This document shows positions 1 to 42,964 of a stretch of 42,964 nt of DNA, one piece after another. How positions within the stretch are numbered: position 1 is the first letter of the stretch; the number at the start of each line of letters is the position of its first letter. The stretch lies in the IMG/VR virus record IMGVR_UViG_3300031277_000007, positions 1 to 42,964 of that record. The stretch is one strand, 5' to 3'. The translations under genes were made by a program, and so were the position numbers. The stretch is from a virus. The notes under the pieces were generated by a model that did not search any database, was not told the DNA's origin, and saw nothing but the letters and a program-made list of their open reading frames with translations.

Positions 1-331
1 TTGCCGGCAGGGGCAAGGGGTCTGGCGTGACGAGCGTGGCCTCAGCGCTGGCGATGGACTCGTTGCCCTGAGCGTCGACCACAGCATAGCGGTAGTAGTA
101 CGTGTAGCCCGCCTGCAAGGCCCCAGCGTCTACCACCAGCTCCACAGTCGGAGCATCCAAGGCACCGGCATCGCTGGCCCGATACTTGTGATCGTGCGTC
201 TCGACCGAAGCCAATAAACGATCAATGGTCAGACGGTCCAGGCCCGTGTACTTCTGCCCGTCGTCGTTCATGGCGCCAGCAGTGGTCCCGCCAAAGTAAT
301 TGAACTCGAAACGTGGCGTCAGGCCTGCCAT
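1..331 (-). CDS. Minor tail protein, N-terminal part (runs off the left edge)
   Basis: An open frame of at least 110 codons starts with ATG at 331 and continues past base 1, so only the N-terminus is visible. It begins MAGLTPRFEFNYFGG and contains a GQKYTGLDRLTIDRLL stretch. A beta-rich segment follows with the YYYRYAVVDAQGNES pattern typical of fibronectin type III-like modules on tail-tip and fibre proteins. Its start overlaps the stop of the preceding gene by one base (TGATG), so translation is probably coupled. It is the last visible member of the tail-tip operon. The exact role (fibre, baseplate spike, receptor binding) cannot be decided from this fragment. Confidence 0.72.
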   Translation of the reverse strand, partial: MAGLTPRFEFNYFGGTTAGAMNDDGQKYTGLDRLTIDRLLASVETHDHKYRASDAGALDAPTVELVVDAGALQAGYTYYYRYAVVDAQGNESIASAEATLVTPDPLPLPA

Positions 332-786
332 CAGACTCCTCCAAACCCGACCGGACGTGACTGGAGGAGCTGAGCTTCCACAGTCGCCGCCTGCCCGAGA
401 TCCTTGTACGCGATTCCTGAAAACGTGAAATGATGCTGCAACTCAGCAGTTACCGCGCCGGCACTGACGTGGACGAACACGTACGCGCCAGTGTAGTGGC
501 CCCTGGTGTTGCGATGCCACTGCCAGACACCGACATCCACCTCAGGCATCCACCCGGAGGACGGATCGAAGTCCTTCTTGATGACCAGTCCGGACATCAC
601 GCTCGGAGCCCCCAGGAAAGGCGCCTCGAACATGAGGGGCTCGGCGACCCTGACGGACACACAGCCCTTGGTTTCTATCGTGTGCGAGGAGACGGCCCAA
701 CGAGCACTGTTCTCGCGCTGCGTCTCACGAACGGTCGTCGCCGCATCGCTGGCAACAACCAGCTCGAAGAACCCGAGGCCGCCCAT
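331..786 (-). CDS. Tail-tip protein with H-type lectin-like fold
   Basis: This is a 151-residue protein starting MGGLGFFELVV. The start is the ATG at 786, which overlaps the upstream stop by one base (TGATG); a longer open frame runs further upstream but is shadow. The middle has the layout of H-type lectin domains: hydrophobic strands around FEAPFLGAPSVMSGL, an aromatic VGVWQWHR strand and a closing HHFTFSGIAYK strand. H-type lectin-like modules bind sugars and occur on tail-tip proteins, so a host-surface contact role is inferred. No catalytic motif is visible. The gene sits between a large hub-like protein and a fibre-like protein in a translationally coupled tail operon. Confidence 0.68.
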   Translation of the reverse strand: MGGLGFFELVVASDAATTVRETQRENSARWAVSSHTIETKGCVSVRVAEPLMFEAPFLGAPSVMSGLVIKKDFDPSSGWMPEVDVGVWQWHRNTRGHYTGAYVFVHVSAGAVTAELQHHFTFSGIAYKDLGQAATVEAQLLQSRPVGFGGV

Positions 787-3059
787 CAGATACTCAGCCC
801 CGCACGCGACCACTCGGGGCCGACCTGAAGAGCGTCGACGTACTTGATGGTCGTCGAGTTGAGAGTCGACTTGTCCAACACCCACGCCCCCTCTGGATCG
901 TCCCCAAGCCAGTGCGTCTGCAAGGTATAGCGCCACTCCCCAGACTTCAAATCGTTCGACGACTGGATGCCCATGACGTAGTGAACGAAGCCCTCGCTGG
1001 TCACGCGCTCGAAGATGCGAACCTGGTCGTCAATCTGCACGCCGGGGAACCCCGGGATGACAACCTGGTCCTGGCGGTACTTGAAGAGCTGGCGGACGGC
1101 GATGAGATCCGCCATCACCCGCGCCTCCTCGGCTGACGTAAAATGTTGATCGCTGAATCCACCTACGCGCCGCAGGCCCGTCGGGTTCGGGTTGTAGCCG
1201 CCGACCATGGCCGCCATCTTGCCCGAGACGTTGGCAACGAACACGCCCTCGCGAACATTACGCGACTGGATGGTCGCATCCAGGCCAATCAGGACCTGAC
1301 GTTCGTCAAGCACCAACACCTGGTTCGTACGGCCGGGCTGCTCGGCCATGCCGCCGACCCAGTTGCCCAAGCCCCATACGTTCGGCAGACGCCACTGTGC
1401 GGCGCCTGTCTCGTCCACGAAGAAGACGAAGCCCACCGTATCGGCCAGGTATTGGATGCCGTCAGCGAGAGACTTCTTGTCGAAGGCGCTGGCCGTAATC
1501 TCCTCGGGAGGGGCGGTCCCTGTGGCGAGGATGTCGCCCCACACGCGCCCCTGCACGACGGCCCCGAGGACTTCAGTGTCGAACTTGGCAGGCACCAGTG
1601 CATGCTGGGTCCCGTCAACATGCCACAGGTACCCATCGGACGGCCAGTAGAAGCCGGCCCATGCGCAGAACAGCTCAACTATGTTGCTGAAGTCGCGACA
1701 GGTCCCAGGGTTGGACCCGGCGGGGCCTGGCGTGAGGGCAACCTGGTTGGAGTCGACCACTATGCGACTCACCGGACCGTAGGCGGAAACCTCCCGGAGA
1801 CCCGCACGGTACTTCTGGCCCGGGAGGCCGAAGTCCCGCAGGTTCCCCAACCAGAGACGCACCTGCGTGACGCCTGCGATCGGAGCAAACGCGATCGTAT
1901 GCTCGCCCTCGCCGCTCAGGCCGCCGACTGAAGCGATGTAGGGCACGCCCTCCTCGTAGTGACCGCGGCCGTCCCTGTGGTAGCCCATGACGGGACCCGA
2001 CACCCAAGAGCCGCCCACCTTGACCGAGATGTAGGCGTTGTACTGATCGCCGACCGTGGTGAAACGCACCTGCGACACCGTGGCCCCACCAACGGAGAAG
2101 TCGACGTACTCGTAGGCCGACCTGTAGCCCGACGAGGCGTTGCCGACCGACAGCCAGTAGGTGGCAGGATTGTTGTCGAACGCATCGGTATGACTATGGC
2201 CGTAGACGCGCGCCCCTACATACGAACTCTCAGGCCAGAGGTCATTGCCGCTGCCGATGGGACTGGCAGACAGGCGCTCGACGCTCTCAACCAGGCGCTG
2301 GGACGCGACCGTAACCGACTCGTCCCACGCCTTGAAGGCCGTTGGGTAGAACCCCTCAGGGACAACGGGCAAGAAGTTCTGGTGGTCCATCAGGAGGCGG
2401 CCCAGGTCGCGACAGGTGCACACCAGGGTACCGGCGCTGGACAGCCGGACCTCGTCTATCATCCACACGCCCGTCAGGACCAGATGCGGGTCCTCCTCTG
2501 GCGGGACGGTGGCATCGAAGCCGTAACCCTCCCACACTCGTAGAAGGTTATCGGGCATGAGCATGTTCTGCCACTCGTTTGGCTCATGCCCCCAACGGGA
2601 GGAGAACGCGGCGGTCCCGCGGCCATAACTGTAGAATCCAGGACGGTCCAGGTCGCCGTTCTCTGGGGCCTCGCCGAGCGGCAAGGGCGAGGTGTTCCAG
2701 AACTCTATCGTCGCCTCTGCGACCGCAGCGTCTATGGTCCTGGTCCAGGACACGCTGGCAACGTTCGGCAGCTCCAGGGGCGCCGCTGGGGCTGTGAAGA
2801 GGTAGTCAGCGTACGTGTTGGTGACGGGCTCGCCCTTGGTCGGGTCAATGCCCTGTGGGTACGGATTGAACGAGCTGGCGTCGTTGGTGGTCCACACGGG
2901 GACCCGCAGGAACGTCGACTGCATGTCGAACGTGTCGAGACGCATCTGCGGGCGCTGGACAGTCACCCTTGCGAACGCCCGACGCTCCGGCCCCACCCAG
3001 TCACCGGACCGCCAGATGTCCTCCATGTTGACAGGACTGACAGGTAGGTCGCCTCTCAT
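786..3059 (-). CDS. Large minor tail protein with internal discoidin-like domain
   Basis: This 757-residue protein starts with ATG at 3059, overlapping the upstream stop by four bases (ATGA). The opening MRGDLPVSPVNMEDIWRSGDW and the beta-rich body resemble the hub/baseplate minor tail proteins that follow the distal tail protein in actinophages. Residues about 265-425 look like an inserted F5/8C (discoidin) jelly-roll: DAFDNNPATYWLS, then YEYVDFSVGGATVSQVRF, then TQVRLWLGNL. Such modules usually bind carbohydrate. The C-terminal third (DDQVRIFERVTSEGFVHYVMG) resembles hub-associated OB-type domains. The protein probably sits at the tail tip and helps with attachment. Its hub role is inferred from gene order and size; the discoidin-like fold is read from sequence pattern only. 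Confidence 0.75.
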   Translation of the reverse strand: MRGDLPVSPVNMEDIWRSGDWVGPERRAFARVTVQRPQMRLDTFDMQSTFLRVPVWTTNDASSFNPYPQGIDPTKGEPVTNTYADYLFTAPAAPLELPNVASVSWTRTIDAAVAEATIEFWNTSPLPLGEAPENGDLDRPGFYSYGRGTAAFSSRWGHEPNEWQNMLMPDNLLRVWEGYGFDATVPPEEDPHLVLTGVWMIDEVRLSSAGTLVCTCRDLGRLLMDHQNFLPVVPEGFYPTAFKAWDESVTVASQRLVESVERLSASPIGSGNDLWPESSYVGARVYGHSHTDAFDNNPATYWLSVGNASSGYRSAYEYVDFSVGGATVSQVRFTTVGDQYNAYISVKVGGSWVSGPVMGYHRDGRGHYEEGVPYIASVGGLSGEGEHTIAFAPIAGVTQVRLWLGNLRDFGLPGQKYRAGLREVSAYGPVSRIVVDSNQVALTPGPAGSNPGTCRDFSNIVELFCAWAGFYWPSDGYLWHVDGTQHALVPAKFDTEVLGAVVQGRVWGDILATGTAPPEEITASAFDKKSLADGIQYLADTVGFVFFVDETGAAQWRLPNVWGLGNWVGGMAEQPGRTNQVLVLDERQVLIGLDATIQSRNVREGVFVANVSGKMAAMVGGYNPNPTGLRRVGGFSDQHFTSAEEARVMADLIAVRQLFKYRQDQVVIPGFPGVQIDDQVRIFERVTSEGFVHYVMGIQSSNDLKSGEWRYTLQTHWLGDDPEGAWVLDKSTLNSTTIKYVDALQVGPEWSRAGLSI

Positions 3060-3475
3060 GATGGGCCATCGTCTCCTATGGTGGGCGCACCGACGGCGAG
3101 CACAAGTCCCTCGACCTCGTATGTATGACGCCAGTAGTGCCCGATCCTGATCTTCTCGGGACTGGGCTTGAAGTTCTTCAGCACGACGGTCAGCTGGCGC
3201 CCGAAATGGTCGAAGATGTAGATGCGACCATGACCGTACGTCCACCCCCTGAGCGCCTCGTAGTGAGCCGCATCCTTGATGATGCCACTGAAAGACCAGT
3301 TGGCCGGCTCGGCCATACCCTCTTGTAGCAACACCTGGCCATCGATGGCGGTCGTGGCCAAGGCAGTGATAGAACGCGCAGGAAACGGTGAACTCATGGT
3401 CTGCGGGTTCCAGGGAAGCGTGTAAATCACAGATGGAAAGGCGGGGTCCTGGAACGTCCAGCGCAACACGCTCAT
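3056..3475 (-). CDS. Distal tail-type minor tail protein
   Basis: This is a 139-residue protein beginning MSVLRWTFQDPAFPSVIYTLPWNPQTMSS. It lies directly after the tape measure gene and shares one base with its stop (TGATG). Position, length and the pattern of an N-terminal beta sandwich followed by WSFSGIIKDAAHYEALRGW match the distal-tail (Dit-like) or first minor tail proteins of siphoviruses, which form a ring joining tail tube and tip. The aromatic Y-G-HGRIYIFDHFGRQLTV segment is typical of this group. No enzymatic motif is visible. It is followed at a four-base overlap by the larger hub-like protein, with which it probably assembles. Confidence 0.7.
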   Translation of the reverse strand: MSVLRWTFQDPAFPSVIYTLPWNPQTMSSPFPARSITALATTAIDGQVLLQEGMAEPANWSFSGIIKDAAHYEALRGWTYGHGRIYIFDHFGRQLTVVLKNFKPSPEKIRIGHYWRHTYEVEGLVLAVGAPTIGDDGPS

Positions 3476-6400
3476 CAGATCTTCCGTCCGGTCGTTGCGG
3501 TCACTACCTGCGCACCGGCCCCGAGGTAGGTCCGCAGATACTCGATCACCTGTTCGAACGAAGCGCCGTTGATGTTCACCGTGTTGCCCGAGTGCGAGTA
3601 GTCCGCAACGGAAGTTGCGGCCCCTGCTTTGACGGCCCGACGCACCTCGTAAATGGTGGGCAGCTCGATGTCACCAATATTGAACTGGCCCTGCATCTCC
3701 TCGGCGGCCGACTTCAGGAGCTTGTCGACCTCGTCGAGCTGCTCCGTCTGCTGGCGAGTCTTTCCGGCGATGGCGGCCAGGCGGTCGTGCTCGGACTGCA
3801 AGTAACTGATATAGGCAGAATGGGAGATGCGCCCAAGGTCCTCTGCGGTCTGCACATCGCTGATGCGCTGCTGGAACGCCGATGCCTCCTGCTGCGCCTG
3901 AGCGTTGCGCAAGTCGAGCTTGGCCTGATCGACAACATCAGCACCGTCTCCGCGAGACTGAGCGGCCCGAAGGTTGTCCATGGCCTTCTGCACATCCAGG
4001 GCCGCTTGCTCCACCGGGTTCGTCAGATCTGAAGACAACCTGCGCTGCCGGTCCGCCTGTTGACGCTCCTGATCGGCCAGTTCCATCTGTGCCTGACGCA
4101 GATTCCCCAACGCGTCGTAGTATCCCTGGGTATCACCCTTCTGGTCGCCGAGCGTGCGCCTTGCGTTGCCCAGAGCTACCCGCGCCTGTAGCAACCCGCT
4201 GCTCAAGCCGGCTATACCGGCAGAATCCTGCGCGTTGGCCAGCTCGGTGTACGCCTGGGCCAGTGCGATCTGCGAGGACCACACCTCTTTCTGCGCGTCA
4301 GCATAACCCGGAGTCTCCCGCTTCTGATCGCCGAGCGTGCGCCTCGCGTTGTCCAAAGCTACCCGCGCCTGGCCCACGCTGTCGCGCGGGTCCACGGCTG
4401 CACCGGCCTGTGCGTTGGCCAATGCGGTCTGCGACTCGGCGTACTGGACCTGCGAATCCAACCATGCCCCCAGCGCCTGGTTGTACTCGTCGCTGTCCAC
4501 CTTTGTCGTCGCCAACATGTTGTATGCGTTGTTCATGGCGACCCGCGCCTTGCCGACCGTGTCGCGCGAGTCGACGGCGGCACTGGCTGCACTGTTGCCC
4601 GTCTGCACCTGCAATACGAAGTAGTTGTGCTTCGCCTCATCGAGTGCGATCTGCGCCTCGGCCTGGGCGGCCGTGTCGACCGCGGCTTCGTCGAAGTTGC
4701 GCTGCGCAACCACGACCGCCCCCTCGGCCTTGCCGGTCGTGTCGTTGGGGGCATATGCCGACATCTGCTGAGCATTGAGCCTGGCAACCTCCGCCTGACG
4801 CTGCTGCCTCGTTATGGTGTTCTGCTGGCCAGAAAGGTCTTGGAGCTGCTTCAACTCCTCGGGTGTGTAGACCGCGGTCGGGGCCCCGTTGCTGCTGGAC
4901 CCGCGAGGACGACCCACCCCCTGCGCGAGCACGGTTGCGATCTGTTGATTGACAGCATCTGCTTCCGCCGCGAGACGCCCGAGCACATCGTCCTCAGGTA
5001 TTAGCGTCTCTTCATAAGCGAGAAGGGACTGAATCGCCGCGACCCTATCGCTGGCCTGCTGGCGCTCCGCAGCGCTTATGGCCTCGTCGGTGTCGCGCAG
5101 GTCTCGCAAGAACGAGCTGACATCCGTGCCCTCGGCCGACATAGACCGGATCACGCCCAACATCCCCGCCCGGCCCTTCTCCAGGTAATCCAACTCCGCC
5201 TGTGTGCCCTGCTGGACTGAGCCGAGCCTGGAGGCCCCCTCCGTCCTTGCCTGCTCGCCATAGGTCGGCATGTTGCGCAGGACTTCACCGATGTTCGCCT
5301 TGGTGACTTCGCCGCCGAAGGTGGAGAACATGTCGCGCAGACCGCCCACCAGCCCGAGTTCTATGTCCTCGGCAAGCCCGGCGGCGTCAAGCTGGCCCCA
5401 CAACTCTTCCCCGTACATTCCAGGCAGCGCATCCTTGAGCCTCTTGTCTATCCTGTCGGATTCCTCCTGGGTGATGATGCCGTCGGCAGCATACTTGGTG
5501 AGCTGCTGCTCCAACAGGGCTGTCAACTGGTCAGTGACGTCCGGCATCGCCTCCTCCGCCAAGGAGGCAAGATCTTCCAGCCGGGACGATGTGCCGAATA
5601 GCCCTGTTCGTTCACTTTCACCAGTATCGCTCCTTACCCGCCACATGGTCGGACCAAACTCCTGCATCCGTCCCTGGACCTTCGCGCTGAACTGCTGCGC
5701 CGCGGCACCAACCTCACGGGGGTCTATGACCGCAACAGCATTGGCGGCCCCTGCCGCCGCCTCGGAGAAGGTGAATAGCGCGTCGTTGAGCATGGCGAGA
5801 CGCTCGGAGGCGTTATACCCCCGCTTCTCCAAGTCGGCGAACGCCTCCTCCAGGCCGGTGGCGGAGAAGTCCGTGAAGGCCCGTGATGCATTCTGGTCCT
5901 CCAACTGCGCCTGCGCCTCCGCAAGGGCGTTGGCGATGGCCTCCGCGCGATCGGCGATCTTCGTCGCCTCCTCGGCCTGCCCCCCCTCGAACAGCGAGGT
6001 GATCAAACGTTCCGGCAGTTCGAAGACCGCGCCGGCACTCACCCCCCCCATCCCGGCCTTTTCGATCGACGAGGCCACCCCGCGGGCGGCACCGGCAACA
6101 TCGCGCAATGCCTCTTCGTTCTTAGCGCCCGATATCTGAGAGCGCAGGTCCGAAACCTTGCTGCGCCCCTCTACCACGTTACTAATGCCCTTGCCGATGC
6201 CCGTCGCCAGAGCCGCTATCGCAGCCGCTGACAGCAACATGCCCGTCCCCGTCATACCGGTCGCACCCTTGGCGGCGTTCAACACCCCCGTCCCGCCCTG
6301 CGCTGCCGCACGGGCCTCCTTGGATAGGCGGAACATGCTGCCCTGTCCGAACACCCTGCCGGGGAGAGCGGTGGCCCCTGACGCCATGGTGGCGAGGCGC

Positions 6401-9288
6401 GCATTACGAATCTGGTTCGACCCCTTCCCCACGCCAAGGAGTTCTTGGGTGGCGACGGCCGCCATCGTGGCCTTGGCGCCGATCCCGGCACCAAGGGCCG
6501 TCCCGGCGATCTTGCCACCGATGGCGGTCCCTGCGATCTTGCTGGCGAATGCCGTTCCGGCAATAAGCTTGGACGCCAGGTAGATCTCACCCAGGGCGAT
6601 GGCCACGCTGCGCAGTGGACGGGGCAACATGTTGAAGAAACCCAACACCTCGTTGCCAGCGGCGACCATGTTCTGCGTCGCAATCAGGAGCAGCCCGAGC
6701 CAGTCCAGGATGCCCGCATCCACAAGCGCCTGACCGAACGCCAAGGCGTCGGAGCCCAGTACAATCAGCTGGTTGCCCAAGGCCTTCATGGCCTTTCCGG
6801 CGACCTCGGCCCCAAGCCCCTCGGCGGCGCCAGCCCCCCCTGCGAGTTCATTGATGCGCGCCGCGTCCTTCACCATACGCGTCGCCACCGTGGCGGAGCC
6901 GCCCTTGCCGAACAGACCTGCGAACTCTTCGAGCTGCTTGTCGGTGATGTCCTTCTGTTGAGAGACCGCCTCGAAGATATCTGCGGTGTTCATGCCCTTC
7001 GTGTCTATTCCGAAGATCTCAGCCGCACGGGGGGCGACAGTGGCAGACCCGCGAGAAAGCACCTGTCGGAACTGGCCGGCAGTGGAGGACGGGTTCTGCC
7101 CGGTCGTGGTGGAGACCTGGGCGACCAGCGCCATGAGTTCTTGGGGATCAAAGCCCGCAGTCTGCGCCAGGGTGGCCAGATCAGCGGACGCGGAGATCAG
7201 CTCCGTGCTCGACTGTCCCGTCTGGCGGGAGATGTACGTGATAGAGTCCTCCAGCTCGGACAGCCGGTCCACACCCCATCCGAACGCCCGCAACGCTCCG
7301 AGCAGCTGGGTCTGCACGGCGATGGGCTCGGCCCCAGACACGCGCGCCACCCGCGTGGAGACCTCTGCGGCCGTCGTCGCCGCATGCTCCTGAACCGCCT
7401 GCGAAGACTCCGTAACGCCAAGGAGACCCATGGCCTTGGTGCCAAGTTCGACACCGACGGCATTCGTGTAGCCCATACTCACGGCCGTTGTGGCCAATGT
7501 GCTAGCTAGCCCCTCATCCTCCTCGGCTGTACGTCCGGTGACGACCTCCAGGTTGGTCAGCGCCATATCGTAGGCGATGGTAGCTTGTGTGACCTTGCCT
7601 ATGACCTGCTCTAGGGCCGACAGCGCCCGGTAGGCCGCGCCATAGGACAGTGCGATACGGGCCGTCTGCCCCATCATCTCCGACCAGGGACGTCCCTGGT
7701 CGCCTCCGCCACTCCAGCCGGTCTTGAAGCCTGCGCGGAAACCGCCACCCCCTCCAGTCCCTGCCGCCGCCCCTCCAGCCCCTGCCGCCGCCCCTCCGGC
7801 CCCTGCCGCCACCCCTCCGGCCTCCTGTACCGCCCGATAGCCGGGTTGGGCGTAAAGATTCCGCGCCCGCTGTACCGGCTGAGAGAATGCTTCCTCCAGC
7901 TGACGGGCACGGACGCTATAGGCCCTAGCTACAGCCCTGCCCTCCTTGGGGGTGAGCACGACCTTACGATTGGCGGCCAGCTCCGACTGCTGATACTTCA
8001 CGTTCTGTTTGCCGACCCGCACCTGTTCGCGCTGGACCTCTGCCCACACGCGGGACTGCCGCTCCTGCTCACGGATCTGCTCAAGTGACCGAGTGACTCC
8101 ACCCTTGAAGGAGGGAACGGCAGCCAAAGTCTGGCCAGACTGGAGTTGGGCAGGGGTGAACCTGGCCTGAGCCCGCTGGAGAAGCTCCGCTTGAGCCGCC
8201 TGACGGGCCGGCTCACTGGCCGAAGTCGCCAGACGCGATGCACGCACCTGGGCAACAAAGGCCTGCTCGCGAACTTGAATCTCCTGTTTGCGCATCAAGG
8301 CAAGAGCCTGACCGCTCCCTACTGAACGCGATGCAGGGATCTGCGGAAGTGCACCCTGTGCGATCCGGGACGACTTGGACTGCTCACCAAGCACCTTGCT
8401 GGACGTCGCCAGGTTCAACTGTGCCTGTTGCAAACCTTTGTACGTCCGGGTCTGCCGTTCCGCCAGCGCCCGAGTCTCCCCGACGGACTGCCTAGTCAGA
8501 CCGCCCTGCGGCAAGGCAAACTGACTCACGCCACCCGCGTGGGTAAGTGGGGCCAACTGACCCGCTCCACCCCCTACGCCACCCTGCCCGCGACCCGCCT
8601 CGAACTGCCTCAACTGCGCAACGAGCGCCTGCCGCTGGCGAACCTGCTCCCTCTCCGGGCTCCGCATAGCCCTCTGGAGCAAAGACTTGGCAGCCGTAAC
8701 CGAGGTGCCCATCTGTTCGGCGATCTGCGAACGGGTGAGCCCACGCCCCTGAAGGACGAGCGCTTCGGTACGGCGCGCGGAAGCCCTTGCCTCACGCACG
8801 CTTCTGGACTCGGCACCCTTCCGCACCCGCTCCAAGCTCTTGTGCGCCCGAGTCAAGCCGGTCAACGCCTGGGTCTCCTTGACGAACTGACCTGTGCCGA
8901 CGGCTTTTGCCTGCTGCAAGCCCTGCACCCGCTGCAAGCCCTTGTACGTCTGAGTCAAGCCAGTCAACGCCTGGGTCGCCTTGGTGGACGACAACTGGAG
9001 TTCCCTGACCGACTGTGGGGTCAGACCGGCAGGTCGTTGCAAAGCCCCCAGGGTCCCTTTGCCGACAGGCGTCGGCACGTTGATACCAGCCAGGGCCCTG
9101 TTCGCCTCCGCGGCCATCTGGCGCGCCTTCGCCACGAACATGTTCGGGTTGAGAGAACCTGCGGCCTGACGGAACGCCCCCTGCACTCCGGGAGCGAGAG
9201 CACGAAACGCACCGAGGTACTGTTGCATCCCCTGGACGGCCTGTGAGCCGTCAACGCCAAGGATTAGTTCTTCGCGATCCTCCGCCAC
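3475..9288 (-). CDS. Tape measure protein
   Basis: This is the longest gene in the window, 1937 residues from the GTG at 9288, which has GAGGAG about seven bases upstream. A second GTG at 9327 is possible but has no good site and would overlap the chaperone gene. Length, alpha-helical composition and position between tail chaperones and tail-tip genes identify it. It sets tail length, and 1937 residues suggests a tail near 290 nm at about 0.15 nm per residue. Visible regions are a Gln/Arg-rich N-terminal coiled-coil third with an HTH-like stretch near residues 184-207, a Gly-Ala linker coded by 21-bp DNA repeats (7751-7820), hydrophobic segments near residues 890-1030, and C-terminal helical repeats (4130-4600) sharing the ARVALDNARRTLGDQK motif. 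Confidence 0.95.
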   Translation of the reverse strand: MAEDREELILGVDGSQAVQGMQQYLGAFRALAPGVQGAFRQAAGSLNPNMFVAKARQMAAEANRALAGINVPTPVGKGTLGALQRPAGLTPQSVRELQLSSTKATQALTGLTQTYKGLQRVQGLQQAKAVGTGQFVKETQALTGLTRAHKSLERVRKGAESRSVREARASARRTEALVLQGRGLTRSQIAEQMGTSVTAAKSLLQRAMRSPEREQVRQRQALVAQLRQFEAGRGQGGVGGGAGQLAPLTHAGGVSQFALPQGGLTRQSVGETRALAERQTRTYKGLQQAQLNLATSSKVLGEQSKSSRIAQGALPQIPASRSVGSGQALALMRKQEIQVREQAFVAQVRASRLATSASEPARQAAQAELLQRAQARFTPAQLQSGQTLAAVPSFKGGVTRSLEQIREQERQSRVWAEVQREQVRVGKQNVKYQQSELAANRKVVLTPKEGRAVARAYSVRARQLEEAFSQPVQRARNLYAQPGYRAVQEAGGVAAGAGGAAAGAGGAAAGTGGGGGFRAGFKTGWSGGGDQGRPWSEMMGQTARIALSYGAAYRALSALEQVIGKVTQATIAYDMALTNLEVVTGRTAEEDEGLASTLATTAVSMGYTNAVGVELGTKAMGLLGVTESSQAVQEHAATTAAEVSTRVARVSGAEPIAVQTQLLGALRAFGWGVDRLSELEDSITYISRQTGQSSTELISASADLATLAQTAGFDPQELMALVAQVSTTTGQNPSSTAGQFRQVLSRGSATVAPRAAEIFGIDTKGMNTADIFEAVSQQKDITDKQLEEFAGLFGKGGSATVATRMVKDAARINELAGGAGAAEGLGAEVAGKAMKALGNQLIVLGSDALAFGQALVDAGILDWLGLLLIATQNMVAAGNEVLGFFNMLPRPLRSVAIALGEIYLASKLIAGTAFASKIAGTAIGGKIAGTALGAGIGAKATMAAVATQELLGVGKGSNQIRNARLATMASGATALPGRVFGQGSMFRLSKEARAAAQGGTGVLNAAKGATGMTGTGMLLSAAAIAALATGIGKGISNVVEGRSKVSDLRSQISGAKNEEALRDVAGAARGVASSIEKAGMGGVSAGAVFELPERLITSLFEGGQAEEATKIADRAEAIANALAEAQAQLEDQNASRAFTDFSATGLEEAFADLEKRGYNASERLAMLNDALFTFSEAAAGAANAVAVIDPREVGAAAQQFSAKVQGRMQEFGPTMWRVRSDTGESERTGLFGTSSRLEDLASLAEEAMPDVTDQLTALLEQQLTKYAADGIITQEESDRIDKRLKDALPGMYGEELWGQLDAAGLAEDIELGLVGGLRDMFSTFGGEVTKANIGEVLRNMPTYGEQARTEGASRLGSVQQGTQAELDYLEKGRAGMLGVIRSMSAEGTDVSSFLRDLRDTDEAISAAERQQASDRVAAIQSLLAYEETLIPEDDVLGRLAAEADAVNQQIATVLAQGVGRPRGSSSNGAPTAVYTPEELKQLQDLSGQQNTITRQQRQAEVARLNAQQMSAYAPNDTTGKAEGAVVVAQRNFDEAAVDTAAQAEAQIALDEAKHNYFVLQVQTGNSAASAAVDSRDTVGKARVAMNNAYNMLATTKVDSDEYNQALGAWLDSQVQYAESQTALANAQAGAAVDPRDSVGQARVALDNARRTLGDQKRETPGYADAQKEVWSSQIALAQAYTELANAQDSAGIAGLSSGLLQARVALGNARRTLGDQKGDTQGYYDALGNLRQAQMELADQERQQADRQRRLSSDLTNPVEQAALDVQKAMDNLRAAQSRGDGADVVDQAKLDLRNAQAQQEASAFQQRISDVQTAEDLGRISHSAYISYLQSEHDRLAAIAGKTRQQTEQLDEVDKLLKSAAEEMQGQFNIGDIELPTIYEVRRAVKAGAATSVADYSHSGNTVNINGASFEQVIEYLRTYLGAGAQVVTATTGRKI
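7751..7820. repeat. 21-bp tandem repeat inside the tape measure gene
   Basis: Three near-identical 21-bp units (7751-7771, 7772-7792, 7793-7813) plus a partial fourth read CCTCC-AG/GG-CCCCTGCCGCC with one or two substitutions. On the minus strand they code for a Gly-Ala-rich linker (GAGGAAAGAGGAAAG). The unit is a multiple of three, so gain or loss of copies keeps the frame and changes protein length by seven residues. This is a likely slippage hot spot. Confidence 0.85.
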
Positions 9289-9310
9289 CGCCTGCTCCTC
9301 GCCTGAAAAG

Positions 9311-10416
9311 TCAATCCCGCAGCGCACTCACCTCGGGGTCGTGTGTATACCTCTCCCCGTCCATTTCCCTGTCGTCGGGAATCGACTCGGTACGACCGGC
9401 CGCACGGTCCTTACGACGCTGCCTGACCGCGGCAAACCACTCGTCCAGGCGCTCGGACATACCCCAGATCCGCCTAGGAGGTTGCTCGTCGTCCGGAAGG
9501 GACTCCATCCATCCCAGGACCGTCAGTGCCGCGTTGACCGCGAAGACGAGGTCCCAACCCGCCCTCTGGACGTCGCCACCCGGGTAGATGGAACTGAGGC
9601 CTCCGGCTTGCTTTGCTGCTCCGACGACGAGGAGGAATCCGTCGGAGCGTCCGAGTTTCCCGCTTCCTTTTGTGACATATTCACCCGGTCCAAGGCCGAG
9701 ACCACACACTCAAGAAGGCCGTCCGGAAGGGTCCGCACCTGAGTGCGATCTTCGAGCATGCGCTCACCCTTCTCAACAACCTCCTTGCCGTCCTTCTGGC
9801 GCACCTCGCCAGCACAGAAAGCAAAGTAGATGTCGGTCTGCTGGCGGGCCGTGAGAAACTCCCCGCTCGCCTGGTTCTTTATGAAGCCTTCGAGCCATGT
9901 CTGCTCAACAGCCTGACGATCAACCTTGGCCTCCTGGCTCAACTCCCGGCGAAGCTCGCAGATCAGTCGCTCCTGCTCCTCGCCAAGCGCCCTGTAGAAG
10001 TCGACCTGAACCTCCTCCAGGGCCGCTCGCTCCTCCGGCCTGGCATCCGGAGCCAACACCTGCGCCCGATCCAGTAGGACAAGCCGGTCGGCCCAATCCT
10101 TACGCGCACGCACCTCGTCATGAGCCTTCATGAACAGGTCGTTGCCACGCCCAAGGATGATCGCCTCGACAAGCTCATCCAGCCCCAGGCCCCTGCCCGT
10201 CGCTTCGACAGCCCGGCGCTCCTTGGAGCCCGGCCTGTACATTTCCAGATAGAGGGCTCGGGCGACGCGCCCGTCCATGATGGCTTCCTCGTGCTCGAAG
10301 CCGTTCGGCTTGTGCACATATACCCACTCGGGCTCCTTACCCTCGGGGGCAAGGTTGAGGGGCTCGCCCTCCTCGAAGAGTTCGATAGCCCGTCGCAGCT
10401 TCGCCTGATTCGCCAT
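9311..10416 (-). CDS. Tail assembly chaperone, long -1 frameshift product (gpGT-like)
   Basis: The product reads the short chaperone for 254 codons, slips back one base on GGGAAAC (9655-9661), and continues in the frame ending at 9311 for 114 more residues, 368 in all. The second frame (LGRSDGFLLVVGAAKQAGG to YTHDPEVSALRD) has no convincing start of its own and runs open through the slip site. Two overlapping frames just before the tape measure gene, joined by a canonical slippery heptamer, are the hallmark of the lambda G/GT pair. These chaperones bind tape measure protein and recruit tail-tube subunits, and are absent from the finished virion. The relative amounts of the two forms cannot be read from sequence. 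Confidence 0.9.
9523..10416 (-). CDS. Tail assembly chaperone, short product (gpG-like)
   Basis: The zero-frame product is 297 residues, from ATG at 10416 with GGAG six bases upstream; upstream in-frame codons back to 10476 are shadow. It is acidic and helical: MANQAKLRRAIELFEEGEPLNL, then EWVYVHKPNGFEHEEA, later LLDRAQVLAPDARPEERAALEE. Its last 43 residues, after the slip point, are low complexity (SSSSSEQQSKPE), as expected for a tail that only needs to terminate. It lies between the terminator after the major tail protein and the tape measure gene. The role as tape measure chaperone follows from gene order and the overlapping -1 frame. Confidence 0.88.
   Translation of the reverse strand: MANQAKLRRAIELFEEGEPLNLAPEGKEPEWVYVHKPNGFEHEEAIMDGRVARALYLEMYRPGSKERRAVEATGRGLGLDELVEAIILGRGNDLFMKAHDEVRARKDWADRLVLLDRAQVLAPDARPEERAALEEVQVDFYRALGEEQERLICELRRELSQEAKVDRQAVEQTWLEGFIKNQASGEFLTARQQTDIYFAFCAGEVRQKDGKEVVEKGERMLEDRTQVRTLPDGLLECVVSALDRVNMSQKEAGNSDAPTDSSSSSEQQSKPEASVPSTRVATSRGRVGTSSSRSTRH
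9655..9661 (-). other. -1 ribosomal frameshift site GGGAAAC
   Basis: Read on the minus strand the zero-frame codons are GCG GGA AAC, giving the heptamer G GGA AAC (pattern X XXY YYZ). Both tRNAs can re-pair one base back as GGG AAA. The downstream zero frame stops at 9523 and the -1 frame stops at 9311, a net -1 shift. This matches the classic tail-chaperone slip sites of siphoviruses. Confidence 0.92.
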
Positions 10417-10470
10417 GTCAACTCCAGTTCCCGTAAATCCCACACCGCTCCTGCGACGAGAATCGACGAG

Positions 10471-10518
10471 ACACAAAAGGACGCCGCGGTCGCAAGTTCC
10501 CCTGCAACCGCGGCGTCC
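10471..10518 (-). terminator. Intrinsic terminator after the major tail gene
   Basis: A 12-bp perfect stem (10479-10490 with 10507-10518, GGACGCCGCGGT) encloses a 16-base loop. It is followed in minus-strand direction by CCTTTTGTGTC, a short U-run. It lies between the end of the TIG-domain frame (10533) and the chaperone start (10416), and would lower chaperone and tape measure expression relative to the abundant tail-tube protein. Confidence 0.8.
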
Positions 10519-10532
10519 TCAGGCTTCCGAGG

Positions 10533-10736
10533 TCAGGACCCCGTGCTGTATGTGAAGCCGTCAACAAGGGTCGAGGTACCTTCGGGTGTGGCCACCGTGA
10601 CGTCCACGATGCCCGTGCCAGCCGGGACAACGGCCGTGATCTGGCGGCCCGAGTTGACAGTGAAGCTACTGGCAGGGACCCCCCCGAAGGTGACGGCCGT
10701 GACGCCGACGAAGTTGATGCCGTAGATAATGACATC
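10533..10736 (-). CDS. TIG/IPT Ig-like domain of the major tail protein, in the +1 frame
   Basis: This frame has no good start of its own. It encodes DVIIYGINFVGVTAVTFGG, then SFTVNSGRQITAVVPAGTG, then VDVTVATPEGTSTLVDGF. That is the body of a TIG/IPT (Ig-like) domain, and its missing first strand is exactly the PIVKSVDP-EEEVGG end of the zero-frame major tail protein. Joining the two gives a protein of about 493 residues. Ig-like domains on tail-tube proteins decorate the tail and bind weakly to cell-surface sugars, and several phages are known to add them by programmed frameshifting. A sequencing error or real mutation cannot be excluded. The domain stop is followed by a terminator. Confidence 0.78.
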   Translation of the reverse strand, partial: DVIIYGINFVGVTAVTFGGVPASSFTVNSGRQITAVVPAGTGIVDVTVATPEGTSTLVDGFTYSTGS

Positions 10737-12015
10737 CTCCAACCTCCTCTTCGACCGGGTCCACCGACTTGACGATCGGAGCCGAAAGGTCCCGGTAGAT
10801 ATCCAAAACGCCCGTGTCAGATTCGAAGGGGATCGTCAGCGTGACGTTCGTCTCAGACTGAGGCGCATACCCAGGGAGCAACAACCTGGCGTCCGGGCAA
10901 TGGAACCGCTTGAGCGTGATCCCACCGTTCAGACCGTCTTTGAGCACGACATCCAGAGGGAGGGGAACGGCGCTCGCGGCACCGATCGCCTGGTTGACCT
11001 CGGTAGCACCGGTCATCTGGCGGAGCTTGGTGAAGAGGTCCGCAGCGTGCCGCGGAAGGATCTCGACAGAGCCTGACACCTTCGGGGTGTTGAAGTCACG
11101 ACTTACGGCGTAGTAGTTGCCCATCTCCTCGTCGGCCGTCAAGGTGACGCTCCAGTCGAGGTTGACGCTCTGGACGCCGGTCCACTTGTTGACCACAGAA
11201 CCCGGAACGTCGTCCGGGTCGTAGCCGCCAATGTAAATGTCGATGTCCTTGCCCCGCACTGCCGCCGGCTTGAGAAGTGCTGGCGTATGCACTGCCTGGG
11301 GGAACTCCCGGTCGACACTGCTGGCATAGACGACATAGATCGTCTTGGTGACAGCCACCGCAGCGGCGAGCGTGATGGTCACGACGGCCGCGCCCGCAAG
11401 GTTGGGTGCTCCATCGGTGGACGTCCAGTCGGGACCGTAGGTCAGTCGCACATCGTTGGCAATGACAGCCAGGACTCGACGATTATCCAGCTCGTCAGGG
11501 CCTGCGTACGCGGGGTTGGCCGTCACGATGACCTGACCGGCAAGACCCGTACCGGCCGACGCCTCAACATACCCGGCACCCGGGCTGTAGAAGATGCTGT
11601 CGCCACGCATGGAGACCGTCTGTGTGGCGTTGTCCCGCAGGCCAAACTTGTAGCTGATGCTCTCGGGCATCAGGTACGGTATCTCGACCGACTTTGCGAC
11701 CGTGAAGGGGTCGTCCTGCTTCTTGCCAGGCTTGATCTGGGTCACGATGTTCACGGAACGCACGTTCGCCAGCTCGAAGACGTCACTGTCGGGGTCCGTA
11801 TCGGTCAACAGGGCCTCGAAATCAGTGGAGACATCCAGGCTGTCCATGTTGAACGTGATCTCAGGGGTATCCCTGAGCGTTGCCAGGCTCCGATAGTCGC
11901 CGAGTTCGAAGATCTGCTCGGTCGGGATGTTGACCCCGGGACCTGCGGTCTGCAACCTCTCGACCAGGACGTCAGAGTTGGCGGTATGGATCAATGCTCC
12001 ACCCTGCAAGCCCAC
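10666..12015 (-). CDS. Major tail (tube) protein, zero-frame product
   Basis: This is a 449-residue product from a GTG at 12015 with AGGAGG six bases upstream. Residues 1-420 are a beta-rich tail-tube type protein: early LALIHTANSD-like region, GDYRSLATLRDTPEITFNMDSLDVS, and later LTIPFESDTGVLDIYRDLSAP. Position before the tail chaperones and tape measure supports major tail protein. After residue 427 the zero frame becomes implausible (CHYLRHQLRRRHGRHLRGG) and stops. The segment just before this, APIVKSVDPVEEEVGG, is the first strand and turn of a TIG/IPT domain. The rest of that domain lies in the +1 frame, so the zero-frame product would carry a broken domain. Confidence 0.87.
   Translation of the reverse strand: MGLQGGALIHTANSDVLVERLQTAGPGVNIPTEQIFELGDYRSLATLRDTPEITFNMDSLDVSTDFEALLTDTDPDSDVFELANVRSVNIVTQIKPGKKQDDPFTVAKSVEIPYLMPESISYKFGLRDNATQTVSMRGDSIFYSPGAGYVEASAGTGLAGQVIVTANPAYAGPDELDNRRVLAVIANDVRLTYGPDWTSTDGAPNLAGAAVVTITLAAAVAVTKTIYVVYASSVDREFPQAVHTPALLKPAAVRGKDIDIYIGGYDPDDVPGSVVNKWTGVQSVNLDWSVTLTADEEMGNYYAVSRDFNTPKVSGSVEILPRHAADLFTKLRQMTGATEVNQAIGAASAVPLPLDVVLKDGLNGGITLKRFHCPDARLLLPGYAPQSETNVTLTIPFESDTGVLDIYRDLSAPIVKSVDPVEEEVGGCHYLRHQLRRRHGRHLRGGPCQ
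10732..10751 (-). other. Proposed +1 (or -2) frame-change site in the major tail gene
   Basis: The zero-frame codons are GAA GAG GAG GTT GGA GGA TGT, and the TIG frame resumes at GAT (10736-10734) or GTC (10733-10731). An in-frame Shine-Dalgarno-like AGAGGAGG lies just upstream of the junction. Such sequences stimulate +1 shifting in the bacterial prfB gene. No canonical +1 or -2 slippery codon pair is present, so the mechanism is open. Confidence 0.55.
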
Positions 12016-12094
12016 GATGGTCCTCCTCGCGTAACGGCCCGCACGGGCCTACATTCAAGACGCCGGAAGAATCGACCTGGCCAGAGTATAGACG

Positions 12095-12123
12095 AAGGCC
12101 CCCGCGGGAGCTGCGGGGGCCTT
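12095..12123 (-). terminator. GC-rich hairpin before the tail operon
   Basis: A perfect 11-bp stem, AAGGCCCCCGC with its complement (12095-12105 and 12113-12123), has a seven-base loop. It sits between the stop of the 194-aa gene (12189) and the major tail start (12015). No U-run follows on the minus strand. It could terminate transcription of the accessory genes or insulate the tail operon. Confidence 0.65.
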
Positions 12124-12188
12124 CTGAGTCGCCAGATGGGCAAGATCGGCTGACCAGGACACAACCTTAGAACAGGCCGCGTCAGCCG

Positions 12189-12773
12189 TCAAGCCCTCAC
12201 CTTGTCAAACAAATTACGCGAACCCTTCAATGCCACCTTGGCAATCCCAAGCCATGCGGCACGCCCCTCGGGGGGCACTCGGCACAGGTCTCGCCGACCG
12301 TAATCCCCAAGGGCAGACGGCCGCACATCTAGAGACTCCAACAGCTCGACCTGGCCGGCAAGCGCACGGTGCATCTCGGCCCACCGCCACAGCGGCTCCC
12401 CGCCCAGCACGCAGGTGCGCTCGCGCCACTGCTGCTCGTACAGCGACTGCTCGAACACGCCATCTCGATGCGCCTCAGCCCAACCTGTCAAGCCCGCTGG
12501 ACATACCCGAGAGGTCAACCACCAGTCCCCGGACGTGCGGATATGGGAGGTCAAGTAAACGGAGGTCCGCGCCAGGTCCTCTTCCACGCCCTGCTGGCTG
12601 ACCTTCAGAAGTGGCCTGTGATAGCTGTCAACAACCATCTCGTCTGACTTGGCCTCCTCGATCTGGATCACGTTGTAACCGTCAGGGGCACCTATGCCCA
12701 GCCTGTCGTTGAAGGCAGGACGCCGAGATCGTATCTGAAGGTACTTCTCCAGGAAGTCCGTCTCACTCACCAT
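12189..12773 (-). CDS. Hypothetical protein, 194 aa, accessory gene in the tail region
   Basis: This protein starts MVSETDFLEKYLQIRSRRPAF. I do not recognise the family. It is mixed helical with many Trp and Arg residues (GDWWLTSRVCPAG, LWRWAEMHRALAG), soluble, with no signal peptide or membrane segment. Its ATG at 12773 lies inside the 3' end of the upstream zinc-binding gene. It also lies 38 bases downstream of one copy of the 32-bp repeated element (12812-12843), so it may have its own promoter rather than depend on the virion operon. It separates connector genes from tail genes, where a virion gene would normally be. This supports its being an inserted accessory (moron-like) gene. Confidence 0.7.
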   Translation of the reverse strand: MVSETDFLEKYLQIRSRRPAFNDRLGIGAPDGYNVIQIEEAKSDEMVVDSYHRPLLKVSQQGVEEDLARTSVYLTSHIRTSGDWWLTSRVCPAGLTGWAEAHRDGVFEQSLYEQQWRERTCVLGGEPLWRWAEMHRALAGQVELLESLDVRPSALGDYGRRDLCRVPPEGRAAWLGIAKVALKGSRNLFDKVRA

Positions 12774-13107
12774 GACCCAACCTTGGCACAGTCAGTCTTG
12801 CAAGTTTCGCGGTTGCACTCTCACGCGGCGGTGACGGTGTAACCGCGAGACACAGTCCAAGATGCACGAGAGCACCATCACTGTTGACGACCGCAAACTG
12901 CTGCGACAGCACAGGCTTCAGGCACTTCGCACAGACGCCGCGCTGCACTCGCGTCACAGTCGCCTTCGCGCCCTCGCGCGGGCGGGCTGTGGTATCGCGA
13001 CAGTCGACATGCCTAACGACCTTGTTCCTGTACGTCAAAAGCTGTCCGCGAACCACCGGTCCTGAACATGCGGCACAAGTCCCGTCGTACTTGGCAACGA
13101 ACGCCAT
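12763..13107 (-). CDS. Small zinc-ribbon-like protein, 114 aa
   Basis: The start is the ATG at 13107 (MAFVAKYDGTCAACSG), with AGGAGTGGAG upstream; in-frame codons further up are shadow. Two copies of a CxxC...HxxC-type motif are visible: CAAC with HVDC, and CAKC with HLGLC. This suggests two zinc-binding knuckles, one in each half. Treble-clef or zinc-ribbon minis of this kind are common in actinophages but have no known function. The 3' end overlaps the next gene by 11 bases and contains a copy of the 32-bp element, so the element is embedded in coding sequence here. Confidence 0.72.
   Translation of the reverse strand: MAFVAKYDGTCAACSGPVVRGQLLTYRNKVVRHVDCRDTTARPREGAKATVTRVQRGVCAKCLKPVLSQQFAVVNSDGALVHLGLCLAVTPSPPRESATAKLARLTVPRLGHGE
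12812..12843 (-). promoter_or_regulatory. 32-bp repeated element, copy A
   Basis: On the minus strand the copy reads GTTACACCGTCAC, CGCCGC, GTGAGAGTGCAAC: two 13-base arms around six bases. The two arms share GTT-CAC--TCAC when one is reversed. It points at the 194-aa gene whose ATG lies 38 bases downstream. GAA follows at offset 4-6 and a CAAGGT hexamer at offset 27-32. See copies at 17657, 26835, 33677 and 41720. Confidence 0.75.
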
Positions 13108-13855
13108 CTGCGATCTCCACTCCTCGCGCGCGCGTGCGCGTCTGTAGATGGTTACATTTACAACCCGCCTTGTCTCAGACTGGCCCGTGGTCACCCCCGG
13201 GGGGCTCCGCCCCCCCGTCCCCCGCGGCTTCGCCGTCTTCTCGGCTTCGCCGATTTTCACATCGCTGGATATCTATGCGTGTCACTGGACCTCTCGCGCG
13301 CGCACGCCCTCTTACCTGCGACTATAAGCTACAAGCTATAGGCCAGTCGCACATCACCCTCGATTGCCAGCCGCTCTTCGTCGAAGACAGATTCGCGAGC
13401 GAAGCGAGCTGAGGCGAGTAAGTGAGCGAAGCGAACGCACCGAGCCGAGCGCTTGTCGCCCGTAACCCAACCCCATACCCTCGGCGAGCCGGACTCGCTG
13501 ACGCTCGCTCCGCTCTCCAGGCCCCTACGGGGTTGAGGAGCTGAAGCCCCTTCCTGATTTTGAACATGAGTGCCCAGAGGCCGCTTCGCAGCGGGCGAGG
13601 AACTCCCCCTCGCCACGGTTCGACCGCCCTGTTCCCGTCACCGTTTAGACTCGGCTTCTGTCGGACCACTGCCCACGCCTCGACACTGCACCGGTCCCAT
13701 GGGGTTCCTCCCCGAGCTGCTTAGCAGGCGCTCGGCTGCATTTCCCACAGACACCGGCAGTTCGGCAGGGTGTTCATCTCCCGACCCCGGGTGCACGTTC
13801 GGTACACCGTTCACCCCCACGCGGAGGCTAAGACTCGCGCGGGTGTCGCTGCGGT
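13108..13855. other. Hairpin-rich island without a convincing gene
   Basis: About 750 bases lie between two zinc-protein genes. No frame has a good ribosome site together with plausible composition. The island holds several short hairpins: a GGGGGGCTCCGCCCCCC type at 13199-13217, CGGCTTCGCCG and TCGGCTTCGCCGA around 13224-13253, CCGCTTCGCAGCGG near 13581, and GGCGAGG/CCTCGCC at 13594-13614. It also has repeated GAGCGAAGCGA-type words at 13394-13435 and alternating CG tracts near 13120 and 13294. Such clusters occur in actinomycete intergenic and plasmid DNA. They could be a structured RNA, a terminator array, an origin or recombination debris. Frames at 13329-13616 and 13638-13820 (minus) were judged non-coding. 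Confidence 0.55.
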
Positions 13856-14233
13856 CTACATGGGGGCCTCGCGTGACTCTGTAGGCATCTTCCTACGTCG
13901 CAACGCGCACTCTCTGTGCCATGGCATTGTGAAAATGAAGATCACTTGGTCGTCTTGAGAGATCTCGCAATCGCACCCTTCGCACGGCTTCCCTACAGGA
14001 ACGTCCTGGATGTACCTCTGGCGTTCTGGAGCGGCGTGGATGTTGATGCGACGACATGCCTTGTGCCAAGGCTCCCTGGCCCTCCCGCGCCAAAACTCTT
14101 CGCCCGCGGGGATGGGGAGCTGGCAACCGCCGCAAGTCTCGTCGGAATCCGACAGGTAGGCTTTGCGCACGATCTTCTTCGAAGTCGGGCTGGCGTAGCC
14201 GAGCCGTTCCCGGTATGGTTGAGCTAAGGCCAT
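13856..14233 (-). CDS. Small zinc-ribbon-like protein, 125 aa
   Basis: The start is the ATG at 14233 (MALAQPYRERLGYASPTSKK), with GGAG five bases upstream. Two zinc-binding pairs are visible: CGGC followed by WHKAC, and CEGC followed by WHREC. The protein is basic at both ends. The arrangement resembles its neighbour at 12763, so the two may be distant paralogs split by the hairpin-rich island. No nuclease residues are apparent. It lies downstream of a nine-base inverted repeat and after the last connector-region gene. Function is unknown; a nucleic-acid or protein-binding role is only inferred from the zinc motifs. Confidence 0.75.
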   Translation of the reverse strand: MALAQPYRERLGYASPTSKKIVRKAYLSDSDETCGGCQLPIPAGEEFWRGRAREPWHKACRRINIHAAPERQRYIQDVPVGKPCEGCDCEISQDDQVIFIFTMPWHRECALRRRKMPTESREAPM

Positions 14234-14260
14234 TTGATCTCCGCGATAGGTCATTCGGTC

Positions 14261-14293
14261 GAGAGGCACTGGGTTGGTAGCCTGGTGCCTCTC
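14261..14293. promoter_or_regulatory. Inverted repeat upstream of the zinc-protein gene
   Basis: GAGAGGCAC (14261-14269) pairs perfectly with GTGCCTCTC (14285-14293) around a 15-base loop. It lies 28 bases upstream of the ATG at 14233 and 68 bases after the stop of the 242-aa gene. It could be a weak terminator of the connector operon or an operator for the accessory genes. No U-run follows. Confidence 0.5.
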
Positions 14294-14360
14294 GCACGTC
14301 TAGGGGTCCATCAAACCACAGATCGAACGGTTCCGTCCATGGCTACGCGCCACTTGACCT

Positions 14361-15089
14361 CTAGCGCAGAGCCTCGCGTACGGCCTGTCGAAGGTCCCTT
14401 ATGGCCTTCTGGCGCATGTTCGACGACTGCCAAGCGACCCGGAAGTAGTGCTGGGCCACGATCGGGCGCCGGATGACCATACGCCCCCCGACGGCGGACG
14501 CCGGCTCACCCAACAGATCGCGTCCCACACGCGTCCGAGACCTGGACAACACCGAGTAGGGCACGAACGAGCCCCGCTCATTCTCCCCGGCCCTGGTGTA
14601 CGGGGTGCCTGGGTACTGACGTCCGGCGCTGGAGCGCATGGCGCCCTCGCCCCAGGCGCCGATCATGGGGCGGCCGACGTGTCCCGCGTACCCCTGATCG
14701 ATCTGCCGCCAGTACTTGGCGCGCGAACGGTTCAGCCAACTAGGGACACCCACCCCGTAGGCGAATGGCCGGACGACCCGGTTGTTCTGGTGGCTGAGCA
14801 CCCAGTCCAGGTTATCGGTGGAAACCTTCTTCCGGCTGGGAACACGGGTCTCGGCCAACGCCTTGGACACTTGGGCCTGCAACTCCCTGGACCGCAGCTG
14901 TCCGTACTTCTTCATGGTCGACCGAAACTGACCGTTGGTCAAAGAGCCGACGCGGCGCTCGACCTCCTGGCGGTTGAACACCCAACCCCTGGTCTGGACC
15001 GTCAATACCAGACCAAAGCCCATCTGCACCCTGCTGGTGGCGGCGCCATAGCGACCAGCACCTCCGCCCGTGGAGTACGAGCCGGCCAT
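14361..15089 (-). CDS. Virion-region protein, 242 aa, unknown role
   Basis: This is a basic protein starting MAGSYSTGGGAGRYGAATSR, overlapping the previous stop by one base (TGATG). It has an Arg/Gly-rich middle (FAYGVGVPSWLNRSRAKYWRQIDQGYAGHVGRPMIGAWGEG) reminiscent of HK97 gp10-like minor structural proteins, and a helical C-terminus. It is the last gene of the coupled connector run and precedes the accessory insertion and the major tail gene. That position would suit a tail-completion or minor capsid/tail component. I do not recognise a defined family, so the assignment rests on context. Confidence 0.65.
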   Translation of the reverse strand: MAGSYSTGGGAGRYGAATSRVQMGFGLVLTVQTRGWVFNRQEVERRVGSLTNGQFRSTMKKYGQLRSRELQAQVSKALAETRVPSRKKVSTDNLDWVLSHQNNRVVRPFAYGVGVPSWLNRSRAKYWRQIDQGYAGHVGRPMIGAWGEGAMRSSAGRQYPGTPYTRAGENERGSFVPYSVLSRSRTRVGRDLLGEPASAVGGRMVIRRPIVAQHYFRVAWQSSNMRQKAIRDLRQAVREALR

Positions 15090-15388
15090 CAGGACTCCTC
15101 AGGTTCCAGGTCCTCGTCCAAGAGATCCTTGACCCCGTTGTTGATGGCGTACAGGACGCGCATGGCCTCGTCGTTGACCCAGGACCCCTCGTTGGCTGCA
15201 CGCACCAGATCGAGAACGAAGTCGCCGAAGATGGCCGCCGAGTCCAAAACCTTGGACCGCAGGGCCTCCCACTGTTGGGGAGACAGGTCGCCGCGGATGT
15301 CACGCTCGGCCGCCCCGAGGATCGTCGCGACGAGACGCTTGCGCTGCCGTCCCACCAGGGAGGTCAGCACATCGCCGTTGGCGGCCAT
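15089..15388 (-). CDS. Small virion-region protein, 99 aa
   Basis: The protein starts MAANGDVLTSLVGRQRKRLV and is almost entirely helical, ending in an acidic tail (DLLDEDLEPEES). It overlaps both neighbours by a single base (TGATG on each side), so it is translated in step with the connector genes. It has no Cys motif, membrane segment or enzyme motif. A small assembly factor or neck component is possible from context only. Confidence 0.65.
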   Translation of the reverse strand: MAANGDVLTSLVGRQRKRLVATILGAAERDIRGDLSPQQWEALRSKVLDSAAIFGDFVLDLVRAANEGSWVNDEAMRVLYAINNGVKDLLDEDLEPEES

Positions 15389-15519
15389 CAGTTCGCCCCC
15401 TGACTACCGAGTTCGCCGCTCAGCCATCCAGGCGGGAGCAAGTAGTGAAACCCCCCCCAGCAGCCCGCATTGCACTCCGGGACATGCACTCCGGGAACAT
15501 CCACGGCAAGGTTGACCAT
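15388..15519 (-). CDS. Tiny coupled protein, 43 aa
   Basis: The ATG at 15519 shares a base with the preceding stop, and its stop shares a base with the next start. The frame is supported by coupling on both sides rather than by homology. The product is MVNLAVDVPGVHVPECNAGC followed by a WGGFHYLLPPGWLSG segment, rich in Gly, Pro and aromatics with two Cys. Function is unknown. It is too short for most gene finders. Confidence 0.6.
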   Translation of the reverse strand: MVNLAVDVPGVHVPECNAGCWGGFHYLLPPGWLSGELGSQGAN

Positions 15520-16025
15520 CAGCGACTCTCCCCAGGTAGATAAATGATCAACGTGGCCTTGATCGACTGCCAAGACGCCAAGGACGATCGCGGCTCGTCG
15601 CGCATCACGTCCTCCAGCTCGCCTTCCCAGCCGGGCAACAGGGCGCCGGTCCCGCGCTCGCGCAGGTCCACCCATCGAGAAGATCCATCGCGCAGACCCC
15701 TCAAGTCGTCCAGAAGGTCGCTGGCGATAGCGAGCGCGATCCCCGGGTTCTGCCCCAAGATGTCGACGAACAACACGTGCTCCCACCGCAAGAGCCCTGA
15801 ACCGAGCTGGGCATCCAGGGTGTCGACCTCGCCGCCATGAGAGACGAAGATGCGGTTGGCGACGATGGGCTTCAAGTCCGACTCCTGCGGGGCCCGCACA
15901 TCCAAGACAGCGGTCGCGGCCTCGAAAGGCGGGGTATCGCTCAGCCAGTCGACAAGGGCCAGGCGTACCCGCTCCTCCAGGCTGGCCCGCACGTGGCGTA
16001 TTGCGTGTCGCACATAGGCCGCCAT
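15519..16025 (-). CDS. Tail terminator-like protein
   Basis: This 168-residue protein starts at the ATG at 16025 (MAAYVRHAIRHVRASLEERV), overlapping the previous stop by one base. The layout fits the tail-terminator (lambda gpU-like) fold: N-terminal helix, then strands with RIFVSHGGEVDTLDAQLGSG, RWEHVLFVDILG, a helix AIASDLLDDLRGL and a closing SIKATLIIYLPGE strand. These rings cap the tail tube and join it to the neck. Its position two genes after the head-tail adaptor supports this. The fold call is from pattern and context, not a search. Confidence 0.65.
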   Translation of the reverse strand: MAAYVRHAIRHVRASLEERVRLALVDWLSDTPPFEAATAVLDVRAPQESDLKPIVANRIFVSHGGEVDTLDAQLGSGLLRWEHVLFVDILGQNPGIALAIASDLLDDLRGLRDGSSRWVDLRERGTGALLPGWEGELEDVMRDEPRSSLASWQSIKATLIIYLPGESR

Positions 16026-16489
16026 CAGACCGTGTCCTCGCTGGCAACGAGGACCGTGAAGACCTCGACGGAACCCAGGGCATGGCGTCCGAGCACCTTC
16101 CGATACAGCATTTCGACGGGGTCGCCATTGGGGCTGGGCCATACCCGAACCCTTGTGAAGCCTTCTATCTGGGCGTACTCCTCGTCAAGGAGTGTGATCC
16201 GCAACTGTCCTGGCTGGAGAGCCCCCCACTGCTCTTGGGCCTCTCGGGTTCCCGGAGGCCACTCCAGGGCGCACAGCGCGTCGTTGACGACGGTCTCGGT
16301 GGGCTCCAAGGCTTCGTCGTCCACATCCCAGGGAACGCCGTCGACGTCAACGTCGGATGTGATCGTAGGACCGGTCAGGCTGACAAAAGCCGGCCACTGG
16401 TCGGGGTTGGTTGGCATACCTATCCGCATGGCCATCCTGATGCCCGTACGAAACTCGCCGGCATCTATATCTGCTCCGGGAGTGTCCAT
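16025..16489 (-). CDS. Head-tail stopper-like connector protein
   Basis: This 154-residue protein starts at the ATG at 16489 (MDTPGADIDAGEFRTGIRMAMRIG). It is coupled to the adaptor gene by a one-base overlap, and codons further upstream are shadow. It is beta-rich with acidic loops (TITSDVDVDGVPWDVDDE) and a C-terminal barrel-like part (FTRVRVWPSPNGDPVEMLYRK). In siphoviruses the small protein between adaptor and tail terminator is the stopper that closes the portal channel. That is the most likely role here, from order and size. Confidence 0.62.
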   Translation of the reverse strand: MDTPGADIDAGEFRTGIRMAMRIGMPTNPDQWPAFVSLTGPTITSDVDVDGVPWDVDDEALEPTETVVNDALCALEWPPGTREAQEQWGALQPGQLRITLLDEEYAQIEGFTRVRVWPSPNGDPVEMLYRKVLGRHALGSVEVFTVLVASEDTV

Positions 16490-16968
16490 CAGGGCACCTC
16501 GCCGCCGTAGAAGCCCCCAGGGACGCAGAACAGGCCGCGGGTGGCGTAGCCGTCCATCTGGAACACCTTGGGGCCTCCAGCGCCCCGCAGCAGACGGTCG
16601 CGTCGCTCGCGAAGCTCCTTCAGCAACTCGGTGAGGACCGTTGCCTGGGCCTGGACCTCGTACTCCACGGGGCCAGCCACAAAGCGCTTGCGAGAGCCCA
16701 GAGAGGTCATCCGCTGGCGGATCAAGCGCATGCCCGCGTAGATGACGACCAGAGCGGCTCCCGCGACAGAGATGTCGGGCTCGACGAGCGAGCTGTCGAC
16801 ATCCAGGACGTAGTTGCTGAAGAAGCCATCCAGCTGGGCCTCGGCGAAGGCGTCGGCCAAGCTGGCTTCGACTTCGGTATCGGTCACGAGAGGAAAGTCG
16901 GCGACAAAGGACCCGGGAGGAGAGACCTCTCGCTTGAACGCATCTACAAGATCGGCCAGTTCGGTCAT
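16489..16968 (-). CDS. Head-tail adaptor-like protein
   Basis: This 159-residue protein begins MTELADLVDAFKREVSPPGSF. The helical N-terminal half (TDTEVEASLADAFAEAQLDGFF) followed by ISVAGAALVVIYAGMRLIRQRM and VEYEVQAQATVLTELLKELRERRDRLL resembles gp6/gp15-type adaptors, which bind under the portal. No strong Shine-Dalgarno lies close to the ATG; AAGGA is about 12 bases away. The gene is first in the coupled connector run. A weak hairpin (17014-17049) lies upstream. Confidence 0.68.
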   Translation of the reverse strand: MTELADLVDAFKREVSPPGSFVADFPLVTDTEVEASLADAFAEAQLDGFFSNYVLDVDSSLVEPDISVAGAALVVIYAGMRLIRQRMTSLGSRKRFVAGPVEYEVQAQATVLTELLKELRERRDRLLRGAGGPKVFQMDGYATRGLFCVPGGFYGGEVP

Positions 16969-17013
16969 ATGAGGAGGTCCTTCCTGTGCGGCTAAATCGA
17001 CTTGACATAGAGG

Positions 17014-17049
17014 GGCGCCCGCCCCCCCAGAACAGCAAGGACGGGCGCC
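17014..17049. terminator. Weak GC hairpin between head genes
   Basis: GGCGCCCG (17014-17021) pairs with CGGGCGCC (17042-17049) across a 20-base loop. It lies between the stop at 17068 and the adaptor start at 16968. There is no U-run on the minus strand, so it may only attenuate. Confidence 0.35.
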
Positions 17050-17067
17050 GCGCCGAAAGAGCAGAAC

Positions 17068-17598
17068 TCAGATCAGGTCGACCCCGCCGTCGCCGGCCTC
17101 TTCCTGCAACTCCTTGGAGTGGGTCGGGACGTGAGTGTTGCCGTACGTGTCCTGGAGGTGCTTGAGCAGGAACGAGCGTTGCGCCTGCGACGCCTGGGAC
17201 TCCGGGTCCTCCACCATGGCCTTGAGGCGCCGGCAGTTGCGCTCATCAAGCTTGCGCACATCGCTTTGCCATGCCCGACCGTGCCGCTCGAACAGCGCCT
17301 GTAGCTCCTCGTCGACCAACGCCTGGTCCGCCTGGTGGTCCGGGTCGGCAGGCTTGGCCTCTGTTGGCTCGTCCAGGCGTTTGAGCGTCCCGTTGAGGAA
17401 AACGTTGCGCTTCGGGTTCCTTACGGCCTCCGAGAAGAGTTCCCGGTCGGTCGTGTTGATGCGGAGCTGTCCTTGACCCCTGACCCGCACGTTCTTCACG
17501 CCGGCCGGACGACCCGGCTTCTTTGCGCTGACTCGCACGTACACGTCGCCCCGACTTGTGTTCTGCCAGATCTCTTCACCCTCGCGAGTGGCAACCAT
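17068..17598 (-). CDS. Head-region protein, 176 aa, unknown
   Basis: This protein starts MVATREGEEIWQNTSRGDVYVRVSAKKPG with GGGAGGA four bases before the ATG. It has an N-terminal beta-rich half (VYVRVSAKKPGRPAG, VKNVRVRGQGQLRINTTDRELF) and a charged helical C-terminal half (DHQADQALVDEELQALFERHG). It is the first minus-strand gene after the plus-strand accessory pair and lies between capsid and connector genes, so it is probably a minor head or head-completion protein. It is not recognised at family level. Confidence 0.65.
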   Translation of the reverse strand: MVATREGEEIWQNTSRGDVYVRVSAKKPGRPAGVKNVRVRGQGQLRINTTDRELFSEAVRNPKRNVFLNGTLKRLDEPTEAKPADPDHQADQALVDEELQALFERHGRAWQSDVRKLDERNCRRLKAMVEDPESQASQAQRSFLLKHLQDTYGNTHVPTHSKELQEEAGDGGVDLI

Positions 17599-17656
17599 GT
17601 TGTCCTCCCAGTCCAGTCCCTGTTGAGCGTCGAGTGAGATCGACCTGGCGTCTGGG

Positions 17657-17688
17657 GTTGCGCGCTCACCGCTGCGTACTAGTGCAAC
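17657..17688 (+). promoter_or_regulatory. 32-bp repeated element, copy E (plus strand)
   Basis: On the plus strand it reads GTTGCGCGCTCAC, CGCTGC, GTACTAGTGCAAC. It is the only copy on the plus strand, and it sits upstream of the only plus-strand accessory pair, 90 bases before the GTG at 17779. GAG follows at offset 4-6 and CAAACT at offset 27-32, the same geometry as the minus-strand copies. The strand switch together with the gene is strong evidence for a directional function. Confidence 0.8.
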
Positions 17689-17778
17689 ATCGAGCGCCCT
17701 TGCGGATCAGGTGGCAAACTGGCCCCATCCGTTCGTAGATCCACCCAACGCGCCGCTCTGACCTAAAGGAGTTCCATC

Positions 17779-18249
17779 GTGAACAAGATCAAATCGAATG
17801 TGTCCGACCGGACGCTACAGGTGCGTGCCAGCGAGCACGCGGTTGCGATCACCGTACGATCACCGGAGCCCAACTGGTCTCCCGGAGGGGCGGTCACTGT
17901 CGATCGAAATGAGTTCTTCACGTTGATCAGCAAAGAGATGGAAGTTGACGTTGTCGACGCATCGTCTCGACCGGAGGTCCGTCTCTCCAACGGCCTCCTG
18001 GAGGCCGGTAGCAGGTACACGCGAAGCGCCTCTGTGACCACAGAGGCGCTCGATGAGAACATCGTCGCCTTGCTCGCAATCCGCAAGTATGTCGTAGAAC
18101 ACCTGCTCCTGGACGAGAAGGCTGTGGAGGAGGCCGCGGCACTGATCCACGCGATCCATCCATCGCCCGCGCTGAGTGACGAGATCGCCCGTCATCTTGT
18201 CGCCAATGGCTGGGGATGCCTGCTGAAAGAGGAGAGCGCACATGAGTGA
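17779..18249 (+). CDS. Plus-strand accessory protein, 156 aa
   Basis: The gene starts at a GTG with AAAGGAG seven bases upstream. The product begins MNKIKSNVSDRTLQVRASEH. It has a beta-rich N-terminal half (VAITVRSPEPNWSPGGAVTVDRNEF) and a helical C-terminal half (NIVALLAIRKYVVEHLLLDEKAVEEAAALI). There is no membrane segment or known motif. It runs opposite to the surrounding head genes, carries its own 32-bp element, overlaps the next gene by eight bases, and the pair ends in a strong terminator. This is a self-contained moron-like transcription unit between head genes. Function is unknown. Confidence 0.75.
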   Translation: MNKIKSNVSDRTLQVRASEHAVAITVRSPEPNWSPGGAVTVDRNEFFTLISKEMEVDVVDASSRPEVRLSNGLLEAGSRYTRSASVTTEALDENIVALLAIRKYVVEHLLLDEKAVEEAAALIHAIHPSPALSDEIARHLVANGWGCLLKEESAHE

Positions 18250-18607
18250 CGCGCCGGCTAGGGGCCTTGTGTGCGAGGGCAGGTCGATGTTTGAATCGCT
18301 GAGCTTCGACGAGGCAGTAAGGGCCGGGGAGGCGGCCGTTGGGTGGCTTGACTGGGAAGTAGACCCGGGCGATAAGGAGATCGCAGAGGCCGTCCTGGAG
18401 GCCATAGAGTACCGCCTGCTGCTGGCGAAGATCACGCTCTTGCAGACGGCCAGGAACAGGCTGGAGAACCAACGAGACGACCTGTTGGAGATCGTGGCGA
18501 GAGTCAGGGAACTGTCATCGGATGACGGCGTCTTCGGAGTCGACGGGTTCGAGGGCCTCGTGCGAGCGCTGCGCTCCGTACTCGAAGGGCCGGGCAAGGA
18601 CGACTGA
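18242..18607 (+). CDS. Plus-strand accessory protein, 121 aa
   Basis: The ATG at 18242 is preceded by GAGGAG and overlaps the previous gene's stop by eight bases, so the two are co-translated. The product (MSDAPARGLVCEGRSMFESL) is acidic and mainly helical, with a likely coiled-coil (LLLAKITLLQTARNRLENQR) near residues 60-80. No family recognised. A bidirectional terminator follows 23 bases after the stop. Its partner at 17779 and the shared promoter element suggest a two-component accessory function, for example a paired binding protein, but nothing shows what it acts on. Confidence 0.72.
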   Translation: MSDAPARGLVCEGRSMFESLSFDEAVRAGEAAVGWLDWEVDPGDKEIAEAVLEAIEYRLLLAKITLLQTARNRLENQRDDLLEIVARVRELSSDDGVFGVDGFEGLVRALRSVLEGPGKDD

Positions 18608-18630
18608 CCGCGCGAGCGGCCCGGACATAC

Positions 18631-18672
18631 AGCAGGGCCCCCGGGGATTTTGCGATCCCAGGGGGCCCTGCT
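18631..18672. terminator. Strong bidirectional terminator between convergent genes
   Basis: A perfect 12-bp stem (AGCAGGGCCCCC, 18631-18642, with 18661-18672) has an 18-base loop containing a further GGGAT/ATCCC pairing, followed by TTCGTT on the plus strand. It separates the plus-strand accessory pair (ending 18607) from the minus-strand major capsid gene (ending 18689) and would serve both. Confidence 0.85.
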
Positions 18673-18688
18673 TTCGTTCAGGAGCCTG

Positions 18689-19657
18689 TCAGCTGCTCGA
18701 TCCGTCCAAGACGATCCGACGGGCAACCTCTGGATGGGTCACGACGGCGTTCACGTCGCGCATGCTCTTGTAGTGACGGTAGTCGACCTTGTTCTCCATC
18801 CACTGGCGGACAACCGAGCCGCCCCAGCTGACGAAGAGACCGACGCCACCACCGATGACCCACAGCTCGTCATCGGGAAGGAAGGCCACACCATCCTCGT
18901 CCTGGTAGTTGTCCAGGGTCACGACATCGGCGCCGTAGTAGGTACCGAGCACGCCGGTCCGGGCGATGGAGTCCCGCGTGTTGTCGTTGAAGCTCGTGAA
19001 GTCCAAGATCTCCTGGATGGCACGACGACGACCCACAATGGAGATCCCATTGACCATGCGAGCGTTCGACGGGATCGGCGTGTCGGCCACATCGGTCACC
19101 GCGTCGCGCAGCGTGCTCTCGTCGAACGAGCCCGAGATGTAGTATGGCGAACTCACGTCGATCGCAGTGCCGAGAACGCCGAGGATGCGGCGGTAGGTCT
19201 CCGTCTCCTCCTGCAACTTCGCCAGCGGAATGAGCTGTGCGATCGTCTCGGCATAGTCGTTGCGGACGTTGCGGTCGAACTCCCGGACGTGCCAGCCGAG
19301 GCTATCCTTCGGGATCTCCCACAGGCTCTGCCGCAGCTGAGACTCGTCGACCTCGCCAGAGCGGCTGGTCCAGAAAGCGCGTAGACCACGACGCTCCTTC
19401 AGAACAACCTGCTCGTCCTCGCCGACGAACTTGCTAGGGAAGAAGCTGGGGAACTTCGTCTCGTGCCTGAACCCCCAGTCGAGTGTCTCGGCGATGACCG
19501 CAGCCTGTTCGACATGCCAAGACTCGTGCTGCCAGTTCTCCTTGGCTTCGGCGTTGAGCGCGGCCTTGGCCTCCTCGAACTTCACCTCCTTTTCGGCGGT
19601 GAGATCCAACTTGGCCGCCTTGGCGACCTCCCTCAAGATCGGGACCCTGGTTGACAT
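18689..19657 (-). CDS. Major capsid protein
   Basis: This is a 322-residue protein starting MSTRVPILREVAKAAKLDL. The ATG at 19657 is chosen because GGGAGG lies seven bases upstream; the ATG at 19663 would place that site too close. It has a helical N-terminal arm, then an HK97-type pattern: ETLDWGFRHETKFPSFFPS, a helical SSPYYISGSFDESTLRDAV region, and a C-terminal ADVVTLDNYQDEDGVAFLPDDELWVIGG followed by a strand and helix. Position after scaffold and decoration genes, and strong terminator placement, agree. No separate delta domain longer than the arm is obvious. Confidence 0.88.
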   Translation of the reverse strand: MSTRVPILREVAKAAKLDLTAEKEVKFEEAKAALNAEAKENWQHESWHVEQAAVIAETLDWGFRHETKFPSFFPSKFVGEDEQVVLKERRGLRAFWTSRSGEVDESQLRQSLWEIPKDSLGWHVREFDRNVRNDYAETIAQLIPLAKLQEETETYRRILGVLGTAIDVSSPYYISGSFDESTLRDAVTDVADTPIPSNARMVNGISIVGRRRAIQEILDFTSFNDNTRDSIARTGVLGTYYGADVVTLDNYQDEDGVAFLPDDELWVIGGGVGLFVSWGGSVVRQWMENKVDYRHYKSMRDVNAVVTHPEVARRIVLDGSSS

Positions 19658-19671
19658 CTTCATCCCTCCCT

Positions 19672-20214
19672 TCAGGAAACAGGAGCCGCGATGGTCACGG
19701 CTTCCAAGTAGGTGCCGTCGTCGCTGATCTCGACAACGCGCAGTGCGGGCGAACCGCTCGTGGTCACGGCCCAGGCCGTGCCTGTCCATTGGAGCGTGGA
19801 CCCCTTGGTGATCCCCGAGCTGGGGAACAGGGCCCTGGCGGTGACAACATGGCCGTCTGGACGAGTCACCTGTGCGGTGTTGCGCATCCAGATCTTGAGG
19901 CCCAGGCCGCTCCAAATCGTGGCCAGGTAGCCCTGACGGGCGACCCCGCGGAAGGACGAGTCGTCGTGGCGACCGAGTTCGACCTCGTAGATGGAGAACA
20001 TCTCGTGTTCCTGAATGAGGAACCCGCAGACGCCAGGCTCGAACCTGTCCCCGGCCGTGGCCAAGGTCAAGGTGTCAGTGCCTGCCGTGTCGATCGTGAC
20101 CAGGTCGCCCTGGTGGTAGACCGTGACTCCGGCGGGAACGCGGTAGCGCCCCTCGCGGACCGTGTCGTCCCCGCCCGAGCGGCGGAAGCCGAAGTTCAGA
20201 CCGTAGTCGGCCAT
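19672..20214 (-). CDS. Head decoration-like protein
   Basis: This 180-residue beta-rich protein starts MADYGLNFGFRRSGGDD at 20214, with GAGAGG eight bases upstream. An ATG six bases earlier is too close to that site. It contains GRYRVPAGVTVYHQGDLVTID and VCGFLIQEHEMFSIYEVELGRHDD, resembling capsid-stabilising or head-fibre proteins encoded just before the major capsid gene. It probably coats the capsid surface. It is spaced only two bases from the scaffold stop and 14 bases before the capsid start, so all three are likely expressed together. Confidence 0.68.
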   Translation of the reverse strand: MADYGLNFGFRRSGGDDTVREGRYRVPAGVTVYHQGDLVTIDTAGTDTLTLATAGDRFEPGVCGFLIQEHEMFSIYEVELGRHDDSSFRGVARQGYLATIWSGLGLKIWMRNTAQVTRPDGHVVTARALFPSSGITKGSTLQWTGTAWAVTTSGSPALRVVEISDDGTYLEAVTIAAPVS

Positions 20215-20215
20215 C

Positions 20216-20767
20216 TCATGCACCTCTCTTGAAAGCGGAGAAGAAGGAGGCGCCGCCCGTTGCGGTGGGCTTCGCCTTGCGGACAGGAGTGCCGGCCATC
20301 GCCGTCTCCTTGGGGGTGACGGTCTCGCCAGGAAGGCCGCCGACAGCTTCGGCCATCTCCTTGAAGTGGTTGTCGAACTCTTCGGGCGTCTTCTCGGCCC
20401 AGGCAAGCGCCCGGCCCGTGAAGTACTCGTCCGGCTTGTCCGGGAGGATGGTCCGCATCTTGGCCACGCACTCGCCCTTGCGGCCCTCGACGGCAGCGGC
20501 CTGCTCGATGCCGGCCTTGAACTCCGCCAGCTCCCTCTCGGCCGTCTCCTTGGCCGCGCCGGCCACGTCGACTGCGGCCAGCGCGGTAGCCTTCTCTGTC
20601 GCCAGAGCGGTCAGCTGGGAGCTGAGGTCCCTGATCTGCTCATCCCGCGAAGCCACCTCGCGCGCCACCGTTGCGGCAACAATCGCCTGATGCTGCTCTT
20701 CGGTGAAGGTTTGTGCACCCTCTCCGGCAGCCAGCTCTCTTGTGGGGAATGCGCCTTGCACGTCCAT
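20216..20767 (-). CDS. Capsid scaffolding protein
   Basis: This is a 183-residue acidic, largely coiled-coil protein beginning MDVQGAFPTRELAAGEGAQTF, with GGAGG five bases before the ATG. Residues 25-95 form a long Ala/Glu-rich helix (LSSQLTALATEKATALAAV, AKETAERELAEFKAGIEQ). The C-terminus is basic (VRKAKPTATGG, FFSAFKRGA), as expected for binding the capsid subunit. It lies between the protease and decoration/capsid genes, the standard scaffold position. It is expected to be removed after procapsid assembly, probably by the neighbouring protease. Confidence 0.82.
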   Translation of the reverse strand: MDVQGAFPTRELAAGEGAQTFTEEQHQAIVAATVAREVASRDEQIRDLSSQLTALATEKATALAAVDVAGAAKETAERELAEFKAGIEQAAAVEGRKGECVAKMRTILPDKPDEYFTGRALAWAEKTPEEFDNHFKEMAEAVGGLPGETVTPKETAMAGTPVRKAKPTATGGASFFSAFKRGA

Positions 20768-20782
20768 GCGACCCTCCTCGAT

Positions 20783-20820
20783 CTGTCAAGGCCGCTAAAG
20801 ACCGGCCGTTCGGCCGACAG
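20783..20820 (-). promoter_or_regulatory. Structured leader before the scaffold gene
   Basis: CGGCC-GTTC-GGCCG (20803-20816) forms a tight hairpin, and CTGTC/GACAG (20783-20787 with 20816-20820) can close a larger one. It lies in the 84-base gap between protease stop and scaffold start. It may act as an attenuator or mRNA end protecting the highly expressed scaffold-capsid message. Confidence 0.4.
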
Positions 20821-20851
20821 GATCGACGAAGAACAGAGGGGCGAAAGCCTG

Positions 20852-21655
20852 TTAGACGGGGCGCCTCGTCCAAGCAACGATGGCCGCAACAAGTCGGTGC
20901 GCCTGGTCTTCTGGCATTCCAAGGGCGGCGCTTGCGGCCTCGACGTGGGTCTCGGCAACCCTTGCGGCCTCAGTGAGAACAGCCTGCGACCACGCGGGCT
21001 CGTCGGGCGGAATGATGACGCCCGCCCCGAGGAATGTCGGTTCAATGAAGCGACGAAGGCTTGAGCGCTCCTGCACGTGCTGGCATGCGCCTTCCCCGCG
21101 GTTCTGGGCATCCTCGTAGCTCATGATGGCGCCACATCCGCCGGGGCCCGTGCACTGGATCTGCTTGGACACGCACTCCATTGAAAGAAATGCCCTGTTC
21201 CCGAGCACGGCGTTCTCTATGCGGGCCGTGACGCCAGGGTTGATCCAACGCCACATGTCGGCCGTTACCTGCACGTGGGGCCCGATGCCACCGCTGGCCT
21301 CTGCGAGTTCGGCATCCGTCAGGACCCCGATGACCGTCGCATCGTCATGTCCGCAGTTCACGGGACCGTGCGCAATAGTCGGCAGGCCGAACTCCAGGTC
21401 TTCTTGCGTCCAGAATGCGCCATTGCGGTTGGCGCGTCCAGCCTCGACCAGACGGCCCTGGAGCCTGCGAATCCACCTACCGGACTCGGCCGATGCAACC
21501 TCGGTCAGGGGCGTCGAGATGGTGACCCTGCCCGAGGCCTTGTCCTCCAGCGCGAATGCCGGGACAACCTCTGCCGTCTCGGGTACGACAAGCTTGAGAG
21601 GCCGACGTGGGGGGCCGAACAGGCGGTTCCTGATGTCCAGCACGCCCTCTGTCAC
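20852..21655 (-). CDS. Capsid maturation protease
   Basis: This 267-residue protein uses a GTG at 21655 with AGGAGG six bases upstream. It contains the actinophage capsid-maturation pattern NRNGAFWTQEDLEFGLPTIAHG, followed by NCGHDDATVIGVL and FLSMECVS. His and Ser in the last two are likely catalytic by analogy with herpes-protease-like prohead proteases. A CGAIMSYEDAQ segment with several Cys (CTGPGGCG, C in GACQHVQ) could bind metal. It sits between portal and scaffold, the usual place. It should cleave scaffold and possibly capsid N-terminal arms during head maturation. Confidence 0.82.
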   Translation of the reverse strand: MTEGVLDIRNRLFGPPRRPLKLVVPETAEVVPAFALEDKASGRVTISTPLTEVASAESGRWIRRLQGRLVEAGRANRNGAFWTQEDLEFGLPTIAHGPVNCGHDDATVIGVLTDAELAEASGGIGPHVQVTADMWRWINPGVTARIENAVLGNRAFLSMECVSKQIQCTGPGGCGAIMSYEDAQNRGEGACQHVQERSSLRRFIEPTFLGAGVIIPPDEPAWSQAVLTEAARVAETHVEAASAALGMPEDQAHRLVAAIVAWTRRPV

Positions 21656-21670
21656 CAGGAACCTCCTAAG

Positions 21671-23371
21671 CTAGGCCGACGGGTTACCGCTGGTCGTACG
21701 CGGCTTCGCCTGCGAGTTCTTCTTCTGACCGCCACCACCAACAGGACGACCGCCACGGGCGCCCGACACTGCTGACGGCTCTCCGCCCTGGGGATCGCCA
21801 CCACCGTTCGCCGGGTTGCTGTTGCCGCTGTTGGCCGGGCTATTGAACGGCACGGCCTGCTTCCAATCCGGATAGACGCGCTCCTCGTAGTCCAAACGCT
21901 GGGCCTCGACCTCTAGGTCCTCCCCGAGGGACTCCAGGAAGGTCCGACGGCTGATCTCCCCGGCCTGGCGCGCTGCCTGACGAATCTGCTGCATGATCGC
22001 GTCGTTGTCGACTTGAATGTTACGTGGACTGAATGCCAGGCTCGGACGAGCGGATTGGCGGAAGGCGCTGAGGGTCTCCCGGTTCCGCGGATGGTCCCAG
22101 ATGGCCCCTAGAAAGTGATCCTCGACCTCCCTGCGCAGGACCAGCCTCCGCGACTCTAGCGCCCTGGCAATGGATCTGGCACGTACCTGGACGTCGACAT
22201 CACCTTGCGCCTGCGACACCGAAAGCGAGCCCAACATCCGCGACAGGATGCGCTCGTCCAGCAAGTCGTAGCGGTCGCGATCCAAGGTATGGTCCGTGCT
22301 GGGGGTGATGATGTCGACTTGAAGCCTATGGTCGGCGACGATGACCGGCAGCTGGGCTATGGTTCGGAAGTTCTGTTGCAGGGTCTGGATTTCCGCACCT
22401 GTCGCCGGCAGAGGGTCACTGCCCTGACGAACCAGCAAGATGTAGTCGGCGTTACCCACCAAGGCCACACGGTCGCTCGCCCATAGCTGCTGTTTCATGT
22501 CCAAGATCCGGAAGATGGTTTCCATCCGGACGTCGGCGAAGTGCCTGTAGCTCGGGCGCCCAAGGGTGACGCGCCACACCCTGGCCGGGTCCAGCTCTAG
22601 CAGCCTGGTTATGTCCACACCAAGCTCTGTCAGCCCCTGGGCCTCGTCCATGCCTGGCTTGTAGCGCCCGAGCATAAGCTGCAACATCACGGGGTCCAGG
22701 TCGAGGCGTCCGCCGTCGAAGACTCCCAGCTCCTCTGTCGCTGCATGCCAAGCCAGCCTGTCCTCTCCAAACACGGACAGCCCAACCGGGACGATCTTCT
22801 GCGGGTCGAGCGTGATGATCTTGATCGGCACGTACAGGCGCATGGACTTGCGCTTGGGCACCTGCACGCGCTTGCCGTCCTTGCGCGTGCGATCGGTCGG
22901 CTGCATCGTCTGTGGGAGATAGTCCTTCCAGCCCCAGATGGTGGCCGTGACGCTCTGGTTGTACATCTCCAGCTCACGCCAGGCGATCCGCAAATAGGCA
23001 TCCAGCTTGAGGTCCGTGTTGACCTGGTTGAGGACGCTGGCCAGATCCTCTTCGGTCGACTCCCAGGCTACGGACTGCAAGGTCAAGCCCTCGGTGGTCT
23101 CCAGGACGGAGGCCACGACGTCATCCTTGGCTGCGGCCTCTGCTACGGCCATCTGGTCGTACGGGTTGTCCGAGGCGACGTACTTGCCGCGCGCGAAGAG
23201 TCCGTGGCCCTTACGGGCACTGACGTCGCCCACCTGATTCTGACGCCAGGTGCGCAGACGCCGCGCAACCTCCCGGAGGTTTTTGTCCCCTTCGAGGACC
23301 TCCGTAGACATGCCGCTGAGGTTGACAAGCTCGAACTGCTCGCCATCGGCGTTAACGTATCCGGTGTCCAT
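21671..23371 (-). CDS. Portal protein
   Basis: This 566-residue protein starts MDTGYVNADGEQFELVNLSG, with GAGGG upstream of the ATG at 23371. The body resembles actinophage portals: NPYDQMAVAEAAAKDDVVASVLETTEGL, a long stem/wing region with RVPKRKSMRLYVPIKIITL-like strands, then ETIFRILDMKQQLWASDRVAL and RARSIARALESRRLVLRREVEDHF. The C-terminal 70 residues are Gly/Asn/Pro-rich and probably disordered. It forms the dodecameric DNA channel at one capsid vertex and docks terminase. It is followed after 15 bases by the protease gene. Confidence 0.88.
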   Translation of the reverse strand: MDTGYVNADGEQFELVNLSGMSTEVLEGDKNLREVARRLRTWRQNQVGDVSARKGHGLFARGKYVASDNPYDQMAVAEAAAKDDVVASVLETTEGLTLQSVAWESTEEDLASVLNQVNTDLKLDAYLRIAWRELEMYNQSVTATIWGWKDYLPQTMQPTDRTRKDGKRVQVPKRKSMRLYVPIKIITLDPQKIVPVGLSVFGEDRLAWHAATEELGVFDGGRLDLDPVMLQLMLGRYKPGMDEAQGLTELGVDITRLLELDPARVWRVTLGRPSYRHFADVRMETIFRILDMKQQLWASDRVALVGNADYILLVRQGSDPLPATGAEIQTLQQNFRTIAQLPVIVADHRLQVDIITPSTDHTLDRDRYDLLDERILSRMLGSLSVSQAQGDVDVQVRARSIARALESRRLVLRREVEDHFLGAIWDHPRNRETLSAFRQSARPSLAFSPRNIQVDNDAIMQQIRQAARQAGEISRRTFLESLGEDLEVEAQRLDYEERVYPDWKQAVPFNSPANSGNSNPANGGGDPQGGEPSAVSGARGGRPVGGGGQKKNSQAKPRTTSGNPSA

Positions 23372-23416
23372 CGGGGTATCCCTCGCCTGCTGTTGGTGGT
23401 TCTACGGCCGTGCTGT

Positions 23417-23851
23417 CTATGTGAAGCCGCCGGCCATGGCCAAATCTTGCCGGGCAATCTCGATCAGGCGGGAATGGATCTTGAACTGCTTGTCCAGCTC
23501 GTCCAAGAAGCGCTGGCACTGCATTGTTCTGATGCGGGTCAGTGTGCGATCGGTGTGCTCGACACGGTGCAACAGGACGATCATCTCGGTCAGCCTGGCC
23601 CCGTAGGCCGAACACTCTCTCAGCACCTGGTCTGGGGATCGCAGGTAGAAGTTGCGCATGGCGCCGGCCATGCCGTCAAGTTCGTCCTGGATCTGCTCGC
23701 GGGTGCCAAGCCCCCCGTACAGTGCGGCCATGCCACCATCTACAACACGGTCTCGACGGGGCGGAACGACGTCCTCGGGCGGCGCGGCGGTCACGTCACG
23801 ACGAACGGACGGGCTCGGGCGCAACTGCGGCTCGACGAATCCTCTTGGCAT
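23417..23851 (-). CDS. Unknown protein between terminase and portal, 144 aa
   Basis: The start is the ATG at 23851 (MPRGFVEPQLRPSPSVRRD) with GAGGG eight bases upstream. The N-terminal 40 residues are Pro/Arg-rich and probably disordered. The rest is helical with heptad-like Leu spacing (REQIQDELDGMAGAMRNFYL, MQCQRFLDELDKQFKIHSRLI). Its start lies only 12 bases from the ATG of the divergent terminase gene. As the first gene of the minus-strand virion operon, it may be a minor head component or assembly factor. Family not recognised. Confidence 0.68.
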   Translation of the reverse strand: MPRGFVEPQLRPSPSVRRDVTAAPPEDVVPPRRDRVVDGGMAALYGGLGTREQIQDELDGMAGAMRNFYLRSPDQVLRECSAYGARLTEMIVLLHRVEHTDRTLTRIRTMQCQRFLDELDKQFKIHSRLIEIARQDLAMAGGFT

Positions 23852-23863
23852 TTGGGTTCCCTC

Positions 23864-25570
23864 ATGTTTGCAGGTGATCAGATCGACCAACGAAGGTGGC
23901 CGAACCTCAACGAAGGACCACCGAAGGCGATCCTGCCACCCATGGTCGCACTAGAACAGCTCTCCGAAGAAGAAGAAGCCCTATGGTTGCTCCTGAGCGA
24001 CCCGACCGGTTGCGATCAGGCCGAGTTCTTCCTCTTGGACACCGCGCCCGACACCGAAGACGGCATTACCCGCCTGTGGGACTTCCAGTGGCCCTACCTG
24101 CACTGCGACGACACCTACCAGGTGGACATGCTAGCTAGGCTCACCGGGAAAAGTTTGTCCGTTTCGTGGCGGTCCATGCCGTTCGCCGTGCTCTTCCCAG
24201 ACCAGCAGATGGTCCTCGCCGCTCCCGAGGAGAAGCACCTGTCGCCACTCGTGGACAAGGTCAAGGCCGTCTTCGACAAGAGCTGGCTCTTCGACCAGAT
24301 GCGCTCGCAGAAGGGCAGTAAGGGCGTGAGCGGGAAGCCCAGCTGGCAACTGACGCTCCTCAATGGCGCCACGATCCTCTCCCGCTTGCCGGGACGGGAC
24401 GGGAAGGGCATGAAGTCCCTTCACCCTGTGATGATCGAGATGGACGAAATCCAAGACATGACCTATGCCGCCTACAACGAAACGGTCGAGACCCTCAAGT
24501 TCCACACAAAGGGCCTCTCCTGGCGGATGCACGGAGTTAGCAAGGGCAAGGGGCGCGACCTGCACTACGCGGTCACCCAGGGGCATCTGCGAGGTACGCC
24601 CGGCAGGCAGTGGAAGTGTCACCAGTACACCGCCATGCATCGGCCCACATGGAATGACGACGAGCGCCGCACAAAGATCGCACAGTACGGCGGGGACGAA
24701 AGCCATCCGGAGTACGTGCGCAACGTCTACGGGCTTCCTAGCGACGCTGGCAGTGCCATCTTCGTGCTCGCCCGGCTGAACGCCTGTGCCGATCGCGACG
24801 ACGTCTACAACGACGAGATCTACTCGTCGTGCAAGTTCACGGCCGAAGAGGTCGGTCCCGAGGGCGACCCCCTGGAGTTCGTGCACATCCCCATGCATCA
24901 CCTGAGTAGCGAGTTCACGTCCTACTGGGGCGGCATGGACTATGGCTACGCCCAGGACCCGAGTGAGATCCTGATGTTCGGCACGGAGAGGGCCAGCAAA
25001 AAGGACCGCTTGCTGTTGCGCGTCCACATGGAGCGCCTGTCGACCCCTATGCAGGCCGAGGTGGTCTGGCATCTGTTCGACATGTACGGCAAGCGCCTGA
25101 AGAGGTTCGGCGAGGACAGCACCAGTGCCGGGTCTGGGCTCGCACAAGTGCTGGTAGACCCCAAGCGTGTCGCGAAGGACGTAGCCGATCGGATCGTAGG
25201 CTACAACTGGAGCACGAAGATCCCGGTGGCCTTCGACGAGCAGTCCCTGGAGAAGGACCCGGCCAAGCGGGCCATCTTCGGATACGCGAAGGACTTCGGG
25301 ACCGACACCCTGCGGACTTGGGTGGACACGTCGAACATCATCCTCGCCGACGACGCCGAACTCCTCGGCACCTGGGCAGGGGCCACGGCATTCGCACCCA
25401 AGTCCACCCCGACCAACGATGGACCGGTCAGGCGTGGATACGGCGGGAGTTCGCTGCACATCCTTGACGCTGGCCGTATGTATGCATGCGCCAAGGCCCT
25501 GCTACCGATAGACACCCTGCTGACGACCCCGACTCAAGAGTCAGTGGTTGCCTGCTTCCTCCCCTGGTGA
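23864..25570 (+). CDS. Terminase large subunit
   Basis: This is a 568-residue protein beginning MFAGDQIDQRRWPNLNEGPP. The open frame continues upstream but that part is shadow of the portal side. No Shine-Dalgarno precedes this ATG. A later ATG at 23942 is possible but would remove the PPKAILPP segment that related terminases appear to share. ATPase features are a Walker A variant ARLTGKSLS, the AAPEEKHLSPL motif and Walker B MIEMDEIQD. The nuclease part starts near YWGGMDYGYAQDPSEILMF, and later acidic residues (RFGEDSTSAGSG) complete it. It packages DNA through the portal. It runs opposite to the adjacent virion operon, which is unusual. Confidence 0.88.
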   Translation: MFAGDQIDQRRWPNLNEGPPKAILPPMVALEQLSEEEEALWLLLSDPTGCDQAEFFLLDTAPDTEDGITRLWDFQWPYLHCDDTYQVDMLARLTGKSLSVSWRSMPFAVLFPDQQMVLAAPEEKHLSPLVDKVKAVFDKSWLFDQMRSQKGSKGVSGKPSWQLTLLNGATILSRLPGRDGKGMKSLHPVMIEMDEIQDMTYAAYNETVETLKFHTKGLSWRMHGVSKGKGRDLHYAVTQGHLRGTPGRQWKCHQYTAMHRPTWNDDERRTKIAQYGGDESHPEYVRNVYGLPSDAGSAIFVLARLNACADRDDVYNDEIYSSCKFTAEEVGPEGDPLEFVHIPMHHLSSEFTSYWGGMDYGYAQDPSEILMFGTERASKKDRLLLRVHMERLSTPMQAEVVWHLFDMYGKRLKRFGEDSTSAGSGLAQVLVDPKRVAKDVADRIVGYNWSTKIPVAFDEQSLEKDPAKRAIFGYAKDFGTDTLRTWVDTSNIILADDAELLGTWAGATAFAPKSTPTNDGPVRRGYGGSSLHILDAGRMYACAKALLPIDTLLTTPTQESVVACFLPW

Positions 25571-25669
25571 GTCCTTCACCTTGGCGAGAGGGAACGGAAC
25601 AGATGGCTGGATGTAATGGCGCTCCAAACGTGCCATCAGGTCTGCTGTAATTACGCGGTCGCCGCTCAT
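25541..25669 (-). pseudogene. 42-aa fragment resembling the N-terminus of an MmcB-like actinophage protein
   Basis: The frame MSGDRVITADLMARLERHYI continues for 22 further residues to a stop inside the opposite-strand terminase 3' end. The ITADLMARLERHYI-type start resembles, from memory, a longer actinophage/actinomycete family with a nuclease-like body. Here everything after about residue 25 is lost, so it is probably a truncated remnant created when DNA was joined to the terminase end. The family match is uncertain. It overlaps the preceding tiny frame by four bases (ATGA). Confidence 0.4.
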
Positions 25670-25755
25670 GCGTCAATGTCCGGATCTGCGGTCCCCGTGT
25701 TCCGTGCCTCGATCTCTCCTGAACTCGGAGATGTAGTCATGTTGACCACGTCCAT
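25666..25755 (-). CDS. Possible 29-aa peptide
   Basis: A short frame (MDVVNMTTSPSSGEIEARN...) lies just upstream of the fragment at 25541 and overlaps it by ATGA. GAGGGGGT lies immediately upstream, too close for the first ATG but suitable for an in-frame GTG at the third codon. No known function. The remaining bases to 25858 show no clear gene. Confidence 0.3.
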   Translation of the reverse strand: MDVVNMTTSPSSGEIEARNTGTADPDIDA

Positions 25756-25858
25756 ACCCCCTCGCGAACGCAGGTCGGCTGCATGCCCACTTGCTGCATA
25801 TTGGGCGGACTACAGCGATGCCTCCTGGACGACTCAGGCGTCAGAAGCCTGCTCACGG

Positions 25859-26257
25859 TCAGTCCTTCCATGCGGGGTCGAAGTCGGGGTGAAACTCGTA
25901 GATCCTTGCGAGAGCGCGAAGAATCGGCGTCGTCGGCGCCTGCTCGCCGAACTTGGCTACATACTCACGGGCTGTCAGCCACTCCATCTGGCGCGAGACT
26001 CGCATTGCGATTTCCGTGAGGCTGTCGACTGTCGCGCGCAGTGGCGGCTCGAACACGTCCGGCCCCTGGACGAGCACGGGCCAGTTCTGGTGCCACTTCA
26101 GGGTCTCGCGCTTCGCCTCGACCTCGGCAAGGATGCGAGACCTCATCGCAAGGTAGCCGGGCAAGCCTGTTGCCGGGTTGACCGCCAGCATCGCCCAACG
26201 TGACGCATTCGCCTCGTCTTCGTAAAGCCGTGCGGTCAGGAAGTCAATCAGGTCCAC
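25859..26257 (-). CDS. DUF6221-like protein, 132 aa
   Basis: It starts at a GTG (MDLIDFLTARLYEDEANASRW) with AGAGGAA upstream, overlapping the previous gene by ten bases. The opening DLIDFLTARLYEDE, the middle MRSRILAEVEAKRETL and the end ILRALARIYEFHPDFDPAWKD match the start-middle-end pattern I know for the DUF6221 family. That family is frequent in Streptomyces and its phages, and its function is unknown. The Cys pair sometimes present in the middle of that family is absent here. It is the second gene of a two-gene unit under copy B of the 32-bp element. Confidence 0.75.
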   Translation of the reverse strand: MDLIDFLTARLYEDEANASRWAMLAVNPATGLPGYLAMRSRILAEVEAKRETLKWHQNWPVLVQGPDVFEPPLRATVDSLTEIAMRVSRQMEWLTAREYVAKFGEQAPTTPILRALARIYEFHPDFDPAWKD

Positions 26258-26778
26258 GGTCGGTTCCTCTCGAATGGGTCTCGGATGCGTCGGACGGGAA
26301 TCCCTGCGTCCTCAGCCAGATTCGCCGTCATGGTGGCGCCGCGGCTGCTGTTCTTGATGAAGGCTACGCACAGGTCGGCGCCCAGGTCCACCATCCGCTT
26401 GTTCCGCAGGAAGCCAGTGCGCAGCCCGTAGGTCCTCCAGTCCGCTGGGTGACGCTCGACTCGCCAGCCAAGTGCCTCTGCAACCTCTTCGGCCAAGGCG
26501 TCGGCCCCTGTGGGGCAAGCTCCGTACACAAGGACTGCTGACTCTTGGTGGTCACGGCGCTTGTTCGGGCCATCGCACTGTCGGTCGACACCTCGCAGCG
26601 TTGCGGCGATGGTCGCCCTGTCGGCCCAGTCTCGCGAGCCCGTCACCAGCAGGCGGAAGAGCCTACTGCTCGGGCGTCCAGCCATTTCCAGCGCCCACAG
26701 GGGAGTGGTCTTCCCCTGCTTCTCGTCGGTGATCACCCGAAGTTTGGCGGCTTCTACCTGTACGCGGGTCGGGGTCAC
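26248..26778 (-). CDS. YspA/DUF2493 SLOG-family protein
   Basis: This 176-residue protein uses a GTG at 26778 with GGAGGAGGG five bases upstream. After a 40-residue basic lead, the Rossmann-like SLOG core begins RLLVTGSRDWADRATIAATL, with VYGACPTGADALAEEVAEAL (nucleotide-binding loop), then RHPADW and FLRNKRMVDLGADLCVAFI. SLOG-family proteins bind or process nucleotide-derived ligands. YspA-type members are common in phages, but their substrate is not established. It lies 56 bases downstream of element copy B and heads a two-gene unit. Confidence 0.82.
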   Translation of the reverse strand: MTPTRVQVEAAKLRVITDEKQGKTTPLWALEMAGRPSSRLFRLLVTGSRDWADRATIAATLRGVDRQCDGPNKRRDHQESAVLVYGACPTGADALAEEVAEALGWRVERHPADWRTYGLRTGFLRNKRMVDLGADLCVAFIKNSSRGATMTANLAEDAGIPVRRIRDPFERNRPWT

Positions 26779-26834
26779 GGTCCCTCCTCCTGTAGGCCGC
26801 CATGCTAACCGACCGCACCTATGGAGCGCTCGCA

Positions 26835-26866
26835 GTTGCACTCGTACGTGGCGGTGAGGGTGCGAC
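26835..26866 (-). promoter_or_regulatory. 32-bp repeated element, copy B
   Basis: On the minus strand it reads GTCGCACCCTCAC, CGCCAC, GTACGAGTGCAAC. Its two arms share GTyGCACyC--AC as an inverted repeat, the most symmetric copy together with A. GAG follows at offset 4-6 and TAGCAT at offset 28-33. It lies 56 bases upstream of the SLOG gene start (26778). The divergent small-terminase gene starts 65 bases to the other side. Confidence 0.8.
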
Positions 26867-26898
26867 AGGTGCCAGGGTGATAACCTTCCGGGCAGAAT

Positions 26899-26915
26899 GG
26901 TTCAACAGCTGAACC
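26899..26915 (+). promoter_or_regulatory. Palindrome before the small-terminase gene
   Basis: GGTTCA-ACAGC-TGAACC is a perfect six-base inverted repeat with a five-base spacer. It lies 16 bases before the ATG at 26932 and just ahead of AAGGAGG. It could be an operator for a dimeric regulator, for example the XRE-type protein at 27657, or a leader hairpin affecting translation. Confidence 0.5.
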
Positions 26916-26931
26916 ACAAGGAGGCGCGCAC

Positions 26932-27657
26932 ATGGGTGGTCCGGGATCAGGGCGACGACGCAAGATCCCCGAGGACAAGCCGGCGTCCCAGGTTGCCTCC
27001 AGCACGGCCCAGGTGCCTGCGCGACTGGCGGTCAAAACCCCCTCAGGCAAGACCATCAACCTCCTGACCAAGGGCGAGCAGTCCGCCTACCAGGACGCGA
27101 TGAAGCGCTACCAGCAGGAGTTCGAGTTCACCGCCAACTCCGACCTCGAAGACCTGAGCAACCTGCTGTTCCAGGAGGTGCTGATCTTCCGCTACCAGAC
27201 CTGGCTGGGTGTCGAGTGCAACTACGACAACACGCCGCTCTCGGCTTCGCAGCTGGAACAGTACAAGCGGAACCTACAGGACATCTCCCGTACGGTCGCC
27301 AGCCTGAAGAACGCCCTGGGCATCTCGCGCAACCGACGCCTCGGCGAAGGGGAAACCGCGGCCGACTACATCGCACGCTTGAGGCGCAGAGCCAAAGCCT
27401 TCATGGTCATGCGCGACGCGCAAGCCGTCATGGCCATCGTGCTCCTGAAGGAAGTGCAGTCCCAGGTGCGGACGTTCCTACGGGCCACGACCCCGAAGGA
27501 ACGCAAGGTCATCGGCCTAGAGGATGAGGCAGCGGTTCTGCGCTGGCTGGTCGACGACCTGTTCCCCAGATTCGACGTGATTGACGAGCACTTCCGTACC
27601 CAGGGCTCTGACCCTCAGATCAAGTGGGCCGGCAGCCCGGAGAAGGAGCAGCGCTGA
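26932..27657 (+). CDS. Candidate terminase small subunit
   Basis: This 241-residue protein starts MGGPGSGRRRKIPEDKPASQ with AAGGAGG seven bases before the ATG. The MGGxGSGRxxK opening is common in actinophage small terminases. The rest is helical (LTKGEQSAYQDAMKRYQQEF, LLFQEVLIFRYQTWLG, LGISRNRRLGEGETAADYI), suitable for an oligomeric DNA-binding ring. It lies on the same strand as the large subunit but 1.4 kb downstream of it, the reverse of the usual order. The start of the next gene overlaps its stop by one base. Small terminases vary widely, so this stays tentative. Confidence 0.55.
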   Translation: MGGPGSGRRRKIPEDKPASQVASSTAQVPARLAVKTPSGKTINLLTKGEQSAYQDAMKRYQQEFEFTANSDLEDLSNLLFQEVLIFRYQTWLGVECNYDNTPLSASQLEQYKRNLQDISRTVASLKNALGISRNRRLGEGETAADYIARLRRRAKAFMVMRDAQAVMAIVLLKEVQSQVRTFLRATTPKERKVIGLEDEAAVLRWLVDDLFPRFDVIDEHFRTQGSDPQIKWAGSPEKEQR

Positions 27658-28127
27658 TGGCCACGTCGCGCAAGACCGCCCAGAAGGCCCCCAGGGCGCC
27701 GCAGACGCCCCGACAGTGGGCACAGGCACTCTCGGACAACCCTGACGCCCTGGCGGACCTCCTACGGGCCCTCGTAGCCGCTACGGGGGACGTGGCGCAC
27801 ACTGCGGAAGGTCTGCATGCCCTGGTGAGCCCGCGAGTGTCATTCGCACCCTTCCCCGAAGCGCTACGCCAGCTGAACGGACCTTCGCTGCGAGAGCTGC
27901 ACAGGCGGTGCACAACCCTGTCGTGGCCCCAGCTAGGACGACTGGCCCGCGGGGAACGTAAGCCCCTACTGGCAGACCTGGTGGAGATCGCAGACGCCAG
28001 CGGGGTGCCCGTCACATACTTCGCCGACTACAGGCGACTGGTCGTCGTCAGAGCGGTCGAGGGACTGATGGCAGCAAGCCCCAGGGCCGACCTGGCGCTC
28101 TACCGGGCCGTCGCCGGAAAACGCTAG
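27657..28127 (+). CDS. XRE-type helix-turn-helix protein
   Basis: This 156-residue protein starts MATSRKTAQKAPRAPQTPRQ and is coupled to the preceding gene (TGATG). The N-terminus is Lys/Arg/Pro-rich. The C-terminal half carries an XRE/lambda-repressor-like HTH: LSWPQLGRLARGERKPLLADLVEIADASGVPVTYFADY, given here as the outline L-S-W...G-E-R...L-V-E-I-A...Y-F-A-D-Y. Possible roles are a phage repressor-like regulator or a DNA-binding partner for packaging with its neighbour. Its stop overlaps the stop of the convergent gene at 28124 by three bases, with no terminator between them. Confidence 0.65.
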   Translation: MATSRKTAQKAPRAPQTPRQWAQALSDNPDALADLLRALVAATGDVAHTAEGLHALVSPRVSFAPFPEALRQLNGPSLRELHRRCTTLSWPQLGRLARGERKPLLADLVEIADASGVPVTYFADYRRLVVVRAVEGLMAASPRADLALYRAVAGKR

Positions 28128-28429
28128 CTGTCCTCGGATGCACGACCGCTTTGGCGGACGCTAATGGAACCTGAGGAACGGATGACGATCTCCGGGTAAT
28201 CCGCAGCCCGGATGTACGCGCGATGGCGCCCCACGGCCAGGACGACCGTTTCAGGCGGACCGTCTTCCGCATCGGGACCTGCGACAAGCAGACGGTAGGC
28301 GCCTTCGCCGACCGTCACCAGCGGCCACCAGGGCTCTTCGTTGTCGAAGATGACCTCCAGGTCAATCCCCAGGGGGGCCGTGGTCACAGTCCAGGTCACG
28401 TACTCGCGCCCGTCGGATGGTAGTTGCAC
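28124..28429 (-). CDS. Small beta-rich protein after the fibre gene, 101 aa
   Basis: The likely start is a GTG at 28429 with AAGGAG eleven bases upstream, eight bases after the fibre stop; the open frame upstream is shadow of the fibre. The product (VQLPSDGREYVTWTVTTAPL) is beta-rich and acidic and ends in IVIRSSGSISVRQSG. Position as last gene of the fibre unit suggests a fibre-associated cap or chaperone, by context only. It converges with the XRE gene with overlapping stops. Confidence 0.6.
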   Translation of the reverse strand: MQLPSDGREYVTWTVTTAPLGIDLEVIFDNEEPWWPLVTVGEGAYRLLVAGPDAEDGPPETVVLAVGRHRAYIRAADYPEIVIRSSGSISVRQSGRASEDS

Positions 28430-28436
28430 CGCGCAG

Positions 28437-30395
28437 TCAGCTCCTTGGTTCGGCCACGCACATGAGGTGGCCTGAGGGTTCAACAACAGCCATCGAGTGC
28501 CCGACGGGTCCAGCAACAATCACGACTGTAATATCCCGTGCGGGCCGTGCGGACCAAGCGGTTGCGACCTGTATCAGGCCCGAAAGGAGCGAGGTCCCGG
28601 CGCCGATGTAGACCGGTCGCACGGTTGCCCCCACGGCGGCCTGTGCCAGAAGCGGCAGCACGGACGTTCCGGTTCCGCTGCTGCGAGACAGGGCAAAGAG
28701 ACCCGCTGCCGACTGTGCCGGCCCCGACAGGATCGAGGCGCACTCCCCGGTGAACACGGGAGCCACAGACGCCCCCGTAGCCGCCCCTACAGGGCCCTGG
28801 AGCGTCGAAGACCCGGCCCCGGTATAGACGGGCACCAGGACGTCGCCCAGGGCCTCCTGCGTCAAATTCGCCAGAACCGATATGTCCTGGCCGTTGTAGA
28901 CGGGACGCGCAGCAGCTCCGAGCGCTCCTTGTGTCAGACCCGGGAGAGCCGACTTGCCATCCGCCGTATAGACCGGCTGAATGTTCAAGCCAGTTGCGCC
29001 TTGCGCCAGGCCGAACAGGACCGATGCGCCAGCACCACTGTAGGTCGGTTGCGCTACCGTGCCCGCCGCCACCTGCACCGGACCGCTCAAGACAGAAGTG
29101 GCGATAGCGATTGAGGACGGCTGGACGGCTGAACCCTCTGCCGTCTGGACGGGGCGCGGCAATATGGATACTGCCGCGCCCGCATAGACAGGCTGGACGA
29201 CGCCCCCCTCGCCCGCCTGGACGAGGGGGGCAAGGACAGAGGCTCCGGTTGCGGCGTAGACGGGTTGCGTAACGCCCCCGAGGGCACCCTGGCCGGCGCC
29301 GGACAGGACCGAGGCGCCAACCCCCGTGTAGGTCGGCTGGGCGGACGCGGCGGCACCTGACTGCACAAGACCAGGCAGCCTGGATGTCGCGTCATCCGTG
29401 GAAGCGGGCTGAGCAACGGTACCCACCGCAGACTGGCCTGGCCCCTGGAGGGCGGACTCACCGACCCCCGTGCAGACCGGTTGTACAGCAGTACCGCTTC
29501 CCGATTGTGTTGCGCCCGGCAGAACCGAGGCTCCCGCTCCTATATAGGTCGGCTTGGCAAACGTCCCCGCAGACGTTTGCATCAGCCCCGAGAGGATAGA
29601 CGCACCGGTGCCCGTATAGGCCGGTTGGACGCCGGTCCCAGCAGCGGCCTGTACGAGTCCCGCCAAGACCGATGCGGCAGTCCCGGCGCTTGCGGACGGG
29701 GCACCGTCCCCTACGGCCGACTGTACGAGTCCCGGCAGGACGGAAGCTCCGACCCCCACCCGGTCGACGAGGGACTCGGTGGAGGTGGACTCATGTGGGG
29801 TGCCCGTCCAGTCGTAGAGATAGACGGGGGTGTCGGTCGTGTCCCCGTCGAACGGGGTGACGTCCGCGCCGGGGTTATCGAGGATCAGCAGGTCGTCCAA
29901 CCAGACCCGCTCACCCTCCAGGGCGTTGCCGTGCCCAGTGTCGACCGTCACATTCACAACCAGAAGCACCGACGCCACCCCGGCTGGGACTTCCATGGTC
30001 ACGCCGACACGGAGCGCGGTCCCCGATTCCAGGGACGGAGAGTTCGTGCCGAACGCGCCCAGGTAGACGCCCGCCGCATCTCTGCACGAGAGGTAGTTGG
30101 TCGCGTGGCGGTAGGTCTGCTCGCAGCGCGCCATCATGGACATGTGCAAGACCTGGCCGGGAGTCACGGGCAGCGAGGTCAGGGAGTAGGGGATCTGCCC
30201 GTTCGTGTAGGTCGAATTCACGATGACGTTGAGATCCGTCGCGGTGCGGGTCGACAGGCACGAGTACGACCCGCGGATCGGGCTGGTGGCGGATCGATTG
30301 ATCGGGTATTTGGTCACGTCATTCGACGCGTACCCGGCGAGCGTCGACTCCAGGTCGGGGTTCATCGCCCGGTTGGTGCGCAGGACTGTGCTCAC
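28437..30395 (-). CDS. Tail fibre-like protein with seventeen 24-residue repeats
   Basis: This is a 652-residue protein from a GTG at 30395 with AGGGGG seven bases upstream. Residues 1-205 look like a carbohydrate-binding jelly-roll: RTNRAMNPDLESTLAGYASN, GQVLHMSMMARC and VWLDDLLILDNPGAD are typical of CBM-like modules on phage virions. Residues about 214-621 are seventeen tandem 24-residue repeats with consensus G-x-G-A-S-V-L-x-G-L-x-Q-x-x-x-G-x-x-x-Q-P-x-Y-T. They probably form a beta-helical or similar shaft. A short hydrophobic C-terminus follows. It sits beside a second structural protein, far from the tail-tip operon. Receptor binding is inferred. Confidence 0.75.
   Translation of the reverse strand: MSTVLRTNRAMNPDLESTLAGYASNDVTKYPINRSATSPIRGSYSCLSTRTATDLNVIVNSTYTNGQIPYSLTSLPVTPGQVLHMSMMARCEQTYRHATNYLSCRDAAGVYLGAFGTNSPSLESGTALRVGVTMEVPAGVASVLLVVNVTVDTGHGNALEGERVWLDDLLILDNPGADVTPFDGDTTDTPVYLYDWTGTPHESTSTESLVDRVGVGASVLPGLVQSAVGDGAPSASAGTAASVLAGLVQAAAGTGVQPAYTGTGASILSGLMQTSAGTFAKPTYIGAGASVLPGATQSGSGTAVQPVCTGVGESALQGPGQSAVGTVAQPASTDDATSRLPGLVQSGAAASAQPTYTGVGASVLSGAGQGALGGVTQPVYAATGASVLAPLVQAGEGGVVQPVYAGAAVSILPRPVQTAEGSAVQPSSIAIATSVLSGPVQVAAGTVAQPTYSGAGASVLFGLAQGATGLNIQPVYTADGKSALPGLTQGALGAAARPVYNGQDISVLANLTQEALGDVLVPVYTGAGSSTLQGPVGAATGASVAPVFTGECASILSGPAQSAAGLFALSRSSGTGTSVLPLLAQAAVGATVRPVYIGAGTSLLSGLIQVATAWSARPARDITVVIVAGPVGHSMAVVEPSGHLMCVAEPRS
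28533..29756 (-). repeat. Seventeen tandem 72-bp units (24-aa repeats)
   Basis: The coding region divides exactly into 17 units of 72 bp. The most constant positions are Ser-(Val/Ile)-Leu at 5-7, Gln at 12, Gly at 16 and Pro-x-Tyr at 21-23. DNA identity between units is modest while the protein pattern and exact length are kept, so the array is old and under structural selection rather than a recent expansion. Confidence 0.85.
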
Positions 30396-30434
30396 AACTC
30401 ACCCCCTCTCAAGGCCGACTGGTCCCGGGGGCGA

Positions 30435-30851
30435 TCAGTGGCCGTCTGGCATGGTCACAGTCCACGAGGACACGCTGATGACGCCGCCGGCGACAACGGT
30501 CGTCGTGTCGAAGATCATGTCCCCACCATTGCCGGCCGTGGAGCAAGAGCCATCAATGACGGCCGTAGCGTCAGACTTGTAGGCCCTGAACCAACCGGCA
30601 GTACCCGAGTTGTCGGCCGTAGTGTCCGACGAGATCGCAGCGGCCACAGCAATGCCGTCCACGGCACCGCCGAAGGCCGTCGCCGACAGGGCCAGGGTGC
30701 CGAGAAGGGTACCGGACGCAGCAGTCGCAACGGTTGCAGGCTGAGTGCCCGTGCGGATCTCGATGTAGCCAGCACCACCGCCCGTGTCCAGAAGGTCGAC
30801 GACGGCGTTCGCTGCGGCAGAGGCGGTAACGAGAGAGATTCGAGTGGCCAT
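30435..30851 (-). CDS. Virion-type beta protein, 138 aa
   Basis: The protein starts MATRISLVTASAAANAVVDLL with GGAGGAG six bases before the ATG. It follows a pattern I recognise from phage structural proteins: AANAVVDLLDTGGGAGYIEIRTGTQP, then TLLGTLALS, AFGGAVDGIAVAAAI, GTAGWFRAYKSD and a closing strand. It is rich in Ala, Gly, Thr and Ser and is probably all beta. It precedes the repeat fibre and may form a fibre collar or head spike component. The exact site in the virion is unknown. Confidence 0.7.
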   Translation of the reverse strand: MATRISLVTASAAANAVVDLLDTGGGAGYIEIRTGTQPATVATAASGTLLGTLALSATAFGGAVDGIAVAAAISSDTTADNSGTAGWFRAYKSDATAVIDGSCSTAGNGGDMIFDTTTVVAGGVISVSSWTVTMPDGH

Positions 30852-30930
30852 GACAGACTCCTCCAGAAGCTAGGCATGACGCCGTGACCCTCACGCCGCC
30901 ATTGCCCCAGAAGATCGACCCGATTAGACG

Positions 30931-30971
30931 TCACACAAGGGCGGCCCGTGCTTACCGGGCCGCCCTTGTGT
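30931..30971 (-). terminator. Very strong hairpin between lysis and fibre units
   Basis: A 17-bp perfect stem (30931-30947 with 30955-30971) has a seven-base loop, GC-rich in the centre and CACACAAGG at the foot. No long U-run follows. It sits after the holin gene stop (31020) and before the 138-aa gene start (30851), separating the regulatory/lysis unit from the fibre unit. Confidence 0.8.
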
Positions 30972-31019
30972 GTACGCCTCAGGCCTCTTCGTTCTTGGCA
31001 ATGAGCGCCGCCGAGATCC

Positions 31020-31439
31020 TCACCGGAAGTGCGTCTGGCCGTCGTCCGGCAGGCTGGGCTCACTCGGCAAGGAAGTCAAGGCCGCCAGGATCACCGTAGC
31101 CAGAGCAGAACTCGCCGCCACGGGCAGCACCTCGGCCCAGGCCACATCGGTCAACAGAATGGCCGAGGCGCCGACAGAGAGCACCATCTGACCGAACTGA
31201 CGCAAGCCCTTAGCCAGCGCACGCTCGTACCAGGGAGCGCCCATGGAATCAGGCAGACCGGCCAGACCGGATGCGACAGTCAGGACCTCCGCCATGGCAA
31301 CCGTCAGAAGCGCCACGAGCCACACGCTGGCCGGGTCGCTGGTCAAGGACGGGACAAAGGGTACGACAGCAGCGACAGCCGTGCGAATCAACGGCCACAC
31401 AAGAGCCTTCCACCAGGCAGATCCAGGTAGCTTACGCAT
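31020..31439 (-). CDS. Holin-like membrane protein
   Basis: This 139-residue protein starts at 31439 (MRKLPGSAWWKALVWPLIR) with GGAAGG nine bases upstream. Three hydrophobic segments are visible: about residues 14-36 (ALVWPLIRTAVAAVVPFVP), 40-62 (VWLVALLTVAMAEVLTVA), and 85-128 (MVLSVGASAILL with EVLPVAASSALATVILAAL). The C-terminus is short and polar. Size, topology and a neighbouring one-segment membrane protein fit the actinophage holin pair. It would permeabilise the membrane so the CHAP endolysin can reach the wall. The endolysin gene lies about 7.5 kb upstream in the transcription direction, so the lysis genes are not adjacent. Confidence 0.72.
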   Translation of the reverse strand: MRKLPGSAWWKALVWPLIRTAVAAVVPFVPSLTSDPASVWLVALLTVAMAEVLTVASGLAGLPDSMGAPWYERALAKGLRQFGQMVLSVGASAILLTDVAWAEVLPVAASSALATVILAALTSLPSEPSLPDDGQTHFR

Positions 31440-31444
31440 CAAAC

Positions 31445-31819
31445 TCAACCTTCCTTCCGTAGCGCCAGAACGGTTGTGACGATGAGACCTAGCACGGGGA
31501 TTACCAGTGCAGTGATGGTCCATCGCACGTTGTTGACGAAGCGATACAGGCCGGCCAGAAGCGCTTCGTCGCCCTTCTCGCGCCCCTCCTTCTCGGCCCC
31601 CATGGCCCGCACCCGCTCATCGTGCTGATCCACGATCTGCTGAGAGATGATAGAGAATCGCTCGTCCACACGACGAGTCTCGGCAGCCGCAGCCTCGCAA
31701 GTCACAAGCCTGTCCAGCCTACGGTTCATCTCCTCACGCATGGTGCGAAGATCCGTCAGGATCATAGTCAAGACGGTCGCGTCTGGAGCCGCTGACTCCC
31801 CCACGGCCTCAGGCCCCAC
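31445..31819 (-). CDS. Single-span membrane protein, XhlA-like
   Basis: This protein is up to 124 residues from a GTG at 31819; a GTG at 31804 is also possible because no clear Shine-Dalgarno settles it. An N-terminal amphipathic coiled-coil (LRTMREEMNRRLDRLVTCEAA, RVDERFSIISQQIVDQHDERV) is followed by one C-terminal membrane segment (WTITALVIPVLGLIVTTVLAL) and a basic end. This is the layout of XhlA/hemolysin-type proteins that assist holins. It ends five bases before the holin start, supporting a joint role in lysis. Confidence 0.65.
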   Translation of the reverse strand: MGPEAVGESAAPDATVLTMILTDLRTMREEMNRRLDRLVTCEAAAAETRRVDERFSIISQQIVDQHDERVRAMGAEKEGREKGDEALLAGLYRFVNNVRWTITALVIPVLGLIVTTVLALRKEG

Positions 31820-31964
31820 ACTCGCGCTGCACCTGAAGAGCCGCCAGCTCCTCGGGTCCGAACTCCAGGCCCTCTTCGACGGCCTCCGAAAGCACCACTG
31901 CGCGCTCAGGCTCGACGAAAGCTTCTACCTTCACTCCAACGATCCGAGACTTCTTCTTCGTCAT
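31809..31964 (-). CDS. Small acidic protein, 51 aa
   Basis: The ATG at 31964 has AAGGAG eight bases upstream. The product is MTKKKSRIVGVKVEAFVEPE followed by a helical acidic region ending VQRECGA. It has a basic N-terminus and acidic body, with no membrane segment. It lies between the WhiB-like gene and the membrane pair and overlaps the latter by up to 11 bases. It is too short to assign. Confidence 0.6.
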   Translation of the reverse strand: MTKKKSRIVGVKVEAFVEPERAVVLSEAVEEGLEFGPEELAALQVQRECGA

Positions 31965-31995
31965 CAGGGGGTCTCCTTGTGCGTGCGCGTACTGT

Positions 31996-32247
31996 TCACG
32001 ATCGACGCTGCTTACGACGCGCGGCCTCATGCCTGCGCTGTGCGGGCCCAAGCCCCCCCCAGGTGCCATGTTCGGCCAGATCCGGGTTTGCCAGAGCCCA
32101 GTCCAGGCACTCTTCGCGTTGAAAACAAGCCGCACACACCCTCTTGGGGTTGCCGATGGCCTTGTTGTTCTCGTCTGGGAAGAAGATTCTCGGGTCAACC
32201 TGAGCGCACAGACCCTCCCCCGAAAGAGAGTCGAGTATCGTGCGCAT
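31996..32247 (-). CDS. WhiB-like transcription factor
   Basis: This 83-residue protein begins MRTILDSLSGEGLCAQVDPR. The four iron-sulfur cysteines of the Wbl family are present at 14, 38, 41 and 47 (GLC, CAAC, EEC). The GTWGGL turn follows at 61-66, and the C-terminus is basic (RRHEAARRKQRRS), suitable for DNA contact. Wbl proteins are actinobacterial [4Fe-4S] proteins that bind sigma region 4 and redirect RNA polymerase. Its start shares a base with the stop of the phage sigma gene (TGATG), so the two are made together, which suggests that they may also work together. Confidence 0.9.
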   Translation of the reverse strand: MRTILDSLSGEGLCAQVDPRIFFPDENNKAIGNPKRVCAACFQREECLDWALANPDLAEHGTWGGLGPAQRRHEAARRKQRRS

Positions 32248-32987
32248 CAGATACCCGCCAGTTCCAGCCGCAGACGCCCTAGCGCCCCGCTCAGGACCTC
32301 TGGAGAAGCCTTCTGGCCCTGAAGGTACCGGCAGCACAGGACCTCCTGATCGTCAGCACAGAGACGCCCCAAGGCCGCTGCACAACGCTGGGGGATCAGC
32401 CGGGTAACGGCCTCGGCCTCCGTGTCAGCCAGACCCACCCAAGACGACTCCCCATGCTGGTCGTCCTCGGAGTCTCCGTCGAATGCCGTGCCGCCCACGG
32501 GGACGATCTGCTTGATGGACGCGAGGTCCTCTCGGGGTACTCCCAGGTACTCGGCCAGCTCTGCTCGCGAAGGCGTGCGCCCTAGTTCCTGGGCAAGGAC
32601 TCCCTCGGCGTCCCGCTGCTGCTGCAACAACCGCCACGCCTGACGGCTGGCCCAGCTCTGATTCGGCGACTTCAGACCGTCCAGGATGGCGCCGCGGATG
32701 CGCATGGAGGCGAAGGCGTAGAACTGGCCGTGCCAGTTCTTCCCGTCGGACGCGCTGGGGTCGAACTTGCGGATCGCATCGAAGAGGCCGAACCTCGCCC
32801 AGGAGATCAGGTCGTCCATCTCCACAGCCTCTGGAACCTTCTTGCTCCTGGCCAGACGATCAGCCCGCCACAAGTAGATCTCCGCGAGTCTGGCCACGGC
32901 CCCCTGGTCGCCCTTGGCCTTCCGCGCCCACAGGTCTGGCAGCTCCGCCTCGTCTACACGGCTACGAGACGACGGCTCGCTCACCAT
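32247..32987 (-). CDS. Phage sigma factor (FliA/WhiG type) with truncated region 4
   Basis: This is a 246-residue protein from ATG at 32987 (MVSEPSSRSRVDEAELPDLW). Region 2 spans about 25-105: VEMDDLISWARFGLFDAIRKFD (58-76) and FYAFASMRIRGAILDGL (89-105), typical of the FliA/WhiG subgroup. Region 3 is near 113-165 with GRTPSRAELAEYLGV. Region 4 starts at 195 (DDQEVLCCRYLQGQ, 212-225), but the usual HTH of about 28 residues is replaced by SPEVLSGALGRLRLELAGI to the end. The -35-recognising part of region 4.2 is therefore mostly missing. It should bind core polymerase and recognise a -10 element but may need help at -35. The WhiB-like gene overlaps its stop. Confidence 0.82.
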   Translation of the reverse strand: MVSEPSSRSRVDEAELPDLWARKAKGDQGAVARLAEIYLWRADRLARSKKVPEAVEMDDLISWARFGLFDAIRKFDPSASDGKNWHGQFYAFASMRIRGAILDGLKSPNQSWASRQAWRLLQQQRDAEGVLAQELGRTPSRAELAEYLGVPREDLASIKQIVPVGGTAFDGDSEDDQHGESSWVGLADTEAEAVTRLIPQRCAAALGRLCADDQEVLCCRYLQGQKASPEVLSGALGRLRLELAGI

Positions 32988-33265
32988 CCGACACCACCCT
33001 TCGGCCTCCGCCAGGGATTCGGACCGCCACTCAGCCAAGGGTCGTCCTGCGCCGACCAAAGCTCCACCAGTCGCGAACCCGGTAGGCGCACCAGCGACCT
33101 GACGTCGTCCTGCCCCTCGTGAACCAGGACCAGATAGGCAACGGCGTAGCCGGCGGAACCACACACATGACGCATCCGAATCTGGATGGTCAGGTAATGC
33201 GAGGCCGACAGGCGGATGGGCAGCCGGGCCGCAAGACGGAACGCGAGACGCTCTGCGAATCTCAT
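32981..33265 (-). CDS. Small protein upstream of the sigma gene, 94 aa
   Basis: The protein starts MRFAERLAFRLAARLPIRLSA. An Arg-rich amphipathic N-terminus is followed by strands (HYLTIQIRMRHVCG, AYLVLVHEGQDDVRSLVRLPG) and a Trp/Pro-rich end (DDPWLSGGPNPWRRPKGG). It overlaps its upstream neighbour by ATGA and the sigma start by seven bases, so it belongs to the sigma/WhiB operon. Not recognised. A regulator of the sigma factor is a guess from position only. Confidence 0.65.
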   Translation of the reverse strand: MRFAERLAFRLAARLPIRLSASHYLTIQIRMRHVCGSAGYAVAYLVLVHEGQDDVRSLVRLPGSRLVELWSAQDDPWLSGGPNPWRRPKGGVGW

Positions 33266-33612
33266 GCTGGCTCCTCAGATATGCACAAGTTCGGGTAAGT
33301 ACCCATGTAACGCTCCAGCCAGCAACACAGATTCTGCGACACAGCGATCGGGCTCATCTGCCCCCAGGGAAGATCGCTGACGAGACCCGGCCAGTCATCA
33401 ACCTCCAGGCCCGAAGCGTCATAGCAAGCACGCACGAAGCAGTCCTGGACGTCGCGCACGGAGAGGCCGTGGACCCCTTGGAATCCGCGCTGGCCGCAGA
33501 ACGTATGCACTTGCCCATCGTAGGGGCGGTCTCGGTCCAAACGTGCAGCCAGGGACGACGGCTCCAGGCGCTCCATTTCAACGAGAAGTTCTCTCATGGC
33601 ATCTTCAGGCAT
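33262..33612 (-). CDS. First gene of the sigma/WhiB operon, 116 aa
   Basis: The protein starts MPEDAMRELLVEMERLEPSS; GGAGGG lies about 11 bases upstream, and a second ATG five codons later is possible. It is a helical N-terminus followed by a Cys-containing body (HTFCGQRG, VQDCFVRACYDAS, LCCWLERYMGTYP). Five Cys could bind metal or a cluster, but no standard spacing is seen. It lies 64 bases downstream of element copy C and is coupled to the next gene by ATGA. Function unknown. Confidence 0.68.
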   Translation of the reverse strand: MPEDAMRELLVEMERLEPSSLAARLDRDRPYDGQVHTFCGQRGFQGVHGLSVRDVQDCFVRACYDASGLEVDDWPGLVSDLPWGQMSPIAVSQNLCCWLERYMGTYPNLCISEEPA

Positions 33613-33676
33613 CAGACCACGTCCCTCCGTTGTGCGAAATCCCAGCGTAGATCACCAGAGAGGCAGAGGTCTCTCG

Positions 33677-33708
33677 GTTGCACTCGTACGCGGCGGCACG
33701 GGGCACAC
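33677..33708 (-). promoter_or_regulatory. 32-bp repeated element, copy C
   Basis: On the minus strand it reads GTGTGCCCCGTGC, CGCCGC, GTACGAGTGCAAC. The right arm is identical to copy B; the left arm is the most diverged. GAG follows at offset 4-6 and TACGCT at offset 28-33. It is 64 bases upstream of the operon carrying the sigma factor and WhiB-like protein, and just after the glycosyltransferase stop. Confidence 0.78.
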
Positions 33709-33730
33709 ATACGACTCGTTGAGCAGGGGT

Positions 33731-36115
33731 CTAGCGCTCGTACGACGACGGCCGGGGAAAGAGTTGGCGAAGCTGTGCGCCAGCCTGACCGGCGAAACTG
33801 ACGGCATTCGTCGAAACCCAGTCGCCCTCAGGAGCGGGCTCAGAAGCCGTACGCACCTTCACGTCCGGATGGAGAGTCGGACTGTCGCCGCAGATACTGC
33901 CGTACAACGTTTGCCAAAGAAGGCGCTCGCGCTGAGAAACCGGGAGCCGCAGCCCGTCAAGCTGCTCGGCCAGGGTCTTCCGATTGATGAGCATCGGGAT
34001 GTGCATATCACGGCACAGAGCGTCCATGCCAACGATCTTGAGAGTTGACGCTATGGCCCTGGCGCGCTGAGCGCTGCGAGGCGGCAACTCCGCCAGCAAG
34101 CCGCAGTGGAGCGCCGGAAGCTTGGTCAAGGGCCGCAGGGCGTACATGTCGTCGTCGGCGATGATGACGCTGGGCGTGAGATCGTCGTTGCGGAGAATGG
34201 ACCGCAGGATCGCATAGGCCTGCGCGTGCTGGTATCCGGAGAGCGAAGTGGACACCCTGGGACACGTGAGCCAGGGAACACGTACGCCTGCGGTATAGAG
34301 CCCCTTGTGCGGAACGTTGGCCCCAAGGGAACGCACGGCATAACGAAGCTCCTCGGTCGAGCGTCCGACCCGGATGACCAGATCGTACTTACCAGACACC
34401 TCGGCAGCTACCGGCGGTGGCCTCCGCTCCCTCGTCGTGACCGGAGCGCGCTTTTTGGGCACAGGGAGCTGGCTGGCAAGGTCCCGGTAGACGGGCAATA
34501 GGGCCGCACGACTGTAGGCCCCGGAGTGGTAGCGCTGGACATGATCGTGGCCGAGCGCGCCGTACTCGGCCCGTATGGACTCGTCCATGAGGGCGCGGAT
34601 AGCGTCCCCTATACTCGCGCGCTCAGCCTCGTAGAACGGCATCCGAGGCCCGAAGATCCCAGCCATGAGTTCGCGCGTCCTAGGCGCCACGCCGGCGACG
34701 ACAGGGATGCCCATAGCCCACGCCTCGACGGCGTTACAGCCATAGCCTCCGGGGTAGCCCCCGGCCTCAACCTGGTCGTACCAGATGTCACACGTGGCCT
34801 TGACGGCCAACACCTGCGCCCAAGTGCTGCGCTCGACCATGACGACCTCGACATCCAAGCCCTTGCAGGCCGCAAGGAAGGCGTCCGTCGACTTCAGGGC
34901 CCGGTTCGTCGGCGCATGTCCCACGCGCAGACGTCCGCCCCTAGGCTTGCGTATCGCAAGCAGATCGGGAATCCGACATGGGGCCGGCACCCATACGAGA
35001 TTCGTGCCGAGGTCGAACATGTCTATCGTAGATATGACGGCCCGCTGACCGCGGCTAGCGACATCGGCATTCATGGCCACATGTTCGTCGCGAAACTCTG
35101 TGCCGTGATGATGAAGGACGAACGGCCTGTTGGGCTGCCCGCGATCCAGAAACACCCGCAAGGTGCGCAAGTTGTTGTGCAAGTGAAGGACCTGCGCCTG
35201 CCCCCACGTCTCGTAGATCTCTGGGTAGGCATACGGGCGACTGGTGTCGTTCCAGAAGGTGCGCCCCGCACTCGGGTACCGAATGTAGTTGTCCGACAAC
35301 ATCGCGGTCCCGAAGTTGACCAGCGCATGCTGCTGAAACGCCTGGAAAAGACCCCAGGAGACGCCGCCGGTATCAGCCCCGGCATTGATGGACAGAACGT
35401 CCAGACGACCCCCTGGCGGGCTCTGGCGCTCCAGAGGGCACAGGTCCGGGAACCGTGAGCGCACGAGGGTCCCGGCCGCACCCTCCCAGGAGTCGCTGTT
35501 ACTGGACAGCCAGGGGCCGGCATAGTCCGATTCGTACTCAACGCGCACAGCATGAGTGCCATACGCCTTCGGGTCACAGATCTGCTCGCCGCCAAGGCCC
35601 GCGAGGTTGCCGTATAACGACCAGATCCAAGCGTCGGCCGGCTGGTCCTGCGCAATATCCAGCGCCCTGAGCATCACGGCCTTGTGAACGACCTTGGGGA
35701 CATGTAGGTCGTAGTTCAGCGGGCTGGCAATGCCCAGGCCCTCAAGCAGGGCGGCCGCCTCATGGGCCCGCAGGTCGTACGGGGGCGCCGAGTGGAAGTC
35801 CACAAGGCGCCCCCGGTGGTAAGACGGCAACTCTAGTAGAGGGTGCAGCAGGAACATGTCGTCATCGCAAGCTACAAACGGGTCGCTAATCCGATCGTCC
35901 AGGCACGCCATCCGCAAGGCCCGCTGGACAGCCAAGAACCGCCCGTCATTCCCGTGGCCGGCAGTGCCGGATGCGCCGATGACATCGCCGGCAAACCACC
36001 CAGGAGGTTCACCGACGACCCACACGGAGCGATGCGGCAGGTTCATCGTGACGGACCGGAGAGAGTGCCGGAACTCCTCATTCTCACCAGGCCGCACCAG
36101 CCATACCAAGTCCAC
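33731..36115 (-). CDS. Three-domain glycosyltransferase (GT-A-like / GT-B / GT-A-like)
   Basis: This is a 794-residue protein from a GTG at 36115 with GGAGG six bases upstream. Residues 1-230 resemble stealth/capsule-type transferases: DLVWLVRPGENEEFRHSLRS and VACDDDMFLLHP, with the metal-binding DDD at 84-86. Residues 235-550 are a GT-B (GT4-like) enzyme: LSINAGADTGGVSWGLF, RVGHAPTNRALKSTDAFLAA, and YGCNAVEAWAMGIPVVAG with the usual nucleotide-sugar Glu. After a Pro/Arg linker (555-572), residues 576-794 repeat the first domain (DLVIRVGRSTEELRYAVRSL, IIADDDMYALRP with DDD at 654-656). N- and C-domains also share H-P/H-I helix and LYG motifs. It is the last gene of a sugar cassette and probably transfers several sugars to one acceptor. 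Confidence 0.82.
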   Translation of the reverse strand: MDLVWLVRPGENEEFRHSLRSVTMNLPHRSVWVVGEPPGWFAGDVIGASGTAGHGNDGRFLAVQRALRMACLDDRISDPFVACDDDMFLLHPLLELPSYHRGRLVDFHSAPPYDLRAHEAAALLEGLGIASPLNYDLHVPKVVHKAVMLRALDIAQDQPADAWIWSLYGNLAGLGGEQICDPKAYGTHAVRVEYESDYAGPWLSSNSDSWEGAAGTLVRSRFPDLCPLERQSPPGGRLDVLSINAGADTGGVSWGLFQAFQQHALVNFGTAMLSDNYIRYPSAGRTFWNDTSRPYAYPEIYETWGQAQVLHLHNNLRTLRVFLDRGQPNRPFVLHHHGTEFRDEHVAMNADVASRGQRAVISTIDMFDLGTNLVWVPAPCRIPDLLAIRKPRGGRLRVGHAPTNRALKSTDAFLAACKGLDVEVVMVERSTWAQVLAVKATCDIWYDQVEAGGYPGGYGCNAVEAWAMGIPVVAGVAPRTRELMAGIFGPRMPFYEAERASIGDAIRALMDESIRAEYGALGHDHVQRYHSGAYSRAALLPVYRDLASQLPVPKKRAPVTTRERRPPPVAAEVSGKYDLVIRVGRSTEELRYAVRSLGANVPHKGLYTAGVRVPWLTCPRVSTSLSGYQHAQAYAILRSILRNDDLTPSVIIADDDMYALRPLTKLPALHCGLLAELPPRSAQRARAIASTLKIVGMDALCRDMHIPMLINRKTLAEQLDGLRLPVSQRERLLWQTLYGSICGDSPTLHPDVKVRTASEPAPEGDWVSTNAVSFAGQAGAQLRQLFPRPSSYER

Positions 36116-36130
36116 GCCGTACCTCCAGGG

Positions 36131-37135
36131 TCAAGCCCGAAGATCGACGAACTCCCGACTCGCCGACTCGGTCATCGCCTCGGCAACCCTCACCGTAGCC
36201 AGCCCCTCTTCCATGGCCACAATGCCCGGCTGATCCACACAGCCCGTCCGGCGGAAGGCCAGCACCGCATCACGGAACGCCTCGTGCTCCGTCCTCAAAG
36301 GCTCAGGCTTGGCGATGGCGTAACGAATGACGTCGCCCTCGGTGACCCCGCGGAACTGGGCAACCATGTCGCGGACGACTGGCACCGAGCCGTTGCGGTA
36401 GAACGTCAGGTCGCTGGTGAGAGTGTCGGCCACAAGGGCCCCCAGCTCGCCCGTGATGACGGTCAGGCGCTCCTTCAAGGGACTCAGCCAGTTCACCAGG
36501 TGGTTGGCCACGATGCCGCCCTCAAGCTCGCCGGTCGCAGCCACCAGGTCCTCGTACTCGCGTCCACTCTTGTGAGCGGTCCGCGCGCTGATCCCCACGT
36601 ACGGCCTCTGGGTCACCCAGGACGTGGAGTCAATGTCGTGCGAAGCCAGATCCATGATGACGCCGACGTCGGAGATGCGGGCCGGGAACGGCCCCTGACG
36701 CCTGGTTGCTACCTGGTAGACCGCCCCGAGCGCTCCGGCCTCCACGCGGGCCCGAGCGGCCTGTAGGGCCGGGTTGTAGCGCTCGATGTGACCCACCGCG
36801 CCGATCAGACCAGCGCTGGCGAATGCCTCGGTCATCGTCTTCGCAGTGGACACGTCGTAGCTCAGCGGCTTCTCTACGAGGGTATGCACGCCGGCCTCAG
36901 CCAGCCAGAGAGCAATTCCCTTGTGGAACGCCGTCGGAGCCGCCACCACCGCGTAGTCCAAGTTCCGGGCGATCAGCTCAGTGAGGCTGCATGTCAGATA
37001 GGGGCCAGCAACGCCGTACGGGTCACCGGCCGGATCAAACACTCCCGCGAGTTCCACGCCGTCAAGGCTCTTCAGCACACGCGCGTGATGACGCCCCATG
37101 GAGCCTGCCCCAACAAGTCCTGCTCTCAACATCAT
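36131..37135 (-). CDS. Gfo/Idh/MocA dehydrogenase, WbpB/WlbA-like
   Basis: This 334-residue protein starts MMLRAGLVGAGSMGRHHARV, overlapping the upstream stop by ATGA. The NAD-binding G-x-G-x-x-G is at 9-14, the EKP motif at 88-90, GHIERYNP at 115-122, and D162/H166 (IMDLASHDID) are where the catalytic Asp/His of the family lie. Gfo/Idh enzymes next to a DegT aminotransferase and hexapeptide acetyltransferase usually oxidise C3 of a UDP-GlcNAc-type sugar to a 3-keto form. That is the likely step here. The ATG pair at the start allows a one-codon uncertainty. Confidence 0.83.
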   Translation of the reverse strand: MMLRAGLVGAGSMGRHHARVLKSLDGVELAGVFDPAGDPYGVAGPYLTCSLTELIARNLDYAVVAAPTAFHKGIALWLAEAGVHTLVEKPLSYDVSTAKTMTEAFASAGLIGAVGHIERYNPALQAARARVEAGALGAVYQVATRRQGPFPARISDVGVIMDLASHDIDSTSWVTQRPYVGISARTAHKSGREYEDLVAATGELEGGIVANHLVNWLSPLKERLTVITGELGALVADTLTSDLTFYRNGSVPVVRDMVAQFRGVTEGDVIRYAIAKPEPLRTEHEAFRDAVLAFRRTGCVDQPGIVAMEEGLATVRVAEAMTESASREFVDLRA

Positions 37136-38223
37136 GCCCCTGCCCTAGCTAGTGCGTTGACCGCGGTCGCGATCCTGTCCAGATGGTGCTGCTTCACCGA
37201 CGGGTGCACCGGGAGCGACAAGCACTCGGCAGCCGCCTTCACCGTCTCCGGCAGGTACGTAGCAGGCTGGCGGAACGGCGCGAGCAGGTGAACCGGCGTC
37301 GGGTAGAACATGCCAGACCCGATGTCGTACTCCTCGCGCAGCGCCCTGGCGAACCCGTCCCGGTCCTGCGGAACCCGGATCGTGTACTGATGGAAGACGT
37401 GCACAGCACCCTCGGCAACCGGGGGCGCCGTCACACCTTCGAGGTTGGCCGACAAGAAGGCCGCGTTCTCCTGACGCTTCTGCGTCCACGCGTCCACCTT
37501 GGTCAACTGGACCCGGCCGATCGCCGCGTGGACGTCCGTCATCCGATAGTTGAACCCGACCACCTCGTTCTTGTACGCCTGCTCCATCCCCTGGTTCCGG
37601 TACAACCGCATCAACCGCTCGATCTCCGGGGTCGCCACCGACACCATGCCCCCCTCACCGGAGGTCATGTTCTTGGTCGGGTAGAGCGAGAACATCGCGA
37701 ACGAGCCGAACGCACCGACAGGAGTGCCGCCAAGCGACGCCCCATGCGCCTGCGCCGCGTCCTCGAACAGTTGCAGGCCGTGCTTGTCAGCAATCGCCTG
37801 CATCGCCGGCATGTTGGCCGGGTGCCCATACAGGTGCACCGGCATGATCCCGACGGTCCGGTTGGTGATCCTACCCACAACACGATAAGGGTCCAGGCAG
37901 AAGGTGCCTGGATCTATGTCGACAAACACTGGCGTTGCCCCGGTCAGGGCCACAGCGTTGGCCGTCGCGGCGAACGTGAAGGACGGGACGATGACCTCAT
38001 CGCCAGGGCCAACACCGCAGGCAAGCAGGCCGACGTGCAGCCCCGCGGTACCTGAGCTGACGGCCACGCAGGCGCGCCCAGGAACGAAGTGGTCCGCGAA
38101 CTCCTCCTCGAACAGCTTCACCTCCGGGCCCTGTGCCAGCATCCCAGAGCGCAGAACGCGCTCGACCTCCATACACTCCTCGTAGCCGATCAACGGCTTC
38201 GCTGGCGGAATGAACTCGTTCAT
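37132..38223 (-). CDS. DegT/DnrJ/EryC1/StrS aminotransferase, WbpE-like
   Basis: This 363-residue protein starts MNEFIPPAKPLIGYEECMEV. The ATG at 38223 is preferred because GGGAG lies five bases upstream; one at 38235 overlaps the previous stop and would add four residues. Family features are AVSSGTAGLHVGLLA (56-68), PSFTFAATANAVALTGATPVF, LFEDAAQAHGAS (152-163), and SLYPTKNMTSGEGGM with PLP-lysine K184. The enzyme transfers an amino group, normally from glutamate, to a keto-sugar. With the dehydrogenase downstream and the acetyltransferase upstream it would make a 3-amino-3-deoxy sugar. Confidence 0.87.
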   Translation of the reverse strand: MNEFIPPAKPLIGYEECMEVERVLRSGMLAQGPEVKLFEEEFADHFVPGRACVAVSSGTAGLHVGLLACGVGPGDEVIVPSFTFAATANAVALTGATPVFVDIDPGTFCLDPYRVVGRITNRTVGIMPVHLYGHPANMPAMQAIADKHGLQLFEDAAQAHGASLGGTPVGAFGSFAMFSLYPTKNMTSGEGGMVSVATPEIERLMRLYRNQGMEQAYKNEVVGFNYRMTDVHAAIGRVQLTKVDAWTQKRQENAAFLSANLEGVTAPPVAEGAVHVFHQYTIRVPQDRDGFARALREEYDIGSGMFYPTPVHLLAPFRQPATYLPETVKAAAECLSLPVHPSVKQHHLDRIATAVNALARAGA

Positions 38224-38234
38224 GTCGTCTCCCA

Positions 38235-38732
38235 TCAGGCTTCAATCCAGGCGATCACACGCGCCGGAACCCCGGCGACAATGGCATGGGGTGGCACGTC
38301 CCTGGTGACAACCGCACCAGCAGCCACCATGGCCCAGCGACCGATGGTCACAGGGGCCACACAGATGGCGCCAGCCCCGATGGAGGCGCCCTCCTTGACC
38401 GTGACACCCACGGACTTCCAGTCGGAGGCGCTCTTGATCGTCCCGTCCGGATTGACGGCCCGCGGGTACTGGTCATTGGTAAGAATGGCACCAGGGCCAA
38501 TGAAGACACCGTCCTCCAGCTCGGCCGGCTCATACACGAGCGCCGAGTTCTGGAGCTTGCAGTTGCGCCCGATCTTCACGCCCTGGCCGACGTAGACACC
38601 ACGGCCGACGATGCACCCGTCCCCGAGGGTCGCCAGCTTCCTGATCTGCGCCAAGGGCCATACGGTCACCCCCTCGCCAAGTACAGCCTGCGGAGAGACG
38701 TCTGCGCCGTCGTGGACCTTCGTCGCGCTCAA
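38235..38732 (-). CDS. Hexapeptide-repeat sugar N-acetyltransferase, WbpD-like
   Basis: This is a 165-residue protein from a TTG at 38732 whose codon overlaps the stop of a small upstream gene (TTGA); codons further up are Arg-rich shadow. The left-handed beta-helix repeats are clear: [80 protein letters not shown], and [17 protein letters not shown]. The NDQYPRA loop is typical of UDP-3-amino-sugar N-acetyltransferases. It would acetylate the amino group made by the neighbouring aminotransferase. Confidence 0.85.
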
Positions 38733-38866
38733 GACAACACCATCCCGAGAACACCAGCGACGCAGACAAGGACGCACGCACCTACCGGCGCCAGCCACCA
38801 CCAGGCCGAGACGCGCGGATGGCACTCACACCGGAGCGACCGTACCCAAAGCATGCACGAACACAT
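38729..38866 (-). CDS. 45-aa membrane peptide coupled to the acetyltransferase
   Basis: The ATG at 38866 has GGGGG seven bases upstream. The product begins [20 protein letters not shown] and ends in one hydrophobic span, [20 protein letters not shown]. The Cys/His cluster (C2, C4, C13, C15, H16) precedes the span. Its stop overlaps the acetyltransferase start by four bases (TTGA), which supports both that unusual start and this small gene. It is first in the sugar operon, 34 bases after the endolysin terminator. A membrane anchor or lysis accessory role is possible; function unknown. Confidence 0.6.
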
Positions 38867-38900
38867 CGCAAATCCCCCTTCGAGTTGAATGAAACAACCA

Positions 38901-38934
38901 GGCGCCAGCGTCCCGTTTGAGAGACGCCGGCGCC
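38901..38934 (-). terminator. Terminator after the endolysin gene
   Basis: GGCGCCAGCGTC (38901-38912) pairs with GACGCCGGCGCC (38923-38934) with one mismatch and a ten-base loop. On the minus strand TGGTTGTTTCATTC follows. It lies 12 bases after the endolysin stop and ends that unit before the sugar operon. Confidence 0.75.
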
Positions 38935-38946
38935 CAGGACCTTCTG

Positions 38947-39834
38947 TCAGTACCGCCGAGATCGAGCCGTTGCCCGGTTCAGTGCGTGCTGGTGGAGCTT
39001 GTTGGTGTCATGGCCGCTAATGCCATCGAAGTCGTCGATCGCGGCACCGTGCAGGAAGACCTCTGGCGCCCAACGATTCCAGAGCAGGAACTGCCTGACC
39101 CTGATCGTTCGCGGTCCCTCGACGCCATCCTCAGCAAGTCTGGCGCGACCCGTGAGATCCACAATGTGCCCGGCGGCAACAACAGCATTGAGCATCTGCT
39201 GGTCGGCCTGAATCAGAGCGGAGAACCTGGGAGAGATGACCCCGTCAATCGGAGTACCCATGACCTCCTGCCACCGGGCGATCGTCTGCGGCCCTCGATC
39301 ACCGTCCTCGTCGATCGTGAGCGAGCCGTCAGCGTTCGTGGCATTCGTGCTGCCGCCTGGCGCCGGAGACCCAGCATAGGCCGGACGCCCGTAACCCACA
39401 ATCCACGACTTGCGTCGCTTCCTGGCGCAGAGCCCGCCATTGCGTTGCGAGCCACCCAGGGTGCCCGATGTGTTGCCCTCGATTGTATTGACGGACCCGT
39501 CGCCATTGACCGATTCGACCAGACCGACGTGCGAAATGCGATCTGGCTCGCCCGGGAAGTCGAAGTAGACGACATCCCCGCGCTGGACGCCCGAGACTCC
39601 GACGCCCCACCGACCGCGATCCCTGAACCACTGGGCACCACTCGGGGTGTAAGCATGTCTAGGGATGATGCCCTGAGCGCCAGCACGTGCGGCGCACCAC
39701 GAGACGAACATTGCACACCACTGTCCCGCAGGCAGCCCGTACCACTCGCCGTACTTCGTACGTCTACCCGGCGGCACGTAGTACCCGATCTCACCGGCCG
39801 CAACAGCCAGCACCTGATCTGCGGTGGCGGTCAT
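38947..39834 (-). CDS. Endolysin: CHAP amidase/peptidase with C-terminal wall-binding region
   Basis: This 295-residue protein begins MTATADQVLAVAAGEIGYYV, with GGGGG seven bases before the ATG. Residues 5-150 form a CHAP domain with catalytic C40 (GQWCAMFVSWCAARAG) and H102 (ISHVGLVESVNGDG), plus NTIEGNT for the third residue. After a Gly/Pro/Ser/Asn linker (155-170), two peptidoglycan-binding-like repeats follow: DEDGDRGPQTIARWQEVMG and LAEDGVEGPRTIRVRQFLLW. It cuts peptidoglycan peptide bonds at the end of infection. No signal peptide is present, so it needs the holin. It overlaps the 45-aa gene by ATGA. Confidence 0.9.
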   Translation of the reverse strand: MTATADQVLAVAAGEIGYYVPPGRRTKYGEWYGLPAGQWCAMFVSWCAARAGAQGIIPRHAYTPSGAQWFRDRGRWGVGVSGVQRGDVVYFDFPGEPDRISHVGLVESVNGDGSVNTIEGNTSGTLGGSQRNGGLCARKRRKSWIVGYGRPAYAGSPAPGGSTNATNADGSLTIDEDGDRGPQTIARWQEVMGTPIDGVISPRFSALIQADQQMLNAVVAAGHIVDLTGRARLAEDGVEGPRTIRVRQFLLWNRWAPEVFLHGAAIDDFDGISGHDTNKLHQHALNRATARSRRY

Positions 39835-39968
39835 CGCGTCACCCCCATGTCCTCCGTCGTCTGCGGCGGGTCCGGGTACTCGTCTGGCGGGAACTCCGTG
39901 GACACCAAGCGTTCGGCGTCCAGCGGACTACTCGCGTCCGCGATCTCTTCCTGCTTCAACTCAGACAT
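39831..39968 (-). CDS. 45-aa acidic protein coupled to the endolysin
   Basis: The ATG at 39968 has AGGAAG about nine bases upstream. The product (MSELKQEEIADASSPLDAER ... PPQTTEDMGVTR) is acidic and Pro-rich and probably disordered. It overlaps the endolysin start by ATGA, so ribosomes ending here can start the endolysin. It may act mainly as a leader gene. It is below normal length cut-offs but supported by site and coupling. Confidence 0.55.
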   Translation of the reverse strand: MSELKQEEIADASSPLDAERLVSTEFPPDEYPDPPQTTEDMGVTR

Positions 39969-39995
39969 CTTGCCTACTTCCTGTTTGGTAGATCA

Positions 39996-40538
39996 TCAGT
40001 CGCTCTCAATCTCTTCGGGTGCGTCGAGTGGCACACTGGGCGATCCGAGGCCGGCGACGGGGACGCCAAGAGCTTCGGCAAGCCTATGCATGATGGACAA
40101 GGGGCCGCCACTCATGCCCTGGTTAATGCCGCGGGCGACGTCAAGGACCCGAGCGCGCAAGGTCTTCAGCTCGGCCGCTTGCGCCGCCAATTCCGAGGCG
40201 AGGCCGTCGTACGACCTCCCACCACACAGATTGCAGCGGTACGGACGCTCGCGGTATTCCATTGCGTCCAGATGATCACCCCTCGCCCAGTCGAGCAGGT
40301 CTGTCAGCTCAACCGGACTGTCGCCCGTCTCCACGTCGTCAAACACGCTGGCCAGCTCATCCGCCCAAGTCCGCAATACTGCCAGCTCAGCCTGCGCTGG
40401 AGCCAGAGATGTCAAGGCCGCTTGCGCAGACTGAAGAAGCTCCGCAGAGTCCTTCCAGTTGAAGGCGCTCGCCCTCGCCAGGGCCGTCGCGGCATCCGCA
40501 AGCAGCACAGCGCTGGTAGAGATACTCTCTTCGGTCAT
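39996..40538 (-). CDS. Helical protein with one CxxC pair, 180 aa
   Basis: The protein starts MTEESISTSAVLLADAATAL and overlaps the upstream stop by ATGA. It is largely helical with Ala/Leu-rich coils (LLQSAQAALTSLAPAQAELA, LASELAAQAAELKTLRARVL). A single RCNLCGG motif near residue 104 could form half of a zinc site in a dimer. The C-terminus is acidic. It belongs to the regulatory/hypothetical operon that begins at 41657. No family recognised. Confidence 0.65.
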   Translation of the reverse strand: MTEESISTSAVLLADAATALARASAFNWKDSAELLQSAQAALTSLAPAQAELAVLRTWADELASVFDDVETGDSPVELTDLLDWARGDHLDAMEYRERPYRCNLCGGRSYDGLASELAAQAAELKTLRARVLDVARGINQGMSGGPLSIMHRLAEALGVPVAGLGSPSVPLDAPEEIESD

Positions 40539-40819
40539 CGTTCCTCCAGGTGATCTCTGATGGCGAGTATTGCCGGCTCGTACCGGCCGGCGAACCTCTC
40601 CGGACTCATCGAGAACCAGGCCGTATCGGACCGACAGACCCAGTCGTTATAGAAAAGCCTGCACCACCCGCCAGACGTCTTGAGCGTGGCCACAACGGCA
40701 TTGGCCTGGAAGTTCTCCTCGCCGACCCAGGCCAGGAGGTCATCGGCGTTCTGACCCGTCCACTGCATGGCGCGGACGACAGTGGGCTTCATCCGGTACT
40801 TACGCGGTCGCTGGCTCAT
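40535..40819 (-). CDS. Small conserved phage-type protein, 94 aa
   Basis: The protein starts MSQRPRKYRMKPTVVRAMQW. The pattern KYRMKPTVVRAMQWTGQN, a central beta-rich part with GDW-like FYNDWVC, and ERFAGRYEP near the end matches a short family widespread in phages and prophages (usually VEAVQWTG ... GDWIV ... PDIFEATYE). Its function is not known. It is coupled to both neighbours by ATGA overlaps. Confidence 0.7.
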   Translation of the reverse strand: MSQRPRKYRMKPTVVRAMQWTGQNADDLLAWVGEENFQANAVVATLKTSGGWCRLFYNDWVCRSDTAWFSMSPERFAGRYEPAILAIRDHLEER

Positions 40820-41040
40820 GCACTCTCTCCCCTTCGACGGCCGTATGCGGCCCCTACCCTGACGGCATCAGCACGATTGCCAACACCGAGCTTCTTGTAG
40901 AGACTCTTCTTCTGCGCCTTGATCGTGTTGATGGACCGACAGAGCCCGTCCGCGATCTCGACCAGGTTGTCCTCTGGACGCGTGATCATGCACCGCAGAA
41001 CGACCTTCTCCCTCTGCGAGAGAGGCGCCCCTTCACCCAT
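40816..41040 (-). CDS. Stand-alone LuxR-type HTH DNA-binding protein
   Basis: This 74-residue protein (MGEGAPLSQREKVVLRCMIT) contains only a LuxR/GerE C-terminal HTH: LSQREKVVLRCMI, then DNLVEIADGLCRSINTIKAQKKSLYKKLGV at about 24-53, and a closing helix DAVRVGAAYG. There is no receiver or ligand-binding domain. It probably binds DNA as a dimer. It lies in the operon downstream of element copy D, so it is a candidate regulator of that element or of phage early genes. It overlaps both neighbours by several bases. Confidence 0.82.
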   Translation of the reverse strand: MGEGAPLSQREKVVLRCMITRPEDNLVEIADGLCRSINTIKAQKKSLYKKLGVGNRADAVRVGAAYGRRRGESA

Positions 41041-41275
41041 CAGTTCGCCACTCCTCGGCCCACCGAAACGCCGCCCTTGCTGCGACCTGCAACGCTCTCA
41101 CATAAGCCTCATCCGCCAGGTCCATAGCCCCCTCTGCGCCCACCCCGGCCTCCTCCGCCTTCTCTGCGACCAGATCGTATGCCAAAACCGCCTTATGGAC
41201 ATCTGCGTCCTCAAGATAGGCGCGCAGGGCCTGTTCGCGAAGGCTGAGCACCTCGTTCGACGCCCCATCATTCAT
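41033..41275 (-). CDS. Small helical protein, 80 aa
   Basis: The start is the ATG at 41275 (MNDGASNEVLSLREQALRAY), overlapping the upstream stop by eight bases. It is entirely helical and Ala/Glu-rich (VLAYDLVAEKAEEAGVGAEG, DEAYVRALQVAARAAFRWAEEW). It overlaps the LuxR-type gene by eight bases. It could be a helical partner of the HTH protein, but nothing beyond position supports this. Confidence 0.62.
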   Translation of the reverse strand: MNDGASNEVLSLREQALRAYLEDADVHKAVLAYDLVAEKAEEAGVGAEGAMDLADEAYVRALQVAARAAFRWAEEWRTDG

Positions 41276-41657
41276 GATCGGAACCCGTCGAAGGCGCAAC
41301 GAACCACTTCGAAACGAGGTATGCGACCACGGCCTCTGCCTGATGGACCGCGAGCTGGGAAACAGAGAACGGGAAGCCCGGCGCCCTGCCTACTGGCGTC
41401 ACATGAGACCCCCAGAGCACCTGGCGGCACGCTAGCCCTATACACCGGCGCTCCCATCTAGGTTCCGGCTCGAAGGACTCCGTCATGGAGACGTCAGGGT
41501 GCTGGCGAAGTACCGCAGCGATGCCTTCCACATCGAACACAGCCTGAGTCTCGATCCACGACGCCACCGCCTCGGCTAGCGCCCCTGCCCCGAGCGAATG
41601 ATCGCCGTCCACCCGTCGGATCTCTTGAGCTAGCGCGTTGATCTGATCAACATCCAC
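41268..41657 (-). CDS. First gene of the LuxR-HTH operon, 129 aa
   Basis: It starts at a GTG at 41657 (VDVDQINALAQEIRRVDGDH), with GAAGGAAGGG about seven bases upstream; an ATG at 41678 lies within that site and is less likely. The N-terminal half (DGDHSLGAGALAEAVASWIE) has a form common in small actinophage proteins, followed by ACRQVLWGSHVTPVG and VHQAEAVVAYLVSKWF. It is soluble. It lies 62 bases downstream of element copy D. Function unknown. Confidence 0.66.
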   Translation of the reverse strand: MDVDQINALAQEIRRVDGDHSLGAGALAEAVASWIETQAVFDVEGIAAVLRQHPDVSMTESFEPEPRWERRCIGLACRQVLWGSHVTPVGRAPGFPFSVSQLAVHQAEAVVAYLVSKWFVAPSTGSDHE

Positions 41658-41719
41658 AGTCAGTCCCTTCCTTCGCATGTACCGGCAAGACTAGCCACGA
41701 CGGAGCGCGAAATCTCCAG

Positions 41720-41751
41720 ATCACACCCGCACGTAGCGGTGAGCGTGCAAC
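41720..41751 (-). promoter_or_regulatory. 32-bp repeated element, copy D
   Basis: On the minus strand it reads GTTGCACGCTCAC, CGCTAC, GTGCGGGTGTGAT. Here the left arm is closest to consensus and the right arm has diverged, the mirror of copy C. GAG follows at offset 4-6 and TAGTCT at offset 27-32. It lies 62 bases before the GTG at 41657, in the gap after the HNH gene. Confidence 0.75.
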
Positions 41752-41814
41752 ACGTGCCCAACTCCAAGTCTTCACCAAGCTACGCCAAGATTTGGCGAAC
41801 CACTTACCAGAGGC

Positions 41815-42186
41815 TTAGTCCGCCCAGCCGCCTGGGGTCAGCATGACGGCCCCAGAGCGCCAGTGGACCACCACGGGCACAGTCGCTGGGTCCTGCCACT
41901 GGGAGACGCGGTAACCCATCTCGGACGCCCAGACGGGGTCATGCTCGGCCCTACCATGGCATCCGGTTGTACCAGTGCCGTCGAGCAGTAGTAGGTTGAC
42001 GGCATCGTTGATAGCAGGATCTTTGCTCCCGCCAGCACCCCTCGCCTTACGATGCTGAAGCGAGAACTGGCGCCAGGGCTCCCCGGTATCGGGGTCCGCC
42101 ACGGCCATACCGCAGGCGACACAGTGCCCGCCGTCACGGGCGATAACCTCGCGACGGCGGGCCGGCGTCGGCCCCGTATGCCTCAC
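41815..42186 (-). CDS. HNH endonuclease
   Basis: The protein is 123 residues if it starts at the GTG at 42186, which overlaps the previous stop by GTGA; earlier GTG codons in frame overlap more. Motifs are RREVIARDGGHCVACG (C22, C25), FSLQHRKARGAGG (H45), DAVNLLLL (N64) and TGCHGRAEHDP (C76, H77, H82). This is the full HNH fold with a structural zinc. Roles in phages include DNA packaging support, homing or nicking. It is last in a coupled run of zinc-ribbon genes at the right end, not next to terminase. Confidence 0.86.
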   Translation of the reverse strand: MRHTGPTPARRREVIARDGGHCVACGMAVADPDTGEPWRQFSLQHRKARGAGGSKDPAINDAVNLLLLDGTGTTGCHGRAEHDPVWASEMGYRVSQWQDPATVPVVVHWRSGAVMLTPGGWAD

Positions 42187-42440
42187 CACGAGTCTTCTTG
42201 ACACTGAACGCACCCTACGAGATGCGCCTCGCGGCCCTCGGGGTCGAAGCGCCAGCGCTCGTCATCATGCTCGCTCCACAGGTGGCACCGATTCGCCGAT
42301 GTGTTGTATTCCTCGCAGCAGGTCCACATGTCCATTGGGGCATCTCTACCTGCTGGCGTCATCTCGTGCCCGTGCGAGCATTTGACCGGGGTCCAGCACT
42401 CGGGGGTGCAGATCCTGCGGTAACCCTCTGGGGTGGTCAT
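42183..42440 (-). CDS. Cys-rich small protein, 85 aa
   Basis: The start is the ATG at 42440 (MTTPEGYRRICTPECWTPVK), overlapping the upstream stop by ATGA. It has Cys and His throughout: CTPEC, CSHGHE, CCEEYN, RCHLW, and CVQCQE near the C-terminus. It probably binds one or two zinc ions. Trp-rich and acidic at the end. It lies between another zinc-ribbon protein and the HNH gene. Function unknown. Confidence 0.68.
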   Translation of the reverse strand: MTTPEGYRRICTPECWTPVKCSHGHEMTPAGRDAPMDMWTCCEEYNTSANRCHLWSEHDDERWRFDPEGREAHLVGCVQCQEDSW

Positions 42441-42775
42441 CCTTGCGCCCGCCTGGCCTCTCGTTCTCGAACGGCTTCGGCCCATACGACCTCGCGGCGC
42501 GCGAGGTACGCGACAGCAAGCTGATCGTCCGGACAGTCGCGCGCCCACTCTTCGGCGTCGTCTGGACCGAGCCCTTCGTCGCCATGTCCGCCGCGCCACG
42601 CGTCGACGGCCCCAAAAATCGGCCAGCAGGGTTCGCATGTGAGCCAGTCGTTGAGGTGACCGTCGAAGACGCTGGTCTGACGATCGTAGATATCGCCAGG
42701 CCGAATCGTCGCACAGCACATGTCGCACCTGTGGGCCTTACGTGCCCGAGGCCGGGAACTGCAAAGGACCGTCAT
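42437..42775 (-). CDS. Zinc-ribbon protein, 112 aa
   Basis: The start is the ATG at 42775 (MTVLCSSRPRARKAHRCDMC). The zinc pair CDMC is followed by GDIYDRQTSVFDGHLNDW and CEPC, a common phage zinc-ribbon layout with a beta hairpin between the two pairs. The C-terminal half is acidic then basic helix (DDQLAVAYLARREVVWAEAV). It is coupled to both neighbours by ATGA. Likely nucleic-acid or protein binding, from the motif only. Confidence 0.7.
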   Translation of the reverse strand: MTVLCSSRPRARKAHRCDMCCATIRPGDIYDRQTSVFDGHLNDWLTCEPCWPIFGAVDAWRGGHGDEGLGPDDAEEWARDCPDDQLAVAYLARREVVWAEAVREREARRAQG

Positions 42776-42964
42776 GTTGGCTTCTCGTTCGTGAGAGCCG
42801 GAATCTCCCACGCGGGGACTGGAAGCTCGACCCAGTGCGTGACGCCACTGAACATCTGACTATGAGACACGTCGGTATCTCCCTCCCAGAGGGCGTCAAC
42901 AACCTCCTCCAGGTAGAGACCAGGGAACCTATCACGAGGCAACGGCCACCCGGACACCAGACAC
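42772..42964 (-). CDS. Partial gene at the right edge
   Basis: The C-terminal 63 residues or so of a frame that enters from outside the window are visible. It includes FPGLYLEEVVDALWEGDTDV and VTHWVELPVPAWEIPAL. A GTG at 42957 could be a start, but the frame is open to the edge. It overlaps the next gene by ATGA. Not recognised. Confidence 0.55.
   Translation of the reverse strand, partial: CLVSGWPLPRDRFPGLYLEEVVDALWEGDTDVSHSQMFSGVTHWVELPVPAWEIPALTNEKPT

Follow-up and report, generated by a model that had tools for sequence, protein, structure and literature searches.

The virus record IMGVR_UViG_3300031277_000007 of IMG/VR, analysed here over its entire length of 42,964 bases (positions 1-42,964, 64% GC; hereafter the window), encodes a WhiG/FliA-type phage sigma factor that lacks helix alpha3 of the helix-turn-helix (HTH) in region 4.2 and has very probably lost -35 promoter recognition via this region. 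On balance, the protein is probably a functional descendant of the WhiG/FliA family that dispenses with -35 reading, serves promoters of the -10/extended -10 type and works in a manner resembling T4 gp55.

Genomic context of the sigma gene

The sigma gene (32247-32987, minus strand, 246 aa) is part of a small operon of overlapping minus-strand genes. It is preceded by a 94-aa gene ('LPG..LVELW', 32981-33265, minus strand), which overlaps its start by 7 bases, and is followed by a gene for an 83-aa WhiB-like (Wbl) protein (31996-32247, minus strand), which starts inside the sigma stop codon with an overlap of one base (TGA/ATG, 'TGATG'). The coordinates, strands and one-base overlap recorded for this gene pair in a first-pass annotation were correct. 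The Wbl protein is probably co-translated with the sigma factor, an arrangement found in the window phage alone.

Relatives of the window were reached solely via terminase alignment with phage GX15bay (Caudovirales), a distant relative with terminase, portal-like and tail proteins that are ~25-40% identical to those of the window, and 26 further related IMG/VR contigs were retrieved via the terminase. Searches of IMG/VR proteins with the sigma or the Wbl sequence on its own gave no match, and a scan of genome contigs returned no relative. GX15bay itself yielded no sigma match, and its 'transcription factor' genes are not Wbl genes. Matches to human-gut phages covered mainly region 2 and were set aside. 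The nearest relatives by sigma factor (G001, G003, G027 and G064) are 80-87 kb in size, and the window may thus represent about half of a genome.

Domain structure and the deletion in region 4.2

Pfam, NCBIfam and PDB profiles group the sigma factor with FliA/WhiG, and its nearest solved relative is WhiG of S. venezuelae (6pfv/6pfj, profile E 7e-83). The match to TIGR02479 (2e-21) lies below the curated whole-protein cut-off of that model. In view of its altered region 4.2, we consider the protein to be derived from the FliA/WhiG (group 3) family rather than a standard member of it. The sigma fold was confirmed by a PDB fold search, with whole-chain TM-scores of 0.3-0.4 that are low due to the flexible linkage of the domains. 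Regions 2 and 3, which had been annotated as intact, both exceed their Pfam cut-offs (Sigma70_r2 and Sigma70_r3), if barely, the latter with 25.8 bits vs a cut-off of 25.3. Region 2 (residues 34-107; 32667-32888, minus strand), the part for -10 recognition and core binding, is strongly conserved among the orthologs described below and modelled by AlphaFold with a pLDDT of mostly ~90 or more. Region 3 (residues 108-165; 32493-32666, minus strand), as delimited by Pfam Sigma70_r3 and AlphaFold, leads into a flexible 3-4 linker (residues 166-188; 32424-32492, minus strand) with a pLDDT <50 over its whole length. Region 4 consists of alpha1 and alpha2 (the 4.1 part, residues 189-221; 32325-32423, minus strand), modelled with high pLDDT as helices 189-207 and 211-221, the deletion junction (residues 222-228; 32304-32324, minus strand) and a remnant of the recognition helix alpha4 (residues 229-245; 32253-32303, minus strand), which AlphaFold predicts as a helix over the same residues. 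Pfam Sigma70_r4 matched at positions 1-20 only, below its cut-off, and the region 4 HMM score of the window sigma factor was 0.0 bits.

The deletion is internal and in frame and comprises ~13 residues. It removes alpha3 of the HTH as well as the beginning of alpha4, the part that reads -35 DNA in ordinary sigma factors. From Y221, a conserved tyrosine that closes alpha2, to the second half of alpha4 the window protein has 15 residues, whereas the same stretch spans 28 residues (27-31) in 44 of 49 aligned phage sigma factors; it measures 21 residues in G001 and 22, 22 and 25 in three further phage sigma factors (L098, L100 and L106, respectively). WhiG/FliA (sigma28; 6pfv, 6pfj, 1rp3, 9wsm) and the phage sigma factor agree in regions 2 and 3 and in the first part of region 4. 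They differ in that the phage protein has lost alpha3 together with the segment of alpha4 that reads DNA, and in that the sequence of its region 4 is poorly conserved. The first-pass annotation had described an 18-residue end after RYLQGQ that replaced the HTH. We counted 21 residues, and 'ALGRLRLEL' within them corresponds in the alignment to the last part of the recognition helix in relatives with an intact HTH (ALNMLR/ALLRLR). The statement that region 4.2 is mostly missing stands, but the region was not swapped for an unrelated end, as the end of alpha4 is retained. A hidden or compensating frameshift was rejected because the other frames at the junction encode no HTH helix. For both the window and the G001 sigma factor, AlphaFold predicts with high confidence a three-helix region 4 without alpha3.

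A second copy of the window phage was not found and a single sequence of it is known, which would be compatible with an assembly or sequencing artefact confined to this one metagenomic contig. Such an error is highly improbable, however, given that the 39 absent bases are in frame and correspond to precisely one structural element, which is independently missing in G001. As the gene lies in a conserved neighbourhood and G001 has lost the same helix, the deletion goes beyond chance.

Phylogeny and selection

Four orthologs of the sigma factor were identified, in G001, G003, G027 and, as L129, in record G064. Together with the window protein they form one clade (bootstrap/SH-aLRT 100/99) with the topology ((window,G003),(L129,(G001,G027))), in which window+G003 is supported by 93/86 and G001+G027 by 100/99. 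The 94-aa gene upstream of the sigma gene is kept in G027 and G003 (tblastn E 2e-5 and 3e-4, respectively), which identifies the sigma locus as orthologous. Three of the five clade members (G003, L129 and G027) have retained an HTH of normal length, and alpha3 is absent in the window and G001. A topology joining the two deleted forms was rejected (p-AU 0.004) and the tree requires two changes, so that two independent losses of the helix are, on the evidence of the alignment and tree, the most likely history. The comparison of homologs for a conserved truncation, proposed along with the original annotation, thus argues against a local accident, as G001 is without this helix too; the alternative that homologs have a full region 4.2 applies to G003, L129 and G027 and is false for G001.

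The G001 and G027 proteins share 92% identity in region 2 (dN/dS 0.08) and 34% in region 4.2 (dN/dS 0.58), values to be read with the caveat that dS is near saturation in some pairs and that region 4.2 is short (25-38 codons). The ratio of dN in region 4.2 to dN in region 2, as a rough value, was 12.5, 5.7, 4.1 and 3.3 in four clade pairs, whereas seven control pairs, drawn from other phage sigma factors, gave 0.6-3.0; the 5.7 stems from G027/L129, in which both HTHs are full-length. These substitution patterns place region 2 under purifying selection and leave region 4.2 under little constraint in all five clade members, a setting of generally relaxed constraint in which the -35 reader has eroded repeatedly. 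For G003, L129 and G027, recognition of the -35 element may still be of importance.

The low region 4 HMM scores and the fast evolution of region 4 would also be expected of a decaying gene, or of a degenerate or decoy sigma factor that occupies core polymerase. We consider this rather unlikely: the open reading frame is intact with a coding-type composition up to its end, the neighbouring genes are conserved, and region 2 is under strong purifying selection in the very pair that includes the deleted G001.

Outside the clade, the phage FliA-type sigma factors L098, L100 and L106 (IMG/VR 3300044447_000013, 3300037231_000114 and 3300045391_001077, respectively) likewise have a region 4.2 that is shortened or degenerate. 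Viral sigma factors may commonly lose their -35 reader in this way.

The WhiB-like protein

The window Wbl protein matches the Pfam family Whib (PF02467) with 57.6 bits vs a cut-off of 23.6 (1.9e-15) and contains four cysteines (C14, C38, C41 and C47), FF22-23, the GTWGG motif and a basic tail. Both residues and Pfam match agree with its earlier description as a complete four-Cys Wbl protein with a basic tail. Its nearest solved structure is S. venezuelae WhiB (8dy7, E 9e-13), and it is closest to WhiB proteins of actinophages, including those of mycobacteriophages Ximenita and TM4, which belong to the same family, and of Streptomyces, with up to 52% identity to the Ximenita protein. This relationship indicates an actinobacterial host. 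A published survey of actinophage WhiB proteins makes no mention of sigma genes as neighbours (PMC8612146).

It had been proposed that the Wbl protein could replace the lost HTH, taking over DNA contact in the -35 region and joining the remnant of region 4 in a split promoter-recognition unit. The one-base overlap within a shared operon and the completeness of the Wbl protein, including its basic tail, are in line with such a unit, as is the presence of one Wbl gene in each of the five clade genomes. However, the clade Wbl genes are distal to the sigma genes (76 vs 24 kb in G001, 62 vs 32 in G003 and 52 vs 1 in G027), and those of G001, G003 and G027 share one subtype that differs from that of the window. 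In G064 the Wbl gene is located at 79 kb and the gene right after the sigma gene is not a Wbl gene. Within the clade, adjacency of Wbl and sigma genes is thus unique to the window genome. G001 lost its HTH independently with its sole Wbl gene 52 kb away, and that Wbl protein is of the same subtype as those accompanying the intact HTHs of G003 and G027. Furthermore, WhiB was not detected in the records of L098, L100 and L106, which have eroded HTHs, although these records are perhaps incomplete.

In another group of phages unrelated to this clade (G037, G039 and G065), a Wbl gene lies a short distance upstream of the gene for a WhiG-like sigma factor with an intact HTH. The Wbl proteins of G037 and G039 carry a C-terminal winged-helix-like extension (Wbl-wHTH fusion), and a small SWIM-like gene separates them from the sigma gene in an operon of Wbl-winged-helix fusion, SWIM-like protein and WhiG-like sigma factor (L120, 596-2048; L121, 3019-4671; minus strand). 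This recurrence of a Wbl gene near a WhiG-like sigma gene, with the fused form, favours a shared unit and makes a functional link between Wbl proteins and phage WhiG-type sigma factors possible, yet one that does not track the loss of the HTH: G001 has lost the HTH without adjacency, and G037, G039 and G065 have adjacency with an intact HTH.

The known mode of Wbl binding provides a further argument. Wbl proteins bind region 4 of sigmaA, an interaction that depends on F31, F32 and W76 in WhiB3 and on H516 in sigmaA (PMC10245118). The window Wbl protein has kept the FF and W of this interface and shares the four cysteines, FF, GTWGG and basic tail with WhiB1, WhiB3, WhiB7 and S. venezuelae WhiB (8dy7/8dy9), but it lacks the N-terminal Trp, which is important in WhiB1. 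The partner of these four proteins is the host principal sigma factor with H516; in the phage sigma factor the equivalent residue is Leu241 (by alignment of profile positions 17-242 with residues 288-517 of 7kif_F), so that the known Wbl interface is missing on the phage sigma factor and present on host sigmaA. Taken together, we regard a split unit with the Wbl protein in place of the HTH as quite unlikely. Its strict form, in which the Wbl protein is an obligatory holoenzyme subunit that binds the beta-flap or what is left of region 4 and contacts DNA upstream of the -10 element with its basic tail, is very unlikely; it would amount to an iron-sulfur-controlled two-part sigma factor. The window Wbl protein would instead behave as other Wbl proteins do and not be the missing piece of the phage sigma factor, most probably targeting sigmaA, the principal sigma factor of the host, at its region 4 and dampening or redirecting it.

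Search for other possible substitutes of the -35 reader

T4 gp55, which has no region 4 and acts together with gp33, is likewise a phage-encoded sigma factor without a working -35 reader, and the window protein resembles it in being sigma-like with no -35-reading region 4. gp55 is activated via gp33 and the sliding clamp. Common descent of the two proteins is unsupported, and the window protein would resemble gp55 in its mode of action without belonging to the same family. T4 late promoters lack a -35 element and set a precedent for -10-only recognition (PMC2988020), and gp33 binds to the flap but does not read the sequence of the DNA (PMC2988020, PMC7892883).

A non-Wbl phage protein could supply the flap/-35 function as gp33 does in T4. 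One candidate is the PFEVRPDGSIAHF...REVGS gene, a small, conserved gene encoding P(F/Y)EVRxDGSIAHF...REVGS that directly follows the sigma gene in G001 (L058, 10387-10605), G003 (L059, 9235-9435, minus strand), G027 (L064, 2011-2292) and L129 (after 2649); another is an unrecognised coactivator. As gp33 is structurally unrelated to sigma region 4 (PMC7892883), homology would miss such a factor. The PFEVRPDGSIAHF gene was, however, not found in the window, where loss of the HTH is most complete, and a stand-alone region-4-like protein was not found in the four genomes searched with Pfam models, a search that a gp33-like unrelated protein would escape. We therefore consider a helper of this kind unlikely. 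In Bacillus subtilis SigO-RsoA, the region 2 and region 4 functions reside on two polypeptides (PMC10028694). There, region 4 is located on SigO, whereas in the phage region 4 of the sigma factor is damaged and a partner carrying region 4 was not found.

The possibility that region 4 resides on another gene of the window was rejected. The sole sigma4-like HTH, ALVLQGRGLTRSQIAEQMGTSVTAAKSLLQRAM (8662-8775, minus strand), lies inside a 1950-aa tape-measure-like protein (3475-9327) and matched Sigma70_r4_2 with 29.5 bits (cut-off 25.7) in a Pfam search of the whole record. It places a DNA-binding motif within a protein of tail-length type and is, as far as can be told, no lost piece of the sigma factor.

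Additional genomic features

A dispersed 22-bp inverted repeat, GATTCCTGCTAGCGCAGGAATC, was identified in G001 (L184-L187; e.g. at 18999, 23264 and 27642), G064 and G027. The 80 kb of G001 contain 13 copies, against 0.25 expected from shuffled sequence, G064 has 7 and G027 has 4, and the window has none. Several copies are located in intergenic gaps, one copy precedes the G001 sigma gene by ~340 bp, and the repeat may be operator-like or terminator-like. The window also encodes a 794-aa protein (33731-36115, minus strand) with a phrog_7999 domain (1e-72), to which two stretches of the protein each match over threshold alone, and a glycosyltransferase-like middle. Adjoining it is a gene for a DegT/DnrJ aminotransferase (37132-38235), and the two genes look like a sugar-modification cluster.

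Proposed mode of promoter recognition

We propose that the window protein would have sigma activity as a WhiG/FliA-descended factor in which regions 2 and 3 pick promoters via the -10 or extended -10 sequence. In its reduced form, with alpha1, alpha2 and the end of alpha4, region 4 would at most anchor the sigma factor on the beta-flap of host RNA polymerase, as suggested by a model of the sigma factor alone, without RNA polymerase. Constraint on region 4.2 would have been relaxed clade-wide first, followed by in-frame deletion of the HTH helix at least twice. With crude gene calls, no promoter motif of the sigma factor was found in the window or its relatives; likewise, no T4-late-type motif and no common late-promoter motif upstream of genes were found. 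WhiG-type -10 boxes showed no excess over chance (24 found vs 25 expected).

FliA/WhiG-family sigma factors are usually taken to need both -10 and -35 readers, and T4 gp55 is the known viral exception. The clade described here appears to show the intermediate steps, in which a WhiG-type -35 reader loses constraint and is then deleted repeatedly. Relatives that differ in the HTH alone make viral life without -35 recognition testable, and the window protein would represent a minimal sigma factor for actinobacterial polymerases.
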